Assembly: GCF_000336935.1 (NCBI RefSeq)
Contig: NZ_AOME01000069.1
Location: 1-64,000 of the forward strand
DNA from: Halococcus salifodinae DSM 8989
GTDB taxonomy: Archaea > Halobacteriota > Halobacteria > Halobacteriales > Halococcaceae
Length of the DNA: 64,000 nt
Direction of reading: 5' to 3'
Numbering within the stretch: the first letter of the stretch is position 1; every line of letters starts with the position of its first letter. The notes under the pieces are model-generated. The model was given only the letters and a program-made list of their open reading frames with translations. It did no database searches and was not told where the DNA came from. This document shows positions 1 through 64,000 of this stretch, piece by piece. The position numbers were made by a program, and so were the translations under genes.

Positions 1-66
1 CGCGAGTTCCGAGAGATCACCCTGATGTGTGTCGTCTACAACATCAAACGCTCCGTCAAGCAGTGA
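1..66 (+). CDS. IS transposase, C-terminal fragment (cut by window edge)
   Basis: Frame 1 reads REFREITLMCVVYNIKRSVK and then Q and a stop at 64-66. A tail of the form REFRE-(hydrophobic)-xNxKR is typical of the end of DDE transposases of haloarchaeal IS5-type elements. Only 21 residues are visible, so the catalytic triad lies outside the window and the family is inferred from this tail alone. It runs opposite to the interrupted PHP-domain gene on its right. Confidence 0.6.
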   Translation, partial: REFREITLMCVVYNIKRSVKQ

Positions 67-98
67 AATCCACCGCCCTATGGCGATTCAACACAGCC
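1..98 (+). mobile_element. Right end of an insertion sequence
   Basis: The transposase tail ends at 66. About 30 bases later the sequence read inward from the right is GGGCTGTGTTGAATCGCC, which looks like a terminal inverted repeat. The neighbouring reverse-strand reading frame is lost exactly here: its apparent stop (TGA) lies inside this putative terminus. The boundary near 98 is estimated; the left end and target duplication are outside the window. Confidence 0.5.
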
Positions 99-1173
99 CT
101 TTGAACTGTTCGATACTCAGTGGAACCTGCGTGCCATCCAGCCGATGAATAACAGGTTCACAACCGAATTCACGGCGTACCGAATACGTCTGTCCTTTAT
201 TGGTCGAAAGATGTATCTCAACCATCCCGTCTTCACCGAGCGTTGCCTCAACCAGTTCTTCGTATTCATCCTTGATGCGACCAACGCGTGGCGGGATATC
301 CAGCGCGTAACGGATCTGCTCAACGACAGTCGACTTGCCGGTCCCCTTCCCGCCGATGAGGCAGTTTAGCCCCTTGTTTAATTGCAATTCTTTGTTTTCG
401 AAGAATTCTCCCTTACATCTGATCCCAGTAACCGCTGCTTGGTTACTGTGACTCTCGTCAAGCGAAATCCGCGACTCTGGGTCACGCAACGCCATCTGAA
501 GGCCTTCGAACGAGGGTTCTGCCATCTTCATGTACGTGGTTCGAGAGCCGATTTGGTCGGATTGGTGGGCGTCTGAAGATGTGATCAAGGCGAACTCCGA
601 AAATACGTCCCTATCACATGTTTCACGTTTCGTAATCTCCAGTGCCGCCACCTTCTGTTCGTCAAATATATCCTCCTTAATAGGGTTATTCCGATCGAAT
701 TCAAAGTCGGCACCAGCCTTTTTGTCAATATGTGCAAGAATAGGAAGTCCATCGTTGTCTTTTATTCGGTTGCAAATTTCCCAGATCGACTCGCTAGCTT
801 GCGTATTCCCTGCTTCTACCGGGTCAATACCGATATTGTTCAGGACGTAGTTGACCTTGTTAGCGTTTTCCGGTGGAAATATCGCTGTCATGTGGACACG
901 CCGCTTTGCACCCTGAGACGTAGTAATTTCGACGCCGGGGAGGACTTCAAGATCGGTGTCTGTTGCTGCATCTCGAATCTCTTGGTACCAACCCTGGCAA
1001 TCATGGTCGGTTATCGCTATAAGTTCGATATCTTTTGCTATTATTGCCCCAACAAACTCTTCAGGACAGATGTCTTCATCTACATCATAAGAGCCAGGAG
1101 TGTGAACGTGGAGGTCTGTTTTGACGAACGTCGCACCATTCGTAGAACGTGTAATCGGAGAGATTTCAGTCAT
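88..1173 (-). pseudogene. PHP-domain/AAA ATPase protein, truncated by an IS element
   Basis: The first 260 residues form a PHP-type metal-dependent phosphoesterase domain: DLHVHTPGSYD near residue 20, AITDHD near 55, PGVEITT near 80 and SSDAHQSDQIG near 200. An SMC/RecF-like ATPase begins next, with the Walker A motif GGKGTGKST near residue 273. Relatives of this architecture are usually much longer, with Walker B and signature motifs after a coiled coil; here the frame stops after SIEQFKGLC, inside the putative IS terminus. The product is therefore probably non-functional or a bare PHP domain. Base composition is clearly AT-richer than the genes to the right, consistent with an accessory or defence-related origin. 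The start ATG at 1173 is the only good N-terminal methionine before the PHP fold. Confidence 0.75.
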
Positions 1174-1477
1174 TGTTATACTCTGTTAGCTAAGGACGGT
1201 ATGTGTGACAACAACTCGGACGACTAATATTTGTATCTTTTGCGTGTTCTCACATTCACTCCAAAAGATTTTGTCGCCCCTGACTCTGCAGTTCCTGGGT
1301 AGTAGCTACGAAAGCAAGTTATGAGGGTCCACTGGCAACGAGACACCACCAGTACACTAAGCGATCCTCGATCCGAACCACATTGACAACCATAGATGGC
1401 CACTAAGCGCCGAAAACGCCCGCTGTTCCACGTCTCTCCTCGGATAGCGTTTTCACGTTTTCGGCCGTAGACGACGT
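1174..1477. other. Intergenic region between the broken PHP gene and tnaA
   Basis: No credible gene is seen. The left part (about 1190-1400) is AT-richer than the window average, like the accessory block beside it. The final 60 bases, rich in GTTTTC-type runs, should hold the divergent promoters, but no clear TATA element can be fixed. Confidence 0.4.
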
Positions 1478-2815
1478 ATGCGAGCGTACAAAGCGAAGGC
1501 GGTCGAGCGCATCGAACTCCCCGATCGCGAGGCGCGCGAGCGCCACCTCCGTGAGGCGGGCTACAACGCCTTCGAACTCGACGCCGATGCGGTGTTCGTC
1601 GATCTCCTGACAGACAGCGGGACCGGGGCGATGAGCGACGAGCAGTGGGCGGCGCTACACCGCGGCGACGAATCGTACGCCGGCAGCGAGAGTTTCCAGC
1701 ACCTCGAATCCGCGGTCGAAGACGTGATGGGCTTTTCGCGCATCGTCCCTGCCCACCAGGGCCGCGGCGCGGAGAACGTCCTCTATGGCGCGCTGCTTGC
1801 GGAGGGCGATTACGTCCCGAACAACACCCACTTCGACACGACCCGAGCGCACATCGCGAACGCGGGTGGCGAGCCCGTCGACTGCCCGATCGAGAGCGAG
1901 TCGGGGGACGCATTCCAGGGAAACCTCGATGTCGATGCGGTTCGGGAGCTCGCGAGCGAGGTCGGCGCAGAGCGGATCCCCGCCGTCGTCGTCACGATCA
2001 CGAACAATTCGCTGGCCGGACAGCCCGTCAGCATCGAGAACCTCCGTGCGGCGCGCACCGTCGCGAACGACCTCGACGCACGGCTCATCGTCGACGCCTG
2101 CCGGTTCGCCGAGAACGCCTACTTCGTCACGCAGCGTGAGGCCGAGTTCGAGGACGAAAGCGTCGCCGACGTGGCCCGCGAGCAGCTCGCGGTCGCCGAC
2201 GCGATCGTGGTGAGTGGGAAGAAGGACGGCCTCGCCAACGTTGGCGGGTTCGTCGGCGTGCGCGCGGACGACGACGAACTGTACGAACAGGCCCGACAGC
2301 GTGGAATTCTCTACGAGGGCTTTTCGACCTACGGCGGGATGGCGGGCCGCGATCTCGAAGCGATGGCGGTCGGGCTGCGCGAAGCGGTCGAGAAGCCCTA
2401 CGTCGAATCGCGCGTCGAGCAGGTCGCCGAACTCGGTGAGTTGCTTCAGGAGGTCGGCGTGCCGATCCGCACGCCGACCGGCGGTCACGCGGTCTACGTC
2501 GACGCTGGCGCATTCCTGCCTGAAATTCCCCGCGAGGAGTTCCCGGGCCAGGCGCTCGTCTGCGCGCTCTACCGCGAGGGCGGCGTTCGCGGGGTCGAAC
2601 TCGGCGAGCTCGCCTTCCCCGGAACCGAACGAGACCAGCTCGTCCGGCTCTGCCTTCCCCGCCGGACGTACTTCCGGGACCACCTCGAACACGTCGCCGA
2701 GACGTTCGCGGCGGTCGCGGAGCGCCGCGATGAGCTCTCGGGGTACGAGATCGTCGACGAACCCGAAATGAAGGAACTGCGCCACTTCAGCGCCGAACTT
2801 CGACCGATCGAGTGA
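1478..2815 (+). CDS. tnaA: Tryptophanase (tryptophan indole-lyase)
   Basis: This is a PLP-dependent beta-eliminating lyase (aspartate aminotransferase fold) that would split tryptophan into indole, pyruvate and ammonia. The family pattern is followed throughout: LLTDSGTGAMS near residue 43, PAHQGRGAEN near 91 for cofactor phosphate binding, VDACRF near 205 with the aspartate that pairs with the pyridine nitrogen, and SGKKDG at 246-251, whose second lysine should form the Schiff base. The 445-residue length is normal. No tryptophan permease or leader peptide lies beside it, unlike enterobacterial tna operons, so uptake and control must be elsewhere. Tyrosine phenol-lyase is the main alternative, since the two enzymes are homologous. 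Confidence 0.88.
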   Translation: MRAYKAKAVERIELPDREARERHLREAGYNAFELDADAVFVDLLTDSGTGAMSDEQWAALHRGDESYAGSESFQHLESAVEDVMGFSRIVPAHQGRGAENVLYGALLAEGDYVPNNTHFDTTRAHIANAGGEPVDCPIESESGDAFQGNLDVDAVRELASEVGAERIPAVVVTITNNSLAGQPVSIENLRAARTVANDLDARLIVDACRFAENAYFVTQREAEFEDESVADVAREQLAVADAIVVSGKKDGLANVGGFVGVRADDDELYEQARQRGILYEGFSTYGGMAGRDLEAMAVGLREAVEKPYVESRVEQVAELGELLQEVGVPIRTPTGGHAVYVDAGAFLPEIPREEFPGQALVCALYREGGVRGVELGELAFPGTERDQLVRLCLPRRTYFRDHLEHVAETFAAVAERRDELSGYEIVDEPEMKELRHFSAELRPIE

Positions 2816-2848
2816 GAAATACGGTGCGGTGAGTCGTCTACCGGGCGG

Positions 2849-3370
2849 TCAGTCGACGACCTGCTGGCAGTCGCCACAGAGGTGCTGTCGTTTGACGTCG
2901 ACCTCGCGTACCGTCGGCGAGAAGTTCATCACGCATCGGTCGTCGTCGCAGTGTTCGAGGCCGAGCGTGTGGCCGATCTCGTGGACGACCTCTTTGCGGA
3001 CGCGCTCTGAGAAGACATCGTCCTCGGTGCGTTCGGAGCGGCCGCCGTCGGCGGGTGTCTGGAGCCGGTAGGTCGAGACCACGCTGCCGTTGCCCGAGAG
3101 GTAGGCGAGCCCGAACACGTAGTTGCGCCGGCGGTAGAAGAGATCCTGGGTGGTGAGAGCGATGTTCTTCTCGGCCGCGCCGACCCGACCCGCGAGTTCG
3201 ATGAACGCCTCGGCACGGTACTGCCCGCGGCCCTCGTCGTAGGCGTCAGCCGGGAGCGAACGGGCGTCGTGGAGCGTGGCGTCGCAGTCGTAGACCGATC
3301 GGAGCCCGGCCGAGGCTGCCCGCGTGATCGACGCGGGGACGTCGCCGACCGGCACGATGTCGACGTGCAT
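2849..3370 (-). CDS. amzA: Archaemetzincin, zinc metalloprotease
   Basis: A 173-residue cytosolic protein with the archaemetzincin zinc signature: HEIGHTLGLEH at 130-140 followed by C141, C146, M148, C165 and C168. The three histidines and the glutamate form the catalytic zinc site of metzincins, and the four cysteines form the extra structural zinc site peculiar to this family. The methionine after the third histidine fits the met-turn. Length matches the archaeal family. Physiological substrates are unknown for the family. The start at 3370 gives the usual MHVDIVPVGD beginning. It converges on tnaA with a 33-base gap and is divergent from the UPF0146 gene. Confidence 0.92.
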   Translation of the reverse strand: MHVDIVPVGDVPASITRAASAGLRSVYDCDATLHDARSLPADAYDEGRGQYRAEAFIELAGRVGAAEKNIALTTQDLFYRRRNYVFGLAYLSGNGSVVSTYRLQTPADGGRSERTEDDVFSERVRKEVVHEIGHTLGLEHCDDDRCVMNFSPTVREVDVKRQHLCGDCQQVVD

Positions 3371-3409
3371 GCGAAGGGATTAGGACTCCCCAATCATAAA
3401 CACCCCGAC

Positions 3410-3892
3410 GTGAACCCCCTCACTCGCGCCCTCGCCGCGCGCCTCGCGGAGTTCGATCGGCTCGTCGAGGTCGGCGTCGGCACGCGAACCGGACTCGCCG
3501 GTGCGCTCGCCGACACGGGCGCGACCGTGACGGCGACTGATATCCGTTCGTGTTCGGTACCTGACGGCGTCGCGTTCGTCCGCGACGACGTGACTGACCC
3601 CACCCTCGAAACCTACGCCGACGCCGACGCGATCTACGCGCGCAACCTCCCGCCCGAACTCCACCGGCCGGCGCGCGATCTCGCACGAGAGGTCGATGTC
3701 TCGTTTCTGTTCACTACGCTCGGCGGCGAGTTCCCGACCGTGCCGACCGCGACCGAAACCCTCCCCGGCGGCACGCTGTTCCGGGCGACCGAGCGCGGCC
3801 CTGTCGGGAGCAGACGAGGCGAGAACGTACGGGCTCCCGACCGACGGGGCGCACGCGGCGACGCGGGGCGACGACGGGGCGAGCGCGCATGA
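3410..3892 (+). CDS. UPF0146 family protein (methyltransferase-like fold)
   Basis: About 160 residues. The N-terminal part ([20 protein letters not shown], residues about 17-36) resembles a Rossmann-type SAM-binding loop, followed by ATDIRS and a [12 protein letters not shown] stretch, as in UPF0146 proteins; the family has no assigned function. The GTG at 3410 is chosen because it lies just before the family start ([12 protein letters not shown]) and leaves a normal spacer from the divergent archaemetzincin. The last 35 residues after LFRATERGP are arginine/glycine-rich and look less conserved, so a drifted C-terminus is possible. The stop overlaps the next start (ATGA). Confidence 0.75.
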
Positions 3893-4767
3893 GAGGCGAT
3901 GCGGTCGTGCTCGATGTCGACGGTGTGCTCGTGGACGTCGCTGACTCGTACCGCCGGGCGGTCGTCGAGTCGGTCGCGACGGTGTACGACGAGACCATCG
4001 AGAGGGACGATCTCCAGGCGTTCAAGGACGCCGGCGGGTTCAACGACGACTGGGAACTCACTCACGCGATCGCGCTCCACGTCCTCGCGTCGCGCGAGGG
4101 CCTCGACATGACGATCGACGAGTTCACGGATCATATCGCGGGAACGGGCGGCGGGCTCGACGCCGCCGAGACGGTGGTCGCAGACAGTCTCGCACCCGCC
4201 GAACGCGAGCGCGTGCTCGCGACGTGGGACCGCGACCGACTCCGCGATGTCTTCCAGCAGCACTATCTCGGGCGCGAGCTCTACCGCGAACTCGAAGGCG
4301 GCGAGCCGGAGCCCGAAATCGCCGGTGAAGGATTCATCAACGATGAGCCCACCCTCGTCGATCCGGCGACGATCGACTGGCTGACGACCGATTTTTCGGT
4401 CGGCGTCCTCACCGGCCGTCCGGCCGCCGAGGCCGACATCGCGCTCGACAGGGTGGGGCTCGACGTGCCCGACGACCATCGGTTCACGATGGACGACCCC
4501 GCGCCCGGCAAACCCGATCCGACGGCACTCGTCGCGCTCGCCGAGGAGTTCGACGCCCGGCGGACGGTCTTCGTCGGCGACACGCTCGACGACGTCCGGA
4601 CGGCAACGAACGCGAACGAGACCGACCCCGACCGCGAGTACCTCGGTATCGGTGTACTGACCGGCGGACTCACTGGCGAACGCGGCCGCGAGAAGTTCGA
4701 CCGAGCGGGTGCGGAGGCTGTGGTCGAGACGGTGAACGATCTCGACGGACTGCTGGAACCGACGTAA
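3889..4767 (+). CDS. HAD-superfamily hydrolase (TIGR01548-type)
   Basis: A haloacid dehalogenase-like phosphatase. Motif I is [10 protein letters not shown] near residue 7 with both catalytic aspartates, motif II is VLTGRP near 173, and motif III/IV appears as GKPDPTAL followed by VFVGDTLDD near 224-232. The insertion [13 protein letters not shown] in the cap is typical of the archaeal subfamily annotated as hypothetical phosphatase TIGR01548. Substrate is not known. It overlaps the UPF0146 gene by four bases and is probably co-transcribed with it. 292 residues is the normal size. Confidence 0.85.
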
Positions 4768-4868
4768 TCGGCCATCCCTGCTTGGTGCGAGCCGGGTTTC
4801 TGGCGACGTCGTCCGTTTGCGCGTCACATCGTCGAAACACATATTCACCAATCAAACGGGACAATAGC

Positions 4869-5072
4869 ATGGCGAAGTCGCGCTTTCGACAGTTCCTCGC
4901 GATGTCGCTGGCTGTCGTGGCGCTCGCGTTCTTCCTCGGCGCGGTCCTCGCACCACCCGACCCGTTCACACAGCTCTACTACACGATCCCGGTTTTGGTG
5001 GTCGGCATTCCGTACTCGTACTGGCGTGTCTATCGCGCCGAGGGCGGCGGACGCCCGATCGACCACGGGTGA
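4869..5072 (+). CDS. Small membrane protein, two predicted helices
   Basis: A 67-residue protein with a basic N-terminus (MAKSRFRQF), one hydrophobic helix at about 10-28, a short external segment with PPDPFTQLYY, a second hydrophobic stretch at about 38-52, and a polar tail. Small haloarchaeal inner-membrane proteins of this layout are common and uncharacterised. The ATG at 4869 is preferred over the upstream in-frame ATG because the 29 residues before it are not protein-like. A gap of 101 bases from the HAD gene suggests its own promoter. No function can be assigned. Confidence 0.65.
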   Translation: MAKSRFRQFLAMSLAVVALAFFLGAVLAPPDPFTQLYYTIPVLVVGIPYSYWRVYRAEGGGRPIDHG

Positions 5073-5112
5073 CGCTCGCAACGCTTATTCGCCACACGGA
5101 GAAGGGTACGCC

Positions 5113-5778
5113 ATGCGGATCGCACTCCTCGGCGGCACGGGCGACATCGGCGAAGGGCTCGCACTACGATCGACGCGCGACACCGACCACGAGATCGTCG
5201 TCGGCTCGCGCGATCCCGAGAAGGCCCGCGATCGCGCCGCGGTCTACGAGGACGAACTCGCGGGTCGCGGCATCGACGCGAAGGTAAACGGGTTCGCGAA
5301 CCCGATGGCGGCCGATCGTGCGGACGTCGCGGTCGCGTGCGTTCCGGCCTATCACCTCGCCGACACCGTCGAGGCGGTCGCGGATTCGCTCGACGACACC
5401 ATCCTCGTGAGCCCCGCGGTCGGGATGCAGCGCGACGAGGGCGGGATGCACTACAACCCGCCAGGCGTCGGGAGCGTGACCGCGCTCGCAGCCGACGCCG
5501 CGCCCGAGGATGTCCCAGTCGTGGGCGCGTTCCACGGCCTCGCCGCCGGTCGGCTCGCGGACCTCGATTCGGATCTCGGCTGGGACGTGCCCGTCGTCGG
5601 TGACGACGAGGCCGCGAAAGCCACCGTGACCGCGCTCGTCGACGCCATCGACGGGCTTCGCGGGCTTGACGCCGGCCCGCTCGCGGCTGCCCCCGAGGTC
5701 GAGAGCCTCACACCGCTGCTCATCAACGTCGCAGCCAACAATGAGAGTCTCGCTGACCTCGGCGTGAGGTTCGATTGA
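5113..5778 (+). CDS. npdG: NADPH-dependent F420 reductase
   Basis: This cytosolic oxidoreductase transfers hydride between NADPH and coenzyme F420. The N-terminus MRIALLGGTGDIGEGLALR is the dinucleotide-binding Rossmann loop, and VVGSRDPEKA near residue 33 carries the serine and arginine used for the NADP 2'-phosphate. VSPAVGMQRDEG near 100 and GAFHGLAAGRLADL near 140 are also typical. 221 residues is the family length. The ATG at 5113 places the GGTGDIGEG loop directly at the N-terminus as in homologues. It sits alone and converges with maeB. Confidence 0.9.
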   Translation: MRIALLGGTGDIGEGLALRSTRDTDHEIVVGSRDPEKARDRAAVYEDELAGRGIDAKVNGFANPMAADRADVAVACVPAYHLADTVEAVADSLDDTILVSPAVGMQRDEGGMHYNPPGVGSVTALAADAAPEDVPVVGAFHGLAAGRLADLDSDLGWDVPVVGDDEAAKATVTALVDAIDGLRGLDAGPLAAAPEVESLTPLLINVAANNESLADLGVRFD

Positions 5779-5823
5779 AACGGCTACTGCGCTACTGGGA
5801 TCGATCGCCCGCTCGACGTTCTT

Positions 5824-8082
<2,259 letters not shown>

Positions 8083-8511
8083 GCCGACCCTCTTCGGGGA
8101 CGGGGTAAAAAATCTATCCGAAAGAGATTTTCGACGATCGACGAACTACGTGGCCTGTCGTGGAGTGACGCGTGGGTGCGGTTGCGGTCGGCGGTGCGGG
8201 CCTGGAGGATGAAGGGCGAGGGTGCGACCGTAGGGAGCGCCCGAGGGCTTCGGCGGTGCTGTGCGGAACGGGTGCGGTGCGGAAAGCGCCAGAAATTCTA
8301 CCGCGAGCGCCAAAGGCGCTCGCGGGTATTTTTAGTCCAGGTTTTTACAAGGAGTGGTCCCCGCAGCGAGTCGGCGGAGCCGACGAGCGAGGAGACCGAC
8401 GTGGTTCGAAAGACGCCGGAGGCGTCTTTCGTCATGCCGAGACGGCGGAGCCGTCTCGTAGCACAGTAAAAATGTGGTAGAGATAAGTGCGCTCAGGACG
8501 GAGTTCCGTCG
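8083..8511. other. Intergenic region with hairpin cluster
   Basis: No believable gene. The two overlapping open frames here (to 8469 and 8480) change character along their length and are explained by the strand-symmetric hairpins. The left 25 bases should carry the maeB promoter, and the right end the ctaA promoter. Confidence 0.55.
8301..8458. repeat. Four consecutive perfect triloop hairpins
   Basis: Four inverted repeats each enclose exactly three bases: 8301-8325 (11-bp stem, loop AAA, followed by a T-rich stretch), 8370-8384 (6 bp, loop GGA), 8407-8431 (11 bp, CGAAAGACGCC/GGCGTCTTTCG, loop GGA) and 8438-8458 (9 bp, CGAGACGGC/GCCGTCTCG, loop GGA). The sequence between hairpins 1 and 2 contains GGTTTTTACAAGGAGTGG. 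This could be a structured RNA, a stack of terminators between two genes, or a member of a dispersed palindromic repeat family. Confidence 0.8.
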
Positions 8512-8997
8512 ATGGGACTCCGATTTCGGCACTTGGCTGCCGTCACCACCGGCATGACGTTCGCGCTCATCCTGCTCGGAGTGTACACCGCCGCGGCGGG
8601 CGCGGGACTGTCGTGTGGGGCGCGGTGGCCGCTGTGCAACGGCGCGGTGTTCGGGCTGTTCCCGGCGAACTGGCCGAGCTTCATCGAGTGGTTCCACCGC
8701 CTCGTCGCGATGATCACTGGATTCTTCATCCTCGGGACGACCTACGTGGCGTGGCGGGACGGGAAGAGCCGCCGGACCCGCATCGCGAGCACGGTCGCGC
8801 TCGTCGTGCTGCCGGTGCAGGTCCTGCTCGGCGGGGCCACCGTGACGATCTACACCGCGCTGGTCCAGGTAACTCACCACGCCGCCGCCCTCGTGATCTT
8901 CGCCGCCCTGATCGCCACCACCGTGTGGGCGTACGAAACGCCCGACACCAACCCAACGAGCGCCGGTACCGCCACCGGGATGAGCGCCGACGACTGA
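8512..8997 (+). CDS. ctaA: Heme A synthase, half-size archaeal CtaA/Cox15
   Basis: Converts heme O to heme A for haem-copper oxidases, in the cytoplasmic membrane. The 161-residue protein has four predicted helices, half of the eight in bacterial CtaA. It keeps a cysteine pair in an external loop (GLSCGARWPLCNG near residues 35-47) and histidines for haem ligation at the helix ends: WFHRLVA near 62 and VTHHAAA near 125. Such four-helix CtaA proteins are known in archaea and are thought to act as dimers. The C-terminal 20 residues are polar and low-complexity. No cytochrome oxidase subunits are adjacent. Confidence 0.85.
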   Translation: MGLRFRHLAAVTTGMTFALILLGVYTAAAGAGLSCGARWPLCNGAVFGLFPANWPSFIEWFHRLVAMITGFFILGTTYVAWRDGKSRRTRIASTVALVVLPVQVLLGGATVTIYTALVQVTHHAAALVIFAALIATTVWAYETPDTNPTSAGTATGMSADD

Positions 8998-9172
8998 GGC
9001 GCTCCCCGATCCTGTTTCTCGCCGTTCGGTCGCCCGGCGCTGAACTAACATCCCGTTTTTGTGATCCAGTGTCCAGGGTCGATCGTCGATGCGCGTTTCT
9101 GGAAACGCTCTCGTCCGACTCACGGAGTGACGCCGGCGAAAGGTTGAAACGTTCGTTATCCTCACGCAGGGT

Positions 9173-10180
9173 ATGGATCGTAACGATCTGACGACGCGAC
9201 GCGGGTATCTGAGGGCGACTGGCGCGGGTGTGGCGGCACTATCGCTCGCCGGCTGTGTCGGTGGTGGTGGCGACGGAAACGGCAGCGATGGTGGAAACGA
9301 GAGCGGTGGCGGTGGAGGCGGTACCAACGGTAGTGGCGGCGGGGACGGCGGCAACGGAAGCAGTGACAACGCGAGTGACGGAAACGGCAGCGGAAGTGGA
9401 AACGAGAGCGGTGGCGACGGGAGTGACGGGAACGAGAGCGGTGATTCGGCCGAACAGGAGACCATCGTGATCGGCTCGGACATCCCGTACAAGCCGTTCG
9501 AGTATCGCACGAACGACGACGAACTCGTCGGGTTCGACGTCGGGATCGCCGATGCGGTCTTCGGCGAACAGTTGGGCATGACGCCGAACTTCAAACCCAC
9601 CGCGTTCGACACCATCATCCCGTCGCTCAACAACGGTAACTTCCGGGTCATCATGAGCGCGATGACGATCAACGACGAGCGCGCACAGAAGGTCGACTTC
9701 TCGAACCCGTACTTCACGGCGTATCAGACCATCGTCGTGCTCCAGAACAGCGATATCTCCGCGAAGGAGGATCTGAAAGGCAAGAGCGTCGGCGTCCAGA
9801 AGGGGACGACCGGCGAGGGCGCTGCCGAGGGGTTGAAAGAGGAGTTCGACGGCGACCTCACCATCCAGTCCTACGACCAGATCCCCGGCGCGTTCAGCGC
9901 ACTGAACAACAACCAGGTCGTCGCGGTCATCAACGACAACACCGTCAACGGCCAGTTCGTCGACGAGAACTCGGACATCGCCCGGTTCGTCGAGGGCGAA
10001 GGCGAGGCCGCCGATCAGGGCAAGAACGCCCCGCCGTATCTCACCCTCACCGTCGAGGAGTACGGTATCGCCTTCCGGAAGGACGACGATGACCTCAAAA
10101 AGCGGGTGAACGAGGCGATCGCTACCATCAGGGACGACGGCACCTACGAGGAGATCTACAACGAGTACTTCGACGCCTGA
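9173..10180 (+). CDS. Polar amino-acid ABC transporter substrate-binding lipoprotein
   Basis: Captures amino acids outside the membrane for import. Residues 1-25 are a Tat-type lipoprotein signal (RRGYLRATGAG, then LSLAGC with the lipidated cysteine). Residues 28-98 are a Gly/Asn/Ser-rich flexible linker, common in haloarchaeal lipoproteins. The remainder is a family 3 (SBP_bac_3) binding domain: IGSDIPYKPFEY, VGFDVGIADAV and MSAMTINDERAQKVDFSNPY, the last containing the carboxylate-binding region. It is the first gene of a three-gene importer; the permease starts 40 bases downstream. Confidence 0.92.
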   Translation: MDRNDLTTRRGYLRATGAGVAALSLAGCVGGGGDGNGSDGGNESGGGGGGTNGSGGGDGGNGSSDNASDGNGSGSGNESGGDGSDGNESGDSAEQETIVIGSDIPYKPFEYRTNDDELVGFDVGIADAVFGEQLGMTPNFKPTAFDTIIPSLNNGNFRVIMSAMTINDERAQKVDFSNPYFTAYQTIVVLQNSDISAKEDLKGKSVGVQKGTTGEGAAEGLKEEFDGDLTIQSYDQIPGAFSALNNNQVVAVINDNTVNGQFVDENSDIARFVEGEGEAADQGKNAPPYLTLTVEEYGIAFRKDDDDLKKRVNEAIATIRDDGTYEEIYNEYFDA

Positions 10181-10220
10181 ACCACCAACAGCTATCACTG
10201 CGTCCTGCTAACTATCATCA

Positions 10221-11051
10221 ATGACCGAGTCATATTCGGACGCGACCACGACGGACGATACCGGGAATCGGTTGCTCAACGACAACACGCTGAAGTGGGT
10301 CGGTGTCGCCGTCGCCGGCGTGTTCACCCTCGGTGTCGCGGCGTTTCTCGCGTACATCGTGATCGTGCAGGTCGACTTCGACCTCCTCGTGGAGGTGGTC
10401 CATCCACAGTTCACCGACGCGTTCGTCACGGTGCTTCGCATCGTCGTCATCAGCAGCGTGCTGTCGGTCATCGCCGGCGTCGCCGTCGGTCTCGGGCGTG
10501 TCTCCCAGACGCGGTTCACGCGAGCGATCGCGCGCGGGTATATCGAGTTCTTCCGCGGAACGCCGCTGCTCTTCCAGCTGATGGTCATCTTCCTCGGCGT
10601 GCCGACGTTCTGGCCGCCGGGCGCGTTCCCGATCACGAACTTCGCGGTGCCCGCGGCCATCATCGGGCTGACGCTGAACCACGCGGCGTACATCGGCGAG
10701 GCGATCCGCGGCGGTATCGAGGCCGTGCCGGACGGTCAGATGGAGGCCGCCCGCTCGCTCGGGCTCTCGTACATCCAGTCGATGCGCGAGGTCGTGCTGC
10801 CGCAGGCGTGGCGCAACGCCTTGGCAGCCATCGGTAACGACCAGGTCATCCTCGTGAAGGACACCTCGCTGCTGACCGTGATCGCGGTGCCGGAGCTCAT
10901 CAGCGCGTTCCGGAACGTCAACAGCAACAACTTCGATGCGTGGACCCCGATCGTCATCGTCGCGGTCGCGTATCTCCTGATCACCATCCCGCTCGGCAAG
11001 CTCGTCAGCTATCTCGAAGCGCGCGCCGACCCCGCGAGTGATCGACGATGA
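10221..11051 (+). CDS. Polar amino-acid ABC transporter permease
   Basis: A His/Glu/Gln/Arg/opine-type permease (HisM/GlnP family) with about five helices. The N-terminal 25 residues are polar and cytoplasmic; a first helix spans about 28-50. The family stretch [18 protein letters not shown] lies near residue 110, and the EAA loop that contacts the ATPase is [20 protein letters not shown] near 172-193. 276 residues is slightly longer than bacterial relatives because of the N-terminal extension. Its stop overlaps the ATPase start by four bases (ATGA). Confidence 0.92.
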
Positions 11052-11794
11052 GCCGGTCACACGACGCGTCGCTCGTCGAGTTCGAGGGCGTGAACAAGTA
11101 CTTCGGCGAGGCACACGTGCTGACGGACATCGATCTCGCGATCGACGATCAGGAGGTCTGTGTCGTCGTCGGCCCGAGCGGCAGCGGGAAGTCGACGCTG
11201 CTGCGGTGTGCAAACAGGTTGGAGGAGATCCAGTCGGGTGACATCCGACTGGCGGGCGAGTCCATTTCAGCTCCGGGCGCGAACGTCGACCGGCTCCGCC
11301 AGCGCATCGGGATGGTGTTCCAGAGCTTCAACCTCTTCCCCCACAAGACCGCGCTCGAAAACGTCACGCTCGGCCCGATGAAGGTGCGCGGACTCTCGAA
11401 GGCCGAGGCCACCGATCGCGCCGAGGGACTGCTCGATCGAGTCGGGCTCTCGGCCCAGTCCGACTCCTACCCGAACGCGCTTTCGGGTGGTCAACAACAA
11501 CGGGTCGCGATCGCCCGTGCGCTCGCGATGGAGCCCGAGGTGATGCTGTTCGACGAGGTGACGAGCGCGCTCGACCCCGAGCTCGTCGGTGAGGTGCTCG
11601 AAGTGATGCGGGGTCTCGCCGAGGAAGGGATGACGATGATGGTCGTGACCCACCAGATGGGGTTCGCCCGCGAGGTCGGCGACCGCGTCGTCTTGATGTC
11701 CGAGGGTCGGATCGTCGAGACCAGCGAGCCGAAACGCTTCTTCTCGGATCCCGACACCGAACGCGGCCAGCAGTTCCTCTCGCGGCTGCTCTGA
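11048..11794 (+). CDS. Polar amino-acid ABC transporter ATP-binding protein
   Basis: The motor of the importer encoded by the two genes before it. Walker A is GPSGSGKST near residue 43, the Q-loop is [12 protein letters not shown] near 88-99, the signature is [15 protein letters not shown] near 144, and Walker B is [14 protein letters not shown] near 165. [12 protein letters not shown] near 200 holds the switch histidine. 248 residues matches GlnQ/HisP-type ATPases. The stop codon directly abuts the stop of the convergent alcohol dehydrogenase at 11795, leaving no space for a conventional terminator. Confidence 0.94.
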
Positions 11795-12856
11795 CTACAG
11801 CTCGGTGACGACCTCGATCCCCCGCGTTTCGTACTCGTCCATCGCGGCGAGCCGATCGGAAACGTCGTCGAGTCCGACCTCGCGCGTGACGAGGCGGCCG
11901 GGGTCGAGAACGTCGCTCTCGACGAGGCGGAGCACCTCGTCGTAGCCCGTCGGCGACAGGCCGCGAACTCCTAAAAAGTCGATCTCTCCCCGGGCGATCG
12001 CGTCGGTCGGCAGCGCGATCTCGCCGCGCTCGGCGTCGGTCGTGAGCCCGACCTGGACGTGACGGCCGCGCCGCTGGAGACTCTCGACCGCGTCGCGGCA
12101 CGTCTCCTGCCGCCCGAGCGCGTCTATCGTGACGTGCGCGCCGCCGTCGGTAAGCGCCGCGATCGCTCCCGGCACGTCGTTCGTTTCTGCTCCGTTCACC
12201 GTCTCGGTTGCGCCGATCTCGCTCGCAAGGTCGAGAGTCGCGTTGTCGACGTCGACCGCGACGACCCGTGCGCCGAGCGCGTTCGCGATCTGCACCGCTG
12301 AGAGTCCGACGCCGCCACAGCCGAACACCGCGACCCACTCGCCGGCCGCGATGTCGGCGCGGCGGACGAGCGCGTTGAACGCCGTGACGTACCGACAGCC
12401 GAGCGCTGCCGCGTCGACCGGCGCGACGCCTTCCCCGAGTGCCGTGAGGTTGTACGCGGCATGGGGGACGTGAACCCGCTCGGCGAACGCTCCCGGTGCA
12501 GCGGGCTCGAACCCCAGCGCGCGATCGTCGGGACAGACGTTCCCGTGGCCGGTCACGCACGCCCCGCAGTCACCACACCCGAGATTGAACGGCACCGCGA
12601 CGCGTTCGCCGCCCTCGAAGGGCGTAACGTGATCGCCGGTTTCGACGATCCGGCCGACGGGTTCGTGACCGAGGATCTGCCCACGAGGAACTTTGTCGTC
12701 GGCCCACTCGCCGTGGCCCTGCCACGCGTGCCAGTCGCTCCGGCAGATGCCGCAGGCCTCGACCGCGACCACGGCTCCGTGGTTCTCGACGTCGGGCGGA
12801 GCGATCGACTCGATCGCGAGCGGTTCGCCGTACTCGTGGAGGACTGCGGCGCGCAT
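11795..12856 (-). CDS. Zinc-dependent alcohol dehydrogenase family protein
   Basis: A medium-chain dehydrogenase/reductase. The catalytic zinc residues are seen in CGICRSDWHAW near residue 38 and GHEPVGRI near 62, and the four structural-zinc cysteines in CGDCGACVTGHGNVC near 92-106. The cofactor loop is VFGCGGVGLSAVQIA near 172. The ATG at 12856 is preferred because MRAAVLHEYGEP is the standard start; the longer frame adds 15 unconserved residues. It is 53 bases downstream of rfcL on the same strand. The substrate cannot be told; it belongs with the alcohol/threonine/glucose dehydrogenase group. Confidence 0.87.
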   Translation of the reverse strand: MRAAVLHEYGEPLAIESIAPPDVENHGAVVAVEACGICRSDWHAWQGHGEWADDKVPRGQILGHEPVGRIVETGDHVTPFEGGERVAVPFNLGCGDCGACVTGHGNVCPDDRALGFEPAAPGAFAERVHVPHAAYNLTALGEGVAPVDAAALGCRYVTAFNALVRRADIAAGEWVAVFGCGGVGLSAVQIANALGARVVAVDVDNATLDLASEIGATETVNGAETNDVPGAIAALTDGGAHVTIDALGRQETCRDAVESLQRRGRHVQVGLTTDAERGEIALPTDAIARGEIDFLGVRGLSPTGYDEVLRLVESDVLDPGRLVTREVGLDDVSDRLAAMDEYETRGIEVVTEL

Positions 12857-12909
12857 GCGCGGCGTTCGTCCCGGACGGTCAAAAGCCTCGCCGACCGTCA
12901 CGGGCCAGT

Positions 12910-14391
12910 TCAGTAGAAGTCCGCGAGACCGGACTGGGAGTCGTCGGCTGCGGAATCGTCGCCAGCGCTCTCGTCCCGGTCGTTCTCGTCTTCTGCATCC
13001 GTCGACTCCGCAGCCGTGCCGTCCGTGCTCGACTCGCCATCCGGGTCGTCGCTCGTTTCCGGTTCCTCGGTGGTTCGCGTCGCGCCCTCGAACGCGCCCT
13101 CGGCGTGCGAGACCGCCTCCTCGTCGCGGCGTTCCGCGGCGTCGGCGACGATCTTCTGTACTTTGTTGGTATCCTTCCCGCTGCCGGTAATGTGGGCGAC
13201 GTGCTCGGCGTCGAGATCATATCTGGCGGCCATCGTCACCGTCAGCTCCCGGTTCGTACAGTGGTGGGTCATCGCCGACAAAAATGGCATGACGTCGTTG
13301 CGCGCGCTCGCCATGCTCATCCCGCCGGTTTCGGCGATGTGTTGGGCGACGTAATCGCGCTTCTCGCGTGTGCCCCGCGATCGTCCGAGTTTCGACCAGT
13401 AGCTCGGCGGGCCGTACCGCGTCCAGCCACCCTTCGGCTCCCGTCTCGCGGCCGCGACGCCCGCCGTCATCGCGTCGCCGGCGTAGCGCCAGTACGAGTA
13501 GTCCTGGGTGGCTCGCACCCGCCCGAGCCAGCGGTCGGCGTTCGCGAGGTTGTCGTAGGCGTCGGCGAGTTCAGGCCCGTGAAAGTCCTTCGGGACGTTG
13601 TCCTCGATCCAGTTGATGAGGTCGTCGGGGGTCTCGTCGACGTCGTAGGAGGATCGGAGTGCGCTTTCTGCGTCCTCCTCTTTGATGAGCGCGTCGAGGA
13701 AATCGAAGATTCCGGTCGTGCGATCGCGGTCGCCGGTGACCACGGCCTCGGCGGTGAGTTTCTCGTTCACCTCCGCGAGCGCCTGGAGGTCGTTGACCGC
13801 CCCCCGGAGATCGCCGCTGTTGGCCTCGGCGATCGCCTCCAGGGCGTCGGATTCGTACTCGACGTCCTCCCGGCGGCAGATGTCACGGAGCACGGGCAGG
13901 ATCGAGCGTGCCCCGACGTCTCGGAACTCGATCGTCTCGCAGGCGTTGCGGAGGGAGTTCGACATGTCGTAGAACTCGTTGGCGATGAGGATCATCGGCT
14001 GGCCGGCCTCCTTCACGAGGCTCGTGATCGCGCGCGAGCCGCCACGGTCGACGTTCCCGTGGAGGTTGTCGGCCTCGTCCATGACGACGAGCCGTCGGCC
14101 CGCCCCACCCTCGGTGAGCGTGCCGGATTTGGCGGCCTCGCCCGCGATCCGCTCGACGACCGCCTTCGTGCGCTGGTCGGAGGCGTTGAGCTCGATCGTC
14201 GGCCAGTCCATGTCGGCCGCGAGCGCGTGGGCTGCCGAGGTCTTCCCGACGCCTGGCGCGCCGTGGAGAATGACGGCTTCTCCATGTGCGTCCCACGTCT
14301 CGGCCCACTCGGCGAGTGCATCTCGGGCTTTGTTGTTGCCACGCACTTCCGAGAGCGTCGACGGACGATACTTCTCGGTCCAATCAACCAT
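12910..14391 (-). CDS. rfcL: Replication factor C large subunit
   Basis: Large subunit of the archaeal clamp loader that opens PCNA and places it on primed DNA. The AAA+ domain begins at once: WTEKYRPSTLSEVRGN near residue 4, Walker A HGAPGVGKTSA near 44, and Walker B LVVMDEADN near 105. The clamp-loader collar follows, then a long acidic linker from about 435. The last residues, QSGLADFY, fit a PCNA-interacting peptide (QxxLxxFY) at the extreme C-terminus, as in archaeal RfcL. 493 residues is normal for haloarchaea. It lies downstream of mutS-mutL with 75 bases between. Confidence 0.95.
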   Translation of the reverse strand: MVDWTEKYRPSTLSEVRGNNKARDALAEWAETWDAHGEAVILHGAPGVGKTSAAHALAADMDWPTIELNASDQRTKAVVERIAGEAAKSGTLTEGGAGRRLVVMDEADNLHGNVDRGGSRAITSLVKEAGQPMILIANEFYDMSNSLRNACETIEFRDVGARSILPVLRDICRREDVEYESDALEAIAEANSGDLRGAVNDLQALAEVNEKLTAEAVVTGDRDRTTGIFDFLDALIKEEDAESALRSSYDVDETPDDLINWIEDNVPKDFHGPELADAYDNLANADRWLGRVRATQDYSYWRYAGDAMTAGVAAARREPKGGWTRYGPPSYWSKLGRSRGTREKRDYVAQHIAETGGMSMASARNDVMPFLSAMTHHCTNRELTVTMAARYDLDAEHVAHITGSGKDTNKVQKIVADAAERRDEEAVSHAEGAFEGATRTTEEPETSDDPDGESSTDGTAAESTDAEDENDRDESAGDDSAADDSQSGLADFY

Positions 14392-14466
14392 TGTCGGCGT
14401 TACACGCGAACCGTGGTTAGGTGTTCCGAACGAACTCGAAGTGCGTCGAGAGCGGGATGCGTTCCA

Positions 14467-16131
14467 TCAGTCGAACCGCGTGTTCGGCCGCTCGAACCCG
14501 CGCGCGAACGTCTCCTCGTCGATCGTCAGCACCGTCGGCCGGCCGTGCGGGCACGCGAACGGCTGCTCGCACGCGCCGAGGCGTTCGACCAGCCTGGCGG
14601 CGTCCTCGCCGGTGAGGGAGTCGCCGGCTTTGAGCGAGGGGTGACACGCGACATCCTTCAAAAGTTCCTCGCGTGGGTTTTCTGGCCCGTCGCCAGCGAG
14701 GAACGCGTCGAGCACGTCGTGAACGGCCGACGGTTCCGCGACGCGGCCGAGCGGCGCGGGCAGTCCCGTCGCCCGGTACGCTCCGCTATCGGCTTCGATC
14801 CGAAAGCCGAGCGCGTCGAGGGCCTCGGCGTTGGCGTCCACGAGCGCTGCCTCCGCGGCCGTCAGCGAGAGCGACGTCGGCTCGATCGGAACCGAATCGA
14901 TCCCGTCGTCGAGCGCTTCCCGGAGGCGTTCGAAGTTGATCCGCTCGTGGGCGGCGTGCTGGTCGACCACGAGGAGATCGTCGTCGGCCTCGCACAGGAG
15001 GTAGAGGTCGCGGAACTGGCCGATGACCCCGATCGCGTCGAACGTCGACTCGCACGCGGGCTCGCCGAGCGACGAGTCGAGATCGAACGCGATCTCTCCC
15101 GTGTGTGCGAGGTCCTGAGTCGCGAGCGCCGCCGAGACGGCCTGCTCGACCACCTCGGCGACTGCATCCGGATCGGCGAACGCGACTTCGTCCTTCGATG
15201 GATGGACGTTGACGTCGACCTGCTCCGGTGGCAAAGCGACGTCGACCACGGCGATCGGATACCGATCGTCGGGCAGCAGACTACCGTACCCCCGCGTCAC
15301 GGCGTTCCTGACGGTCGTGTCGTCGAGCGCGCGGCCGTTGATCGCGGTGGTGACGTGTGCCGGCGTCGACCGAGTGATGGAGGGATAGACCACGAGCCCG
15401 CTCACGCTGACCCCGTCGGACGACTGGTTGTCGCCACCCTCGTCTTCGTCTCCCCGACGGAACACGGTGCTCTGGCTCGCCGCCTCGCGGTCGTACACCC
15501 CGAGGATCGCGTCGGTGTAGCTCATCGAACCAGGAGTCGAGAGGACAGTTCTATCGTCGTGGGTCAGCGAGAATCGCACGTCTGGATGGGTCAGCGCGTA
15601 GTCCGAAACCGTCTCGCTGATCCGGGCGAACTCGCGTTTCGGCGTGGCGAGGGACTTCCGGCGTACCGGCGTGTTGGCGAACAGATCGGTGGCCGAGACC
15701 GTGGTGCCGACCGCCCGGCCCGCCGGCCCCGTCGTTTTCTCCTCGCCATCGACGACGACCCGTGTGCCGGCCGCTCCGCTCTCTTCGGCCTTCGTGGTGA
15801 GTTCGAGGCGCGCGACCTGCGCGATGCTCGGCAGCGCTTCGCCCCGGAAACCGAGGGTCGCGACGCGCTCGACGTCGTCCACGTCGTGAATCTTGCTTGT
15901 TGCGTGGCGCTCGACGGCGAGGCGGGCGTCGGCCTCGGTCATCCCGTGGCCGTCGTCCGCGACCTGGACGAGATCGAGACCTGCGTTCTCGACGGCGATC
16001 TCGATGCTGTCAGCGCCGGCGTCGAGCGCGTTCTCCACGAGTTCGGTCACGACGCTCGCAGGCCTGGTGACGACCTCGCCGGCCGCGATGCGTTCGATCG
16101 TTACCGTACTGAGTTCAGTGATTCTCGTCAT
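14467..16131 (-). CDS. mutL: DNA mismatch repair protein MutL
   Basis: Couples mismatch recognition by MutS to strand incision. The N-terminal GHKL ATPase is plain: IAAGEVVTRPASVVTELVEN near residue 14, DDGHGMTEAD near 58, ATLGFRGEALPSIAQVARLE near 88. The C-terminal domain has DQHAAHERINFE near 388, matching the endonuclease motif DQHA(x)2E(x)4E, and CPHGRPT near 530, so this is the nicking type of MutL that works without MutH. It starts inside the last codons of mutS (17-base overlap), so the two are translationally coupled. 554 residues is the usual size in haloarchaea. Confidence 0.95.
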   Translation of the reverse strand: MTRITELSTVTIERIAAGEVVTRPASVVTELVENALDAGADSIEIAVENAGLDLVQVADDGHGMTEADARLAVERHATSKIHDVDDVERVATLGFRGEALPSIAQVARLELTTKAEESGAAGTRVVVDGEEKTTGPAGRAVGTTVSATDLFANTPVRRKSLATPKREFARISETVSDYALTHPDVRFSLTHDDRTVLSTPGSMSYTDAILGVYDREAASQSTVFRRGDEDEGGDNQSSDGVSVSGLVVYPSITRSTPAHVTTAINGRALDDTTVRNAVTRGYGSLLPDDRYPIAVVDVALPPEQVDVNVHPSKDEVAFADPDAVAEVVEQAVSAALATQDLAHTGEIAFDLDSSLGEPACESTFDAIGVIGQFRDLYLLCEADDDLLVVDQHAAHERINFERLREALDDGIDSVPIEPTSLSLTAAEAALVDANAEALDALGFRIEADSGAYRATGLPAPLGRVAEPSAVHDVLDAFLAGDGPENPREELLKDVACHPSLKAGDSLTGEDAARLVERLGACEQPFACPHGRPTVLTIDEETFARGFERPNTRFD

Positions 16132-18904
16132 CGAGTCGGCGTTTGAGCCCGTCGAGCCGGACGAGCGCCTCCACGGGCGTCGTCTCGGCGATCCGTAGGC
16201 TCCGTAGTTCGGCTACGATCTCGGCGCGGATAGCGGCTTCGTCCCGGTCGGTTTCGGCCGCGGAATCGGCGTCGGCACGGCCGCTGCTGTCGTCCGCTTC
16301 ACCACCGTGGCCGCCGTCAGCAGGGCCGCCGTCATCGTGGCCATCTCGCTTGTCGTCTCCACTCGGTCGATCCCGGCCGGCGGTCCCCGACACGAGGTCG
16401 CGTGAGCGCTCGACGACCGGATCGGGAACGCCCGCCATCCGTGCGACGTCGACCCCGTAGGATGCCGAGGCGGCCCCCTCGGTCACCGTGTGAAGGAACG
16501 TCACCTCTCCGTCGGTTCGATCGGCGGCGAACTGGAGGGTCTGGACGCCGTCGAGCTCCGCAGCAATCTCTGTGAGATCGTGGTAGTGAGTCGCAAACAG
16601 CGTGGTCGCACCGATCTCGTCGTGGATGAACTCCGTCACCGCTCTGGCGATCGCTTCGCCGTCGGTGGTGCTGGTCCCCCGACCTACTTCATCGAGGAGG
16701 ACGAGCGAATCCGCGGTCGCGCCGTGGAGGATGTCGGTGAGTTCGCTCATCTCGCGCATGAACGTCGACTGGCCGCCCGCGATGTCGTCGCTCGCGCCGA
16801 CTCGTGTGAACACTCGGTCGACGATCGGGAGGCGTACCTCCTGGGCCGGCACGAAACTCCCCATCTGGGCGAGGATCGCGATCAGCGCGATCTGGCGCAT
16901 GTACGTCGATTTGCCCGCCATGTTCGGCCCGGTCACGATGGCGAACGGTTCCTCGCACAGGTCGGCGTCGTTCGGCACGAACTCGGCGTGGCGTTCGACC
17001 ACCGGATGCCGGCCGTCGCGGATCGCGATACCGTCGTTGCCGAATTCGGGCCGGGCGTAGTCGTTCTCGACGGCGATGTCCGCGAGCGTACAGAGCACGT
17101 CGAGGGTCGCGAGATGGTCGGCGAGGTGCTGGACGCGGTCGGTTTCGGCGGCGATCTCGTCCCGGATGTCGGTAAAGAGCTGGTGTTCGCGCGAATCGGC
17201 GCGCTCGGCCGCACCGAGGATTTCGTCCTCGCGGCGCTCGAGTTCGGGCGTGTAGAACCGCTCCGAGTTCTTGAGCGTCTGCCGGCGGGTGTACTCCTCG
17301 GGCACCGCATCGAGGTTCGCGTTCGTGACCTCGATGTAGTAGCCGTGGACCTCGGTGTGACCCACCGACAGCGAGTCGATCCCGGTCCGCTCGCGTTCGC
17401 GGTCTTCGAGGCTCGCCACCCACTCGCGGCCCTCGCGTGCGGTCGACCGGAGGTCGTCGAGATCGTCGTCGAACCCCTGCGCGATGACGCCGCCCTCGGT
17501 GATCTCGGCGGGGGGTTCGGCTTGAATCGCGCGACCGATCAGTCCCCGGACGTCGTCGAGCCCGTCGAGTCCTTCTCGACACTCCACGAGCAGATCGGAC
17601 TCGGCATCCGACAGCACCTCTCGAAGCCGTGGCACGACGTCGAGCGTCGTCTTCAGCGCGCGGAGGTCGCGGGCGTTCGCCCGGCCGCGCGAAACGCGCG
17701 CCACGAGTCGCTCGATGTCGTACACTTCCCGCAGGAGTTCGCGGGCCTCCTCGCGGACGAGCGATTCGTGCGTCAACTCCTCGACGGCGTCGAGGCGTGC
17801 CTCGATCACCGCCTGATCGAGCAGCGGACGACGGAGCCAGTGATCGAGTTCCCGCCGCCCGAGCGCACACGTGGTCTCGTCGAGCACCGCCACGAGTGTG
17901 TGGTCGTCGCCGCCCGCGTGGTTCTCGAAGACGTCGAGGCTCCGGAGTGCGGTCGCGTCGAGCCCCATGCGCTCGCGCGGATCGTACCTGGTGAGTCTGG
18001 TGACGTGGCCGAGTTCGCCCTCGGCGACTTGGGTGTGCTCCGCGTAGTCGAGCAGCGCGCCCGCGGCCCGGATCTCGGCATCGCACTCGAACACCGCCTC
18101 CGGGTTCGGTGCGTACGACGTGACGCGCTCGCGAGCGGTCTCGGGCTCGAACGCCGCCGCGTCGTGTGGCGTCACCATGCCGTCGATATCGAAATTCCCG
18201 TCCGAAATCTCCGGCGCGAGCACGACCTCCGCGGGAGCAAGCCTGTCGAGCTCGTCCTGAATCGTTCCCTGCGAATCCGCGCTCGTGGCGCGGAACTCAC
18301 CGGTCGAGACGTCGACGAACGCGACGGCGTGGGTCGTTCCCGACGGTTCCACATCACCATTTCCGCTCGCTTTCGCGCTGGTTCCGCCATCGGTTTCGGT
18401 GGCAGCCGCTTCGTCCGCTGTTGGCTCGGCTGTCGTGTCGTGTGCCCCGCCCGCTGTGTCCGCTGCGTCCGCTCGCGCGAGGCAAGCGACGTAGTTGTTG
18501 CCGGGCGCGAGCAGTTCGTCCTCGACGACTGTCCCGGGCGTCACGACGCGGGTGACGGCCCGATCGACGACGCCAGTGGCCTCGTCGGCGTCCTCGATCT
18601 GCTCGGCGACTGCGATCCGGTAGCCCGCATCGAGGAGCGTTTCGACGTACGTCGCCGCGTTGTCGATCGGGATGCCCGCCATCGGGTAGGTTCCCGTGCT
18701 GTCCTCGCGCTGGGTAAGGGTGATCTCGAGTTCGCGCGAAATCGTCTCCGCCGCCCCGCAGAACGCTTCGTAGAAATCGCCCATCTGAAAGAGGAGGAGT
18801 GCGTCGTCGTACGCCTCACACAGCTCGACGTACTGCGTCATCATCGGGGTGAGGTCCTCGCGACTCGCCGTCATCCCTTCCGGCGGTCCGAGCGCGGCAT
18901 CCAT
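16115..18904 (-). CDS. mutS: DNA mismatch repair protein MutS
   Basis: Binds mismatches and small loops. The mismatch-contacting Phe-x-Glu motif is in QMGDFYEAF near residue 36; the Walker A motif is TGPNMAGKST near 655; Walker B and the dimer interface follow (LVLLDEVGRGTSTTDGEA near 735). A low-complexity Ala/Thr/Glu insert lies near 140-185, and a long acidic region is found near 855-910 before the C-terminal helix pair. I chose the ATG at 18904 (MDAALGPPEGM) because the upstream 33 residues overlap the divergent GNAT gene's promoter. The length, 929 residues, is slightly above bacterial MutS owing to those acidic inserts. Confidence 0.94.
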   Translation of the reverse strand: MDAALGPPEGMTASREDLTPMMTQYVELCEAYDDALLLFQMGDFYEAFCGAAETISRELEITLTQREDSTGTYPMAGIPIDNAATYVETLLDAGYRIAVAEQIEDADEATGVVDRAVTRVVTPGTVVEDELLAPGNNYVACLARADAADTAGGAHDTTAEPTADEAAATETDGGTSAKASGNGDVEPSGTTHAVAFVDVSTGEFRATSADSQGTIQDELDRLAPAEVVLAPEISDGNFDIDGMVTPHDAAAFEPETARERVTSYAPNPEAVFECDAEIRAAGALLDYAEHTQVAEGELGHVTRLTRYDPRERMGLDATALRSLDVFENHAGGDDHTLVAVLDETTCALGRRELDHWLRRPLLDQAVIEARLDAVEELTHESLVREEARELLREVYDIERLVARVSRGRANARDLRALKTTLDVVPRLREVLSDAESDLLVECREGLDGLDDVRGLIGRAIQAEPPAEITEGGVIAQGFDDDLDDLRSTAREGREWVASLEDRERERTGIDSLSVGHTEVHGYYIEVTNANLDAVPEEYTRRQTLKNSERFYTPELERREDEILGAAERADSREHQLFTDIRDEIAAETDRVQHLADHLATLDVLCTLADIAVENDYARPEFGNDGIAIRDGRHPVVERHAEFVPNDADLCEEPFAIVTGPNMAGKSTYMRQIALIAILAQMGSFVPAQEVRLPIVDRVFTRVGASDDIAGGQSTFMREMSELTDILHGATADSLVLLDEVGRGTSTTDGEAIARAVTEFIHDEIGATTLFATHYHDLTEIAAELDGVQTLQFAADRTDGEVTFLHTVTEGAASASYGVDVARMAGVPDPVVERSRDLVSGTAGRDRPSGDDKRDGHDDGGPADGGHGGEADDSSGRADADSAAETDRDEAAIRAEIVAELRSLRIAETTPVEALVRLDGLKRRLDDENH

Positions 18905-18986
18905 ACTCGCCCGCGGAACGGCATCGTACAAAGACTTGCGGGTGATCTCGGTGAACGCTTTTGTTCCGGGGATCTCATTTCGAATC

Positions 18987-19589
18987 ATGTTCCCCGAGCG
19001 CATCGAAACCGATCGACTGGTACTCGAACGTCTCTGTCACGAGAACGTCGACCTCCAGGCGTTCTATCGCATCTGTTCGGACGCTGATGGTAGTGCGGAG
19101 ATGGACGAGGTCACCCAGTACATGCCGTGGGAGCCCCACACGACGATCAACGAATCGAAAGAGTTCATCGATGGGGCGGAAAAGCGGTGGAACGAAGACG
19201 AGAGCGCGGACTACGCCATTCGTCCTGCCGACGGCGAGGACGGCGCGGGCGAGTTCGCCGGCGTCGGCTCGCTGCATCCCGACTGGGATCGGCGTACCGG
19301 CGGCCTCGGGACGTGGCTCCGCAAGCGCTTCTGGGGCCGTGGCTACTCGGGCGAGCGCGCGGCGGCGCTGATGGAACTCGCCTTCGAACGCCTCGATCTC
19401 GAAGTGGTCGCGGTCACCCACCACGCCGACAACGAGAAATCCAAACGAGCGATCGAGAAGTACATCGAAGCCCACGGCGGTCGCTGCGATGGTCGTCTGC
19501 GGAACTGGGTGCCCTATGGCGACGAGGTGGCCGACGAATATCGCTACACCATCACGCAGTCGGAGTACCGCGAGGCGACCGGAGACTGA
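18987..19589 (+). CDS. GNAT acetyltransferase (RimJ/RimL-like)
   Basis: About 200 residues with the pattern of RimJ/RimL/AAC-type N-acetyltransferases: ETDRLVLERL near residue 6, GLGTWLRKRFWGRGYSGERA near 105 holding the acetyl-CoA pyrophosphate loop (R/Q-x-x-G-x-G/A), and VAVTHHADNEKSKRAIEKY near 140. These modify amino groups of proteins or small molecules; the target here is unknown. The ATG at 18987 is chosen since the upstream extension runs into mutS. It is divergent from mutS and converges with a second, unrelated GNAT gene nine bases away. Confidence 0.85.
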   Translation: MFPERIETDRLVLERLCHENVDLQAFYRICSDADGSAEMDEVTQYMPWEPHTTINESKEFIDGAEKRWNEDESADYAIRPADGEDGAGEFAGVGSLHPDWDRRTGGLGTWLRKRFWGRGYSGERAAALMELAFERLDLEVVAVTHHADNEKSKRAIEKYIEAHGGRCDGRLRNWVPYGDEVADEYRYTITQSEYREATGD

Positions 19590-19598
19590 GATCGCGGG

Positions 19599-20093
19599 CT
19601 AATCGAGATCGCGCGCGACGAGGTTGCCCCACGGCTCGAACCCCTCGCGTCGGTAGACGCTCGCCGCACGGTCGTTTTTCGTTCCGACGTCGAGCGCGAT
19701 CCGGTCGACGGGGAGATCCTGAGCGCGAGCGCATTCGTACGCCGCCGCGAGGAGATCGTCGGCGAGCCCCGTCCCGCGGGCGGACTCGCGAACGTAGAGT
19801 TCGTTCAACACCGCGGCGTCCCAGATCATCGCGAGGTCTTCGGGGAGGACGAAAACGTAGCCCGCGAGCCCGTCCTCGTCGCTCGATTCGGCGACGGTCA
19901 CACAGTCGGCGTCGCGTTCGACACAGCGATCGACCCACGCGAGGTACCGCTCGCGGTAGTCCTCGGTGAGTTTCCCGTCGTACGTGTCGGCCTTTTCGCC
20001 CGCACCCAGCCCGCCGAGTTCGCGCTCGAACGCCGCCTTGCACTCCCAGAGTTCCGCTGCGTCGCGGTCGGGGTCGTACGGTCTGTGGTTCAT
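19599..20093 (-). CDS. GNAT family N-acetyltransferase
   Basis: A 164-residue GNAT protein. Beta strands and the CoA loop are visible in LNELYVRESARGTGLADDLL near residues 97-116 (R-x-x-G-x-A), followed by ALDVGTKNDRAASVYRREGF near 137, the usual NxxAxxxYxxxGF ending. The N-terminal 40 residues contain an acidic helix (AAELWECKAAFERE). Substrate unknown. Its relationship with the neighbouring + strand GNAT gene is distant; they belong to different branches, so this is not a recent duplication. Confidence 0.86.
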   Translation of the reverse strand: MNHRPYDPDRDAAELWECKAAFERELGGLGAGEKADTYDGKLTEDYRERYLAWVDRCVERDADCVTVAESSDEDGLAGYVFVLPEDLAMIWDAAVLNELYVRESARGTGLADDLLAAAYECARAQDLPVDRIALDVGTKNDRAASVYRREGFEPWGNLVARDLD

Positions 20094-20171
20094 ACGCGGC
20101 GTTCGTCGGTCGGGGAGATACGGGTTCCGACAGCGCGGCCGGCACGGCGAGACTGTCGACCGAAACCGTGC

Positions 20172-20819
20172 TCACCGCCGCTCCCACAGCCGGGCCGCGA
20201 GGACGAACACGCTCGTGACGATCAACAGGAGCTGCCAGCCCGACTGAGCCACCGGGAAGACCCGCTCGACGTTTTCCGGTTCGGCTCCACGCGTGGGATC
20301 GACGCCGGAGTTGATGTGGACCTGCTCGGTGGAGCCACGTGCGGCCTCGGCCTCCCCACCGCCGAGTTCGACGAACGTCTGGACGAGTCCACGGTTGTTC
20401 GAGAACAGCAGTTCGCCCGAGAGGGCGTAGAACTGGTCGTGGATCGGATAGAAGAGGTTCACGCCACCACCGACGAGATCGAGACCGATGGCCGCGAACG
20501 CGACCGCAGCGACGCTCACCCACGCGATTCGCGCACCGCGAGCGTGCCACCGCCTCCGGACGAACGACGTCTCACGAACGCGGGTGTCGTAGTAGAGCAG
20601 CGCCGCTATCCCGAGAGGGAGCAGGAGGGTGTGGAGCACGGAGCGGTGGCCGCCCGGGATCAGAAATCCCGCGAAGGCATCGAGATCGGGAACGATCGTC
20701 ACCGCGAGCACGATCGCGACCGCACGGGCGTCGAAGGCGTCGGCGAGCAACCCGGCGGCGAGCAGTCCCGCGAGCGCGCAGTGGACGACCGTCGATGGCA
20801 CGGTCGGGGTTCGGCGCAC
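20172..20819 (-). CDS. YdjM/LexA-binding-type membrane protein, putative metal-dependent hydrolase
   Basis: A 215-residue membrane protein. VPDLDAFAGF near residue 42 and GGHRSVLHTLLL near 56-67 are the Asp/His motifs of the YdjM (DUF457) family, which are annotated as membrane-bound metal-dependent hydrolases although activity is unproven. Hydrophobic helices lie at about 10-40, 65-80, 95-115 and near the C-terminus at 195-212, with a long external loop between 120 and 190. The start could be the ATG at 20819 or a GTG at 20801. It follows the second GNAT gene divergently with 78 bases between. Confidence 0.75.
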   Translation of the reverse strand: MRRTPTVPSTVVHCALAGLLAAGLLADAFDARAVAIVLAVTIVPDLDAFAGFLIPGGHRSVLHTLLLPLGIAALLYYDTRVRETSFVRRRWHARGARIAWVSVAAVAFAAIGLDLVGGGVNLFYPIHDQFYALSGELLFSNNRGLVQTFVELGGGEAEAARGSTEQVHINSGVDPTRGAEPENVERVFPVAQSGWQLLLIVTSVFVLAARLWERR

Positions 20820-20937
20820 CGGCGAATAGTCCTTCCGCCGGATTCGCTTCGCTCGTCACACTGGGGGATGGCACAGCAACCGTCCCGGAGCAGTCCACTT
20901 CCGTTCGTTCCGTGTTCGGTTCGCCGAGCGGCCGTGC

Positions 20938-21288
20938 TCAGGCGTCCGCGTACCGGATCAGATCGAGTTCGGCCAGCTGTGCCAGGAAGTACGACAGGGT
21001 GTCGCCGATGGGTTCGATGCGCTCGTCGGAGACGGTCGCAGCGAGCTCCTCGGCGACCTCCGCAACCGTGGTGTCCCCGTCGCAGTGACACCAGACGACG
21101 CTACCGGCCGCATCGAGCTCGAGTTCGCGCTCGGTCGGCGTATCGAACAGATCGAAGAGGAGCTCGTCGACGCGATTCCGCGGCTGACGCGGCCGCTGAA
21201 TCGTCACTTTTCGACTGCCGTCGACGCACTCGCAGTCCCAGTCCTCGGTCGTGCGGATCGGCGTCGCGGTCGGGGAACGCTCGGACAC
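20938..21288 (-). CDS. Stand-alone PqqD-like (RiPP recognition element) protein
   Basis: About 116 residues. The core TIQRPRQPRNRVDELLFDLF, AAGSVVWCHCDGDTTVAEVA and ELAATVSDERIEPIGDTLSY fits the PqqD winged-helix fold, in which the V-W-C-D-G stretch is the hallmark. PqqD and related domains bind peptide precursors for radical-SAM or other modifying enzymes. A GTG at 21288 is the likely start: it lies six bases after the OPT transporter stop, so the two genes form an operon. No modifying enzyme or precursor peptide is visible next to it. The longer ATG-initiated frame overlaps the transporter and is rejected. Confidence 0.72.
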   Translation of the reverse strand: MSERSPTATPIRTTEDWDCECVDGSRKVTIQRPRQPRNRVDELLFDLFDTPTERELELDAAGSVVWCHCDGDTTVAEVAEELAATVSDERIEPIGDTLSYFLAQLAELDLIRYADA

Positions 21289-21293
21289 GGTGC

Positions 21294-23234
<1,941 letters not shown>

Positions 23235-23272
23235 ATAAAACTACGACCGACTACCTTCCGGGATCGGGAAAA

Positions 23273-23284
23273 GATTGCGCAATC
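23273..23284. promoter_or_regulatory. Perfect 12-base palindrome between divergent OPT and regulator genes
   Basis: GATTGCGCAATC is its own reverse complement and is followed by a second, looser inverted repeat (AATCGC ... GCGATT). It lies 38 bases upstream of the transporter start and 91 bases upstream of the XRE regulator start. A dimeric helix-turn-helix protein such as that regulator could bind here; this is inference from position and symmetry. Confidence 0.45.
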
Positions 23285-23375
23285 GCTTCGCTTGCGGGCG
23301 ATTACCGTGTCTCAAAACAACGTCCATCCACCACGATGGCGATAGCTTTTTTTAACTGAACGGAGCGTAGGCTGT

Positions 23376-24086
23376 ATGGCCGAGCCCGGACCGCGTCGCG
23401 AGCTCGCCGGGAAGATCGCTGGCGACGTGGTGCTGAGCGACGATCCCGGGGCGACGATCCGCAAATGGCGAACGGATTTCGACGTCTCCCAGACCGCGCT
23501 CGCCGACCAGCTCGACGTCTCGGCGTCGGTGGTCTCGGACTACGAGAGCGGCCGGCGACAGAGTCCGGGGATCAACATCGTTCGTCGGCTCATCGAGGCG
23601 CTGCTCGACATCGACGAGGCCCGCGGCGGCGAGCATCTCCGCCAGTACGCCCGCGTGCTCTCGGCGGGGTTCGAGGGCGACATCGTCCGCGATCTCCGGG
23701 AGTATCCCACTGCAGTCGGACTGGAACGGTTCTACCGCACGATCGGCGCGACCGAAGTCGTCGCGGGCACCCACGACACCGTCGCGGGCCACACCGTGAT
23801 CGACTCGATCGAGGCGATCACGCGACTCTCCTCCGAGGAGTTCTACCGGCTCTACGGCCAGAGCACGAACCGTGCGCTGGTGTTCACCGGCGTCACGCGG
23901 GGCGAGTCGCCGCTGGTCGCGCTTCGGGTCGTGACCCCGACCCCGAACGCGGTCGTGCTCCACGGGCTCGGCGAGGACGATCTCTGGGAACACGCGCCCG
24001 CGCTCGCCCGCGCCGACGGCTTCTCGCTTGCGGTGTGTGACGGCGACCTCGACGGGATGCTTGACACCCTCGCGGAGTTTCCGTAA
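23376..24086 (+). CDS. XRE-type helix-turn-helix transcriptional regulator with C-terminal sensor domain
   Basis: 236 residues. The HTH is at about 29-80 (TIRKWRTDFDVSQTALADQL then SASVVSDYESGRR). The C-terminal 140 residues (GLERFYRTIGATEVVAGTHD, GHTVIDSIEAITRLSSEEFY, NRALVFTGVTRGESPLVALR) match the archaeal COG1709 regulators, where this part is thought to sense a ligand. A TTTTTTTA run at 23348-23355 is about 25 bases before the ATG, fitting a leaderless transcript. Its divergence from the OPT-PqqD operon suggests it controls that operon. Confidence 0.85.
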   Translation: MAEPGPRRELAGKIAGDVVLSDDPGATIRKWRTDFDVSQTALADQLDVSASVVSDYESGRRQSPGINIVRRLIEALLDIDEARGGEHLRQYARVLSAGFEGDIVRDLREYPTAVGLERFYRTIGATEVVAGTHDTVAGHTVIDSIEAITRLSSEEFYRLYGQSTNRALVFTGVTRGESPLVALRVVTPTPNAVVLHGLGEDDLWEHAPALARADGFSLAVCDGDLDGMLDTLAEFP

Positions 24087-24297
24087 CTATCGGGAGTAGC
24101 GGAACTGTGTTGATCCCTTATATAATATATTGATGGGTTGTCGGAGTTGATATGTGAGATAAATATAACCCTCCTGCATACCGCTCGTGTTCATTGGGGC
24201 TCCGATATGCAAAATCTGGAAAGTAATTCTCGCCGCACACTGTGGTGAATCGATCCGGAACGGTATCTGTTTGAGGATTGGTAGGGTGAACCCGATC

Positions 24298-24801
24298 TCA
24301 GGAACCATCCATCTCCGTAGCTGAATTGATCTCGATACCCGCATCTCTGAACACTGGAAGGATGCGTTTCAATGGTTCTTCATCAGCTAACCACGGTGCT
24401 GACAAGGAAACGTTGCGAGCCTTTCGCTCCCCACCTTTCTCATACGCGATAGCAAGAGTCGGCCGACGAATTCTCCCGCTCTTTTGGTAAACAACCATCT
24501 CCACTGATTCTCGTGGGATAGTTTTCTCCGTGGTGATGTGTGGCCTGAAGACGTTATTGATCACAAACCCGATCCCAAACCAAAGTGCTAGTCCCACCGC
24601 ACCCAGAACTATCCCTGGTCGTATGATCGGGTCATTGAAGATAACACCTAGCCCGCCAATGACGACGGCGACTATCCAGGCCCCCGTGATGATTTTGCTC
24701 TGCTGATAGCACCGTTTCACCGCTTTCCGGAACGATTTGTCGATATGTATGGATTCATCCGTAATCACGAGGTGTCCACCGGCAACTGGTAATCGTTCCA
24801 T
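24298..24801 (-). CDS. Hypothetical membrane protein, AT-rich
   Basis: A 167-residue protein with two adjacent hydrophobic helices at about 41-62 and 65-86 (ITGAWIVAVVIGGLGVIF, then IVLGAVGLALWFGIGFVINN) and a soluble C-terminal half. The ATG at 24801 gives MERLPVAGGHLVITDESI; an upstream ATG adds 24 unlikely residues. The gene is markedly AT-richer (visibly below 50% GC in places) than neighbours, suggesting recent acquisition. I do not recognise the family; the arrangement resembles membrane-anchored PH-like domains but this is a guess. Confidence 0.6.
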   Translation of the reverse strand: MERLPVAGGHLVITDESIHIDKSFRKAVKRCYQQSKIITGAWIVAVVIGGLGVIFNDPIIRPGIVLGAVGLALWFGIGFVINNVFRPHITTEKTIPRESVEMVVYQKSGRIRRPTLAIAYEKGGERKARNVSLSAPWLADEEPLKRILPVFRDAGIEINSATEMDGS

Positions 24802-24955
24802 TATCGGACATACCGACCGGCAGTTGAAAAACCTACCAGAAGGCGAAATCAAACAATAGACAGGCGATACCAAGGTGACGATAGCAGTAGTTTCGACACC
24901 GTCACGGACAGTTCACCCAGCTATTTCTGCCGACAGTGAGAACGAAGGACGATCG

Positions 24956-25513
24956 ATGCCCACCGAGAAAACGAAGATGCTGGACGGCGAGCCCTACGAC
25001 GCGAGCGATCCCGAACTCGTGGCCGAACGCGAGCACGCACGAACACTCACCCGACAGTACAACGCAACCGACGAGACCGACCACGAACGGCGAAACGAGC
25101 TCCTCGACGAACTCCTCGGCTCTGTGGGCGAGGACTGCCACGTGGAACCACCCTTTCGGTGTGATTACGGCGACAACATCCACGTCGGCGAGAACTTCTA
25201 CGCGAACGTCGACTGCGTGGTGCTCGACGTCTGTCGCGTCGATATCGGCCGCAACTGCCTGCTCGGACCGGGCGTTCACGTCTACACCGCGACCCACCCG
25301 ATCGACGCCGCCGAGCGAGCCGAGGGACTAGAATCCGGCGAGCCGGTCACGATCGGCGACGACGTCTGGATCGGCGGACGCGCGGTGATCGATCCCGGCG
25401 TCACGGTCGGCGACGGTGCGGTGGTCGGTTCCGGTGCAGTCGTCACCGAGGACGTTCCCGCCGGTGTTGTGGTCAAAGGGAACCCAGCGGAAATCGTGAC
25501 AGAAATCGACTGA
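24956..25513 (+). CDS. Maltose/sugar O-acetyltransferase (hexapeptide repeat)
   Basis: 185 residues. The N-terminal maltose acetyltransferase domain (EKTKMLDGEPYDASDPELVA) precedes a left-handed beta-helix of hexapeptide repeats (NIHVGENFYANVDCVVLDVC, then IGDDVWIGGRAVIDPGVTVG). TATHP near 113 contains the catalytic histidine. It ends in GVVVKGNPAEIV as in NodL/LacA/Maa enzymes. It transfers acetyl from acetyl-CoA to a sugar hydroxyl; the exact sugar is unknown. The ATG at 24956 is the family start. It stands alone between the AT-rich gene and HMG-CoA synthase. Confidence 0.88.
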   Translation: MPTEKTKMLDGEPYDASDPELVAEREHARTLTRQYNATDETDHERRNELLDELLGSVGEDCHVEPPFRCDYGDNIHVGENFYANVDCVVLDVCRVDIGRNCLLGPGVHVYTATHPIDAAERAEGLESGEPVTIGDDVWIGGRAVIDPGVTVGDGAVVGSGAVVTEDVPAGVVVKGNPAEIVTEID

Positions 25514-25562
25514 CCCGGCGGCAGTTCGACGTCTGGCCGTTCGTCGGCGCGAGACAGGATCG

Positions 25563-26897
25563 CTACTCGACGTAGCGGTAGGTTCGCTCGTTCATCGGCC
25601 CCTGGCCGTCGCGGACGAACTCGCCGCTGGGTGTCGTGAGCGCGTCGAACTCGTCGTCCTTCGCGTGGTTGTGGGCGTCGTGGATCTCCTCGTACTCCTC
25701 GAAGGAGATGTCGCGGCGCGCTTCGAGCTGGTCATCGATCGAGAGTGCGGCGAGCTCTGTCTCCCACTCCTCCTGGACGGTCTCGGTGTGGATCTCGGCC
25801 TGCGCGCCGCTGCCGTACGATCCCACGAGAAGGCGCTCGCCTGTGGCGTCGATCCCGTCCTCGCGGGCGCGACGGAGCGCGCTCAGGCGGGCGACGTGGA
25901 CCGAGCCAGTGTACCAGTTGCCGACGTGGCGCGCGATGTCGAGCGTCGGCTCGATGGCGTTGTCGTACCACTCGCCGTACTGCTCGGTTTCCTTGAGCGC
26001 GTCCATGTACTCGCGGACGGCGTCGCGGTAGCCCGATTCGTCGTCGAACTCGTCGGGAAGGGGCTGGCGGCCGATCGCGGGTTCGAGGTCGTCCTCGATC
26101 GCGGTGCCGCGGGTCATGTGGCGGTAGCCGAGCAGCGCGGCCTTCCGGACCATCCCCGGGAACGGGGTGTGGAAGGGGACGTACCGGAACTCCTCGGAGT
26201 AGACCCGGCCCGCGACCGACTCGTAGTCCTCCAGGGCCTCGCGCATCCGTGCGAGGTAGACCTGTACCGAGCGCTTGCCGTCGACGCTGGGGAACTGCTG
26301 GTTCGGCTTGAGGAAATCGGTCTCGTCGGCGCTGCCGAACCCCTGCTCCTGGCTGAGCGCAACGAGATCCGGGTCTTCGCTGATGAGCATGGCGACCGCA
26401 CCCGCACCCTGGGTCGCCTCGCCGGCGTCGCCGCGAGCGTAGAGCGCGGTGTCGGTGGCGATCACTAGCGCCGCCCGACCCCGGTTCCGACCGGCGCGGA
26501 TCCAGTTGTAGGCGTCGTCGAGGCTCTGGGTACCCGAGATGCACGCGAACTTCCGCTCGCCCTTGTTGGCGTGGTGGAAATCGCCCTCGTACACCGCTTC
26601 GAGACAGCCCGCGATATAGGTCGAAACGGGTTTGGAGTTGTCGAACGCGCTTTCGGTGGCGACGTCGATCCGGCCGATGTCGTCGGGTTCGAGCCCCTTT
26701 CGCTCCATCAGCCGGTGGGCGGCGTTCGCGCCCATCGTGACGATGTCCTCGTGGACGTCGGGGAACGAGCTCGCGTGGAGCCCGAGGCCTTTGGTGTACT
26801 TTCCGGGGTCTTCGTCCATCGCTGGCGCGAACGTCTCCGCGAGGTCGAGCCGGAGCTTGCCCGCGTGGATCTCCATTGCGTCGATACCGACGGTCAT
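25563..26897 (-). CDS. mvaS: Hydroxymethylglutaryl-CoA synthase
   Basis: Condenses acetyl-CoA with acetoacetyl-CoA to HMG-CoA, the first committed step of the mevalonate pathway that makes archaeal isoprenoid lipids. A thiolase fold of 444 residues. The general base glutamate is E82 in VATESAFDNSKP, the nucleophile C119 in KFACISGTQSL, and the catalytic histidine in YVPFHTPFPGM near 238. This is the bacterial/eukaryotic-like form found in Halobacteria rather than the short form of other archaea. A CATATAGAC element about 27 bases upstream of the ATG fits a leaderless promoter. Confidence 0.93.
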   Translation of the reverse strand: MTVGIDAMEIHAGKLRLDLAETFAPAMDEDPGKYTKGLGLHASSFPDVHEDIVTMGANAAHRLMERKGLEPDDIGRIDVATESAFDNSKPVSTYIAGCLEAVYEGDFHHANKGERKFACISGTQSLDDAYNWIRAGRNRGRAALVIATDTALYARGDAGEATQGAGAVAMLISEDPDLVALSQEQGFGSADETDFLKPNQQFPSVDGKRSVQVYLARMREALEDYESVAGRVYSEEFRYVPFHTPFPGMVRKAALLGYRHMTRGTAIEDDLEPAIGRQPLPDEFDDESGYRDAVREYMDALKETEQYGEWYDNAIEPTLDIARHVGNWYTGSVHVARLSALRRAREDGIDATGERLLVGSYGSGAQAEIHTETVQEEWETELAALSIDDQLEARRDISFEEYEEIHDAHNHAKDDEFDALTTPSGEFVRDGQGPMNERTYRYVE

Positions 26898-27002
26898 GTC
26901 CCCCGACTGGGAGGGGTGTCTATATGGATTTGTCGACTCTAGAATCGACGATCGTCGACAATCGGGAGATAAACCGACCGAAATCGGCTCGGCCGTCGTG
27001 GT

Positions 27003-27779
27003 TCACCGCTCTGCCTCTTCTTGTAGATGTCTGTCGAACCAGACGTCGAGCATACTGACCAGCACTGCGGCGAAGCCGGTCTCGGCGCTCCAGATCGCGG
27101 CCTCGTGACCCTCTAGGTCCGGACCGCCGTGGACGCTGAGCAAGAGCGTGTCCGCGTCCACGACGAGGACGCGCCCGCTGCGCTGGTCTTCGGGCGCGTC
27201 GGGCGCTGCCCGCACCGTCACGTCCGCGGTGTCGACGAACCGTTCGCGAACTACCTCGTTCGCGCTCACCGCCGTCACGTCGACGCCGCGATCGGCCGCC
27301 GCGCCCAGCGCGTCGAGAACGCCGTCGTCGAGCATCGAGGGAGCACGGATGCCGTGCACCACGCGATCATCGGCTCCCGCGACGAGCTGTTTCACTCGAT
27401 CGGCGATGGTGTCTCGACCGCGCACCGTCCAGATGTCTTCTTGGGTTTCGGCCTCGGCGGTGCGCTCGCTCCGTGCGGTCTCGATGTACTCGAACGCCCG
27501 CTCCTCCTCGCGTTCGAGGCGCTCTCTGAGTCGAGTGCGTGCCTCCTCGATCCCGACCGCGCGGTACTGGATCGGGTTCGATTGCTGGATGTCGATGAGA
27601 CCGCGTCCGGCGAGGTCCTCGGCCGCTCCGTAGACCTGCGAGCGCGGCACCTCGGTGAGCTGGGCCACGTCCCGAACGGTTCCAGAGTCGACTCGCTGGA
27701 GCGCGATGAACACCTGGGCCTCGTAGTTCGAGAGGCCGAGGCGTTGGAGCGCCGCAACCGCGTCGTCGTGGTCGGTCAC
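27003..27779 (-). CDS. TrmB family transcriptional regulator
   Basis: 258 residues. The N-terminal winged helix (LQRLGLSNYEAQVFIALQRV at about 11-30, then VPRSQVYGAAEDLAGRGLI near 44) matches TrmB DNA-binding domains. A coiled-coil-forming helix rich in Glu/Arg covers about 78-110, followed by an effector domain. TrmB proteins often respond to sugars or other metabolites. The start overlaps the end of the upstream RND exporter (ATGA), so it belongs to that operon and may regulate it. Confidence 0.86.
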   Translation of the reverse strand: MTDHDDAVAALQRLGLSNYEAQVFIALQRVDSGTVRDVAQLTEVPRSQVYGAAEDLAGRGLIDIQQSNPIQYRAVGIEEARTRLRERLEREEERAFEYIETARSERTAEAETQEDIWTVRGRDTIADRVKQLVAGADDRVVHGIRAPSMLDDGVLDALGAAADRGVDVTAVSANEVVRERFVDTADVTVRAAPDAPEDQRSGRVLVVDADTLLLSVHGGPDLEGHEAAIWSAETGFAAVLVSMLDVWFDRHLQEEAER

Positions 27780-30223
27780 GCGAACCGCCCCCAGACCACG
27801 ATCACCGATGGCGTGACCAGGATCGAAGCGACGTACGCGAAGAAGATGGTCAGCGCGAGCACCAGCCCGAACTGGCCGAGGATCGGTGTGATCGCCAGCG
27901 CGAGCACCCCGATCCCGGTCGTGGTGGTGAGCATGCTTCCCGTGAGCGCGCCGCCGGTCCCGCGAACGGTCTCTTCGAGCGCGGGAAGGACTTCCTCGTC
28001 GTACTCGTGGTACTCGTCGGCGAAGCGGTGGACGAAGTGTGCGGAGTAGTCGATCCCGAGCCCGATCGCGATCGAGAGGATCGTCGCGGTCAGCGCGTTG
28101 AGCGGGATCCCGAACAGCCGCATCGATCCCGCGAGCAGCGCGACCGAGACGAGGATCGGTGCGAGATTGACGAGGCCGAGCGACGGTCGGCCCTCGATGA
28201 CGTAGTAGATGAGCACCAGGAAGATCGCCGTGACGACGAACGCCGCGATGAGGCTCTGGATCGCCGACGTGAGGATCGTCCCGGAGACTGCCTCAGTCAC
28301 GATGGTTTGACCGGTCGCGGTTGCGGTAAAGCGGTACCGATCCGCGAGGTCGCGTGCGTCGTTCGCGATCTCGTCATTAGCGGCGTCCGACTCGGTCGAG
28401 TAGACCACCTGTGTGCTCCGGTAGTCCTCGGTGATGTACTGGAGCGCCTGCGCTCGATAGGGGGAGTCGAGCAGCGCGTCGTAGATCGTGCCGAGGTTGT
28501 CGTCGGGTACGCCGTCGTCGTCGACGTCGTTCCGTTCGACCAGCTGTGCGAACTCGGGTGACTGCTCTGCGTACGTGTCGATCACGCCGATGATGCTCTC
28601 GGCGTCGGCCTCACGACCGCTTGCCACGATCGCGTCGGGCGGGTCCTGATTCGCGCGTTGGATCGCTTCCAAACTGTGGTCCTCGCGTAACGGCCCCTCG
28701 GCATACACCGTCACCGAACTCCCTTGGGTAGTGCTGAACCGGTCTTCGAGGAAGTTCGTCGTGTCGGTCACGGTGTACTCGCCGGGCGCGAACGGCTCGG
28801 GCAGCCCCTCGACGTAGTCGGGAATCTCCTCCGGCGGGAGGAAGTCGTCCTGGGAGAAGGAGGTGTCGACGCCGGTGGCGTAGAAGCCCGAGGCCACCGA
28901 GACGAGCAGCGTCACGACCAGTAGGGCGTAGGGCGCGCGCTTTGCGGCCCCGACACCGACCAGCAGCGCACGTCCCAGCAGCGACCCCTCCGACCCGAGC
29001 GGCGAGAGACCGAACTCCGGGATGCCGTACTTCGCCCGGAGCTGATCGGCCCACACCTTCGCCGCCGGCAGGAAGATCCCGAATATCAGGAACGTGAACA
29101 CGATCCCGACCGCGGCGATCAGTCCGAACTGACGGATCGGCTGGAGATCGCTGATGCCGTTCGCGGCGAACCCCACCACGGTGGTGCCGGTGACGATGAA
29201 GAAGGCCACCAGCAGCTGATCGGTCGCGGTCCGCATCGACTGCTTGACGTCGATCCCCTGGACCCGTTCCTCGCGATACCGGTTGATCGCGTGGATGCCG
29301 AAGTCGATCCCGACTGCGAGGAGGAGTGGCGGCACCGCGATGAGCATCTGGGAGAACGGCAGCCCGGCGAGGCCGGTGAACCCGAACGTCCAGATGATCG
29401 CCATCACGAGCGAGAGCACCCCCAGTAAGAGATCGATCGGGTCGCGGTAGGCGAACACCAGGAAGACCAGAATCAGCAGGGCGGCCGCGGGGACCACGAT
29501 GATCAGCGAGTCGAAGATGATGCTGGTGAACTCGTCGGCGACGAGTCCGCTGCCGAACACCCGGATGTCGCTGTCGACGCTCCCGACGACGTCCTGCGAG
29601 CGCGTCTGGATCGGCGTCAGTGGGCTCTCGCCGCCAGTGCCCGCTGCCGACGACGAGACGCCGCCGAGAACGTCGTGCTGGACGGTCCCGATGGTTGCAG
29701 AGGCCGACGCCGACTTTCGGTTGAAGTCGTTGCTCACGAGGCCGGTGAAGCCGGGCCCTTCGGCCGCAGTCCGGATCGCGGCCTCGATCTCTCCGGTGGT
29801 CGCGCCCTCGATCGCGTCGATCTGTGCGCTCGGCGTCGTGGCCCGCGGGTCGATGGTCTGGGCGACGACGCTCGCGGCGCTCGACGACCCTACTACCCGC
29901 AGTTCCTCGTGCTCGGTGAGGCGCTGTTGGGATTCGAGCATCGCCAACAGCTCGTCTTTGGCGAGTACGTTCGATCCCGATTGGATGAGCTGTGTGCTGC
30001 CGTTGCTCTCCTCGAACGTCGCCGAGAACTCCTGGTCGATATCGTCGAGCGCGGCCTGTGCGGGGCTGTCCTGGGTGAACTGGCTGGTGCCGGCGTCGGT
30101 CGAGATATTGGCGAGTCCGGCCCCGAAGACGACCGTGAGGAGCACGAACGCGATGATCACCGTGCGCGGTCGCTCGGTGATCCACTCGTCGATCCGGTCG
30201 ATGTAGCGCTGGTAGTCCACCAT
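27776..30223 (-). CDS. RND superfamily (MMPL-type) exporter
   Basis: 815 residues from the ATG at 30223 (MVDYQRYIDRIDEWITERPR); the longer frame is cysteine/glycine-rich nonsense. Two repeats each have one helix, a large external domain, then five helices: TVIIAFVLLTVVFGAGLANI near 22, and a membrane block with IAVPPLLLAVGIDFGIHAIN near 290-310; the second block has ILSIAIGLGIDYSAHFVHRF near 710-730. GIDFGIH and GIDYSAHF carry the aspartates of MMPL/patched-like transporters, thought to relay protons or sodium. Substrate unknown. It starts 10 bases after the surface-protein gene ends, so the two are co-expressed. Confidence 0.9.
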   Translation of the reverse strand: MVDYQRYIDRIDEWITERPRTVIIAFVLLTVVFGAGLANISTDAGTSQFTQDSPAQAALDDIDQEFSATFEESNGSTQLIQSGSNVLAKDELLAMLESQQRLTEHEELRVVGSSSAASVVAQTIDPRATTPSAQIDAIEGATTGEIEAAIRTAAEGPGFTGLVSNDFNRKSASASATIGTVQHDVLGGVSSSAAGTGGESPLTPIQTRSQDVVGSVDSDIRVFGSGLVADEFTSIIFDSLIIVVPAAALLILVFLVFAYRDPIDLLLGVLSLVMAIIWTFGFTGLAGLPFSQMLIAVPPLLLAVGIDFGIHAINRYREERVQGIDVKQSMRTATDQLLVAFFIVTGTTVVGFAANGISDLQPIRQFGLIAAVGIVFTFLIFGIFLPAAKVWADQLRAKYGIPEFGLSPLGSEGSLLGRALLVGVGAAKRAPYALLVVTLLVSVASGFYATGVDTSFSQDDFLPPEEIPDYVEGLPEPFAPGEYTVTDTTNFLEDRFSTTQGSSVTVYAEGPLREDHSLEAIQRANQDPPDAIVASGREADAESIIGVIDTYAEQSPEFAQLVERNDVDDDGVPDDNLGTIYDALLDSPYRAQALQYITEDYRSTQVVYSTESDAANDEIANDARDLADRYRFTATATGQTIVTEAVSGTILTSAIQSLIAAFVVTAIFLVLIYYVIEGRPSLGLVNLAPILVSVALLAGSMRLFGIPLNALTATILSIAIGLGIDYSAHFVHRFADEYHEYDEEVLPALEETVRGTGGALTGSMLTTTTGIGVLALAITPILGQFGLVLALTIFFAYVASILVTPSVIVVWGRFA

Positions 30224-30233
30224 CAGTCCCGGC

Positions 30234-33200
30234 TCACCGCCGTGACCAGACCCAGCCGACCCCGAGCACGACGAGCAGCGCAACGAGGCCGACCGTCAGC
30301 CCGAGCGAGGAGAGGATCCCACCGCCTTCCGACGCGGTGGTCTCGACCGGCACCTCGTAGGTGTCTGAGAGCGTGGACTCGCCGTCCGCCGTATCGTACT
30401 GGAAGTCGACCGACAGCGGGTACTGACCCTCGCTCGCGTCGCCGCCCGCGCTCACGTCGAAGGCGATCTGTTTCGTCTCGCCCGGACCGAGCCGCGAGAT
30501 GTACGCCTCGTCACTCCCGAGCGAGAGCGGGGCGTCGACGAACGCCTTGGCGTTGGCGTTCCGGACCACGCTATCGCGGTTGTTGGTCACGTTGAGCGTC
30601 ACCGTCTCCGAGGAGCCCGCACCGACGCTCGCGTTCGCGGGCTCGATCGTGAACTCGTCGCGCTGTGGCTCGATCGGAACCTGCGTGTCGAGCGTGCCGC
30701 TTCGGCGTGGATCGCCGTTCCGATTGTCGTACTCCACGACGAACGAGAACTGGCGCTGGCCCGCCTCGGCGCTGTCCGTTACCTCGACCGGGAACGAGAC
30801 GTTCGCCGTCTCGCCGGCCGGCAGATTGCCGATCGCGAACTCGGTCTCCTGAGCGTTCAGGTTCTGTCCCTGGGTCGCGAGTTGTACGACCGCGTTCTGC
30901 ACGTCCTGTGGCCCCTCGTTCGTGATCTGTGCGGTGACGTTGCCCTCGTCACCCACCCGGAGCGTGCTACTGGCGTTGTCGAGATCGAACGCCTGTTCGG
31001 GCTGTGGCGTGACGCCGATCGTGAACGGCCCGCCGCGGGCCGCGTCGCCGTCACCGTCGGTGTACGACACCGACGACTGGAACGGGTAGCTCTGCACGTC
31101 GGTCGTGTTGCTCGCGGTGGCGTTGAACGTGATCGTCCGCTGTGCGCCCGCCGGCCAGTCGCCGACGAACTGGGTCGCGTTCGCGGTCCGGCCGAAGGTG
31201 ATGTCGCCGGTGAGCGACTGGAGCGAGACGGTCGCCTCGGAGGCGTTCGCACCCGTGTTTTCGAGCGTCACCGAGATCGGCCCCTCGTCGCCGACCTGCA
31301 CACTCGAACTCGTCTCGACCACGCTGAAGTCGTCGGTGGATTCGCCGGGCGTGACGCCGAACGCCAGCGGGCCGGCCCGTCCCTGATCCCCGTCGCTATC
31401 GTCGTACGTTATCGAGGTCTGGAGCGGATAGGTCGCGCCGGTCGCACCCTCGGCGGCGCGCACGTCGTACTCGAAGGTCCGGGTGTCGCCCGTGTCCCAG
31501 TCCTCGACGTACCGAGTGGCGTTCGCCGACTGGCCGAACAGGATGCCACCGGAGAGTGACTGCGTCGAAACCGTGGCGTCGGTGACGTTCCCGCCGGTGT
31601 TGGTGAGTGTGACCGAGAGTGTTCCCTCCTCACCCGCTTCTACTGCGGGCTCGACCGATTCGATCTCGAAGTCGTCGCTCTCCTCGTCGATCTCGACTCG
31701 TGCGTTGAGGGTCGCACTCTGCATCGGGTTGCCGTCCTCGTCGTAGTACTGCACCGTGAGCGGGAGCTGGCGCAGTCCCGGTTCGGCTTCGCTGTCGACG
31801 ATGACGGGGAGTTCGAACCCTTCGGACTCGTCGGGATCGAGGTTCCCGAGCACGACCTGGGTCTGTCGGGGAATCACGTCGCGGCTGGCGTTCGGGCCGA
31901 CCGTGAGCACCGCGTCGGTTGCGGTCTCGGGACCATCGTTCGTGATCGTGCCCGCGATCGTACCGCTGTCGCCGACCGAGAGATCACCGTCGACGCTGCC
32001 GAGCGAGAACGACTGCTCGCCCGCGGGCGTGACGCCGAACGTCAGTGGTGCGGACTGGGCCGCGTTGCCGTCGTCGTCCTCGTAGGAGACCGTCGTCCGC
32101 ACCGGGTACTCCGCCGTATCGGCCGACGGCGTGGCCTGCATCGTCACCTCGATGGTTCTGGTCTCGCCCTCGTCCCACTCGCCGACGAATCGACTGGTGG
32201 TCGGCGACTGGCCGAACAGGAGGTCGCCACTCGGCGACTGGAAGTCGACGACTGCATCGGTCGCGTCCTCGCCGGTGTTTTCGATGGTGACCGCAACGGT
32301 GCCGCTGCCGCCGACCGCCACGCTGTCGTCGACGCCGGTGACGTCGAATTCGGCGTCGGGCGAGGCGGTCTGCGCGCCGCCGCTACCGCCCTGTGCGCCG
32401 GCCGTCTGTGCGCCACTGCCCGCCTGCGCACCTGCTCCAGCCTGTCCACCGGCTTGCGATCCGCCCGCTTGGCCGCCGGCTCCGGCCGGTGCTGCACCAC
32501 TCGGCGCTCCGCCGGCTTGTGCACCGCCAGCCTGTGCGCCACCGGCCGGCGCTGCACCACTTGGCGCGCTACCTGACTGCGCGCCGCCCGCTTGTGATCC
32601 GCCCGCCTGTGCGCTACCGGCTTGTGCGCCACCGGAACGTCCCGCGCCCGCTTGGGCCCCGCTGGCTCCTTGGCTGCCGGCCGTCGATGCCGTTCGAGCG
32701 GATGCGCTGTCCGTTCCGCCGGCCGCCCCTCCGGTGCGCTGGCTCTGGGCTCCCGCCGCCTCGGTCGACTGTGATCCCGATTGTCCGGAGGATTGAGTAG
32801 CTTCGCCATCGCCTCCCGACTGATCGCCAGCCGCTGTCGTCGTGGTTGTTTCCGTCGTTGTTTCGGACTGTGTCGTGGATTCTGTAGTCGTCGTCTCGGT
32901 CGCTGTCGTCGTCGTGGTTGCCGTCTCCGTGGCCGCCGATTCTTCCTCCGTCGTTGTGGTTTCGGAGGCCGTCGTGGTTTCGCTCGTTCCGTTGGAACTG
33001 TTGCCACTCTCGTTTTCCGACTCCGACGAGTTGTCCGTCGACGAGTTCATGATAGCGTCCATGTCGACCGACCCGTTGTCCTCGGCCGGGTGCTCGGTGG
33101 TCGACGACGCCTCTGGCGTCGCGTTGGTCTCGTTGTTCGAAGTGGGCGCGTCGTTGCTGACGACGCCAGCGACGCTCCCCTGGATCACGAGCAATCCGAC

Positions 33201-33242
33201 GAGGAGGGTGAACACTGTCGAGCGATTCATCGGAGTCTCCAT
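30234..33242 (-). CDS. Cell-surface protein with six CARDB-like repeats (COG1361)
   Basis: 1002 residues. A signal peptide covers 5-27 (NRSTVFTLLVGLLVIQGSV). Residues 30-165 are a Thr/Ser/Glu-rich stalk, likely glycosylated; 165-300 are a Gly/Ala/Gln/Ser repeat. Then come six immunoglobulin-like domains of about 105 residues, each starting near GDEGxxxVTxxNTG and several ending in LxFGVTP, followed by one helix (LTVGLVALLVVLGVGWVW) and a short basic tail, so the C-terminus is membrane-anchored. In archaea such COG1361/CARDB proteins often precede an RND exporter, as here (10-base gap). It may extend or gate the exporter outside the membrane. The start could be 33242 or 33230. Confidence 0.8.
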   Translation of the reverse strand: METPMNRSTVFTLLVGLLVIQGSVAGVVSNDAPTSNNETNATPEASSTTEHPAEDNGSVDMDAIMNSSTDNSSESENESGNSSNGTSETTTASETTTTEEESAATETATTTTTATETTTTESTTQSETTTETTTTTAAGDQSGGDGEATQSSGQSGSQSTEAAGAQSQRTGGAAGGTDSASARTASTAGSQGASGAQAGAGRSGGAQAGSAQAGGSQAGGAQSGSAPSGAAPAGGAQAGGAQAGGAPSGAAPAGAGGQAGGSQAGGQAGAGAQAGSGAQTAGAQGGSGGAQTASPDAEFDVTGVDDSVAVGGSGTVAVTIENTGEDATDAVVDFQSPSGDLLFGQSPTTSRFVGEWDEGETRTIEVTMQATPSADTAEYPVRTTVSYEDDDGNAAQSAPLTFGVTPAGEQSFSLGSVDGDLSVGDSGTIAGTITNDGPETATDAVLTVGPNASRDVIPRQTQVVLGNLDPDESEGFELPVIVDSEAEPGLRQLPLTVQYYDEDGNPMQSATLNARVEIDEESDDFEIESVEPAVEAGEEGTLSVTLTNTGGNVTDATVSTQSLSGGILFGQSANATRYVEDWDTGDTRTFEYDVRAAEGATGATYPLQTSITYDDSDGDQGRAGPLAFGVTPGESTDDFSVVETSSSVQVGDEGPISVTLENTGANASEATVSLQSLTGDITFGRTANATQFVGDWPAGAQRTITFNATASNTTDVQSYPFQSSVSYTDGDGDAARGGPFTIGVTPQPEQAFDLDNASSTLRVGDEGNVTAQITNEGPQDVQNAVVQLATQGQNLNAQETEFAIGNLPAGETANVSFPVEVTDSAEAGQRQFSFVVEYDNRNGDPRRSGTLDTQVPIEPQRDEFTIEPANASVGAGSSETVTLNVTNNRDSVVRNANAKAFVDAPLSLGSDEAYISRLGPGETKQIAFDVSAGGDASEGQYPLSVDFQYDTADGESTLSDTYEVPVETTASEGGGILSSLGLTVGLVALLVVLGVGWVWSRR
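32360..32680 (-). repeat. In-frame Gly-Ala-Gln/Ser short tandem repeat
   Basis: Degenerate 12-21 base units encode variants of GGAQAGG, GGSQAGG and GGAPSGAAP inside the surface protein. The repeats separate the Thr-rich stalk from the first CARDB-like domain. Such arrays change length easily by slippage. On the + strand they appear as alternating GCxCCGCC/TGTGCGCC blocks. Confidence 0.7.
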
Positions 33243-33443
33243 TGCTGGACGGTGGGAGACGCGGTATTTACTGGCATCTGTGGTCTGGTGAGGTCGAAAT
33301 CGCGTATCGGCTGATCCCTGCGGCAGGCTTGTACTACTTTGCTACTAACAGGGTGGAGTGATAACGACTTCGGTGTCGGAAGGCCCTCGACCACACCGCT
33401 GCCGTTCGAGGAGGGGGTGTACGCTTTTGTCGACGCGCGATCG

Positions 33444-34505
33444 ATGGAGTGCATGGCGCTGTACGACCGGCTCGGCGACCTCGACGTGACGATCGACGAC
33501 TGGGACCTCGATCGACGGGTGCGCGACACGTCGAGCGGGTTCGAGCGGGTGACGACGGTGCTTTCGCTCCACGGCGACGGCGAGGTCGGCCGTGGCGAGG
33601 ACGTCATCTACGAAACCGACGAGCACGACGCGCTGATCGAGACGGCTCCCGATCTCGTGCCGACCGGGACGATGACCCACCGCGAGTTCGCCGCCCGGAT
33701 CGACGAGACCGACCTCTTCTTCGGCCGCGATCTCGACCGCGACGCGTTCCGTGACTACCGCCGCTGGGGGTTCGAGAGCGCGGCGCTCGATCTCGCGCTC
33801 AGGCAGGCCGATACGGATCTCGCCACCGCGCTCGATCGGGAGTACGAGCCGGTCGGGTTCGTCGCGAGCACCCGCCTCGGCGACCCGCCGACGTTCGATC
33901 GAATCGACGATTTTCTCGACCGCAATCCCGATCTCGGGTTCAAACTCGACCCGACCTCGGAGTGGTCCGCGGACCTGATCGACCGCCTCGCCGACACCGG
34001 CCGGGTCCGCGTGCTCGATCTGAAGGGCCAGTACCGCGGGACGAGCGTGGATCAGTCGGCTGACCCCGACCTCTACGAGCGGGTGATCGAGGGGTTCCCG
34101 GAAGCGACGATCGAGGACCCTGCGCTCACCGAGGACACCCGTCCGCTGTTCGACGGACACGAAGACCGTGTTTCGTGGGACGCCCCGATCCACGGCGTCG
34201 AGAGCGTCGAATCCCTCCCGTGGGAGCCGAGCGTGCTCAACATCAAGCCCTCGCGGTTCGGCTCGGTCGCATCGCTGCTCGACACCATCGAACACTGTCG
34301 CGAACACGAGATCACGTGCTACGGCGGTGGCCAGTTCGAACTCGATGTCGGCCGCGAGCATCTCCACGCGCTCGCGTCGGTGTTTTACCCCGACAGCTCC
34401 AACGACGTCGCGCCGCGGGCGTACAACGATCCCGATCTCGCGGACGAACTGCCGACGAGCCCGCTCGCCCCACCGGCCGAACCGTCCGGACTCGGGTGGC
34501 GCTGA
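33444..34505 (+). CDS. Enolase-superfamily protein (OSBS/mandelate racemase-like)
   Basis: About 353 residues. A capping domain with LSLHGDGEVGRGEDVIYE near residue 36 is followed by a TIM barrel with the metal-binding triad in order: VLDLKGQY near 192, ATIEDPAL near 221 and SWDAPI near 241; NIKPSRFGSV near 263 carries the second catalytic lysine. This is the layout of o-succinylbenzoate synthase, muconate cycloisomerase and dipeptide epimerase; menaquinone synthesis is possible but no men genes are near. The start is uncertain among 33417 (GTG), 33444 and 33453; family alignment favours the later ones. Confidence 0.75.
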   Translation: MECMALYDRLGDLDVTIDDWDLDRRVRDTSSGFERVTTVLSLHGDGEVGRGEDVIYETDEHDALIETAPDLVPTGTMTHREFAARIDETDLFFGRDLDRDAFRDYRRWGFESAALDLALRQADTDLATALDREYEPVGFVASTRLGDPPTFDRIDDFLDRNPDLGFKLDPTSEWSADLIDRLADTGRVRVLDLKGQYRGTSVDQSADPDLYERVIEGFPEATIEDPALTEDTRPLFDGHEDRVSWDAPIHGVESVESLPWEPSVLNIKPSRFGSVASLLDTIEHCREHEITCYGGGQFELDVGREHLHALASVFYPDSSNDVAPRAYNDPDLADELPTSPLAPPAEPSGLGWR

Positions 34506-34569
34506 CCGCTATCCGATCGCGGCGACAGCCGGCCGAACGGTTATGCCCGGGCCCGTTCACACGGCGCGC

Positions 34570-35349
34570 ATGGTGAACATCGCGGTGACCGGCGCGGCCG
34601 GCAACGTCGGCCGGACGATCCTCGATGCGTTTCCGAATCACGAGGTGACGCCGCTGACCTACGAAGCGGAGGACGACATCGACGGCATCGTCTGTGACGT
34701 GACCGACCGCGAGGCGTTCGCCGACGCCCTCGCGGGCCAGGACGTGCTGATCCACCTCGCGGGAAATCCCTCGCCGTACGCCGACTGGGACGAACTCCAC
34801 GAACCGAACATCGAGGGGACCTACAACGCCTACGAGGCGGCGCTCGCGAACGATCTCGATCGCGTGGTCTACGCTAGCTCGAATCATGCGGTCAACATGG
34901 ACGACGTCGACGAGCCTGACGAACCCGAAACGATGACCGCCGACGCGCCGACGATCCATCCCGATACCCCGCCACGACCCGACTCGTACTACGGCGTCAC
35001 GAAAGTCGCCGCGGAGGCACTCGGCAACTACTACGCCGACCGCCACGGACTCGAGGTGGTCAACGTCCGCATCGGCTGGCTCATGACCGCGGCGGAACTC
35101 GCCGACACCCAGACCGATCCCGACGCCACGCCGCCCGAAGACGCCGCCCGGTTCGCCCGGGCGATGTGGCTCAGCCCGCGCGACTGCCGGGACGTTCTTC
35201 GCCGAGCGGCCACAACCGACCTGCCCGAGACGCCCCTCACTGTCCACGCCGTCTCGCGGAACGACGACCGATATCTCTCGCTGACGCACACCCAGCGGGT
35301 GCTCGGCTACCGGCCACGCGACAACGCGACCGAGGCGCTGGACCGCTGA
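34570..35349 (+). CDS. Extended SDR: NAD-dependent epimerase/dehydratase family
   Basis: 259 residues. The cofactor loop is VTGAAGNVGRTIL near residue 6; LIHLAGNPSPYADW near 59 and the catalytic YYGVTK near 139 (Tyr-x-x-x-Lys) are clear. The pattern is close to haloarchaeal uronate dehydrogenase-like and Azf (glucose-6-phosphate dehydrogenase) proteins, which share this short extended-SDR form, but the substrate cannot be decided. It starts 64 bases after the enolase-like gene and could share its transcript. Confidence 0.82.
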   Translation: MVNIAVTGAAGNVGRTILDAFPNHEVTPLTYEAEDDIDGIVCDVTDREAFADALAGQDVLIHLAGNPSPYADWDELHEPNIEGTYNAYEAALANDLDRVVYASSNHAVNMDDVDEPDEPETMTADAPTIHPDTPPRPDSYYGVTKVAAEALGNYYADRHGLEVVNVRIGWLMTAAELADTQTDPDATPPEDAARFARAMWLSPRDCRDVLRRAATTDLPETPLTVHAVSRNDDRYLSLTHTQRVLGYRPRDNATEALDR

Positions 35350-35429
35350 CGCACGGCCGCTCGCCACCCCGGCCACACTCGACCGGTCGCCACCCGGCCG
35401 CGGTTCGGCCGGGTCGCGGTTCGAGCTAC

Positions 35430-35852
35430 TCAGCCGATGATCGTGACCGGGATCGAGACGCTACGCGCAACGGTTTCAGCGACGCTCCCGAGGAGGAGTC
35501 GTTTCGGCCCCGAGCGGCCGTGACTCCCGATGACGACGTGATCGACGTCGTGTTCGGCGACGTACTCGGCGATCGTCTCGCCCGGTGTGCCGTCCGCGGT
35601 GGTCGTCGACACCGTCGCCCCGTGCTCTTCGGCCAGTTCGGTCGCTGCCTTCCGCACGTCCTCGCTCTCCTCACGCGCTTCCTCGTACCACCGCTTGCCG
35701 AGACCGCTGCCCGTGGAGTTGTACCCCCACTCCGCCGGATTCAGCACGTGAATCGCCGTGGTCGCCGCGTCGGGATAATCGGTGAGCGCGTACTCCAGTG
35801 CGCGCTGTGACCGCTCCGATCCGTCGAACGGCACCAACACCTGCTTTGCCAT
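35430..35852 (-). CDS. Universal stress protein (UspA family)
   Basis: 140 residues from the ATG at 35852 (MAKQVLVPFDGSERSQRALE). The C-terminal ATP-binding signature is HVVIGSHGRSGPKRLLLGSV (G-2x-G-9x-G-S), followed by SVAETVARSVSIPVTII. Upstream in-frame methionine gives a 20-residue extension that is not conserved. Such single-domain UspA proteins bind ATP and are induced by stress; partners are unknown. It is divergent from the HTH gene at 36005. Confidence 0.9.
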   Translation of the reverse strand: MAKQVLVPFDGSERSQRALEYALTDYPDAATTAIHVLNPAEWGYNSTGSGLGKRWYEEAREESEDVRKAATELAEEHGATVSTTTADGTPGETIAEYVAEHDVDHVVIGSHGRSGPKRLLLGSVAETVARSVSIPVTIIG

Positions 35853-35962
35853 GTGGTGACATACGAAGAGGAACGGCAAGAAGGTGCTGCCGGCAAGGGG
35901 AGTCCGTTGCACGAGCGTCCCGGCCCCACACGGCTGTCGGGACGCTGCCCGCAGCCAACGAC

Positions 35963-35974
35963 AAAAGTATATAG
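35963..35974 (+). promoter_or_regulatory. TATA-box promoter of the HTH gene at 36005
   Basis: AAAAGTATATAG is the best archaeal TATA element in the area. It is centred about 35 bases before the ATG at 36005, placing transcription start within about ten bases of the start codon, as in near-leaderless haloarchaeal mRNAs. Confidence 0.55.
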
Positions 35975-36004
35975 AGTTATGACCGCATCGATCTATCCTA
36001 TCGC

Positions 36005-36430
36005 ATGAACAAGCTCGACGAAGTCGACGCCGGGGCGCTGCGTCGCACGCTCGACGAGGTCACGGACGCGAAGGCGGCGAAGCGGCTGATGGTGGCGCTG
36101 GCGTACAAGCAGGGGACCCGCGTCGACACGCTGGCCGAGTGGTATGCCATCCCACGCTCGACGCTGTACTCGTGGCTCGATCGCTTCGAGACCCGCCCGA
36201 TCGACGAGGCGATTCGGGACGAACACCGACCCGGACGGCCCCCGAAGCTCGCCGCTGGCCAGCGTGCGGATCTCGAACGAACGCTTCGGCGTGCACCCGG
36301 CGCGTTCGGGTTCGCGGAGCCGTCGTGGACGCCCGATCTCTTGCGCCGGTACGTCGCACAACGATTCGGAGTCGCGTACTCGCTCGGCCACTCGCGTCGA
36401 CTGCTCCGTGAGATCCGCGAGGAGGGGTGA
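36005..36430 (+). CDS. IS630/ISH16-type HTH protein (orfA-like), stand-alone
   Basis: 141 residues with a homeodomain-like HTH (AAKRLMVALAYKQGTRVDTL, then PRSTLYSWLDRFE at about 50-63) followed by a winged-helix segment (RPGRPPKLAAGQRADLE near 77 and WTPDLLRRYVAQRFGVAYSL near 107). This is the DNA-binding half of IS630-like transposases. The catalytic DDE half is absent downstream and no terminal repeats are visible, so it is either an IS remnant or a domesticated regulator. It has a good TATA promoter and sits beside the gas vesicle locus, whose usual regulators GvpD/GvpE are missing. Confidence 0.75.
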   Translation: MNKLDEVDAGALRRTLDEVTDAKAAKRLMVALAYKQGTRVDTLAEWYAIPRSTLYSWLDRFETRPIDEAIRDEHRPGRPPKLAAGQRADLERTLRRAPGAFGFAEPSWTPDLLRRYVAQRFGVAYSLGHSRRLLREIREEG

Positions 36431-36611
36431 GACCGTCGATCGAAGCCCGGCTAGTCGCGCCGACGAGTCGCACGATCGTTCGTCGTATTCTTGGGTCGCT
36501 CGACTGCTCGTCGCCTCTCTCGTGGAACTCGTCCAACTACTTCGGTAGCCGCGACCGAGCAGTTTTCGTCGCGGAGTCCGTCGCGGTGGTGTCCTGTGTG
36601 TCGGCGTCGGG

Positions 36612-36617
36612 TTTATG
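36612..36617 (+). promoter_or_regulatory. TATA-like element of the gas-vesicle-flanking gene at 36642
   Basis: GTTTATGC places TTTATG 25-30 bases before the ATG at 36642, the spacing expected for a leaderless haloarchaeal transcript. The rest of 36431-36641 shows no gene. Confidence 0.4.
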
Positions 36618-36641
36618 CGCCACCGCCGTTGATACCGTTGT

Positions 36642-37061
36642 ATGAGCGATCAGGAGCCGAGCAGCGAGACGCTCGGACGACGGGCTGGCGAGGAAATCGG
36701 GCAGCATCTCGGTGGCCTCGCGGGACGAGCCGTTGGCGAACTGCTCACGACCGGACTCGCCGGCGTCGGCGTACCGACCGGCTCCACCGGCGGCGCTGCG
36801 GCCGACACGACGACCGGCGATCGGGACGACACCACCCAACAGGACGTGGACGAGGAGAGCGAGACGACCGAAGAGCGTACCGAGAGCGATGAGAACGACG
36901 AAAGCGACACGGGGTCGGGACGCCCCGCCTCGCGTGCAGACCTCGAAGCGATGTCCTATCGGGAACTCCAGCAGCTCGCGAAGGACGTCGACGTGACCGC
37001 GAATCTCGCGCGCGAGGAGATGGAAGACCGACTCGTCGAAACCCTGGACCTCGACGAGTAA
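36642..37061 (+). CDS. Acidic gas-vesicle-locus protein with Gly-rich helix and C-terminal SAP/Rho-N-like motif
   Basis: 139 residues in three parts: a Gly/Ala-rich amphipathic segment at 10-48 (LGRRAGEEIGQHLGGLAG, then RAVGELL), an acidic low-complexity linker at 55-95, and a C-terminal helical motif (EAMSYRELQQLAKDVDVTAN, then EEMEDRLVETL) that resembles the Rho N-terminal/SAP helix-extended-helix seen in proteins of some actinobacterial gas vesicle clusters. The same layout recurs in the protein at 40134. It is convergent with gvpO with three bases between the stops. Function unknown; a vesicle accessory role is inferred from location. Confidence 0.65.
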   Translation: MSDQEPSSETLGRRAGEEIGQHLGGLAGRAVGELLTTGLAGVGVPTGSTGGAAADTTTGDRDDTTQQDVDEESETTEERTESDENDESDTGSGRPASRADLEAMSYRELQQLAKDVDVTANLAREEMEDRLVETLDLDE

Positions 37062-37064
37062 GCG

Positions 37065-37571
37065 CTATTCGAGCGTTTCGTCGTTGGTGTCTCCACGTCG
37101 GTACCGCCGGAGCCGGCGGTATCCTCTCACGTTGCCGTCGGCGTCGAGGTCGATTTCGTACCGCCCGAGGATGTCCTGGGTGTCCGGGATCGAGTTCCGT
37201 TCGATCACTTCCACCGTGGAGTACCAGCCGTCGTCGTCGGCCCGGACTTCGGTGATCCCGTCGAGCGGGCGGCCGATCAGGTCAGCGGCCACACTTCGGA
37301 CTTGGTTACGGATGTCGATGATGCCGAGTCCGTTCCCGTTCGATCCGTCGTCGACCGACTCGTCGCCGTCACCATCTCCGCCGCCGTCACGGTCGTTTCC
37401 ATCGTCCGCGACGCTGTCGAGGCGCTCGTCGATCGCCTCGGTGGCTCCGGTGCGGTCCTCACCGTCGGTTTCTTCCTCACGGATCTCCCGAAGTGTCTCC
37501 GGGTCGTCGATCTCGTCGAGCTGGGCTTCGAGTTCGTCGATGGTGTGATCGCTGGGGTCGAGGTCGGCCAT
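37065..37571 (-). CDS. gvpO: Gas vesicle protein GvpO
   Basis: 168 residues. The N-terminal 80 are acidic and low-complexity; the conserved GvpO domain covers about 84-165: VRSVAADLIGRPLDGITEV, then DGWYSTVEVIERNSIPDTQD and ILGRYEIDLDADGNVRGYRR ending in RRYRRG. GvpO is one of the eight proteins needed for vesicle formation in Halobacterium and is thought to help early assembly. It lies 126 bases downstream of gvpA on the same strand; the gvpC and gvpN genes that normally separate them are absent. Confidence 0.9.
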   Translation of the reverse strand: MADLDPSDHTIDELEAQLDEIDDPETLREIREEETDGEDRTGATEAIDERLDSVADDGNDRDGGGDGDGDESVDDGSNGNGLGIIDIRNQVRSVAADLIGRPLDGITEVRADDDGWYSTVEVIERNSIPDTQDILGRYEIDLDADGNVRGYRRLRRYRRGDTNDETLE

Positions 37572-37697
37572 TGCTATCTGTGTCTCGGGGGTTGGTAATC
37601 AATCCCGGCCCAGCACCGGCCGGCAGCACGGATCTCGATCCGAGGTGGTGCGGGAGAGGGATGAGCGGTCAGTTTGGAAGCTGGTGGTCGGCGAGCG

Positions 37698-38030
37698 TTA
37701 CTGCTCGGCCTCTTGTTCTTGCTCTTCGCCCGTCTCCTCGATTCGGACTTCGGGTTCGTCGGGTTCGGGCTGGACCATCGGGGACGTGCCGAGCTCGAGG
37801 TTCTTCAAGTCATCGAGCTCGCCGGACTGGCTCGCCATTTCGAGCTTTGATATCTCCTTGCTGTAGTGGAGGAAGGTGTCCACCGACGCGACGACCACCC
37901 GTGCCTCGACGGTCAGGATCTCGATTCCGACGACCGACACCCGTGCCCAGATGTCGATGACGATCCCCTTATCGAGGATGCGGTCGACCACTTCTGCGAG
38001 GCTCGCCGTACTCGGTCGTTCACTTGCCAT
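37698..38030 (-). CDS. gvpA: Gas vesicle major structural protein GvpA, with C-terminal extension
   Basis: The ribbed shell protein. Residues 1-68 are a typical GvpA core: [20 protein letters not shown], then [20 protein letters not shown] and [11 protein letters not shown]. The length is 110 residues, whereas haloarchaeal GvpA is usually about 76-80; the extra 35-40 residues are acidic and end in a Glu/Gln-rich stretch ([13 protein letters not shown]). The ATG at 38030 gives the normal N-terminus. A CATATG element centred about 27 bases upstream (38053-38058) could serve as the TATA box of a leaderless mRNA. Divergent from gvpF. Confidence 0.93.
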
Positions 38031-38130
38031 GCTTCGACTCTTCGCCGACTTCCCATATGGGTGTTGGGGCTGCAACTGCCGCTGTCTTCTGTTCTAGCGA
38101 CGAACTGCCTTCCAGTGCAGGCAGCCATCT

Positions 38131-38150
38131 TTTAACGACTGGCGAACCAA
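38131..38150 (+). promoter_or_regulatory. Possible GvpE-type upstream activating sequence in gvpA-gvpF intergenic region
   Basis: TTTAACGA-N4-CGAACCAA matches 12 of 16 fixed positions of the Halobacterium UAS (TGAAACGG-N4-TGAACCAA) bound by the activator GvpE. It is directly followed by a TATA-like CTTTGTA (38154-38160), about 28 bases before the gvpF start, which is the expected geometry. No gvpE gene is in the window, so the match may be vestigial or used by a GvpE encoded elsewhere. Confidence 0.35.
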
Positions 38151-38184
38151 TCGCTTTGTACGGACGAACCCGTCCAGCTACCTC

Positions 38185-38814
38185 ATGGCGAGCACACACC
38201 TCTACACGTACGGGATCACCGACGATGGCGTCGAGTTCGAGACCGAAGGCGTCGGCGACGCGACCCGCGTGTACACGGTCGAGCACGGCAGCCTCGCGGC
38301 GATCGTGAGCGACAGCGAGACGATGGAGCCGGATCGAAGCGACGAGAACCTCCGGGCGCACGACGACGTGCTCCAGGAGCTCCTGTACCGTGACGGCGGC
38401 CGGACGGTCGTGCCGATGCAGTTCGGAATGGTGTTCAAGAACGCCCGTGCGCTGAAAGGCGTCCTGCGCGGCGGTCGACGGGCGTTCCGGAAGGCGCTGA
38501 ACGACGTCGAGGGCCACGTCGAGCTGGGACTCAAGATCCTCGCCGACGAGGGCGCGACGGTCGACCGTGAGGCGATCATCGCAGCGGTCCAAGAACGGCT
38601 CGATCCGGTGAGCGACGGCGAGGCCGAAAACGGACTGTTCAGCGACCGACTCGTACTCAATCGGTCGTATCTCGTCGATCGCGACGACCGGGCGGCGTTC
38701 GACGAGGCCGTCGACGCGATCATCGACGAGTACGGCGAGACCTTTACTGTCCAGTACACCGGCCCGTGGGCACCGTACAGCTTCGTTGACATCGAGATCG
38801 GGGCCAAACGGTGA
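38185..38814 (+). CDS. gvpF: Gas vesicle protein GvpF
   Basis: 209 residues. The GvpF/GvpL family pattern is complete: MASTHLYTYGITDDGVEFET at the start, VVPMQFGMVFKN near 72, and the ending TVQYTGPWAPYSFVDIEIG. GvpF has two domains joined by a linker and binds GvpA and other accessory proteins in the early vesicle nucleation complex. First gene of the ten-gene rightward operon; gvpG starts one base after its stop. Confidence 0.93.
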   Translation: MASTHLYTYGITDDGVEFETEGVGDATRVYTVEHGSLAAIVSDSETMEPDRSDENLRAHDDVLQELLYRDGGRTVVPMQFGMVFKNARALKGVLRGGRRAFRKALNDVEGHVELGLKILADEGATVDREAIIAAVQERLDPVSDGEAENGLFSDRLVLNRSYLVDRDDRAAFDEAVDAIIDEYGETFTVQYTGPWAPYSFVDIEIGAKR

Positions 38815-38815
38815 G

Positions 38816-39067
38816 ATGTTCGTCGTCGACGACCTCCTCGTGCGGCCGTTCGTCTCGCTGCTCAACGTCGTCCACGCGATGGCGATCGAGGAGCTGTACG
38901 ACACCGAGGCGATCCGCGACGACATCAAGGAGAACCGGCTGCTGTTCGAGATCGGCGAGCGCTCCCGCGAGGAGTACGAGGAGCGCCGAACTCGGCTCGA
39001 ACGACAGCTCGATGTGGCCGAACAGGCGCGAGAGAACCTCCAGGGGAAAGTCGAGATCAAACGATGA
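38816..39067 (+). CDS. gvpG: Gas vesicle protein GvpG
   Basis: 83 residues, MFVVDDLLVRPFVSLLNVVH followed by a long charged helix with ENRLLFEIGERSREEYEERR, the usual GvpG pattern of a short hydrophobic N-terminus and a coiled-coil-like rest. GvpG is essential in Halobacterium and interacts with GvpF in the accessory complex. The ATG at 38816 is one base after gvpF; the stop overlaps the gvpH start (ATGA at 39064). Confidence 0.92.
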   Translation: MFVVDDLLVRPFVSLLNVVHAMAIEELYDTEAIRDDIKENRLLFEIGERSREEYEERRTRLERQLDVAEQARENLQGKVEIKR

Positions 39068-39537
39068 GTGACAAACCCACGATCCGCGGACTGATCGGCA
39101 ACGCACTCCGTGATGCGCTCGAAGCGGCCGCTGACGCGGACGATGACGGGCGCGCGAGCCGAACCGGCAGCGTCACTGACGGTCGCCGTCGCGCGGAGTA
39201 CGGCATTACGGTCGGGACTCTCCGGCCCGGCGAGGTACCGAGCGACGCCGACGGTTCGAGTCGGGCGGCCGCCCTCGAAACGACCGACACCGAGTACGCC
39301 ACGAGCGTTCGGCGCGTCGAGGACGACCTCGTCGTCACGGCCGACCTCCCTGACGTCGATCCCACGACGCTCGCTGCCGGTGTCGACGAAAAATCCGGGA
39401 CGCTCTCGATCGCCGCCGACGACCGACTGCTCACGCGGGTGGAACTGCCCGACGGCGAGTTCGTCGTCGATGGTGCGTCGTTCAACAACGCAGTTCTCGA
39501 AGTGTTCCTCCACCCTACCGAGGATACCAGGCAATGA
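39064..39537 (+). CDS. gvpH: Gas vesicle protein GvpH (Hsp20-like)
   Basis: 157 residues. An acidic N-terminal half (about 1-75) is followed by an alpha-crystallin-like domain: TSVRRVEDDLVVTADLPDVD near 81, then SGTLSIAADDRLLTRVELPD near 117 and NNAVLEVFLHP at the end. Haloarchaeal GvpH is a small-heat-shock-like chaperone that is not strictly essential. It overlaps gvpG and the next gene by four bases each, supporting coordinated translation. Confidence 0.88.
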   Translation: MSDKPTIRGLIGNALRDALEAAADADDDGRASRTGSVTDGRRRAEYGITVGTLRPGEVPSDADGSSRAAALETTDTEYATSVRRVEDDLVVTADLPDVDPTTLAAGVDEKSGTLSIAADDRLLTRVELPDGEFVVDGASFNNAVLEVFLHPTEDTRQ

Positions 39538-40118
39538 CAAACAACAATCCCGATCTCACGCCCGACCGATCGACGAACGAACACACCGATGTCTCGGGTG
39601 ACACGCTGCCGACGGAAGCGCAGATCGTGTTAACCGACGGCGGTGAGAACGAATCCGGAAACGATGGGGCTGAGGACGGCGAAAACGGGGATGGAACGAG
39701 CCTCCTCTATCTCGATCTGAGCGGCCTGTTCGTCGACCTGCTCGGTGTCGAGATCGAACTGAACAGGGTCGAGCTGGATCTCTCGGCCGTCCCGGGATCG
39801 GGGAACCTCCTCGGCAATCTGCTGTCGGGGGTCGTGGGCCTGCTCGACGACGTGGCGGGGGCGCTCGGTGGGCTCGTTCCCGACGGTGAGATCAGTTCCG
39901 GCGACCTGCTGCCGGAGATCGAGATCCCATCGACGTCCGACGTACTGTTCGGGGCGATCAACGTCGTCCTCGATGCAGTCCTCGACGCACTCGGCGACGA
40001 CGAAGCAGCCGCGGACGGCGATAGTGGAACTGGCGGGGACGAAAACGATGGGGAGAACGAAAGCGATGAAGATGTCGAGGGGAACGAAGACGACGAAGAC
40101 GACACCGAGGACGACTGA
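39534..40118 (+). CDS. Gas vesicle locus protein X: central LGNLL hydrophobic domain between acidic tails
   Basis: 194 residues. Residues 1-55 are polar/acidic; 56-105 carry LYLDLSGLFVDLLGVEIELN, then RVELDLSAVPGSGNLLGNLL and SGVVGLLDDVAGALGGL; from about 120 DLLPEIEIPS leads to a short helix (VLFGAINVVLDAVLDAL), and the last 40 residues are almost only Asp/Glu/Gly/Asn. The V-x-L-D-(x)-A-x-x-G-x-GNLLGNLL-x-x-V-x-GLLD pattern resembles a domain I recall from uncharacterised secreted bacterial proteins, but here no signal peptide is present. It overlaps gvpH by four bases and occupies the place of gvpI. Function unknown; scaffold or hydrophobic interaction with shell proteins is a guess. Confidence 0.7.
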   Translation: MTNNNPDLTPDRSTNEHTDVSGDTLPTEAQIVLTDGGENESGNDGAEDGENGDGTSLLYLDLSGLFVDLLGVEIELNRVELDLSAVPGSGNLLGNLLSGVVGLLDDVAGALGGLVPDGEISSGDLLPEIEIPSTSDVLFGAINVVLDAVLDALGDDEAAADGDSGTGGDENDGENESDEDVEGNEDDEDDTEDD

Positions 40119-40133
40119 CAGCCACGATCACCC

Positions 40134-40631
40134 ATGAGCCAACGAGACGAAACCGCCGAAAAGATCTCGGAACTGAAAGCACAGCTCGGCTCCGACGGGG
40201 GCATGAGCGGACTCCTCGACAGCGGTACCGACGACACCGCCGAGAGTGAGTCCAGTGAGGACGAATCGGACGCCCCAGATACCACGACTTCGGGCAGTGC
40301 CGATCTCCCCGAGATGGGCGAATCGGTCGGCCGAACGCTCGGCGGGCTGATCGGTCGCCGACTGGGCGAGGCGATCGGTCGGGAGTTCGAACTCGACGAG
40401 CGGATGGTCACGCTCGCGACGAGCTATCTCGACACGATGGAGGACGGAGAGGGAGCCGGGCGTCTCGTCGGGAGCTCGACCGATGAGACCGACGAGACCG
40501 ACGACGAAACCGAAGCGGACACCGATTCCTCGGAGCTACCCGAAGACCTCGACGAGCTGTCGACCGGGGAGCTCCAGTCGCTGGCCGATCAGCTGATGGG
40601 CGAACTCGAAGACCGCTCGGAGGACGGATGA
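40134..40631 (+). CDS. Gas vesicle locus protein Y: acidic protein with GRxLGGLIGRRLGEAIG helix
   Basis: 165 residues. A short basic/acidic N-terminus (ETAEKISELKAQLGSDGGM), an acidic spacer, then GESVGRTLGGLIGRRLGEAI near 62-81 and LDERMVTLATSYLDTMEDG near 87; a second acidic spacer; then a C-terminal helix LDELSTGELQSLADQLMGEL. The Gly-rich helix plus acidic linker plus L-S-x-x-E-L-Q-x-L-A ending parallels the protein at 36642, suggesting they are distant paralogues. It is 15 bases after X and three before Z. No known Gvp family matches. Confidence 0.65.
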   Translation: MSQRDETAEKISELKAQLGSDGGMSGLLDSGTDDTAESESSEDESDAPDTTTSGSADLPEMGESVGRTLGGLIGRRLGEAIGREFELDERMVTLATSYLDTMEDGEGAGRLVGSSTDETDETDDETEADTDSSELPEDLDELSTGELQSLADQLMGELEDRSEDG

Positions 40632-40634
40632 GCC

Positions 40635-41594
40635 GTGAGCGACCAGTCGACTGCCGACGGTGAGGGCGTCGAGGAGACGCTCGACGAGCTGTCCGAGACG
40701 GTCGAAAAGACGGACGAAGGCGACAGTACGGGTGACGAGACGGGAACCGATGCCCCTGACATCGACGCTCTGATCGACCGGGCGATGGGCGACGTCGAGG
40801 CGCTGCTCACCGCCCACGAAAGCGACGACCCCTTCGAGGAGGTCCGTGAGGACGTCGACGATCTCGTCGCGGTCATCGAGGAGATCGAGGAGCTCCTCGA
40901 AACGATCGATCTCACCGATCTCCCCGAAGCCGTCGACCTCTCGGAGCTACCGGCCGCGATCGAGGCGGGCGAGGTTCCCGACGCGATCGCGGAGGGCGAT
41001 CCCGGCGAGGCCGTGAAGTATCGCAAACTCCTCCAGATCGTCGAACTCGGCGAACTCTGGAACGCAGTCGACGTCCGCGAGTTCTGGCGGAACAAACGCG
41101 AACTCGACGATGCCGCCGGCGACGTGACCGACAACGGGGACGACGAGGACGGTCCGATCGAGAAGCTCCGATCCCTCGTCGGTGACGGCGGGGACGACAG
41201 CGATACCGACGCCGGTGGCGAGGGTGCCGAGAGCGCGGTCGCCACCGAAGACGGTACCGAACGCGACGATATCGAGGTGCCGTCCGAGACGATCCAGCAG
41301 CGGGTTCAATCGAAGCTCAGCGACGCCGTCGGGGAGTTCAGGGAGAGCTTGCTCGACACCAGAGAACGGGTCAAGGAGCTCAAAGAGGAAAACGAGGCCC
41401 GAACCGAGGACGTCGAACAGCCCGACTCGCGGAATCCGACGGCTTATTCCTCGATCCCGAGTACACGAACCGACATGAGCGGCACCACGGCGTTTTCGAC
41501 GGTGCCCGAGGAGACGCGGTACTCCTCGGCCCCGAATCGTCCACGGCTCTACGGGTCGCGCCTCGACCGGGCGGCGGAGGAGCACGATGAGTGA
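40635..41594 (+). CDS. Gas vesicle locus protein Z: acidic coiled-coil-like protein with conserved C-terminal tail
   Basis: 319 residues with a GTG start at 40635. Residues 45-110 form charged helices (DDPFEEVREDVDDLVAVIEE, then LETIDLTDLPEAVDLSELPA). The most protein-like core is about 110-160 (EAVKYRKLLQIVELGELWNA, then DVREFWRNKREL). An acidic linker and another helical segment (VQSKLSDAVGEFRESLLDTR) follow, and the end is Tyr/Ser/Pro-rich: TAYSSIPSTRTDMSGTTAFS, then TVPEETRYSSAPNRPRLYG. I recall similar tails in haloarchaeal hypothetical proteins but cannot name the family. The end overlaps gvpJ by eight bases. Confidence 0.65.
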   Translation: MSDQSTADGEGVEETLDELSETVEKTDEGDSTGDETGTDAPDIDALIDRAMGDVEALLTAHESDDPFEEVREDVDDLVAVIEEIEELLETIDLTDLPEAVDLSELPAAIEAGEVPDAIAEGDPGEAVKYRKLLQIVELGELWNAVDVREFWRNKRELDDAAGDVTDNGDDEDGPIEKLRSLVGDGGDDSDTDAGGEGAESAVATEDGTERDDIEVPSETIQQRVQSKLSDAVGEFRESLLDTRERVKELKEENEARTEDVEQPDSRNPTAYSSIPSTRTDMSGTTAFSTVPEETRYSSAPNRPRLYGSRLDRAAEEHDE

Positions 41595-42084
41595 CAGCGG
41601 TGGCCCAACGCGGCGAAGCGACAGCCTCGCGGACGTGGTCGAGATGCTGCTCGACAAGGGTGTCGTGATCAACGCCGACATCGCGGTTTCGGTCGGTGAT
41701 ACCGAGCTCCTCGGTGTCCAGCTCCGGGCGGCGCTCGCCTCCTTCGAGACCGCCGCGGAGTACGGACTGGAGTTCCCCGACGGAACGGACATGCGTCGGG
41801 TCGAGGCGGCCTCGGACCGGACACCGGTCGAGGAACTCGACGACGAGCGCGACGAGCCGGTGATCAACGAGAGCGGGTCGTGGCTCTCCGAGCCGCCGAT
41901 CACGAGCGACGAGAGCGAATCCGACGACGACGCGAAGCAACCCTCGGAGCCCGGCGTCGGTGCGAGACCGCGGATCGGCGGACGTTCCGGCGGCGAGACC
42001 GACGAGACCGAGGGCGGCAACGGTGACGAGGACGAACCGGACGAATCGGACGAAACCGCCGGGGAAAGCGATGACGAAGATTGA
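41587..42084 (+). CDS. gvpJ: Gas vesicle protein GvpJ (GvpA-like), with acidic extension
   Basis: 165 residues. The first 70 form a GvpA-like domain: LADVVEMLLDKGVVINADIA, then VSVGDTELLGVQLRAALASF. Position before gvpK and the DKGVVINADIAVSVG pattern identify GvpJ rather than GvpA or GvpM. Halobacterium GvpJ is about 114 residues; here the extra tail from about 100 is Glu/Asp/Gly-rich. GvpJ is a minor shell or tip protein needed for vesicle initiation. Its end overlaps gvpK by 14 bases. Confidence 0.88.
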   Translation: MSDSGGPTRRSDSLADVVEMLLDKGVVINADIAVSVGDTELLGVQLRAALASFETAAEYGLEFPDGTDMRRVEAASDRTPVEELDDERDEPVINESGSWLSEPPITSDESESDDDAKQPSEPGVGARPRIGGRSGGETDETEGGNGDEDEPDESDETAGESDDED

Positions 42085-42394
42085 CCTCGACGGCGACGAC
42101 GCCGCCGACGGGCTGATGACGCTGGTGCTCGCGGTCATCGAGATCCTCGTCGACGCCTTGGAACGCGAGGCGATCCGCCGGATGGAGTCGGGCGAGCTGA
42201 CCGACGAGGAGGTCGAGCGCCTCGGCACGCAGCTCGCGGCAGTCGAGGAAGAGATCGATCGGCTCGAAGCCGAGGCGGAGGTGTCCGAACCGGTCGACGA
42301 TCTTCGGGGTGAACTCGACGAGCTCGTCACCGATCTCGTCCATCGGGCGAACGAATCCGACCGGGCCGAGCAGGGCGTGATTCGGGATGAGTGA
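42071..42394 (+). CDS. gvpK: Gas vesicle protein GvpK
   Basis: 107 residues. The family pattern is clear: GLMTLVLAVIEILVDALERE near 15-34, then AIRRMESGELTDEEVERLGT and an acidic helical remainder. GvpK is one of the essential accessory proteins. The ATG at 42071 lies inside the gvpJ end; the stop lies inside the gvpL start (8-base overlap). Confidence 0.92.
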   Translation: MTKIDLDGDDAADGLMTLVLAVIEILVDALEREAIRRMESGELTDEEVERLGTQLAAVEEEIDRLEAEAEVSEPVDDLRGELDELVTDLVHRANESDRAEQGVIRDE

Positions 42395-43226
42395 GTCGGC
42401 GAGCGAGTTCACAACTGGCCGATATCTCTACTGTGTCGTGACCGTCGACGACGAGACGGCCACCGGTGAGCAACTCGCACGGACGGGTGTCGACGACGAA
42501 CCGGTGTATCTCGTCGTCGAGGACGATCTCGGTGCGGTGGTCCACACCTGCGACGCACTCTACGACGCTGCCGATCCCGACGTGGTCCGAAAGTGGCTCC
42601 TCGATCACCAGGCGACGATCGATGCGGCGGGCGAGCGCTTCGGGACGCCGTTGCCCTTCCAGTTCGACACCATCCTGACCGGCGACGACGACCGCGTGCG
42701 CGAGTGGCTCACCGAGGAGTCGGCAACGCTAACCCCCCATCTCGATACGCTGGCGGATCACTGGGAGTACCGAGTCGAAGTCAGCCGGGACGACGCGGTT
42801 CTCGACGAGGACCTCGCGGCCGACGACGATCGACTCGCGGAGCTCGTCGATCGGATCGAGTCGGCGGGCGAGGGAACCGCTCATCTCCTCGAAACCCAGT
42901 ACGAGCAGCGCCTCGACGAACTACGCCACGAACGCCAGGCCGAGCGAACGCGGGAACTGGCCGAACGACTCGATCCGCTCGCCAGCGAGATTCGAGAGCT
43001 CTCGCCAGAGCGCACGACGACGCTCGACGACGAGGATCGTGCGAACGACACGTCCCAAGACGACAGCGAACGTACCACACAGGCCCGCGTCTCGCTGCTG
43101 GCACACGAATCGGACGCCGAGGCGATCGGCGACACGCTCGACGAGGTGGCGGCCGAGTCGGGTGTCGAGGTGCGCTTCACTGGCCCGTGGCCACCGTACA
43201 CGTTCGCCCCGACGTTCGACGAATGA
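42387..43226 (+). CDS. gvpL: Gas vesicle protein GvpL (GvpF/L family)
   Basis: 279 residues, homologous to GvpF at 38185. TTGRYLYCVVTVDDETA at the N-terminus, RFGTPLPFQFDTILTGDDDR near 86, and the C-terminal hallmark VRFTGPWPPYTFAPTF. A Glu/Arg-rich helix at about 165-215 and an acidic linker extend it beyond GvpF. In Halobacterium GvpL interacts with most accessory Gvps and is viewed as an assembly platform. The stop overlaps the gvpM start by four bases. Confidence 0.92.
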   Translation: MSESASEFTTGRYLYCVVTVDDETATGEQLARTGVDDEPVYLVVEDDLGAVVHTCDALYDAADPDVVRKWLLDHQATIDAAGERFGTPLPFQFDTILTGDDDRVREWLTEESATLTPHLDTLADHWEYRVEVSRDDAVLDEDLAADDDRLAELVDRIESAGEGTAHLLETQYEQRLDELRHERQAERTRELAERLDPLASEIRELSPERTTTLDDEDRANDTSQDDSERTTQARVSLLAHESDAEAIGDTLDEVAAESGVEVRFTGPWPPYTFAPTFDE

Positions 43227-43492
43227 AACCCTCGAAACCCGAGAACGGCGCGGTGGTCGATCTCGTTGACGCGATCCTTCGCGACGGAGTCGTGCTCCAG
43301 GCCGACGTCATCATCTCGGTCGCCGACATCCCGCTGGTGGGGTTGAAACTCCGCGCCGCACTCGCGGGGATGGATACGATGACCGAGTACGGCATCTTCG
43401 AGGAGTGGGACGCGGCCCACCGACGACGCGCGCTCGACGCCGAGGATGCGGACACGGACGACGAACAGACGAACACGAAAACCGACGAATAA
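43223..43492 (+). CDS. gvpM: Gas vesicle protein GvpM (GvpA-like)
   Basis: 89 residues: VVDLVDAILRDGVVLQADVI, then ISVADIPLVGLKLRAALAGM and a short polar tail. The DGVVLQADVIISVADIPL pattern and last place in the operon fit GvpM, a hydrophobic GvpA paralogue required in small amounts for vesicle formation. It closes the operon and converges with the lipoprotein gene 37 bases away. Confidence 0.9.
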   Translation: MKPSKPENGAVVDLVDAILRDGVVLQADVIISVADIPLVGLKLRAALAGMDTMTEYGIFEEWDAAHRRRALDAEDADTDDEQTNTKTDE

Positions 43493-43529
43493 CAGGGACG
43501 CACGGCGACATCGTCGTCGAACGATCGCT

Positions 43530-43859
43530 CTATTCGCTCGTCTCGTTCGGTGCTTGGCCGGTTTCGAGTCCCTCGCCTTCGGGAACCGTCGCGGTGTTCT
43601 CGAACGGCGTCCCGGTTTCCTTGGGTGGTGTCTGCCCCGTTTCGAGCGCTTCGCCGTCGCTGCCGGTGTCGTCACTACCATCGCTGCTTTCGCTCCCACT
43701 ACTGTTACTGTCGCTGCTTTCGCCGTTGTCACCATTGGTACTGTTACTTTCGCCGTCGCCGCTCTCGTTGCCACTTCTGCTGGCGAGCTGTGAACAGCCG
43801 GCGAGCAACGCGAACCCAGTCATACTTCCCCAACCGGCGAGATACTGCCGTCGATCCAT
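43530..43859 (-). CDS. Small lipoprotein with Ser/Glu/Gly-rich body
   Basis: 109 residues. MDRRQYLAGWGSMTGFALLAGCSQ is a lipoprotein signal, with a twin-arginine at residues 3-4 and LLAGC as lipobox. The rest is Ser/Asp/Gly/Asn low-complexity up to about 70, followed by two copies of an E-(A/G)-LETGQ-(T/A)-P segment separated by PKETGTPFENTATVPEGEG. No globular domain is evident. The ATG at 43859 is chosen so that the twin-arginine is at the N-terminus; an ATG two codons upstream is also possible. Function unknown. Confidence 0.65.
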   Translation of the reverse strand: MDRRQYLAGWGSMTGFALLAGCSQLASRSGNESGDGESNSTNGDNGESSDSNSSGSESSDGSDDTGSDGEALETGQTPPKETGTPFENTATVPEGEGLETGQAPNETSE

Positions 43860-43968
43860 TATCATATCGATCGGACCGTGCAACGAAAACGTTCGGATAT
43901 ACGTCTCGGGACGCCGCCGCCACCAGCCGGCGTATCGTTTAGGGGCGTCGATCGACAACCCTGCTCCG

Positions 43969-44421
43969 ATGACCGCGAGCACCTACCGCGACGTCCGCTC
44001 GATCGCGGTCCACGCCGAGGACGTGGTGGCCGCGATCGAGGCCAACCGGAACGACGGTCCCCGGACGGTGCTCCGGGTGACGCCGCCGTTCGACGGCCGA
44101 ATGCGGGCGCGACTCCACGTCGAACACGACGGCGAGTACGCCGCAAGCGACGATCCGGACCCGATCCACGTCGCGCCTTCGCGGCTCGTCGCGGACCCGC
44201 CGGTCCGCCCGACGCCGGACGGGACCGCCGATCGACTCCGCGACGATCCCGACGCGGCGTACTCCGTCGAGACTCATCACGAGCGCCACGCGGCGGCGAT
44301 GACGGCGTGGCGCGAGGCGCTCGCTGGATCGATCGTCGACTCGATCGCGCTCGATGGACCGGACGGCCCCCACAGCGGATCGGCCGATCCCCACAGCGTC
44401 GACGTGGTCGTGCTCGGCTGA
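43969..44421 (+). CDS. Conserved haloarchaeal hypothetical protein
   Basis: 150 residues from the ATG at 43969: TYRDVRSIAVHAEDVVAAIE, then RTVLRVTPPFDGRMRARLHV and IHVAPSRLVADPP. The mixed alpha/beta look without signal peptide or helices suggests a cytosolic protein. I recall close relatives in many haloarchaea of unknown function. It precedes the small HTH-like gene by 44 bases and may be in one operon with it. Confidence 0.7.
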   Translation: MTASTYRDVRSIAVHAEDVVAAIEANRNDGPRTVLRVTPPFDGRMRARLHVEHDGEYAASDDPDPIHVAPSRLVADPPVRPTPDGTADRLRDDPDAAYSVETHHERHAAAMTAWREALAGSIVDSIALDGPDGPHSGSADPHSVDVVVLG

Positions 44422-44465
44422 GTCGTCTCGTCCGGTTTATCCGATGGCCGGGGCTATCGTGCGCC

Positions 44466-44723
44466 ATGAGCGACGACACGCCATCGATCCTGAGTCACGA
44501 AGAGGAAGCGATCGCTGCCGCGCTCGCCGAGGGAACCGACCCCGTGACCATCGCCGACGAGCGCGACAGCTCGGTCGCGGCGGTCGAGGCGTCGATCGAC
44601 CGCATCCGTGAGAAGACCGAGCGCGCGTTCGCCACCCTCGAAGCCAGCCCGTTCGCCGCCGACCTCGCACGCGACTTCGACCCCGAGCGCCGCGCCGCAC
44701 TCCGTGCCGCACTCGATGAGTGA
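44466..44723 (+). CDS. Small HTH-like conserved haloarchaeal protein
   Basis: 85 residues. LSHEEEAIAAALAEGTDPVT, then IADERDSSVAAVEASIDRIR has the spacing of a LuxR/sigma-region-4-like or Tfx-like helix-turn-helix, followed by an amphipathic helix (TERAFATLEASPFA). A DNA-binding role is inferred from that pattern only. The ATG at 44466 follows the stop of the preceding gene by 44 bases. Confidence 0.65.
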   Translation: MSDDTPSILSHEEEAIAAALAEGTDPVTIADERDSSVAAVEASIDRIREKTERAFATLEASPFAADLARDFDPERRAALRAALDE

Positions 44724-44917
44724 GCAGTCCCCATACTGCTTCGGACTCGCTGGTCTCGAACCGTCGAAAAACGGCCGAGAACTCCGAAGCGGTCGTCTCG
44801 ACCCCATCTATCGCTATCGAAACGCCGCATTACTGTTGCTACTCTGCCACGAAAGTGCGTCAACGCTCACCATAGTATAAGTCACTCCAGTGAGATAGAT
44901 CGTTCGGGGCCGTCAGT

Positions 44918-45190
44918 ATGTCACGGAGGACTGAACGAGTGCTCGCCCGTGGGACCGGCGAGACGGACGGGGTCGACGCAACGCTCGCGTCGCTGTACGC
45001 GAACTACCGGGACGATCCCCGGACACAACCGATCCAGGCGATCGCGTTCTGGCTGGCAGTCGGGCTGCCCGTCGTCACTCTCGTACTGCTCGCAACTGGA
45101 CTCTCGAACGGGGCGGAAGTGGCGCTGTTCGTCGGGTTGTTGGGATTGAACGCCGTCGCGGTCGTCGCCGGCCACGCCCACCGCGCCTGA
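44918..45190 (+). CDS. Small membrane protein, two helices
   Basis: 90 residues. A polar N-terminus of 40 residues precedes two hydrophobic helices at about 42-61 (IAFWLAVGLPVVTLVLLATG) and 65-86 (EVALFVGLLGLNAVAVVAGH). No family recognised. Convergent with the EamA gene, 16 bases apart. The 194-base gap before it contains an 18-base sequence also found near 52951. Confidence 0.55.
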   Translation: MSRRTERVLARGTGETDGVDATLASLYANYRDDPRTQPIQAIAFWLAVGLPVVTLVLLATGLSNGAEVALFVGLLGLNAVAVVAGHAHRA

Positions 45191-45206
45191 CGTGGCCGGT
45201 TGCGTT

Positions 45207-46130
45207 TCACTCGCCCGAGAGCGCCGCCCGAAGCCGAGGCCACTCTGCGGCGATCGTCCGATGCTTGAGCAACACGAATCCCGTGAAGATCAACACGAAC
45301 CCGGCGATCGTCGCCGCATCGATCGATTCGTCGAGGACGAGCGCGCCCGAGATCGCGGCGAACACCGGCGCGACGTACGAGACGAGGTTGATCTCGATGG
45401 GGCCGAGCCGATCGAGCAGATCGAAGTAGATGAGGAAGCCGACCGCGCTCGCCCCGATCGAGAGATACGCGAGCGCGGCGAGCGCACCCGGCGTGACGGT
45501 GACTGCCCCGAACGACTCGCCGAGAGCGACGCTCACACCGTGTAACAGGACTGCGCCGCCGACCATCGACCACGCTTCCATCGTTTCGATCGGAAGATCG
45601 GCAGGGATCCGACGAGTCAGCACGCTGCCGAGCGCGAACGCGAACGCCGCCGCGAACACGAGCCCCTCCGCGAGCAGGTTTCCGCCGAGGAGGTTCGCCG
45701 GGTTCGGGCTGGTCAGCACGACCACGCCGACGAGTCCGAGCAGGATGCCAGCGATGCCGGCGGTCGTGAGGCGCTCGCTGGGGAGAAACACCCGCGCGAA
45801 CGCGGTCGTCAGCACGGGCGAGAGGCTGACGACGACCGACGCGGCCGCGCTGGTGGTCCCCTGCTCGCCGACGAACAGGAAGGCGTGGTACGCGGCGATC
45901 AGAAAGACCGCGCCGACCCCGACGAGCGCCCACTCGTTTCGGCTCCGGGGCAGCCACCGGTCGGTCGCGTAGACTGCGTAGCCGAGCATCATGAGACCGG
46001 CGACGTCGTATCGAAACGCCGCGAACAGGACGGGCGGGAAGTACGTGAGGCCCGCCTTGATCGCCATGAACGCGGTCCCCCACAGCCCGGCGAGGACGAG
46101 AAATGCGAGGAGGTTGCGATAGCGCACCAC
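45207..46130 (-). CDS. DMT/EamA family transporter
   Basis: 307 residues with ten predicted helices in two EamA repeats. The start LLAFLVLAGLWGTAFMAIKA is typical; PVLFAAFRYDVAGLMMLGYA near 35 and VVVSLSPVLTTAFARVFLPS near 95 belong to repeat one, and PIEINLVSYVAPVFAAISGA near 248 to repeat two. EamA proteins usually export amino acids or other metabolites. It lies 29 bases after the peptide importer operon and may be read from the same transcript. Confidence 0.88.
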   Translation of the reverse strand: MVRYRNLLAFLVLAGLWGTAFMAIKAGLTYFPPVLFAAFRYDVAGLMMLGYAVYATDRWLPRSRNEWALVGVGAVFLIAAYHAFLFVGEQGTTSAAASVVVSLSPVLTTAFARVFLPSERLTTAGIAGILLGLVGVVVLTSPNPANLLGGNLLAEGLVFAAAFAFALGSVLTRRIPADLPIETMEAWSMVGGAVLLHGVSVALGESFGAVTVTPGALAALAYLSIGASAVGFLIYFDLLDRLGPIEINLVSYVAPVFAAISGALVLDESIDAATIAGFVLIFTGFVLLKHRTIAAEWPRLRAALSGE

Positions 46131-46159
46131 AGGATCTCCGCGAGGCGACGACCTGAACG

Positions 46160-47593
46160 TTACGCACTCGACTCATCCGCCGCCCACTCGCCCTCCTCTT
46201 CCAGGTCGGCGTCCGTGGCCTGTGCCCGCTCTTCGGGGGGTTCGAGTGGCGTGCTCTGCCAGTAGGGATGGTCGTCGATCGCCCGGAAACACGCCGCCTC
46301 GTGGTTCGATCCCGCGTCGAACCGGTCCGGATCGTCCTCGCGGCACGCCTCGCGGGCGTGGGGACACCTCGTGTGGAACCGGCAGCCCGATGGCGGATCA
46401 CGTGGCGATGGCACGTCGCCCGCGAGTGCCTCGACATCGCGGTCGCGCTCGGCGGTGTTCGCGCGCGGAACGCTTTCGAGTAGCGCCTCGGTGTAGGGAT
46501 GGCTCGGGTGCTCGAAGATCGGTTCCACGGGGCCGATCTCCACGATCTCGCCGAGATACATCACCGCGACGCGATCCGAGATATGCCGCACAACGGAGAG
46601 GTCGTGGGCGATGAACAGGTAGGTGAGGTCGAACTCGTCCTGGAGATCCCCCAGGAGATTCAGGATCTGGGCCTGGACGGAGACGTCGAGCGCGCTCACG
46701 GGTTCGTCAAGCACGACGAACTCGGGATCGAGCGCGAGCGCACGGGCGATCCCGACGCGCTGGCGCTGACCGCCCGAAAACTCGTGGGGGTAGCGCTCGC
46801 GCTGGGCCGCCGAGAGGCCGACCCGTTCGAGGAGGTCGGCGACGCGCTCGCGACGCAGCCGGGAGCGATCCGTTCCGACGGCGACAGTCACACCAGTATC
46901 GCTCACTGTCACGTCGTCCTCGCGGACGGAGGCGTTCACGTCCGCACGCTCCTCGATGCGTACCGTCGGTTCTTCGCCGGTGCGGTCGACGCGAACGACG
47001 AAAGCCGCCGCCTCGCTGGCGACGAGATCGCCGCCCTCGATCGTCACCGCGTCGGTATCGGTTTTCTCTTCGACATCCGGGCTCTCGCTGGCGGCCACGT
47101 CCCGGCCGGCGTCCACGACGGCGACCCCGACGTCAGCTGCGGGTTTCGGCAAGCCGTGAACCTGGAGGGGCTCGGCGACGATTTCGCCGACGGTCTGGCG
47201 GGGATCGAGGCTCGAAAACGGGTCCTGAAAGACGATCCCCGCACGCCGACGAAACGCCTTTTCCTCGTCGCCGGACAGCTCCGCGACCGGTTCGCCGTCG
47301 AAACGCACGGTCCCTGCGGTCGCTTCGCGGAGCCCCAGCAGGGTTTCGCCGGTGGTCGACTTCCCACAGCCCGATTCACCGACCAGTCCGAGGGTTTCGC
47401 CGCGCTCGACCGCGAACTCCACGCCGTCGACCGCCCTGACGGCGGTCGGGTCGCGCCCGAGCAGGCGATCGAACAGCGAGTCGTTCTCGTAGTAGTGCTT
47501 TTCGAGACCGTCGACGCTTACCAGCGGTTCGTTCGATCCCACGGTCCGCGTTTCGTCCACGTCGGTCTCGTCGTGATCGAGTCGTTCGCTCAT
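46160..47593 (-). CDS. dppF: Peptide ABC transporter ATP-binding protein, F-type, with large insert
   Basis: 477 residues, longer than the usual 320-380. Walker [11 protein letters not shown] is near residue 72, the Q-loop [13 protein letters not shown] near 121, the signature [16 protein letters not shown] near 271, and Walker [14 protein letters not shown] near 293. The oligopeptide C-terminal domain has C-rich [16 protein letters not shown] near 397, probably a metal site. About 95 residues at 150-243 are inserted in the helical subdomain between Q-loop and signature; they look like beta-rich strands ([17 protein letters not shown]). The start overlaps the D-type ATPase by four bases. It pairs with that subunit to power the importer. 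Confidence 0.9.
46867..47146 (-). other. Inserted segment in the DppF helical subdomain
   Basis: This part encodes residues of about 150-243 of the F-type ATPase. Typical relatives continue directly from EPLxVHGLP to [14 protein letters not shown]. The insert is acidic, Val/Thr/Asp-rich and contains two similar strands-and-turn units ([20 protein letters not shown] and [19 protein letters not shown]). Confidence 0.65.
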
Positions 47594-48864
47594 GTGTCAG
47601 TTCCTTCGTTGGATTCGTCGAAGTATTCCTCCGATAGTGCGCGTGCCTCGTCGAACTCGTGATCGGCGAGGTAGCACTTCGCGGTGTGAGCGGTCGCGCC
47701 GCCTCCTGCCCCGTTCGCTCCTGCCGCATCCGCTTCCGCCCTGTCCGCCCCCTCAGCAACGCCCGCACCGTCGACCGCGAACGATGGCGGCTTGTCGAGG
47801 CATTCTTCCATCGCTTTCGGACACCGATCGGCGAAGTAACACCGGTCGTCCATCTCCGCCGCGAGCAGGCTCGGGACGTTGCCCTCGATGGGATCGAGCC
47901 GCGGGGCAGGATCGTCGAGATCCGGGATCGATCCCAGCAGTCCCTGAGTGTAGGGATGTGCTGGACTGTCGAACACGGCCTCCAGATTACCGTGCTCGAC
48001 GATCTCGCCGGCGTACATCACCCCGAGTCGATCGCACGTTCTGGCGATCACACCGAGGTCGTGGGTGATCAGCACGATCGCCATGTCGAGTTCGTCCTGG
48101 AGGTCGGCGAGGAGATTCAGAATCTGGGCCTCGATGGTGACATCGAGGGCGGTGGTGGGCTCGTCGGCGATCAGGAGATCTGGCTCGCCCGCGAGCGCCT
48201 GGGCGACCATCGCGCGCTGGAGCATTCCTCCCGAGTACTGGTGGGGGTACTCCTCGGCGCGTGCTTCGGGATCGGGGATCCCGACCTGGCCGAGGAGTTC
48301 GATCGCACGTTCGTGACTCTCCTCGCCGACGTAATCGCGAGTCGGAATGACCGTGCTCGCCACCATCGATCCCAATCCGAACCCCTGGGTGCGCGAGCGG
48401 GTCGAGCGCGGGTTCGCGCTCGCGCGGCGCTGGACCTCGACCGCCTCAGCGATCTGCTCGCCCACGGAGATCGAGGGGTTGAAGCTGCTCATCGGGTCCT
48501 GGAAGATCATACTCACCGACGAGCCCCGGAGCGAACGCCGGACCTCGGGGGGCACGCGCCGGAGATCCACTCTGTCCCCGTCGACGGCGTCGGGATGATC
48601 GTCGCCCATCTCGCCCGCGAGGTCGGCGTCGCGATACCAGACCTCGCCTGAGACGATCTCGCCGGGTGACTCCACGAGATCGATGATCGAGAGCGCTGTG
48701 ACCGATTTCCCGGAACCCGACTCGCCGACCACGCCGAACACCTCGCCGTCGTGGACGGTGAAATCGACCGATTCGACCGCGTTGACCTGGCCCTCCTCGG
48801 TGAAGAATCGGGTCGTGAGGTCGCGAACGTCGAGCAGGGGCTCGGAGCTTTCACCGCCGGCCAT
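47590..48864 (-). CDS. dppD: Peptide ABC transporter ATP-binding protein, D-type
   Basis: 424 residues from the ATG at 48864 ([20 protein letters not shown]). Walker [11 protein letters not shown] is near 47, [13 protein letters not shown] near 119, signature [16 protein letters not shown] near 209, Walker [14 protein letters not shown] near 231. An extra 30 residues (about 148-178, Arg/Ser-rich then [10 protein letters not shown]) precede the signature. The C-terminal cysteine motif [17 protein letters not shown] near 356 is present, followed by an Ala/Gly/Glu-rich spacer and a final helix. Partner of the F-type subunit; both overlaps are ATGA. Confidence 0.92.
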
Positions 48865-49880
48865 CACGCACCACCTCCCTCGCCCTCGATCCCGGGATCG
48901 AGCGCGTCGCGGAGCCAGTCGCCGATCAGGTTGACGCCGATCACGGTCAGCACGATCGCGATGCCTGGCATCGTCGAGATCCACCACGCGGTGGCGAGGT
49001 AGTCACGGCCCTGCGCGATATCGAACCCCCACGAGAGGTTCGCGCCCGAGAACCCGAGATACGACAGCGAGCTTTCGAGGAGGATGATCGCCGCGATCTG
49101 GATGGTCGCGAGCACCAGAATCGGGGTGATACTGTTCGGCAGCACGTGTTTCCGGAGGATGAACCGATCGCTCGCGCCGACCGACCGCGCGGCCTTGACG
49201 TACTCGGCGTCGGTGATCGAGAGTGCCTCGCCCCGCGCGACGCGGGCGAACCACACCCAGTTGACCAGTGCGACCACGAGGATCACGGTGCCAGGCAGCG
49301 CGAACGAGTCGGGCATCCCGGGAGCGAATCCGAGCGCGACGATCGGATCGGGCACTCTGACTGTCGCGCCGCCGAACAGCCCCACGAGCGCGACCGCGAG
49401 CACGAGCGACGGGAACGCGAGCATCACGTCTGCGCCCCGCATCAGCGCGTCGTCGACTTTTCCCCCATAATAGCCCGCCGATAACCCGACTGTGACGCCG
49501 AGGACGGTGGCGATCGCAGTACCAAGAACGCCGACGAGCAGTGAGGTCCGTGCGCCGTAGAGCACCCGCGAGAGCATGTCGCGGCCGAGCGAGTCAGTAC
49601 CAAGAGGGTGGGCAGCGCTCGCGCTGATGTTCGTGGTTTCGTTCACGATCTGGATCTCGCCGTCGACCATCTGTGAGGAGGTCTCATTGGTCTGTGTGCT
49701 GAATCCAAGGGGTGGGAGCGACGAGTTGTTGAGGTCCTGATCGAAGGGGTTCTGCGGGGCGAGTACGGGCGCGAGCACCGCCACCAGCACGACCGCGACC
49801 ACGAGCACGATCCCGACTTTCGCCAGGGCGTTGCCGCGGAGTTCGCGCTGGAGGTTCCGGAGGGTGCGTGGTTGGATCAT
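48864..49880 (-). CDS. dppC: Peptide ABC transporter permease, C-type
   Basis: 338 residues with six helices: the first at about 22-42 (VGIVLVVAVVLVAVLAPVLA), a long external loop (45-105) with HPLGTDSLGRDMLSRVLYGA near 93, and the helical block from 112. The EAA loop is DAEYVKAARSVGASDRFIL near 230. The loop is longer than in bacterial DppC and contains a Thr/Asn-rich part. Second permease of the importer; overlaps dppB and dppD. Confidence 0.93.
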   Translation of the reverse strand: MIQPRTLRNLQRELRGNALAKVGIVLVVAVVLVAVLAPVLAPQNPFDQDLNNSSLPPLGFSTQTNETSSQMVDGEIQIVNETTNISASAAHPLGTDSLGRDMLSRVLYGARTSLLVGVLGTAIATVLGVTVGLSAGYYGGKVDDALMRGADVMLAFPSLVLAVALVGLFGGATVRVPDPIVALGFAPGMPDSFALPGTVILVVALVNWVWFARVARGEALSITDAEYVKAARSVGASDRFILRKHVLPNSITPILVLATIQIAAIILLESSLSYLGFSGANLSWGFDIAQGRDYLATAWWISTMPGIAIVLTVIGVNLIGDWLRDALDPGIEGEGGGA

Positions 49881-50866
49881 TCGTTCGCCACCTGCGGGTT
49901 GAGCGAGGCGTACAGCGCGTCAACGAGGAGATTGACGATCACGAATCCAGCCCCGATCACGATCAGCGAGCCCTGGATCATCGGCCAGTCACGCGCGTTG
50001 ATCGCGTTGATTACTAAGGTACCGAGCCCGGGCCACGCGAACACCGCCTCGGTGATGACCGCGCCGCCGATCAGCGTTCCCAGCTGCAGGCCCACCACCG
50101 TGATGACGGGGATCAGCGTGTTCCGGAGGGCGTGTTTGTACCGCACGAGCGTCTCGGGCAACCCTTTCGCACGCGAGGCCCGGATGTAGGTCTTGCCGAG
50201 CTCGTCGAGCATCCCGCTTCTGGTGAGGCGGGTGATGAGCGCGGTAAAATAGGTGCCGAGCGTGATTGCCGGCAGCGTGATGTGGGCGAGCCATGTCACG
50301 AGGCCGTCGAAACTTCCTTCGGAGAACAGCATCTCTATTGCGGGAAGAAAGCCGACGACCCGCCGACTCGTCGGGAACAGGCCGAACTGGACGGCGAGCA
50401 CGAGCACCAGCATGATGCCGAGCCAGAAGTTGGGCGTGCTGATCCCCACCAACGAGAACGTGGTCGCGCCGTAGTCGGCAGGCTGGTGGCGATGGGTCGC
50501 GCTGATCACGCCGAGTGGGATCGACAGCACGACGGCGACGATGCTCGACGCGATCGCGAGCTCGAGCGTCGCGGGCAGCCGGTTGAAGATGCGGGTGCTC
50601 GCTGCGGTGCCCGAGATGTACGAGTAGCCCATGTCGCCCTGGAGGAGGTTGAGGAGGTAATCGATGTACTGGACGTATATCGGACGGTTCAGACCGAGTT
50701 CGACGGCGATCTGCTCGCGGAGCGCCTGGCTCGCGTCGAGCGGCGCGACGAACGTGATCGGGTTGCCCGGCGTGACGAAACGCAGGAGGAAGACAACGGT
50801 CACGACCCCCCAGATCACGAACACGCCCTGGAGCGTTCGCTTGAGGAGGAATCGACCGGTCGGCAT
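49877..50866 (-). CDS. dppB: Peptide ABC transporter permease, B-type
   Basis: 329 residues. The first helix (GVFVIWGVVTVVFLLRFVTP) near 14 and PGNPI near 33 are standard, as is YLLNLLQGDMGYSYISG near 69. The EAA loop is GKTYIRASRAKGLPETLVRY near 226. With the C-type permease it forms the channel. 82 bases separate it from the binding-protein gene. Confidence 0.94.
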   Translation of the reverse strand: MPTGRFLLKRTLQGVFVIWGVVTVVFLLRFVTPGNPITFVAPLDASQALREQIAVELGLNRPIYVQYIDYLLNLLQGDMGYSYISGTAASTRIFNRLPATLELAIASSIVAVVLSIPLGVISATHRHQPADYGATTFSLVGISTPNFWLGIMLVLVLAVQFGLFPTSRRVVGFLPAIEMLFSEGSFDGLVTWLAHITLPAITLGTYFTALITRLTRSGMLDELGKTYIRASRAKGLPETLVRYKHALRNTLIPVITVVGLQLGTLIGGAVITEAVFAWPGLGTLVINAINARDWPMIQGSLIVIGAGFVIVNLLVDALYASLNPQVANE

Positions 50867-50948
50867 CAGTGTCGCCCTCCCGCCGTCGACACCGTCCGTT
50901 CGCCGACCGCGTACCGGGGTCGTTGGCGAGGTGACTCCATTCGGGTTG

Positions 50949-52661
50949 TCAGTTCGTCTCGCTCATCGCGTAGGCGTTGATGCGCTCGTCGCGGCGCGCG
51001 CTCCACTCTACCCGATTGTTCACGCCGTAGACGCTGTACTGGCGATTCAGGAAGATCCACGGGGCTTGCTCGCGACAGAGCGCGTTCGCCTCTTTGAGGA
51101 GCGACGCACGCCGCTCCTCGTCGCTCGTGGACTGGGCCTCCGAAATGAGCGAGTCGAGCTCGTCGTTGCTGTAGGAGGTGAGTGCACCGTCGCTCGTCAA
51201 CAGCGGAATGATCGTCTGGCTCGCGTCGAACGTGGCGTTGCCCCACCCGATCAGGTAGAAGTCCGGGCCGGTCGTGATGTCGCCGTCGGTGAGTTCGCCC
51301 GCGAGCGTGCTGAACTCGCGCTGGCTGATCCCACACGAGACGTTCGAGAGCGAGTCGATCTGGCTCACGACCGCCTGGGCGATCTCGACGTCCTTGAGGT
51401 AGCGTCCGACTGGCGTGTGGAGCGTGATCTCCGCGCCCGCAAAACCACTCTCCTCGACCAGCGACTCGGCTCGATCCTGATCTTGTGGATAGGGCTCGAC
51501 GTTGCCGTTGTACCCGACGAACCCCTCCAGGGTCGGCTGCCCCGTCGGATCGGCGAACCCCGAAAGCACGTTCTCGATGATCCCCTGGAGGTTCACCGCG
51601 TAGTTCATCGCCTGGCGGAACTGGGGGCTCGAAAACGGCTCGACGTCGTAGCGCATCGCGTTGTAGATGACACGCGTGCTCGGGACCGCGCTCAGTCCCG
51701 CGCTGTTGCTGGAACGAACCCGCTGGGCGTCTTGGGGCGGGACGTTGACTGCCACATCGGTCTCGCCCTCCAGCAGCTGGTTGACACGGGTACTCGACTC
51801 CTCAGCGGCGTTGAACGTGAGCTGTGAGATGTCGGCCGGCTCGCGCCAGTAGTCCTCGTAGCGCGAGAGCACCACGCGGACGCCCTGTTCGTAGGCATCG
51901 AGCTGAAACGGCCCGGTGCCGTTCATGTTCTGGGCGATCTCCTCCTGGGAGCGTTCCTCGACCCACGACTGCTGCATGATGTCGCCATAGGTCGCAAACG
52001 ACGCGAAGACGATCGGGTTGAACCCGTCCGACATCACGTCGACCGCGCGCTCGCCGTCGACGACTTCCGCGCCGGTCACGCCAGCGAGCTGGTCGGCCTG
52101 GGGACTGGCGAATCCGACGTCCTCTTTGACGATCCGATTGACGCTGAAGGCGACGTCTTCGGGGGTGAGGTCGTCGCCGTTGTGGAAGGTGACCCCCTCC
52201 TGGAGCGTGAAGCGCACCCGCCCCTCCTCGACGCGCTCGTAGTCGGTGGCGAGCTTTTGGATAACCTTGCCCTCTGCATCGCGTGCGAGCACACCCTCGT
52301 AGGCGTGGAGCACCACGTTGTCGGTCGGCGTCTCGCGGTGGTTCTGCGGGTCGAGCGTCGATGGTGGTTGACCCTGCGTGATCGTCACCGCGAACTCGCC
52401 GGTGCCCGATCCGCCCCCGCTCTCGTTGCCACCGCCGCTTTCGTTGCCGGCTGCGGTACCGTTCCCGTCCTCCGCTCCGCCGCTGGGCGTGCTCTCTGCG
52501 GTATCGGCTCCGCCGCTGGCGTTGCCACCGCCGCCAGAACCGTTGTTGCCACCGTTGCCACCACCGCCGGAACAGCCGGCGAGCGCGGTCGTCGCTGCCG
52601 CGCTCCCGGCGAGCGCGAGGAAGCGCCGCCGGCTCGTCGAACGATCGTCCGTGTCAACCAT
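50949..52661 (-). CDS. dppA: Family 5 peptide-binding lipoprotein (DppA/OppA-like)
   Basis: 570 residues. A Tat lipoprotein signal (SRRRFLALAGSAAATTALAG, then C) is followed by a Gly/Asn/Ser linker up to about 95. The SBP_bac_5 domain begins with ITQGQPPSTLDPQNHRETPT and includes the family segment LQEGVTFHNGDDLTPEDVAF near 152. FRQAMNYAVNL near 352 and a C-terminal NRQYSVYGV are also typical. The start at 52661 is supported by a GTATATAT TATA element 28 bases upstream; an ATG three codons earlier is also possible. First gene of the dppABCDF operon. Ligand (di/oligopeptide, nickel or other) cannot be fixed. Confidence 0.92.
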   Translation of the reverse strand: MVDTDDRSTSRRRFLALAGSAAATTALAGCSGGGGNGGNNGSGGGGNASGGADTAESTPSGGAEDGNGTAAGNESGGGNESGGGSGTGEFAVTITQGQPPSTLDPQNHRETPTDNVVLHAYEGVLARDAEGKVIQKLATDYERVEEGRVRFTLQEGVTFHNGDDLTPEDVAFSVNRIVKEDVGFASPQADQLAGVTGAEVVDGERAVDVMSDGFNPIVFASFATYGDIMQQSWVEERSQEEIAQNMNGTGPFQLDAYEQGVRVVLSRYEDYWREPADISQLTFNAAEESSTRVNQLLEGETDVAVNVPPQDAQRVRSSNSAGLSAVPSTRVIYNAMRYDVEPFSSPQFRQAMNYAVNLQGIIENVLSGFADPTGQPTLEGFVGYNGNVEPYPQDQDRAESLVEESGFAGAEITLHTPVGRYLKDVEIAQAVVSQIDSLSNVSCGISQREFSTLAGELTDGDITTGPDFYLIGWGNATFDASQTIIPLLTSDGALTSYSNDELDSLISEAQSTSDEERRASLLKEANALCREQAPWIFLNRQYSVYGVNNRVEWSARRDERINAYAMSETN

Positions 52662-52684
52662 GTTCCGCACATTGGCGCATCGTG

Positions 52685-52692
52685 GTATATAT
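52685..52692 (-). promoter_or_regulatory. TATA box of the dpp operon
   Basis: Read on the minus strand, ATATATAC is centred 28 bases before the ATG at 52661, so transcription should begin at or next to the start codon. Confidence 0.6.
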
Positions 52693-53185
52693 GCTACGGT
52701 AGGGGTTAACAGCCCTACTGGTCCAACTTCTGTTTTCTCACTGGCGTCTCAAGCGATACACCGAACGAAAGCCAGTTCCGGCGTTCATAGAGCAGATATG
52801 TTCGTGACCTAGTACGGCTGATTCTGCCGATTATCGATCGAAAAGGGTTATTTTCATTTCCACAACGAGTGGTGCACTCTTGACCAGGGTCTTGGTCGAC
52901 CGACGGAGTCGCTTGGAGCGTTCTCGATGAAAAACACCGAATGCGCTGACGAACTCCGTAGCGGTCGTTCCATGGCGATATCGAAGTACCCGTGCTCGAT
53001 GACCGTAGTGACTGTCTCGTAATACTACACACTCGATTATACTCTAGCCGAGGGTCCGGCGTTCGCTGATGGGCGATTTCCCGACACACGGGAACTCACT
53101 TTCCGAATCAACGGTTCAAGAACAGCGCTCCTGTCGTTTACCGCAATCCCAGTCGTTATGGATAGGGACCTGCAGACTCCGGAGT
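52693..53185. other. Intergenic region upstream of the EEP gene
   Basis: No gene is supported. It is AT-richer than the average. It includes CCAGGGTCTTGGTCGACCGACGG near 52885 and the 18-base sequence at 52951-52968 shared, with one mismatch, with 44779-44796. It may hold decayed mobile or repeat DNA and the promoter of the gene to the right. Confidence 0.4.
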
Positions 53186-54409
53186 GTGTCATCATATACC
53201 GATCGGCGAGGCTTTCTGAAAGTCGCAGGCTCGGTCGCCGCATCATCGACTCTCATCGGAACAGCGAACGCAGCGGGCCGAGGAAGCGGCACTCGATACG
53301 CGGCGTTCAACGTTGTGGACCTGAACACGGAGCAGGTACAACAGAAGGGCGACGAACAAGCCGCTGCTGCCGCTCGTGTGATTCAGGAGATCGACCCGGA
53401 CGTCATCGTCGTTAACGAACTTGCCAACAACATCCAAAAAGCGAGAGTTGCAGACGGCGTTCCTACGGAGAAGACGAACATCCAAGCGTTCGTCGACAAC
53501 TATCTCAGTGAACCACAGCATCGAACCCTCGACGGGATCGAGTATGAATATACGCTCCAACCGACCAGCAACACGGGCGTCCTCCCCGAGGAGTCGTACG
53601 ACTTCAACAAGGACGGCACCGCCGGCGAACGCCCGGGTGATGCGTTCGGGTTCGGTGTCTTCCCCGGCCAGTACGCGTTCGGGATCGCAAGCAAACATCC
53701 GTTCGACGAGGCTAACATCCGGTCGTTCCAGAAGTTCCGCTGGACCGATATGCCCGGGAACCTGATTCCGCTCGCGGGTGAGGCCGGGGTCGATACGGAT
53801 GGCATCTACCTGACGGAGGCCGAGACGGATGTCTATCGACTCTCCTCGAAAACCCACATCGATGTCCCGTTCGAGGTAGACGGTGGGACGGTTCATGGAC
53901 TGTTCAGCCACCCGACCCCGCCCGTCTTCGACGGCCCGAACAACTTCAACGGGCGGTGGAATCACGACGAGGTGCGGTTCTTCGCGGATTACGTCGCCGG
54001 GGCGGACTACATCTACGACGACAGCGGGAGGAAGGGTGGACTCGCGGACGACGCCTCGTACGTCCTGATGGGCGATATGAACGCCGGTCCGGGGGATGAA
54101 CCACTCGATCCGGCGACGAAGTACTTCATCGAAAACGACGATTTCACCACCCGACGTCTGCCGACGAGTCCGGGTGGCGCACAACGAGGCAACCCGTACG
54201 CGACCGCCACCTTCGATGCCAGACCGAAAGTCGATTGGGTCCTTCCGTCGCCGGATCTCTCGTTGCGGTCGTCCTCAGTCGTCTGGCCGAGCAAGAACGC
54301 ATCCAAACGCGGGCTCGGCGAGGCCGTCGACACTGCGTCGGACCACCGGATGGTCTGGGCAGATATCGACAACCGGCAGCGAGGGGCCTCCGGACGACCA
54401 TCACGATAA
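53186..54409 (+). CDS. Tat-exported endonuclease/exonuclease/phosphatase (EEP) family protein
   Basis: About 407 residues. VSSYTDRRGFLKVAGSVAAS is a Tat signal; cleavage is likely after GTANAAG. EEP motifs follow: TRYAAFNVVDLN near 34, VIVVNELANN near 71, LMGDMNAGPGDEP near 296, and ASDHRMVW near 387 (the metal and histidine ligands). Family members hydrolyse phosphodiester bonds in nucleic acids, phosphoinositides or sphingomyelin; the substrate is unknown, but it acts outside the cell. The start is a GTG at 53186, since the upstream ATG at 53069 adds a non-conserved 39 residues before the Tat motif. Both flanks are long and non-coding, so it may be recently acquired. Confidence 0.78.
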   Translation: MSSYTDRRGFLKVAGSVAASSTLIGTANAAGRGSGTRYAAFNVVDLNTEQVQQKGDEQAAAAARVIQEIDPDVIVVNELANNIQKARVADGVPTEKTNIQAFVDNYLSEPQHRTLDGIEYEYTLQPTSNTGVLPEESYDFNKDGTAGERPGDAFGFGVFPGQYAFGIASKHPFDEANIRSFQKFRWTDMPGNLIPLAGEAGVDTDGIYLTEAETDVYRLSSKTHIDVPFEVDGGTVHGLFSHPTPPVFDGPNNFNGRWNHDEVRFFADYVAGADYIYDDSGRKGGLADDASYVLMGDMNAGPGDEPLDPATKYFIENDDFTTRRLPTSPGGAQRGNPYATATFDARPKVDWVLPSPDLSLRSSSVVWPSKNASKRGLGEAVDTASDHRMVWADIDNRQRGASGRPSR

Positions 54410-54900
54410 CCGATTCGACCATCCGTTCATCGTCCAATACTGGAACGATTCTATACTGCGTCCGGTGGATATCCGCTGAAGCACGTCGGTTGCTCCGCCA
54501 CTTCTCTTCGCTACGGCTCTGCTGGAGCAACTATGTCGGCGATCTGAGAAAAATCCGCCTCGCACTACTCCACGGTGTTCCGGATCGAGAATCACGTCGT
54601 CCGAATCCTGCACATCGGGTCATCGATCGAACGATTTCGATATGCAACGCCGAGGCTCATCCCTCCGATCTCGTGTCCGCGATCGAAGATGCGCTGGACG
54701 AACGCAAGCCAGTCACCGCCTGTGCGTCCGGGTGGTCACCCGAGCAGAACACCTTCGACGAATCGATGTACAAAATCCGGTGATCAGGTGAATCAAAACG
54801 GGCGGCGAGCACCCGTGACACACTGATCCCGCACCCCCGGGCGTCGTCGACCGGCCCCAGCAGCCCGTACTGTTAAGGTTGCGTGTGTGATAGCGTTAGC
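54410..54900. other. Intergenic region downstream of the EEP gene
   Basis: No complete gene is supported. An open frame to 54783 ends in a protein-like stretch (ISICNAEAHPSDLVSAIEDA, then LDERKPVTACASGW) but has no start codon in that frame near it; it may be a gene remnant. An 8-bp inverted repeat (54489-54496 and 54524-54531, GTTGCTCC/GGAGCAAC) lies in the left part. Confidence 0.4.
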
Positions 54901-55521
54901 ATGGCCGCCTACGGCCGGCCGACCCTCCGGGATCTGTTCGACGACTCGCCCACCCCCCACATCGCCCACCCGCCGCGGACCCACCATCGGGAGTTCTACG
55001 TCGCCACCGACGGGTCCTTTCGCGCCGCGGGTGGCGGCCTCGGCGTCGTGATCGAAACCCGCGACGGCGAGCGCGTCGCACGGCTCTCGATTCCCGACGA
55101 CCCGCCGGACAACAACGTCGCCGAGTACCGCGCGCTCCATCTCGGCCTCGACGTGCTCGCCGCGCGCACGCCGCCGGGGACCCGCGTGGGCGTCCTCGTC
55201 GATCACGATGCGCTCGCGGCGAACGCGAACCGGACTGTGCTCGCCGCCCGCCGCTCGGACTGGCGAACTCACCCGGTGTCGGTCCCCGCGGATTCGCGCC
55301 ACCACTGGCGCGGGATCCGGGCACGCCTCCGAGAGTTCGGGGCGTGTCGCGTGGCGCGCATCCAGAGCGGCGAGAACCCTGCCCATCCGCTCGCCAACGC
55401 TCCAGACCAGTACGGCCACGTCAACGACGAGACCAACCGGTGTGTGCGCCCGATCCCAGCCGTCGACCGCCGCGAGGAGGTCCCACCACCCTCGCGTGCC
55501 GATCGCCCCGCCAGCGATTGA
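54901..55521 (+). CDS. RNase H-fold protein
   Basis: 206 residues. The RNase H core shows EFYVATDGSFRAAGGGLGVV (D37), NNVAEYRALHLGLD (E75) and VGVLVDHDALAAN (D101 or D103), the first three acidic residues of the active site. The fourth acidic position, normally in an E/D-N-x-x-A-D motif, reads ENPAHPLANAPD with histidine at 162, so activity may be altered or supplied by another residue. Type I RNase H cleaves RNA in RNA-DNA hybrids. The N-terminal 30 and C-terminal 25 residues are extensions. The ATG at 54901 is used as the family start. Confidence 0.75.
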   Translation: MAAYGRPTLRDLFDDSPTPHIAHPPRTHHREFYVATDGSFRAAGGGLGVVIETRDGERVARLSIPDDPPDNNVAEYRALHLGLDVLAARTPPGTRVGVLVDHDALAANANRTVLAARRSDWRTHPVSVPADSRHHWRGIRARLREFGACRVARIQSGENPAHPLANAPDQYGHVNDETNRCVRPIPAVDRREEVPPPSRADRPASD

Positions 55522-55688
55522 GGCGGCGTCGCTCCGTGACCGGGTTGCCGGCGTCGGACCGATACGGCGACGCTGTCGGTCGTTGGCCCGGCAAATGCAA
55601 CCCCCGAACACAACCGGGCGGCCCATGAACCTATAAGAGATGCGACCGAAGGGAGGGACACGAATGCGAACGGGAGTGGGTACATCGT

Positions 55689-57191
55689 ATGGCGGTTGAC
55701 GCCGGTGGTACGGACGGGCCCCCGCCCGTCGCCGACGACCTGATCCTCGTCTCGAACCGCCAGCCGTACACACACAGCTACGAGCACGACGACGCGGGCG
55801 AGCGGACCATCAGCGTCAACCGGCCCGCCGGCGGGCTCACGGCCGGACTCGATCCCGTGATGCAGGAGACCGACGGGACGTGGGTCGCGTGGGGCGACGG
55901 CGAGGCCGACGCCGACGTCACCGACGAGAACGGTGAGGTCCGGATGCCGCCCGAGTCCGAGGCCTACACCCTCAAACGCCTCTGGCTCTCCGAGGAGGAG
56001 GTCGAGGGCTACTACTACGGCTACAGCAACCGGGTGCTCTGGCCGCTGTGTCACGGCGGGACGATGAAGACCGAGTACGTCGAGCGGTTCTGGCAGCGCT
56101 ACCAACAGGTCAACGAACGCTTCGCCGAGGCGGTCGCGGAATCGGCGAGCGACGATCCCCTCGTGTGGTTTCAGGACTATCACTTCACGCTCGCGCCGCG
56201 CGCCGTGCGCGACGCGCTCGACGACCCCTTCATCATGCATTTCTGGCACATCACGTGGCCTGGCTGGGACACGTTCCGGGCGTGCCCGCAGGGTCAGCAG
56301 CTGCTGGAGGGGCTCCTCGGGAACGATCTCTTGGGGTTCCACGTCGAGCGCTACTGCGAGAACTTCCTCGACTGCGTGGATCGGGCCTTGGAGGACGCCT
56401 TCATCGACGAGGAGGGCGGCCGGATCAACTACGAGGGCCACACTACTACTGTTCGAGCGTTCCCGCTCGGGATCGACGCCGAATCGATCCGTGAGGAGAG
56501 CGCGGCCGCCGACGCGTCGTTCGAGGCCGACATCCGCTCGACGTACGACATCGGTGCCGACACGACGATGATCGTCGGCGTCGACAGGCTGGATTACACC
56601 AAGGGGATCGTCGAGCGCCTCGAAGCGCTCGAACGGCTCTGGGAGACCGAACCCGAGTACCAGGGGACGGTGACGTACGTCCAGAAGGCGAGCGAGAGCC
56701 GGTCGTTGATCCCCGACTATCAGGACCTCCAGCAGAACGTCCGGGAGACGATCGAGCGGATCAACGACCGCTTTGGAACCCCGGACTGGCAGCCCGTGGT
56801 CTACATCGACGAGTTCATCCCCCAGTCCGAGCTCTGCGGGCTGTATCGCTACTCCGACGTCATGTTGGTGAGCGCGGTCCGGGACGGGATGAACCTCGTC
56901 GCGAAGGAGTACGTCGCGGCGCAGGTCGACGACGACGGCGTGTTGGTGCTCTCGGATCAGGCCGGCGCGCACGAGGAGCTCGGCGAGCACGCGCTCACGA
57001 TCAACCCCTACGACACCGAGTCGTTCGCCGACACCATCCAGCAGGCGCTCGCGATGGCTCCCGACGAGCGCCGCGACCGGATGGCCGCGCTGCGCGAACA
57101 GGTCGCTGCCCACGACCTTTACGCGTGGATGGACGACGTGTTCGCGACCGCCCGCGACCTCCGCGAGCAGCGCGATCACGATGGCGGGTGA
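55689..57191 (+). CDS. otsA: Alpha,alpha-trehalose-phosphate synthase (OtsA)
   Basis: Makes trehalose-6-phosphate from UDP-glucose and glucose-6-phosphate; trehalose is a compatible solute in several haloarchaea. GT20 glycosyltransferase of 500 residues: LILVSNRQPYTH near 19, NRPAGGLTAGLDPV near 45, WFQDYHFTLAPRAV near 159, GVDRLDYTKGIVERLEALER near 297, and VSAVRDGMNLVAKEY near 396. A CCTATAAG element near 55630 could be the TATA box. It overlaps otsB by 11 bases. Confidence 0.94.
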   Translation: MAVDAGGTDGPPPVADDLILVSNRQPYTHSYEHDDAGERTISVNRPAGGLTAGLDPVMQETDGTWVAWGDGEADADVTDENGEVRMPPESEAYTLKRLWLSEEEVEGYYYGYSNRVLWPLCHGGTMKTEYVERFWQRYQQVNERFAEAVAESASDDPLVWFQDYHFTLAPRAVRDALDDPFIMHFWHITWPGWDTFRACPQGQQLLEGLLGNDLLGFHVERYCENFLDCVDRALEDAFIDEEGGRINYEGHTTTVRAFPLGIDAESIREESAAADASFEADIRSTYDIGADTTMIVGVDRLDYTKGIVERLEALERLWETEPEYQGTVTYVQKASESRSLIPDYQDLQQNVRETIERINDRFGTPDWQPVVYIDEFIPQSELCGLYRYSDVMLVSAVRDGMNLVAKEYVAAQVDDDGVLVLSDQAGAHEELGEHALTINPYDTESFADTIQQALAMAPDERRDRMAALREQVAAHDLYAWMDDVFATARDLREQRDHDGG

Positions 57192-58059
57192 GTCGACCCG
57201 CGGTGACGGATCCGAAGAGAGCGTCGGGACGAACGCCGGCAACGACGGTCGTCCGCCGGCGCTGTTCGACGGCGGCGAGCCGCTCGCGACGATCGCCGAT
57301 CGGCTCGCCGCCGCCGACGGACTCTCCTTCTGTACGGACTTCGATGGCACGCTCTCGGCTATCGAGGAAGACCCCGACGCACCCGAGATTTCACCGGAAA
57401 ACCGCGAGATGCTCCGGACGCTCCGCGATCACGACCGGGTCCGGGTGGCGGTCATCAGCGGCCGGGAGCTCGCCGACCTTCGATCGCGCGTGGGGATCGA
57501 GGGGATCGCGTACGCCGGCAACCACGGTCTCGAAGTGTTCCACGACGGCGAGACGACCGTGCATCCGGTGGCGAACAAACGCCAGCACGATCTCGAACGC
57601 ATCGTCGACGACCTCGACGACCGGCTCGCGGACACCGACTGTTTCGTCGAGGACAAGTCGGTGAGCGCGACGATCCACTACCGCGCGGCCCCCGAGCGAG
57701 CCGAGGCGGTCCAGAACGCAGTCGAGGAAACCGTCGATCGGATCGCACCGGGTGGGTTCGAGCGCTCGACCGGTAAGGAGATCGTGGAGCTCACGCCGGC
57801 GGTCGCGTGGGACAAGGGCGCGGCGCTCTCGCTGTTGACCGCGGATTTCGAGGGATGGCTCCCGATCTACGTCGGCGACGACACCACCGACGAGGCGGCC
57901 TTTCGCGAACTCGGTGATCGAGGGATCGGCATCCACGTCGGTACGGGTGAGGACACCGCGGCGGACTACCGGATCGACGACCCGCCAGCGGTCGAGCGGC
58001 TGATCGACTGGTTCTGTACTGAGGGGCTCGCTACGTTCGATCGACCGTCGTCTGGCTAA
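57181..58059 (+). CDS. otsB: Trehalose-6-phosphate phosphatase (OtsB)
   Basis: Removes phosphate from the product of the gene before it. HAD-type enzyme of 292 residues: motif I FCTDFDGTLSAIEEDP near 54, VISGREL near 93, IAYAGNHGLEV near 109, and motif IV VGDDTTDEAAF near 232. KGAALSLL near 214 carries the motif III lysine. An N-terminal 45-residue extension is acidic and Gly-rich. Translational coupling with otsA by overlap gives balanced production. Confidence 0.94.
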   Translation: MAGESTRGDGSEESVGTNAGNDGRPPALFDGGEPLATIADRLAAADGLSFCTDFDGTLSAIEEDPDAPEISPENREMLRTLRDHDRVRVAVISGRELADLRSRVGIEGIAYAGNHGLEVFHDGETTVHPVANKRQHDLERIVDDLDDRLADTDCFVEDKSVSATIHYRAAPERAEAVQNAVEETVDRIAPGGFERSTGKEIVELTPAVAWDKGAALSLLTADFEGWLPIYVGDDTTDEAAFRELGDRGIGIHVGTGEDTAADYRIDDPPAVERLIDWFCTEGLATFDRPSSG

Positions 58060-58199
58060 GACGATCCATCGACCTCCTCGCCGTCCGCACCCGGCGGACA
58101 CACCGACGGAGGGAGTGGCTGTCGTCGGTCGAGGACCGAGTACCCTCACCGGCACGCGCCGCCCGGAGACTTATGTCCTCAGCAGTCGATAACAGTTGT

Positions 58200-58403
58200 A
58201 TGGGACTCTCGGACCTACTCACGTCGAAGCGATCGGGCCTCGTCAGCGCGGTTTCGATGCTGGTTGAGGCCGGGCTGGCGCTGTACCGTGGTGACAAGAA
58301 GATCGCGGCGCTCCTGTTGGGCGCGGCCGCGCTCGCGTACCGCTGGAGCTTCGTCGGGGCGATCGCTGAGATCCTCATCCGGGCGTACCAGCGGCTCCGA
58401 TAG
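58200..58403 (+). CDS. Small conserved haloarchaeal protein with hydrophobic C-terminal half
   Basis: 67 residues, MGLSDLLTSKRSGLVSAVSM followed by LVEAGLALYRGDKKIAALLL and a hydrophobic/amphipathic end with AYRWSFVGAIAEILIRAYQR. Probably membrane-associated. The ATG at 58200 is preferred over one nine codons upstream. Function unknown. Confidence 0.6.
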   Translation: MGLSDLLTSKRSGLVSAVSMLVEAGLALYRGDKKIAALLLGAAALAYRWSFVGAIAEILIRAYQRLR

Positions 58404-58483
58404 CCACACGCATCGCTCGTCCTCCAGTTGACCGATAGAACAGGGCTGATTCGTGACGACTCGGCGTTTACCGATCGTCAGTT

Positions 58484-58753
58484 CTACGCGCCGGCTTTCT
58501 CGATCGCGGTTTCGAGTTCGTCGCGCTGAGTCACGCCGATGAACCGCTCGACCACGCCATCGTCGTTCTCGATCACGAGCGTCGGCAGCGAGCGTACCTG
58601 GTACTCGTTGGCGACCTCCTGATCGGCTTCGACGTCGATCTTCTCGAACTCGACGTCACCGTTCAGATCCTCTTCCATCTCCTCGAGGATCGGGTCCTGT
58701 GTCTTGCAGGGGCCACACCAGTCCGCGTAAAAGTCTTTCAACCGAACAGTCAT
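58484..58753 (-). CDS. trxA: Thioredoxin
   Basis: 89 residues with the active site DWCGPCKTQDP (C12, C15), and cis-proline in RSLPTLVIEN near 54. Shorter than the 105-110 residues of bacterial thioredoxin because the first beta strand and helix are trimmed, as in several archaeal forms. Cytosolic disulfide reductase. Lies between the small protein gene and the Sec61-beta gene. Confidence 0.92.
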   Translation of the reverse strand: MTVRLKDFYADWCGPCKTQDPILEEMEEDLNGDVEFEKIDVEADQEVANEYQVRSLPTLVIENDDGVVERFIGVTQRDELETAIEKAGA

Positions 58754-58884
58754 GCGTTCCCGCTAAGGTAGGCGTGCCGCGCGCATAAGCGTTTCCCACC
58801 CGTGCGTTCCGGTCGCCCTCGCGTCCGTCCACACCACCCGAGCACGCCGCGGCACACGACGAAAGGCTTAGGCCCGCGGCTCGC

Positions 58885-58892
58885 GGAGGAGA
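58885..58892 (+). promoter_or_regulatory. Shine-Dalgarno of the Sec61-beta gene
   Basis: CGGAGGAGAG precedes the ATG at 58896 by about five bases, a clear ribosome binding site that supports this very short gene in a genome where leaderless messages are common. Confidence 0.55.
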
Positions 58893-58895
58893 GAT

Positions 58896-59054
58896 ATGAG
58901 CAGCGGCGAGAACTCCGGCGGACTGATGTCGAGTGCGGGTCTGGTCAGGTACTTCGACGCCGAGGACCGGAACGCCATCCGAGTCGATCCGAAGACCATC
59001 GTTGCGTTCGGCGTGGCGTTCGGCGTCCTGATCCTCGTGCTGAACGTGCTGTAA
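58896..59054 (+). CDS. secG: Preprotein translocase subunit Sec61-beta (SecG)
   Basis: 52 residues: [20 protein letters not shown], then [20 protein letters not shown] and [12 protein letters not shown]. The cytosolic Gly/Ser N-terminus, the SSAGLxRYFDxE motif and the single C-terminal helix (about 34-52) are the archaeal Sec61-beta pattern. It is a tail-anchored subunit of the SecYEG/Sec61 channel. It is preceded by a good ribosome binding site and followed by pdxT after 35 bases. Confidence 0.93.
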
Positions 59055-59089
59055 CGCGGCACCGTCCTTTCTGCCTTCCACACCTCTCC

Positions 59090-59680
59090 ATGACTCTCAC
59101 AGCCGGCGTGATCGCGGTCCAGGGCGACTTTCGGGAGCACGCTGCCGCCATCGAGCGCGCGGCGCGCGCCCACGGCGAGCGCGTCGAAACGGTCGAGATC
59201 CACACCGCGGGCACTGTTCCGAAGTGTGACCTCCTCCTGCTCCCCGGCGGCGAGTCCACTGCCATCTCGGCGCACCTCCATCGCGAGGGGATCGCGGCGG
59301 AGATCGAGGCCCACGTCGCGGCCGGCAAACCCCTCCTTGCGACATGTGCGGGGCTGATCGTCGCCGCCGCCGATGCGGGCGACGACCGGGTCGACACGCT
59401 GGGGTTGATCGACGTCACCGTGGATCGCAACGCCTTCGGCCGCCAGCGCGACAGCTTCGAAACCCATCTCGACGTCACAGGATTGAACGAACCGTTCCCG
59501 GCGGTGTTCATTCGAGCACCACAAGTCGCGTCGGTCGGCGACGCGGACGTGCTCGCGTCGTTCGACGGTCATCCCGTCGCGGTCCGTGATGGACCGGTTG
59601 TCGGGACCGCGTTCCACCCCGAGCTCACCGACGACGCCCGCATCCACGGCCTCGCCTTCTTCGAGACCGTCACGGTTTGA
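59090..59680 (+). CDS. pdxT: Pyridoxal 5'-phosphate synthase glutaminase subunit PdxT
   Basis: 196 residues. Class I glutamine amidotransferase that feeds ammonia to PdxS for PLP synthesis. GVIAVQGDFREHAAAIE at the start, LLLPGGESTAIS near 46, the catalytic cysteine in LLATCAGLIV near 80, and the catalytic histidine and glutamate in GTAFHPELTDD near 172. The ATG at 59090 matches the family start. pdxS is not in the window. Confidence 0.93.
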   Translation: MTLTAGVIAVQGDFREHAAAIERAARAHGERVETVEIHTAGTVPKCDLLLLPGGESTAISAHLHREGIAAEIEAHVAAGKPLLATCAGLIVAAADAGDDRVDTLGLIDVTVDRNAFGRQRDSFETHLDVTGLNEPFPAVFIRAPQVASVGDADVLASFDGHPVAVRDGPVVGTAFHPELTDDARIHGLAFFETVTV

Positions 59681-59779
59681 GCGAAATCGCGCGACCGGCG
59701 ACAGCCGCCTACCGCTCGGGCGGTGCTATCCTACCGCCGGCAGTGACAGACTTTTCATCGCGCGCCACGTCGAAGAGCT

Positions 59780-60241
59780 ATGCACGCCCACATCGACGCG
59801 GTCCGTGTCGCGGGCACGCCCTCCGGGCCGGTCCCCGTCGTGCTCCTCGCGAGCGACGGCGAGCCCGACCTCTTGCCGATCTTCATCGGGTTCAACGAGG
59901 CGACCGCGATCGCCCGTGGTCTCGACGCGATCGATATCGGCCGGCCGCTGACCCACGATCTCCTGCTCGACGTGGTCGAGGAATTGGGTGGTCGGGTCGA
60001 CCGCGTGGTGGTCGACGCGATCGAGGAGAGCGACGAGGGCGGCGGGACCTACACCGCGAACCTCCACCTCGACACGCCGCGCGCGGACGCCGTGATCGAC
60101 GCCCGGCCGAGCGACTCGCTCGCGCTCGCCGCGCGGACCGGTGCCGACATCGAGGTCGATCCGGGCGTGTTCGACGAGGGCGGTCGACCGCGCGAGACCT
60201 TCGAGGAGCTCCAGGACATCCGCGAGGTGGACGAGCTGTGA
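59780..60241 (+). CDS. Bifunctional nuclease family protein (DUF151)
   Basis: 153 residues: PVPVVLLASDGEPDLLPIFI, then GFNEATAIARGLDAIDIGRP and LTHDLLLDVVEELGG near 58; DARPSDSLALAARTGADIEV near 105 is the family hallmark. Plant relatives show RNase and DNase activity, but archaeal members are untested. The stop overlaps the hisE start (GTGA). Confidence 0.88.
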   Translation: MHAHIDAVRVAGTPSGPVPVVLLASDGEPDLLPIFIGFNEATAIARGLDAIDIGRPLTHDLLLDVVEELGGRVDRVVVDAIEESDEGGGTYTANLHLDTPRADAVIDARPSDSLALAARTGADIEVDPGVFDEGGRPRETFEELQDIREVDEL

Positions 60242-60561
60242 GCGACGATCGCACTGCCACTGACACGAAACCGGCCGAAGAACCTGTGCTCGACGAGCTG
60301 TTCGCGGTCATCGAAGAACGCCGAGACACCCTCCCCGAGGGATCGTACACGGCGTCGCTGTTCACCCACGAGAAGGGTGAGAACGCCGTGCTCGAAAAGC
60401 TGGGTGAGGAGAGTACGGAGCTCGTGCTCGCGGCGAAGGACGACAACCAAGAAGAGCTTCTCCATGAGAGCGCCGACATCGTCTATCATCTGCTCGTGTT
60501 GCTCGCGATGAAGGATGCGGACGTCGCGGATCTGCGCGCGGAACTGCGCGAACGGCGGTAG
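60238..60561 (+). CDS. hisE: Phosphoribosyl-ATP pyrophosphatase HisE
   Basis: Second step of histidine synthesis. 107 residues starting with GTG at 60238: LDELFAVIEERRDTLPEGSY near 20, then HEKGENAVLEKLGEESTELV near 46 and ESADIVYHLLVLLAMKD near 79. The E-E-x-x-E and E-x-A-D motifs are the metal-binding residues of the all-alpha NTP pyrophosphatase fold. Overlaps the preceding gene by four bases; other his genes are elsewhere. Confidence 0.93.
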   Translation: MSDDRTATDTKPAEEPVLDELFAVIEERRDTLPEGSYTASLFTHEKGENAVLEKLGEESTELVLAAKDDNQEELLHESADIVYHLLVLLAMKDADVADLRAELRERR

Positions 60562-60567
60562 CCCCGC

Positions 60568-60921
60568 TCAGAGGAGTCCGGCGATTGCCCCGCCGATCGC
60601 ACTTTCGAGCCCCGAAACGATCGCGACGACCAGCCCGACGAGGAGCGCGCCGCCGCCGAGCAGCCCGCCGAGCGGGCCACCGGCGAGGCCGGCACCGATC
60701 GTGATCGCGATACCGAGGACGATTGCGAGCACGATCCCGCCGATCGACCCCGCGAGGAAACCGTGCCACGCGCCGTTCCCGATGCCGCCACCGGCGATGT
60801 AGCCCGCGACGAACCCCGAAATGATTCCGGCGACGAGCGGGCCGATCCCGATCGGCGCACCGACGATCCCGAGCACGATGTGAACGAGAAATCCGATCCC
60901 GACCGCACGCCAGTTCGTCAT
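60568..60921 (-). CDS. DUF5518-like Gly-rich membrane protein
   Basis: 117 residues, nearly all hydrophobic: helices at about 5-25, 27-45, 52-80 and 86-112 with many Gly/Ala (GPLVAGIISGFVAGYIAGGG, GGLLGGGALLVGLVVAIVSG). The pattern resembles DUF5518 proteins of haloarchaea, function unknown. Converges with hisE, seven bases apart. Confidence 0.72.
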   Translation of the reverse strand: MTNWRAVGIGFLVHIVLGIVGAPIGIGPLVAGIISGFVAGYIAGGGIGNGAWHGFLAGSIGGIVLAIVLGIAITIGAGLAGGPLGGLLGGGALLVGLVVAIVSGLESAIGGAIAGLL

Positions 60922-61045
60922 ATGGGGAGTAGTCGGTGTCGTGGTATATCTGTGTCGGCGACAGTGAGTGCGGGCAATGAGATCCTACCTCGGCCGCTCG
61001 CCGCCGACTGACGCGTTTTTACGTTCGTACGTGCTATCGCCGGCC

Positions 61046-61993
61046 ATGATTTTCGAGGATCTGCCGACGACGCCCACCGCGGAGGAGCTGATCGACCGGG
61101 CGTTCTCGCGGGCGACGCGGGCGGGTCGGGCGAAATCCGGGCTTGAGGCCCAGCAGTCGATGCTCCAGACCGCGGCGAACGTGCTTTCGGACAATCTGGA
61201 ACACGTCGTGACGAGCTGGCCGGATTTCGACACCGTCGAGCCCTTTTACTACGAGCTCGCCGACTCGCTCGTCGATGTCGATGCCGTTCGACAGAGCCTC
61301 TCGACAGTCGGGTGGGCGAGCCAGAAGACCGACGAGATCAAAAACGAGTATCAGGGCCGGCTTCGCGGCGACACCGAAACCGCGCGCAAGCACAGAAAGC
61401 AGGCGTTTGCCCGGCTCGCGGACGTGGTGGAGGACGTCGCCGACGATCTCGATCGCCTCGGCGAGGCGCGCAACGATCTCCGCGCGCTCCCCGACATCCG
61501 CCCCGACGAGCCCACGATCGTGGTCGCGGGCTTTCCGAACGTCGGCAAGTCCTCCTTTGTCAATCACGTTACGAACGCCCGCCACGAGATCGCGTCGTAC
61601 CCCTTTACTACTACCCGAGTCGGCGTTGGCCACCTCACCCGCGACCACATCCGCTACCAGCTCGTCGACACTCCGGGACTACTCGATCGCGACTCGGGCA
61701 AACGCAACGACATCGAGCTCCAGGCCGAGAGCGCGCTCACTCATGCTGCTGACTGCGTGCTCGTGTTCGTCGACGCGAGCGAAGCGTGTGGCTATCCGCT
61801 TACCGACCAGCACGCGCTCGAAACCGCCGTCCGCGAGCGCTTCGACGTGCCGGTGCTCACGGTGTGCTCGAAGGCCGACCGCTCGCGCGATCTCGACGCC
61901 GATCACTACCTGAGCGTCGAGGAAAGCGAGGGGATCGAGGAGCTGATCGACGCGGCGGTCGACGCGATCGGCTACGAACCCGACCTGCCCTGA
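61046..61993 (+). CDS. NOG1-like GTPase
   Basis: 315 residues. A helical N-terminal domain (MIFEDLPTTPTAEELIDRAF) of about 165 residues is typical of the Nog1 family; the G domain follows: G1 VAGFPNVGKSSFVNHVTNA near 168, G2 YPFTTTRVG near 191, G3 VDTPGLLDRD near 215, and G4 as VCSKADR near 278. Eukaryotic NOG1 acts in 60S ribosome assembly; the archaeal protein probably has a related role. A TATA-like TTTTTACG lies 25-30 bases upstream. Confidence 0.92.
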   Translation: MIFEDLPTTPTAEELIDRAFSRATRAGRAKSGLEAQQSMLQTAANVLSDNLEHVVTSWPDFDTVEPFYYELADSLVDVDAVRQSLSTVGWASQKTDEIKNEYQGRLRGDTETARKHRKQAFARLADVVEDVADDLDRLGEARNDLRALPDIRPDEPTIVVAGFPNVGKSSFVNHVTNARHEIASYPFTTTRVGVGHLTRDHIRYQLVDTPGLLDRDSGKRNDIELQAESALTHAADCVLVFVDASEACGYPLTDQHALETAVRERFDVPVLTVCSKADRSRDLDADHYLSVEESEGIEELIDAAVDAIGYEPDLP

Positions 61994-62042
61994 CGACGGC
62001 CCCAACCGCGACGTTTTCACCGCCAGCCGCCGAACTGCCGCC

Positions 62043-62420
62043 ATGCACTTCGATCAGCGTACCCAGCGCGCGCTCGCCGACGCGGGGCTCTCGACCGACG
62101 AGGTTCGTGCGGCGAGCGAGGCGGTCGTCGCGGCCACGAACGACGCTGCCGACGAGCTGGAGACCTTTTTCGACGGTCTCGATACGGTCTACTCCGACAT
62201 GGACCAGGCCCACAGCGCAAGCGAGTTCCCCGAGCACGGCGTGGAGTATCTCGATCTGTTCACCCACGCCGACGACATTCGGGGCTATCTCAGGTTTGGG
62301 ACGTGGGGCGTCCCGGTCGAAGGTGGGCGCGTGCTCACCGAGGACGTGGTCGAACTCTCGCTTGGGCCCACGATCCACGATCGGGTGCGCTTCGCGGCCG
62401 ATCGCGACGCGCTGCGGTAA
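62043..62420 (+). CDS. Conserved haloarchaeal hypothetical protein
   Basis: 125 residues, alpha-helical in the first half (RTQRALADAGLSTDEVRAAS, then EAVVAATNDAADELETFF) with DDIRGYLRFGTWGVPVEGGR near 77 and VVELSLGPTIHDRVRFAADR near 101. No signal peptide or helix through the membrane. It starts 49 bases after the GTPase gene. I know relatives only as hypothetical proteins. Confidence 0.7.
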   Translation: MHFDQRTQRALADAGLSTDEVRAASEAVVAATNDAADELETFFDGLDTVYSDMDQAHSASEFPEHGVEYLDLFTHADDIRGYLRFGTWGVPVEGGRVLTEDVVELSLGPTIHDRVRFAADRDALR

Positions 62421-62437
62421 CCTGACCACCCGCTCCG

Positions 62438-63880
62438 CTACCGCTTTTTCGACTCGTCGTTCTGGCGGAGATATCGCCACGCTGCGAGTCCGACGCCGCC
62501 GACTGCCGCGGGTACGCCGAACCCTGGTCCTGCACCAGCGCTCTCCCCGTTAGTGGTTTCGTTGCTCGCTGTTTCGGCCCCGTCTGCCGAACCAGTCGTC
62601 GCTGGCGCGGAGCCGTTCGCGGTCGCTGCGTTGCGGTCCGTCGTCGCTTCGGTGGTCGATTCCGGTACCGGGCCGGCGCGGTCGGGGAACGTGTAGAGAT
62701 GTGCCTGGGGAAGCTCGCCGTACTGGTTCCAGCTACAGCCCACGAAGAACTCCCCGGGGACCGCGAGCACGGTCGCCCAGAAGCTCGTGTCCTCGGTCCG
62801 TCGCCAGGTGGCGATCTCCTCGGGATTCGCGGGATCGCTCACGTCGTGGATCTTCACGCCGCCGCGGTACCACGACGAGTAGAGCCGGCCGTCGGCGAGA
62901 TCGAAGTTGTGGGCGGTGGTCCAGAGTCCGCCGTAGCTCGGGGCCGGCGTCGGTGGGGCGTCGATCGTGGCGAGCTCTTCGGGATTCTGCGGCGATTCGA
63001 TGTCCCAGAGCGTGATCCCGCCCGGTCCGCCCTCGCCCTCGACGGCCCACGACTCGACCCCGACACCCATGACGGCGGCGTCCTCGTCGACGGTCACGTA
63101 GTGTGAGTTGCCCGGCGGGACGAGCTGTGCGCGCCGGAGCGCCTCGCCCGAGAGCGACGCGAGTTCGTCGGGCGCGAGCCCCCCGATTCTGGTGATCGCG
63201 GTCGGATTCGACGGGTCGCGCACGTCGACCAGCCACGTGCCGGCGTCCCAGTGGGCGATGTAGGCTATTCCGTCCTGTACCCAGATGTCGTGGACCGTCG
63301 CGGGAAACAGAGGAATCCCTCCCCAGTTCGGCTCGTCGAGGATCGACCACCGGCCGACGCGCTCGGGCTCGTCGTTCGCGATGTCGACGATCGTCATGCC
63401 CACCGTTTCGCCGTCGAACTGCGAGAGGTACGCCCGCCCATCCGTGAGAAAGGCGTTGTGGATGGCGTAGTCGGTCTCGTGGACCGCGACTCGCTTCGGG
63501 CTTGCGGGATCACTCACGTCGTAGAGCACCATCGCGTTGAGCCCCGCACCCGGGTTCGCCGGACCGACCACGATCAATCGGTCGCCATCGAGTTTGGCGT
63601 CGCGGATGTCCGTGAGGGGGCCGTTCTCGCGGTCGGCGAGCAGGCCTCGGCGGTCGGCGAGCACTCGCGGATTTTTCGGATCGCTCAGATCGACGACGCC
63701 GAACCCGGTCGTGGCGGCGAGAAAGGCCGTCCGGCCATCGTCGCCCACGACGACTTCGGTCGCGCCGTCGAGCGGGACGCGCCCGAGCGGTTCGTACGCC
63801 GACTGTGCGATCGAGCGCCGGGTGACGGCCGGCAGCGCGAGCGTCCCGGCCGCAGCGCACAGTAGATCCCGGCGTCGCAT
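62438..63880 (-). CDS. Secreted LVIVD-repeat surface protein with PGF-CTERM-like tail
   Basis: About 480 residues. A signal with twin arginine (MRRRDLLCAAAGTLALPAVT) is followed by a beta-propeller-like region of LVIVD-type repeats, each with a VYDVSDPxxPxxVA-like core: VVDLSDPKNPRVLADRRG near 62, LYDVSDPASPKRVAVHET near 117, LVDVRDPSNPTAITRIGG near 216 and IHDVSDPANPEEIATWRR near 347. A Thr/Ala/Gly-rich stalk follows and then GPGFGVPAAVGGVGLAAWRY, a PGF-type motif, helix and basic residues, expected for an archaeosortase substrate. The ATG at 63880 starts at the twin-arginine signal. Confidence 0.8.
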   Translation of the reverse strand: MRRRDLLCAAAGTLALPAVTRRSIAQSAYEPLGRVPLDGATEVVVGDDGRTAFLAATTGFGVVDLSDPKNPRVLADRRGLLADRENGPLTDIRDAKLDGDRLIVVGPANPGAGLNAMVLYDVSDPASPKRVAVHETDYAIHNAFLTDGRAYLSQFDGETVGMTIVDIANDEPERVGRWSILDEPNWGGIPLFPATVHDIWVQDGIAYIAHWDAGTWLVDVRDPSNPTAITRIGGLAPDELASLSGEALRRAQLVPPGNSHYVTVDEDAAVMGVGVESWAVEGEGGPGGITLWDIESPQNPEELATIDAPPTPAPSYGGLWTTAHNFDLADGRLYSSWYRGGVKIHDVSDPANPEEIATWRRTEDTSFWATVLAVPGEFFVGCSWNQYGELPQAHLYTFPDRAGPVPESTTEATTDRNAATANGSAPATTGSADGAETASNETTNGESAGAGPGFGVPAAVGGVGLAAWRYLRQNDESKKR

Positions 63881-63987
63881 ACGCGGTCTTCGGTCCAAAA
63901 CGGGTATGGGTTGTGGTTCCGGCGACCCGCCGACTTCTCTCGAATCCGGAGAGGGCTTTTGTTCGTCCCGGCGGTACTGTGGCTCGC

Positions 63988-64000
63988 ATGGGGAAGATTG
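63988..64000 (+). CDS. Possible start of a gene cut by the window edge
   Basis: ATGGGGAAGATT (M-G-K-I) begins at 63988, about 107 bases from the divergent LVIVD gene. The upstream sequence has GGCTTTTGTTCG near 63953, a weak TATA-like element at suitable distance. Only four codons are visible, so this is a suggestion. Confidence 0.3.

Follow-up and report, generated by a model that had tools for sequence, protein, structure and literature searches.

Halococcus salifodinae carries a long acidic gvpI and an X-Y-Y' gene set in a GvpC-less gas-vesicle cluster

The window analysed here, i.e. the whole stretch of 64,000 nucleotides from Halococcus salifodinae DSM 8989, contains a gas-vesicle (gvp) cluster. 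On the minus strand lie gvpO (37065-37571; PF05800, E 4.6e-28) and gvpA (37698-38030; PF00741, 53.6 bits). Beyond gvpO and convergent with it, the plus strand encodes a Y-family protein of 139 aa, here termed Y' (36642-37061), which was assigned by the Y-family HMMs and by its alignment with Y. All further gvp genes are read from the plus strand. The gene gvpF (38185-38814) was assigned by the GvpF/L family HMM and its position, gvpG (38816-39067) by its position and a G-family HMM, with the start read from the sequence, and gvpH (39064-39537) by PF05455 (38.3 bits against a cut-off of 22). They are followed by X (194 aa, 39534-40118), Y (165 aa, 40134-40631) and Z (319 aa, GTG start, 40635-41594), and then by gvpJ (41587-42084; NF046090, 144.9 bits, above the cut-off), gvpK (42071-42394; PF05121, 84.7 bits), gvpL (42387-43226; NF045778, 364 bits) and gvpM (43223-43492; PF00741, 50.6 bits, and position). 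With Z as its gvpI, the cluster is of the haloarchaeal kind without GvpC and reads gvpO, gvpA, gvpF-G-H-[X-Y]-I-J-K-L-M; a GvpC profile search of the organism's own genome found no GvpC. Directly downstream of gvpM, the minus strand holds an ORF resembling haloarchaeal lipoproteins (43530-43982; FALLAGCSQL, then a Ser/Asp/Glu-rich stretch).

The order of X, Y and Z is the same in the three close relatives L080, L081 and L031. The dN/dS values were 0.30-0.56 for X, 0.32-0.51 for Y, 0.17-0.24 for Z and 0.19-0.47 for Y', indicating purifying selection on all four. Because the order is kept and dN/dS stays within 0.17-0.56, X, Y and Z are real and conserved genes. A preliminary description of this locus had placed three coupled ORFs of 194, 165 and 319 residues between gvpH and gvpJ, and both the coordinates and the junctions (H/X -4, X/Y +15, Y/Z +3 and Z/J -8 bp) agree with it, although its gene set was incomplete in that the related Y' beyond gvpO had been overlooked. 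The strong acidity it attributed to the three proteins is likewise correct (27-30% D+E, pI ~4.05). However, the recognised neighbours are comparably acidic, with D+E contents of 29% in gvpJ, 32% in gvpK, 26% in gvpL and 30% in gvpO, and acidity is therefore no special mark here.

It had also been claimed that X, Y and Z replace gvpI and that no named Gvp family resembles any of them. In Pfam and NCBIfam scans no model exceeded its cut-off for X, Y or Z, and the second claim stands for X and Y as far as families with a Pfam or NCBIfam profile are concerned; it fails for Z. As judged by profile comparison, Z is the genuine gvpI of the cluster in a long acidic form, and X and Y stand beside gvpI, which is not replaced. 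An HMM built from short GvpI only scored the window Z at 56.9 bits (E 1.9e-15 against 18,907 ORFs), and the best among 5,000 versions of Z with a shuffled C-terminus reached 10.7 bits. When the long C-terminal profile was compared with short GvpI by hhalign, a probability of 99.4 was obtained over 95 columns, that is, most of short GvpI. Iterated HMMs whose seeds were kept apart (two Halobacterium GvpI only, or four long Z proteins only) converged on 115 ORFs each, in 113/115 loci. The preliminary description had itself named a diverged GvpI among the three as a finding that would speak against it, and Z is of that kind, a diverged and extended GvpI found by sequence and profile comparison.

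The homologous GvpI core lies at the C-terminus of Z (41265-41591, plus strand), where it was delimited by alignment with short GvpI and by an AlphaFold2 helix of pLDDT ~90. The motif series NPTAYSSIP...FSTVP...RLYGSRL of Z corresponds to NPxAxSTMP...STVP...RLYGxRL in Halobacterium GvpI (L066, L073). Position agrees as well: Z overlaps gvpJ by 8 bp, lies downstream of gvpH with X-Y intervening, and stands immediately before gvpJ, as does gvpI in nearly all of the ~110 loci compared. A GvpA/J/M-family gene directly follows GvpI in 107/112 cases, and relatives without X-Y at that place (L069, L070, L082, L086) show the plain order H-Z-J. Z has the C-terminal core (helix, NPxAxST, STVP, RLYGxRL) of the p-vac and c-vac GvpI of Halobacterium salinarum and occupies their place between gvpH and gvpJ, but those proteins have 113-144 aa and a pI of 10-12, whereas Z has 319 aa, a pI of ~4 and, at its N-terminus, a long acidic helical extension. 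Being small and basic is a trait of Halobacterium-type GvpI and not of the long subfamily; the length and acidity of Z place it in the latter. In 2012, two distant gvpI homologues with >200 extra N-terminal residues, Nmag_0338 of Natrialba magadii and Htur_2370 of Haloterrigena turkmenica, were described from clusters that have no gvpC, D or E (PMC3403918). By that published description they are of the same kind as Z, and Z is thus an already known kind of protein.

The AlphaFold2 model of Z (mean pLDDT 65) predicts a helical N-terminal half, a confident helix at residues 217-258 and an extended motif tail; a Foldseek search of this low-confidence model against the PDB gave no match at E < 0.001. 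For Z, GvpQ reached 17.3 bits in NCBIfam against a cut-off of 100 (E 0.0042) and matched only 3/57 homologues at E 0.01, which we take as coiled-coil noise, and the match of PDB 9e5c to the GvpI profile (E 5.8e-14) was discarded as a biased match to low-complexity repeats.

Neither X nor Y has a significant match to Pfam, NCBIfam or PDB families. X consists of a conserved hydrophobic core (YLDLSGLFVDLLGVEIELNRVELDLSAVPGSGNLLGNLLSGVVGLLD) flanked by acidic arms; in the 25-sequence alignment the core spans ~50 residues and reads YLDLEGLFLDLLGLEVDLDEVVLDITA..G.GNLLGNLLSAVAGLLD. Four strands and two helices are suggested by its AlphaFold2 model (mean pLDDT 56), for which, at this low confidence, Foldseek returned nothing from the PDB at E < 0.001. 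A likeness of the X core to a motif of secreted actinobacterial proteins was considered; it was unsupported by tblastn against plasmids and by a viral-contig scan, and is not claimed. Some X homologues are much longer and carry CarboxypepD_reg domains. In L120, L122 and L125 they have ~775-845 residues; the X core is preceded by CarboxypepD_reg/Big_1 domains and followed by amphipathic segments that recur (SPISALRSALGRVW...).

In Y, a glycine-zipper-like segment (GESVGRTLGGLIGRRLGEAIG) is joined by an acidic linker to a C-terminus (LSTGELQSLADQLMGELEDR) that is conserved in the 26-sequence alignment. It scores 13.2 bits against the glycine-zipper model PF13488, below the gathering cut-off of 25, and one of 26 Y members matches the glycine zipper at E 0.0061; Y is thus not assigned to that family. 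Y' shares the glycine-zipper-like segment and the acidic linker, and its C-terminus is Rho_N/SAP-like. Rho_N matched the C-termini of 10/15 Y' members (best E 2.5e-4) and SAP matched some, all below curated cut-offs, with the window Y' itself at 16.5 bits against a Rho_N gathering cut-off of 24.9. In L080, L081 and L031, Y' is found at the same place, convergent with gvpO.

In the window, the additional genes X and Y travel as a pair, placed between gvpH and gvpI, and Y' is a third member beyond gvpO. X was found in 27 of the roughly 110 gvp loci compared, and Y follows it within ~150 bp in 24 of these 27. The pair takes at least four places in the loci. It lies between gvpH and gvpI in the window and in L031, L080, L081, L067/L145, L132 and L141; in other loci it is found upstream of gvpO, in one orientation or the other (L032, L110, L114, L129 and L134; L108, L113, L119, L120, L122, L124, L125, L143 and L149), or after gvpM (L083, L084, L089, L093 and L095). 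It can also be far from the gvp cluster. Among the 121 X copies listed with a gvpL position, 24 are within 15 kb of gvpL, 43 share its contig at a greater distance and 54 are on another contig. The unlinked copies examined (L201, L203-L209, L212-L228) are X-Y-Y', and in most of them a fourth gene, W, comes next. X-Y-Y' is a discrete, compact cassette across haloarchaea that is often ended by W and changes its place.

The N-terminal helical region of W is like that of long GvpI, and so is its C-terminal tail, in which ST(V/M)P motifs recur, but RLYG is missing. On this sequence likeness, W is a diverged GvpI paralogue. In the tree, 20 W proteins form one clade (support 100), and the window Z falls outside it among the gvpI of gvp clusters. 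Z was therefore ruled out as the cassette's W by the tree and by its RLYGSRL motif; a search for W in the window organism's own genome finds Z alone.

The preliminary description had taken full operon coupling as evidence for a role of the three genes in vesicles. For X and Y the gas-vesicle link is strongly supported, by class-wide co-occurrence and not by operon coupling. In a sample of 394 haloarchaeal genomes of the class, GvpL was detected in 162, X in 130 and Y (counted at E 0.001) in 150. X and GvpL occurred together in 129 genomes, X alone in 1 (G151), GvpL alone in 33 and neither in 231 (Fisher p 5e-71, a value inflated by kinship among the genomes and not to be read literally). Y is present in 130/130 X-bearing genomes, and GvpL in 136/150 Y-bearing ones. 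Six genera have members with and without gvp genes (g7, g8, g12, g23, g37 and g67), and in these X is confined to the gvp-bearing members. The one discordant genus, g59, is that of G151, whose X-Y-Y'-W cassette (L228) occurs without detectable GvpL as the sole such case among the 394 genomes and is most readily explained as what was left after a loss. Homologues lying mostly outside gvp loci had been named in advance as evidence against a vesicle role; this is literally so for X, since 97/121 placed copies are separated from gvpL by >15 kb or are on a different contig, yet gvpL is present in 129/130 X-bearing genomes. Of the 33 genomes with GvpL and without X, at least 17 have GvpC-less clusters, and X is therefore not needed everywhere.

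X is absent from all Halobacterium-type loci, i.e. those with GvpC and short GvpI. The GvpC profile matched in 17/394 genomes; 15 of them are the genomes of such short-GvpI loci, and none of the 15 carries X. Among 109 loci with gvpK and GvpI (about five of which are second fetches of the same record), all 92 with long GvpI are without gvpC, and all 17 with short GvpI have it. On the GvpL tree, the short/long GvpI distinction requires one change and X requires 12. The association between GvpC and GvpI form is therefore a single historical split and not repeated evidence. Haloarchaeal GvpC has no detectable homology to the window proteins: the GvpC HMM, run over the loci, matched GvpC ORFs only and found nothing in X, Y or Z, and with an hhalign probability of 0.8% for its N-terminal domain, the extension of Z was not accepted as a GvpC homologue. 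GvpC is proposed as a functional counterpart only, long GvpI and X-Y-Y' occurring where it is absent. Loss of GvpC gives fragile, misshapen vesicles, and some species with C-less clusters have been reported as vesicle-negative (PMC4390858).

X-Y-Y' is very probably associated with the gas-vesicle system. We put a probability of roughly 0.75 on the reading that Z is the long gvpI of the cluster and that X, Y, Y' (and W) serve as accessory proteins of GvpC-less haloarchaeal gas-vesicle systems. Halobacterium GvpI binds GvpH, GvpL and GvpF, and its loss leads to very long vesicles (PMC7688916). The GvpI core of Z would dock to GvpH/L/F as in Halobacterium, with the repeated ST(V/M)P tail motifs perhaps serving GvpI and W alike as the contact to this assembly complex. 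X through its hydrophobic core and Y through its glycine-zipper segment may associate with GvpA or the growing shell, which the acidic extension of Z and X-Y-Y' as a whole might touch. In GvpC-less systems the set could then provide some of the shaping or strengthening that comes from GvpC in Halobacterium; that X-Y-Y' and the Z extension take over this part of GvpC's role is offered only tentatively.

The proteins X, Y and Y' might instead be regulators in place of GvpD/GvpE, with the SAP/Rho_N-like C-terminus of Y' binding DNA or RNA. Among the loci compared, GvpD/E genes accompany short GvpI only and are therefore missing from X-Y loci as well, and the Rho_N matches in 10 of 15 Y' C-termini (best E 2.5e-4), with SAP in some, point the same way. 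However, none of these matches reaches its curated cut-off, DNA-binding features are absent from X, and the fourth cassette gene is a GvpI paralogue. Moreover, short-GvpI loci without D/E (L101, L128, L136, L137 and L150) are also without X; the absence of X therefore tracks GvpC and short GvpI, not D/E, and we regard a regulatory role as improbable. Slightly less probable again is another cell-surface or membrane function of X-Y-Y'-W, merely carried along with the gvp genes, for which the operon place would be incidental. The majority of X copies do lie outside the gvp cluster, some long X proteins contain CarboxypepD_reg and Big_1 domains, which are common in exported proteins, and G151 retains the cassette without GvpL. 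Against this, X and gvp genes co-occur despite their physical separation (129/130), a GvpI paralogue is often the last gene of the cassette, and in several lineages the cassette lies inside or beside the gvp cluster.

That three unrelated novel genes took the place of gvpI is hardly credible. Such a view could draw on the failure of any Pfam or NCBIfam model to exceed its cut-off for Z and on the contrast between long, acidic Z and short, basic Halobacterium GvpI, but Z has a complete conserved GvpI core, groups with the gvpI of H-I-J clusters, and belongs to a long form published as a gvpI homologue (PMC3403918).

The accessory-protein reading bears on a haloarchaeal gas-vesicle parts list that has been drawn mainly from Halobacterium and Haloferax mediterranei. 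Among the sampled gvp-bearing genomes, GvpC occurs in ~1/10 and X with Y in ~4/5, and X and Y have neither Gvp names nor Pfam/NCBIfam family models. For X-Y-Y'-W as a whole, we found no Pfam or NCBIfam family, no PDB relative and no description in open-access papers, subscription literature being outside the search. It is conceivable, if doubtful, that there are two haloarchaeal kinds of system. One, the kind studied so far, has GvpC and a short basic GvpI; the other, which is commoner, has no GvpC, and its long acidic GvpI would form an alternative shell-finishing or strengthening apparatus with X-Y-Y'-W. If so, GvpC-less vesicles would bear surface or assembly proteins unlike the known ones. 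If X and Y act in assembly, they would help to explain stable vesicles from GvpC-less clusters and could supply new parts for engineered vesicles. What began as an operon oddity is thereby a defined group of four or five proteins that is open to testing.

The same H-X-Y-Z-J order as in the window is found in Halocatena (H. salina plasmid, L067), where the X-Y-Z homologues, annotated as hypothetical proteins, have 41-43% protein identity to the window's and no Y' was found on the gvpO side. Unlike the window, the Natrialbaceae-type clusters examined (L069, L070 and the family f4 loci) have no X-Y between gvpH and gvpI, and their X-Y-Y' is remote. The X-bearing genome G022, matched weakly by the GvpC profile, also contains a separate second cluster (L231, G022:C1:2318000-2337000) with short GvpI, gvpN, gvpO and gvpC; the gvpA-C-N-O genes lie ~9 kb off, and since the genome also has a long-GvpI GvpC-less cluster, both kinds occur in one cell. 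On a Halocatena marina plasmid (L074), gvpG and gvpJ are separated by a decayed fragment of GvpI, and a full-length long GvpI stands beyond gvpO (2801-3007 and 7488-8618), and gvpI appears to have shifted its position within the locus. A solitary long GvpI without gvp neighbours is found on a Halalkalicoccus jeotgali plasmid (L071, 5797-6582). Finally, between gvpA and gvpF, L068 (2523-4581), L099 and L139 carry an additional gvpO-like gene and, after it, a member of the Y family.
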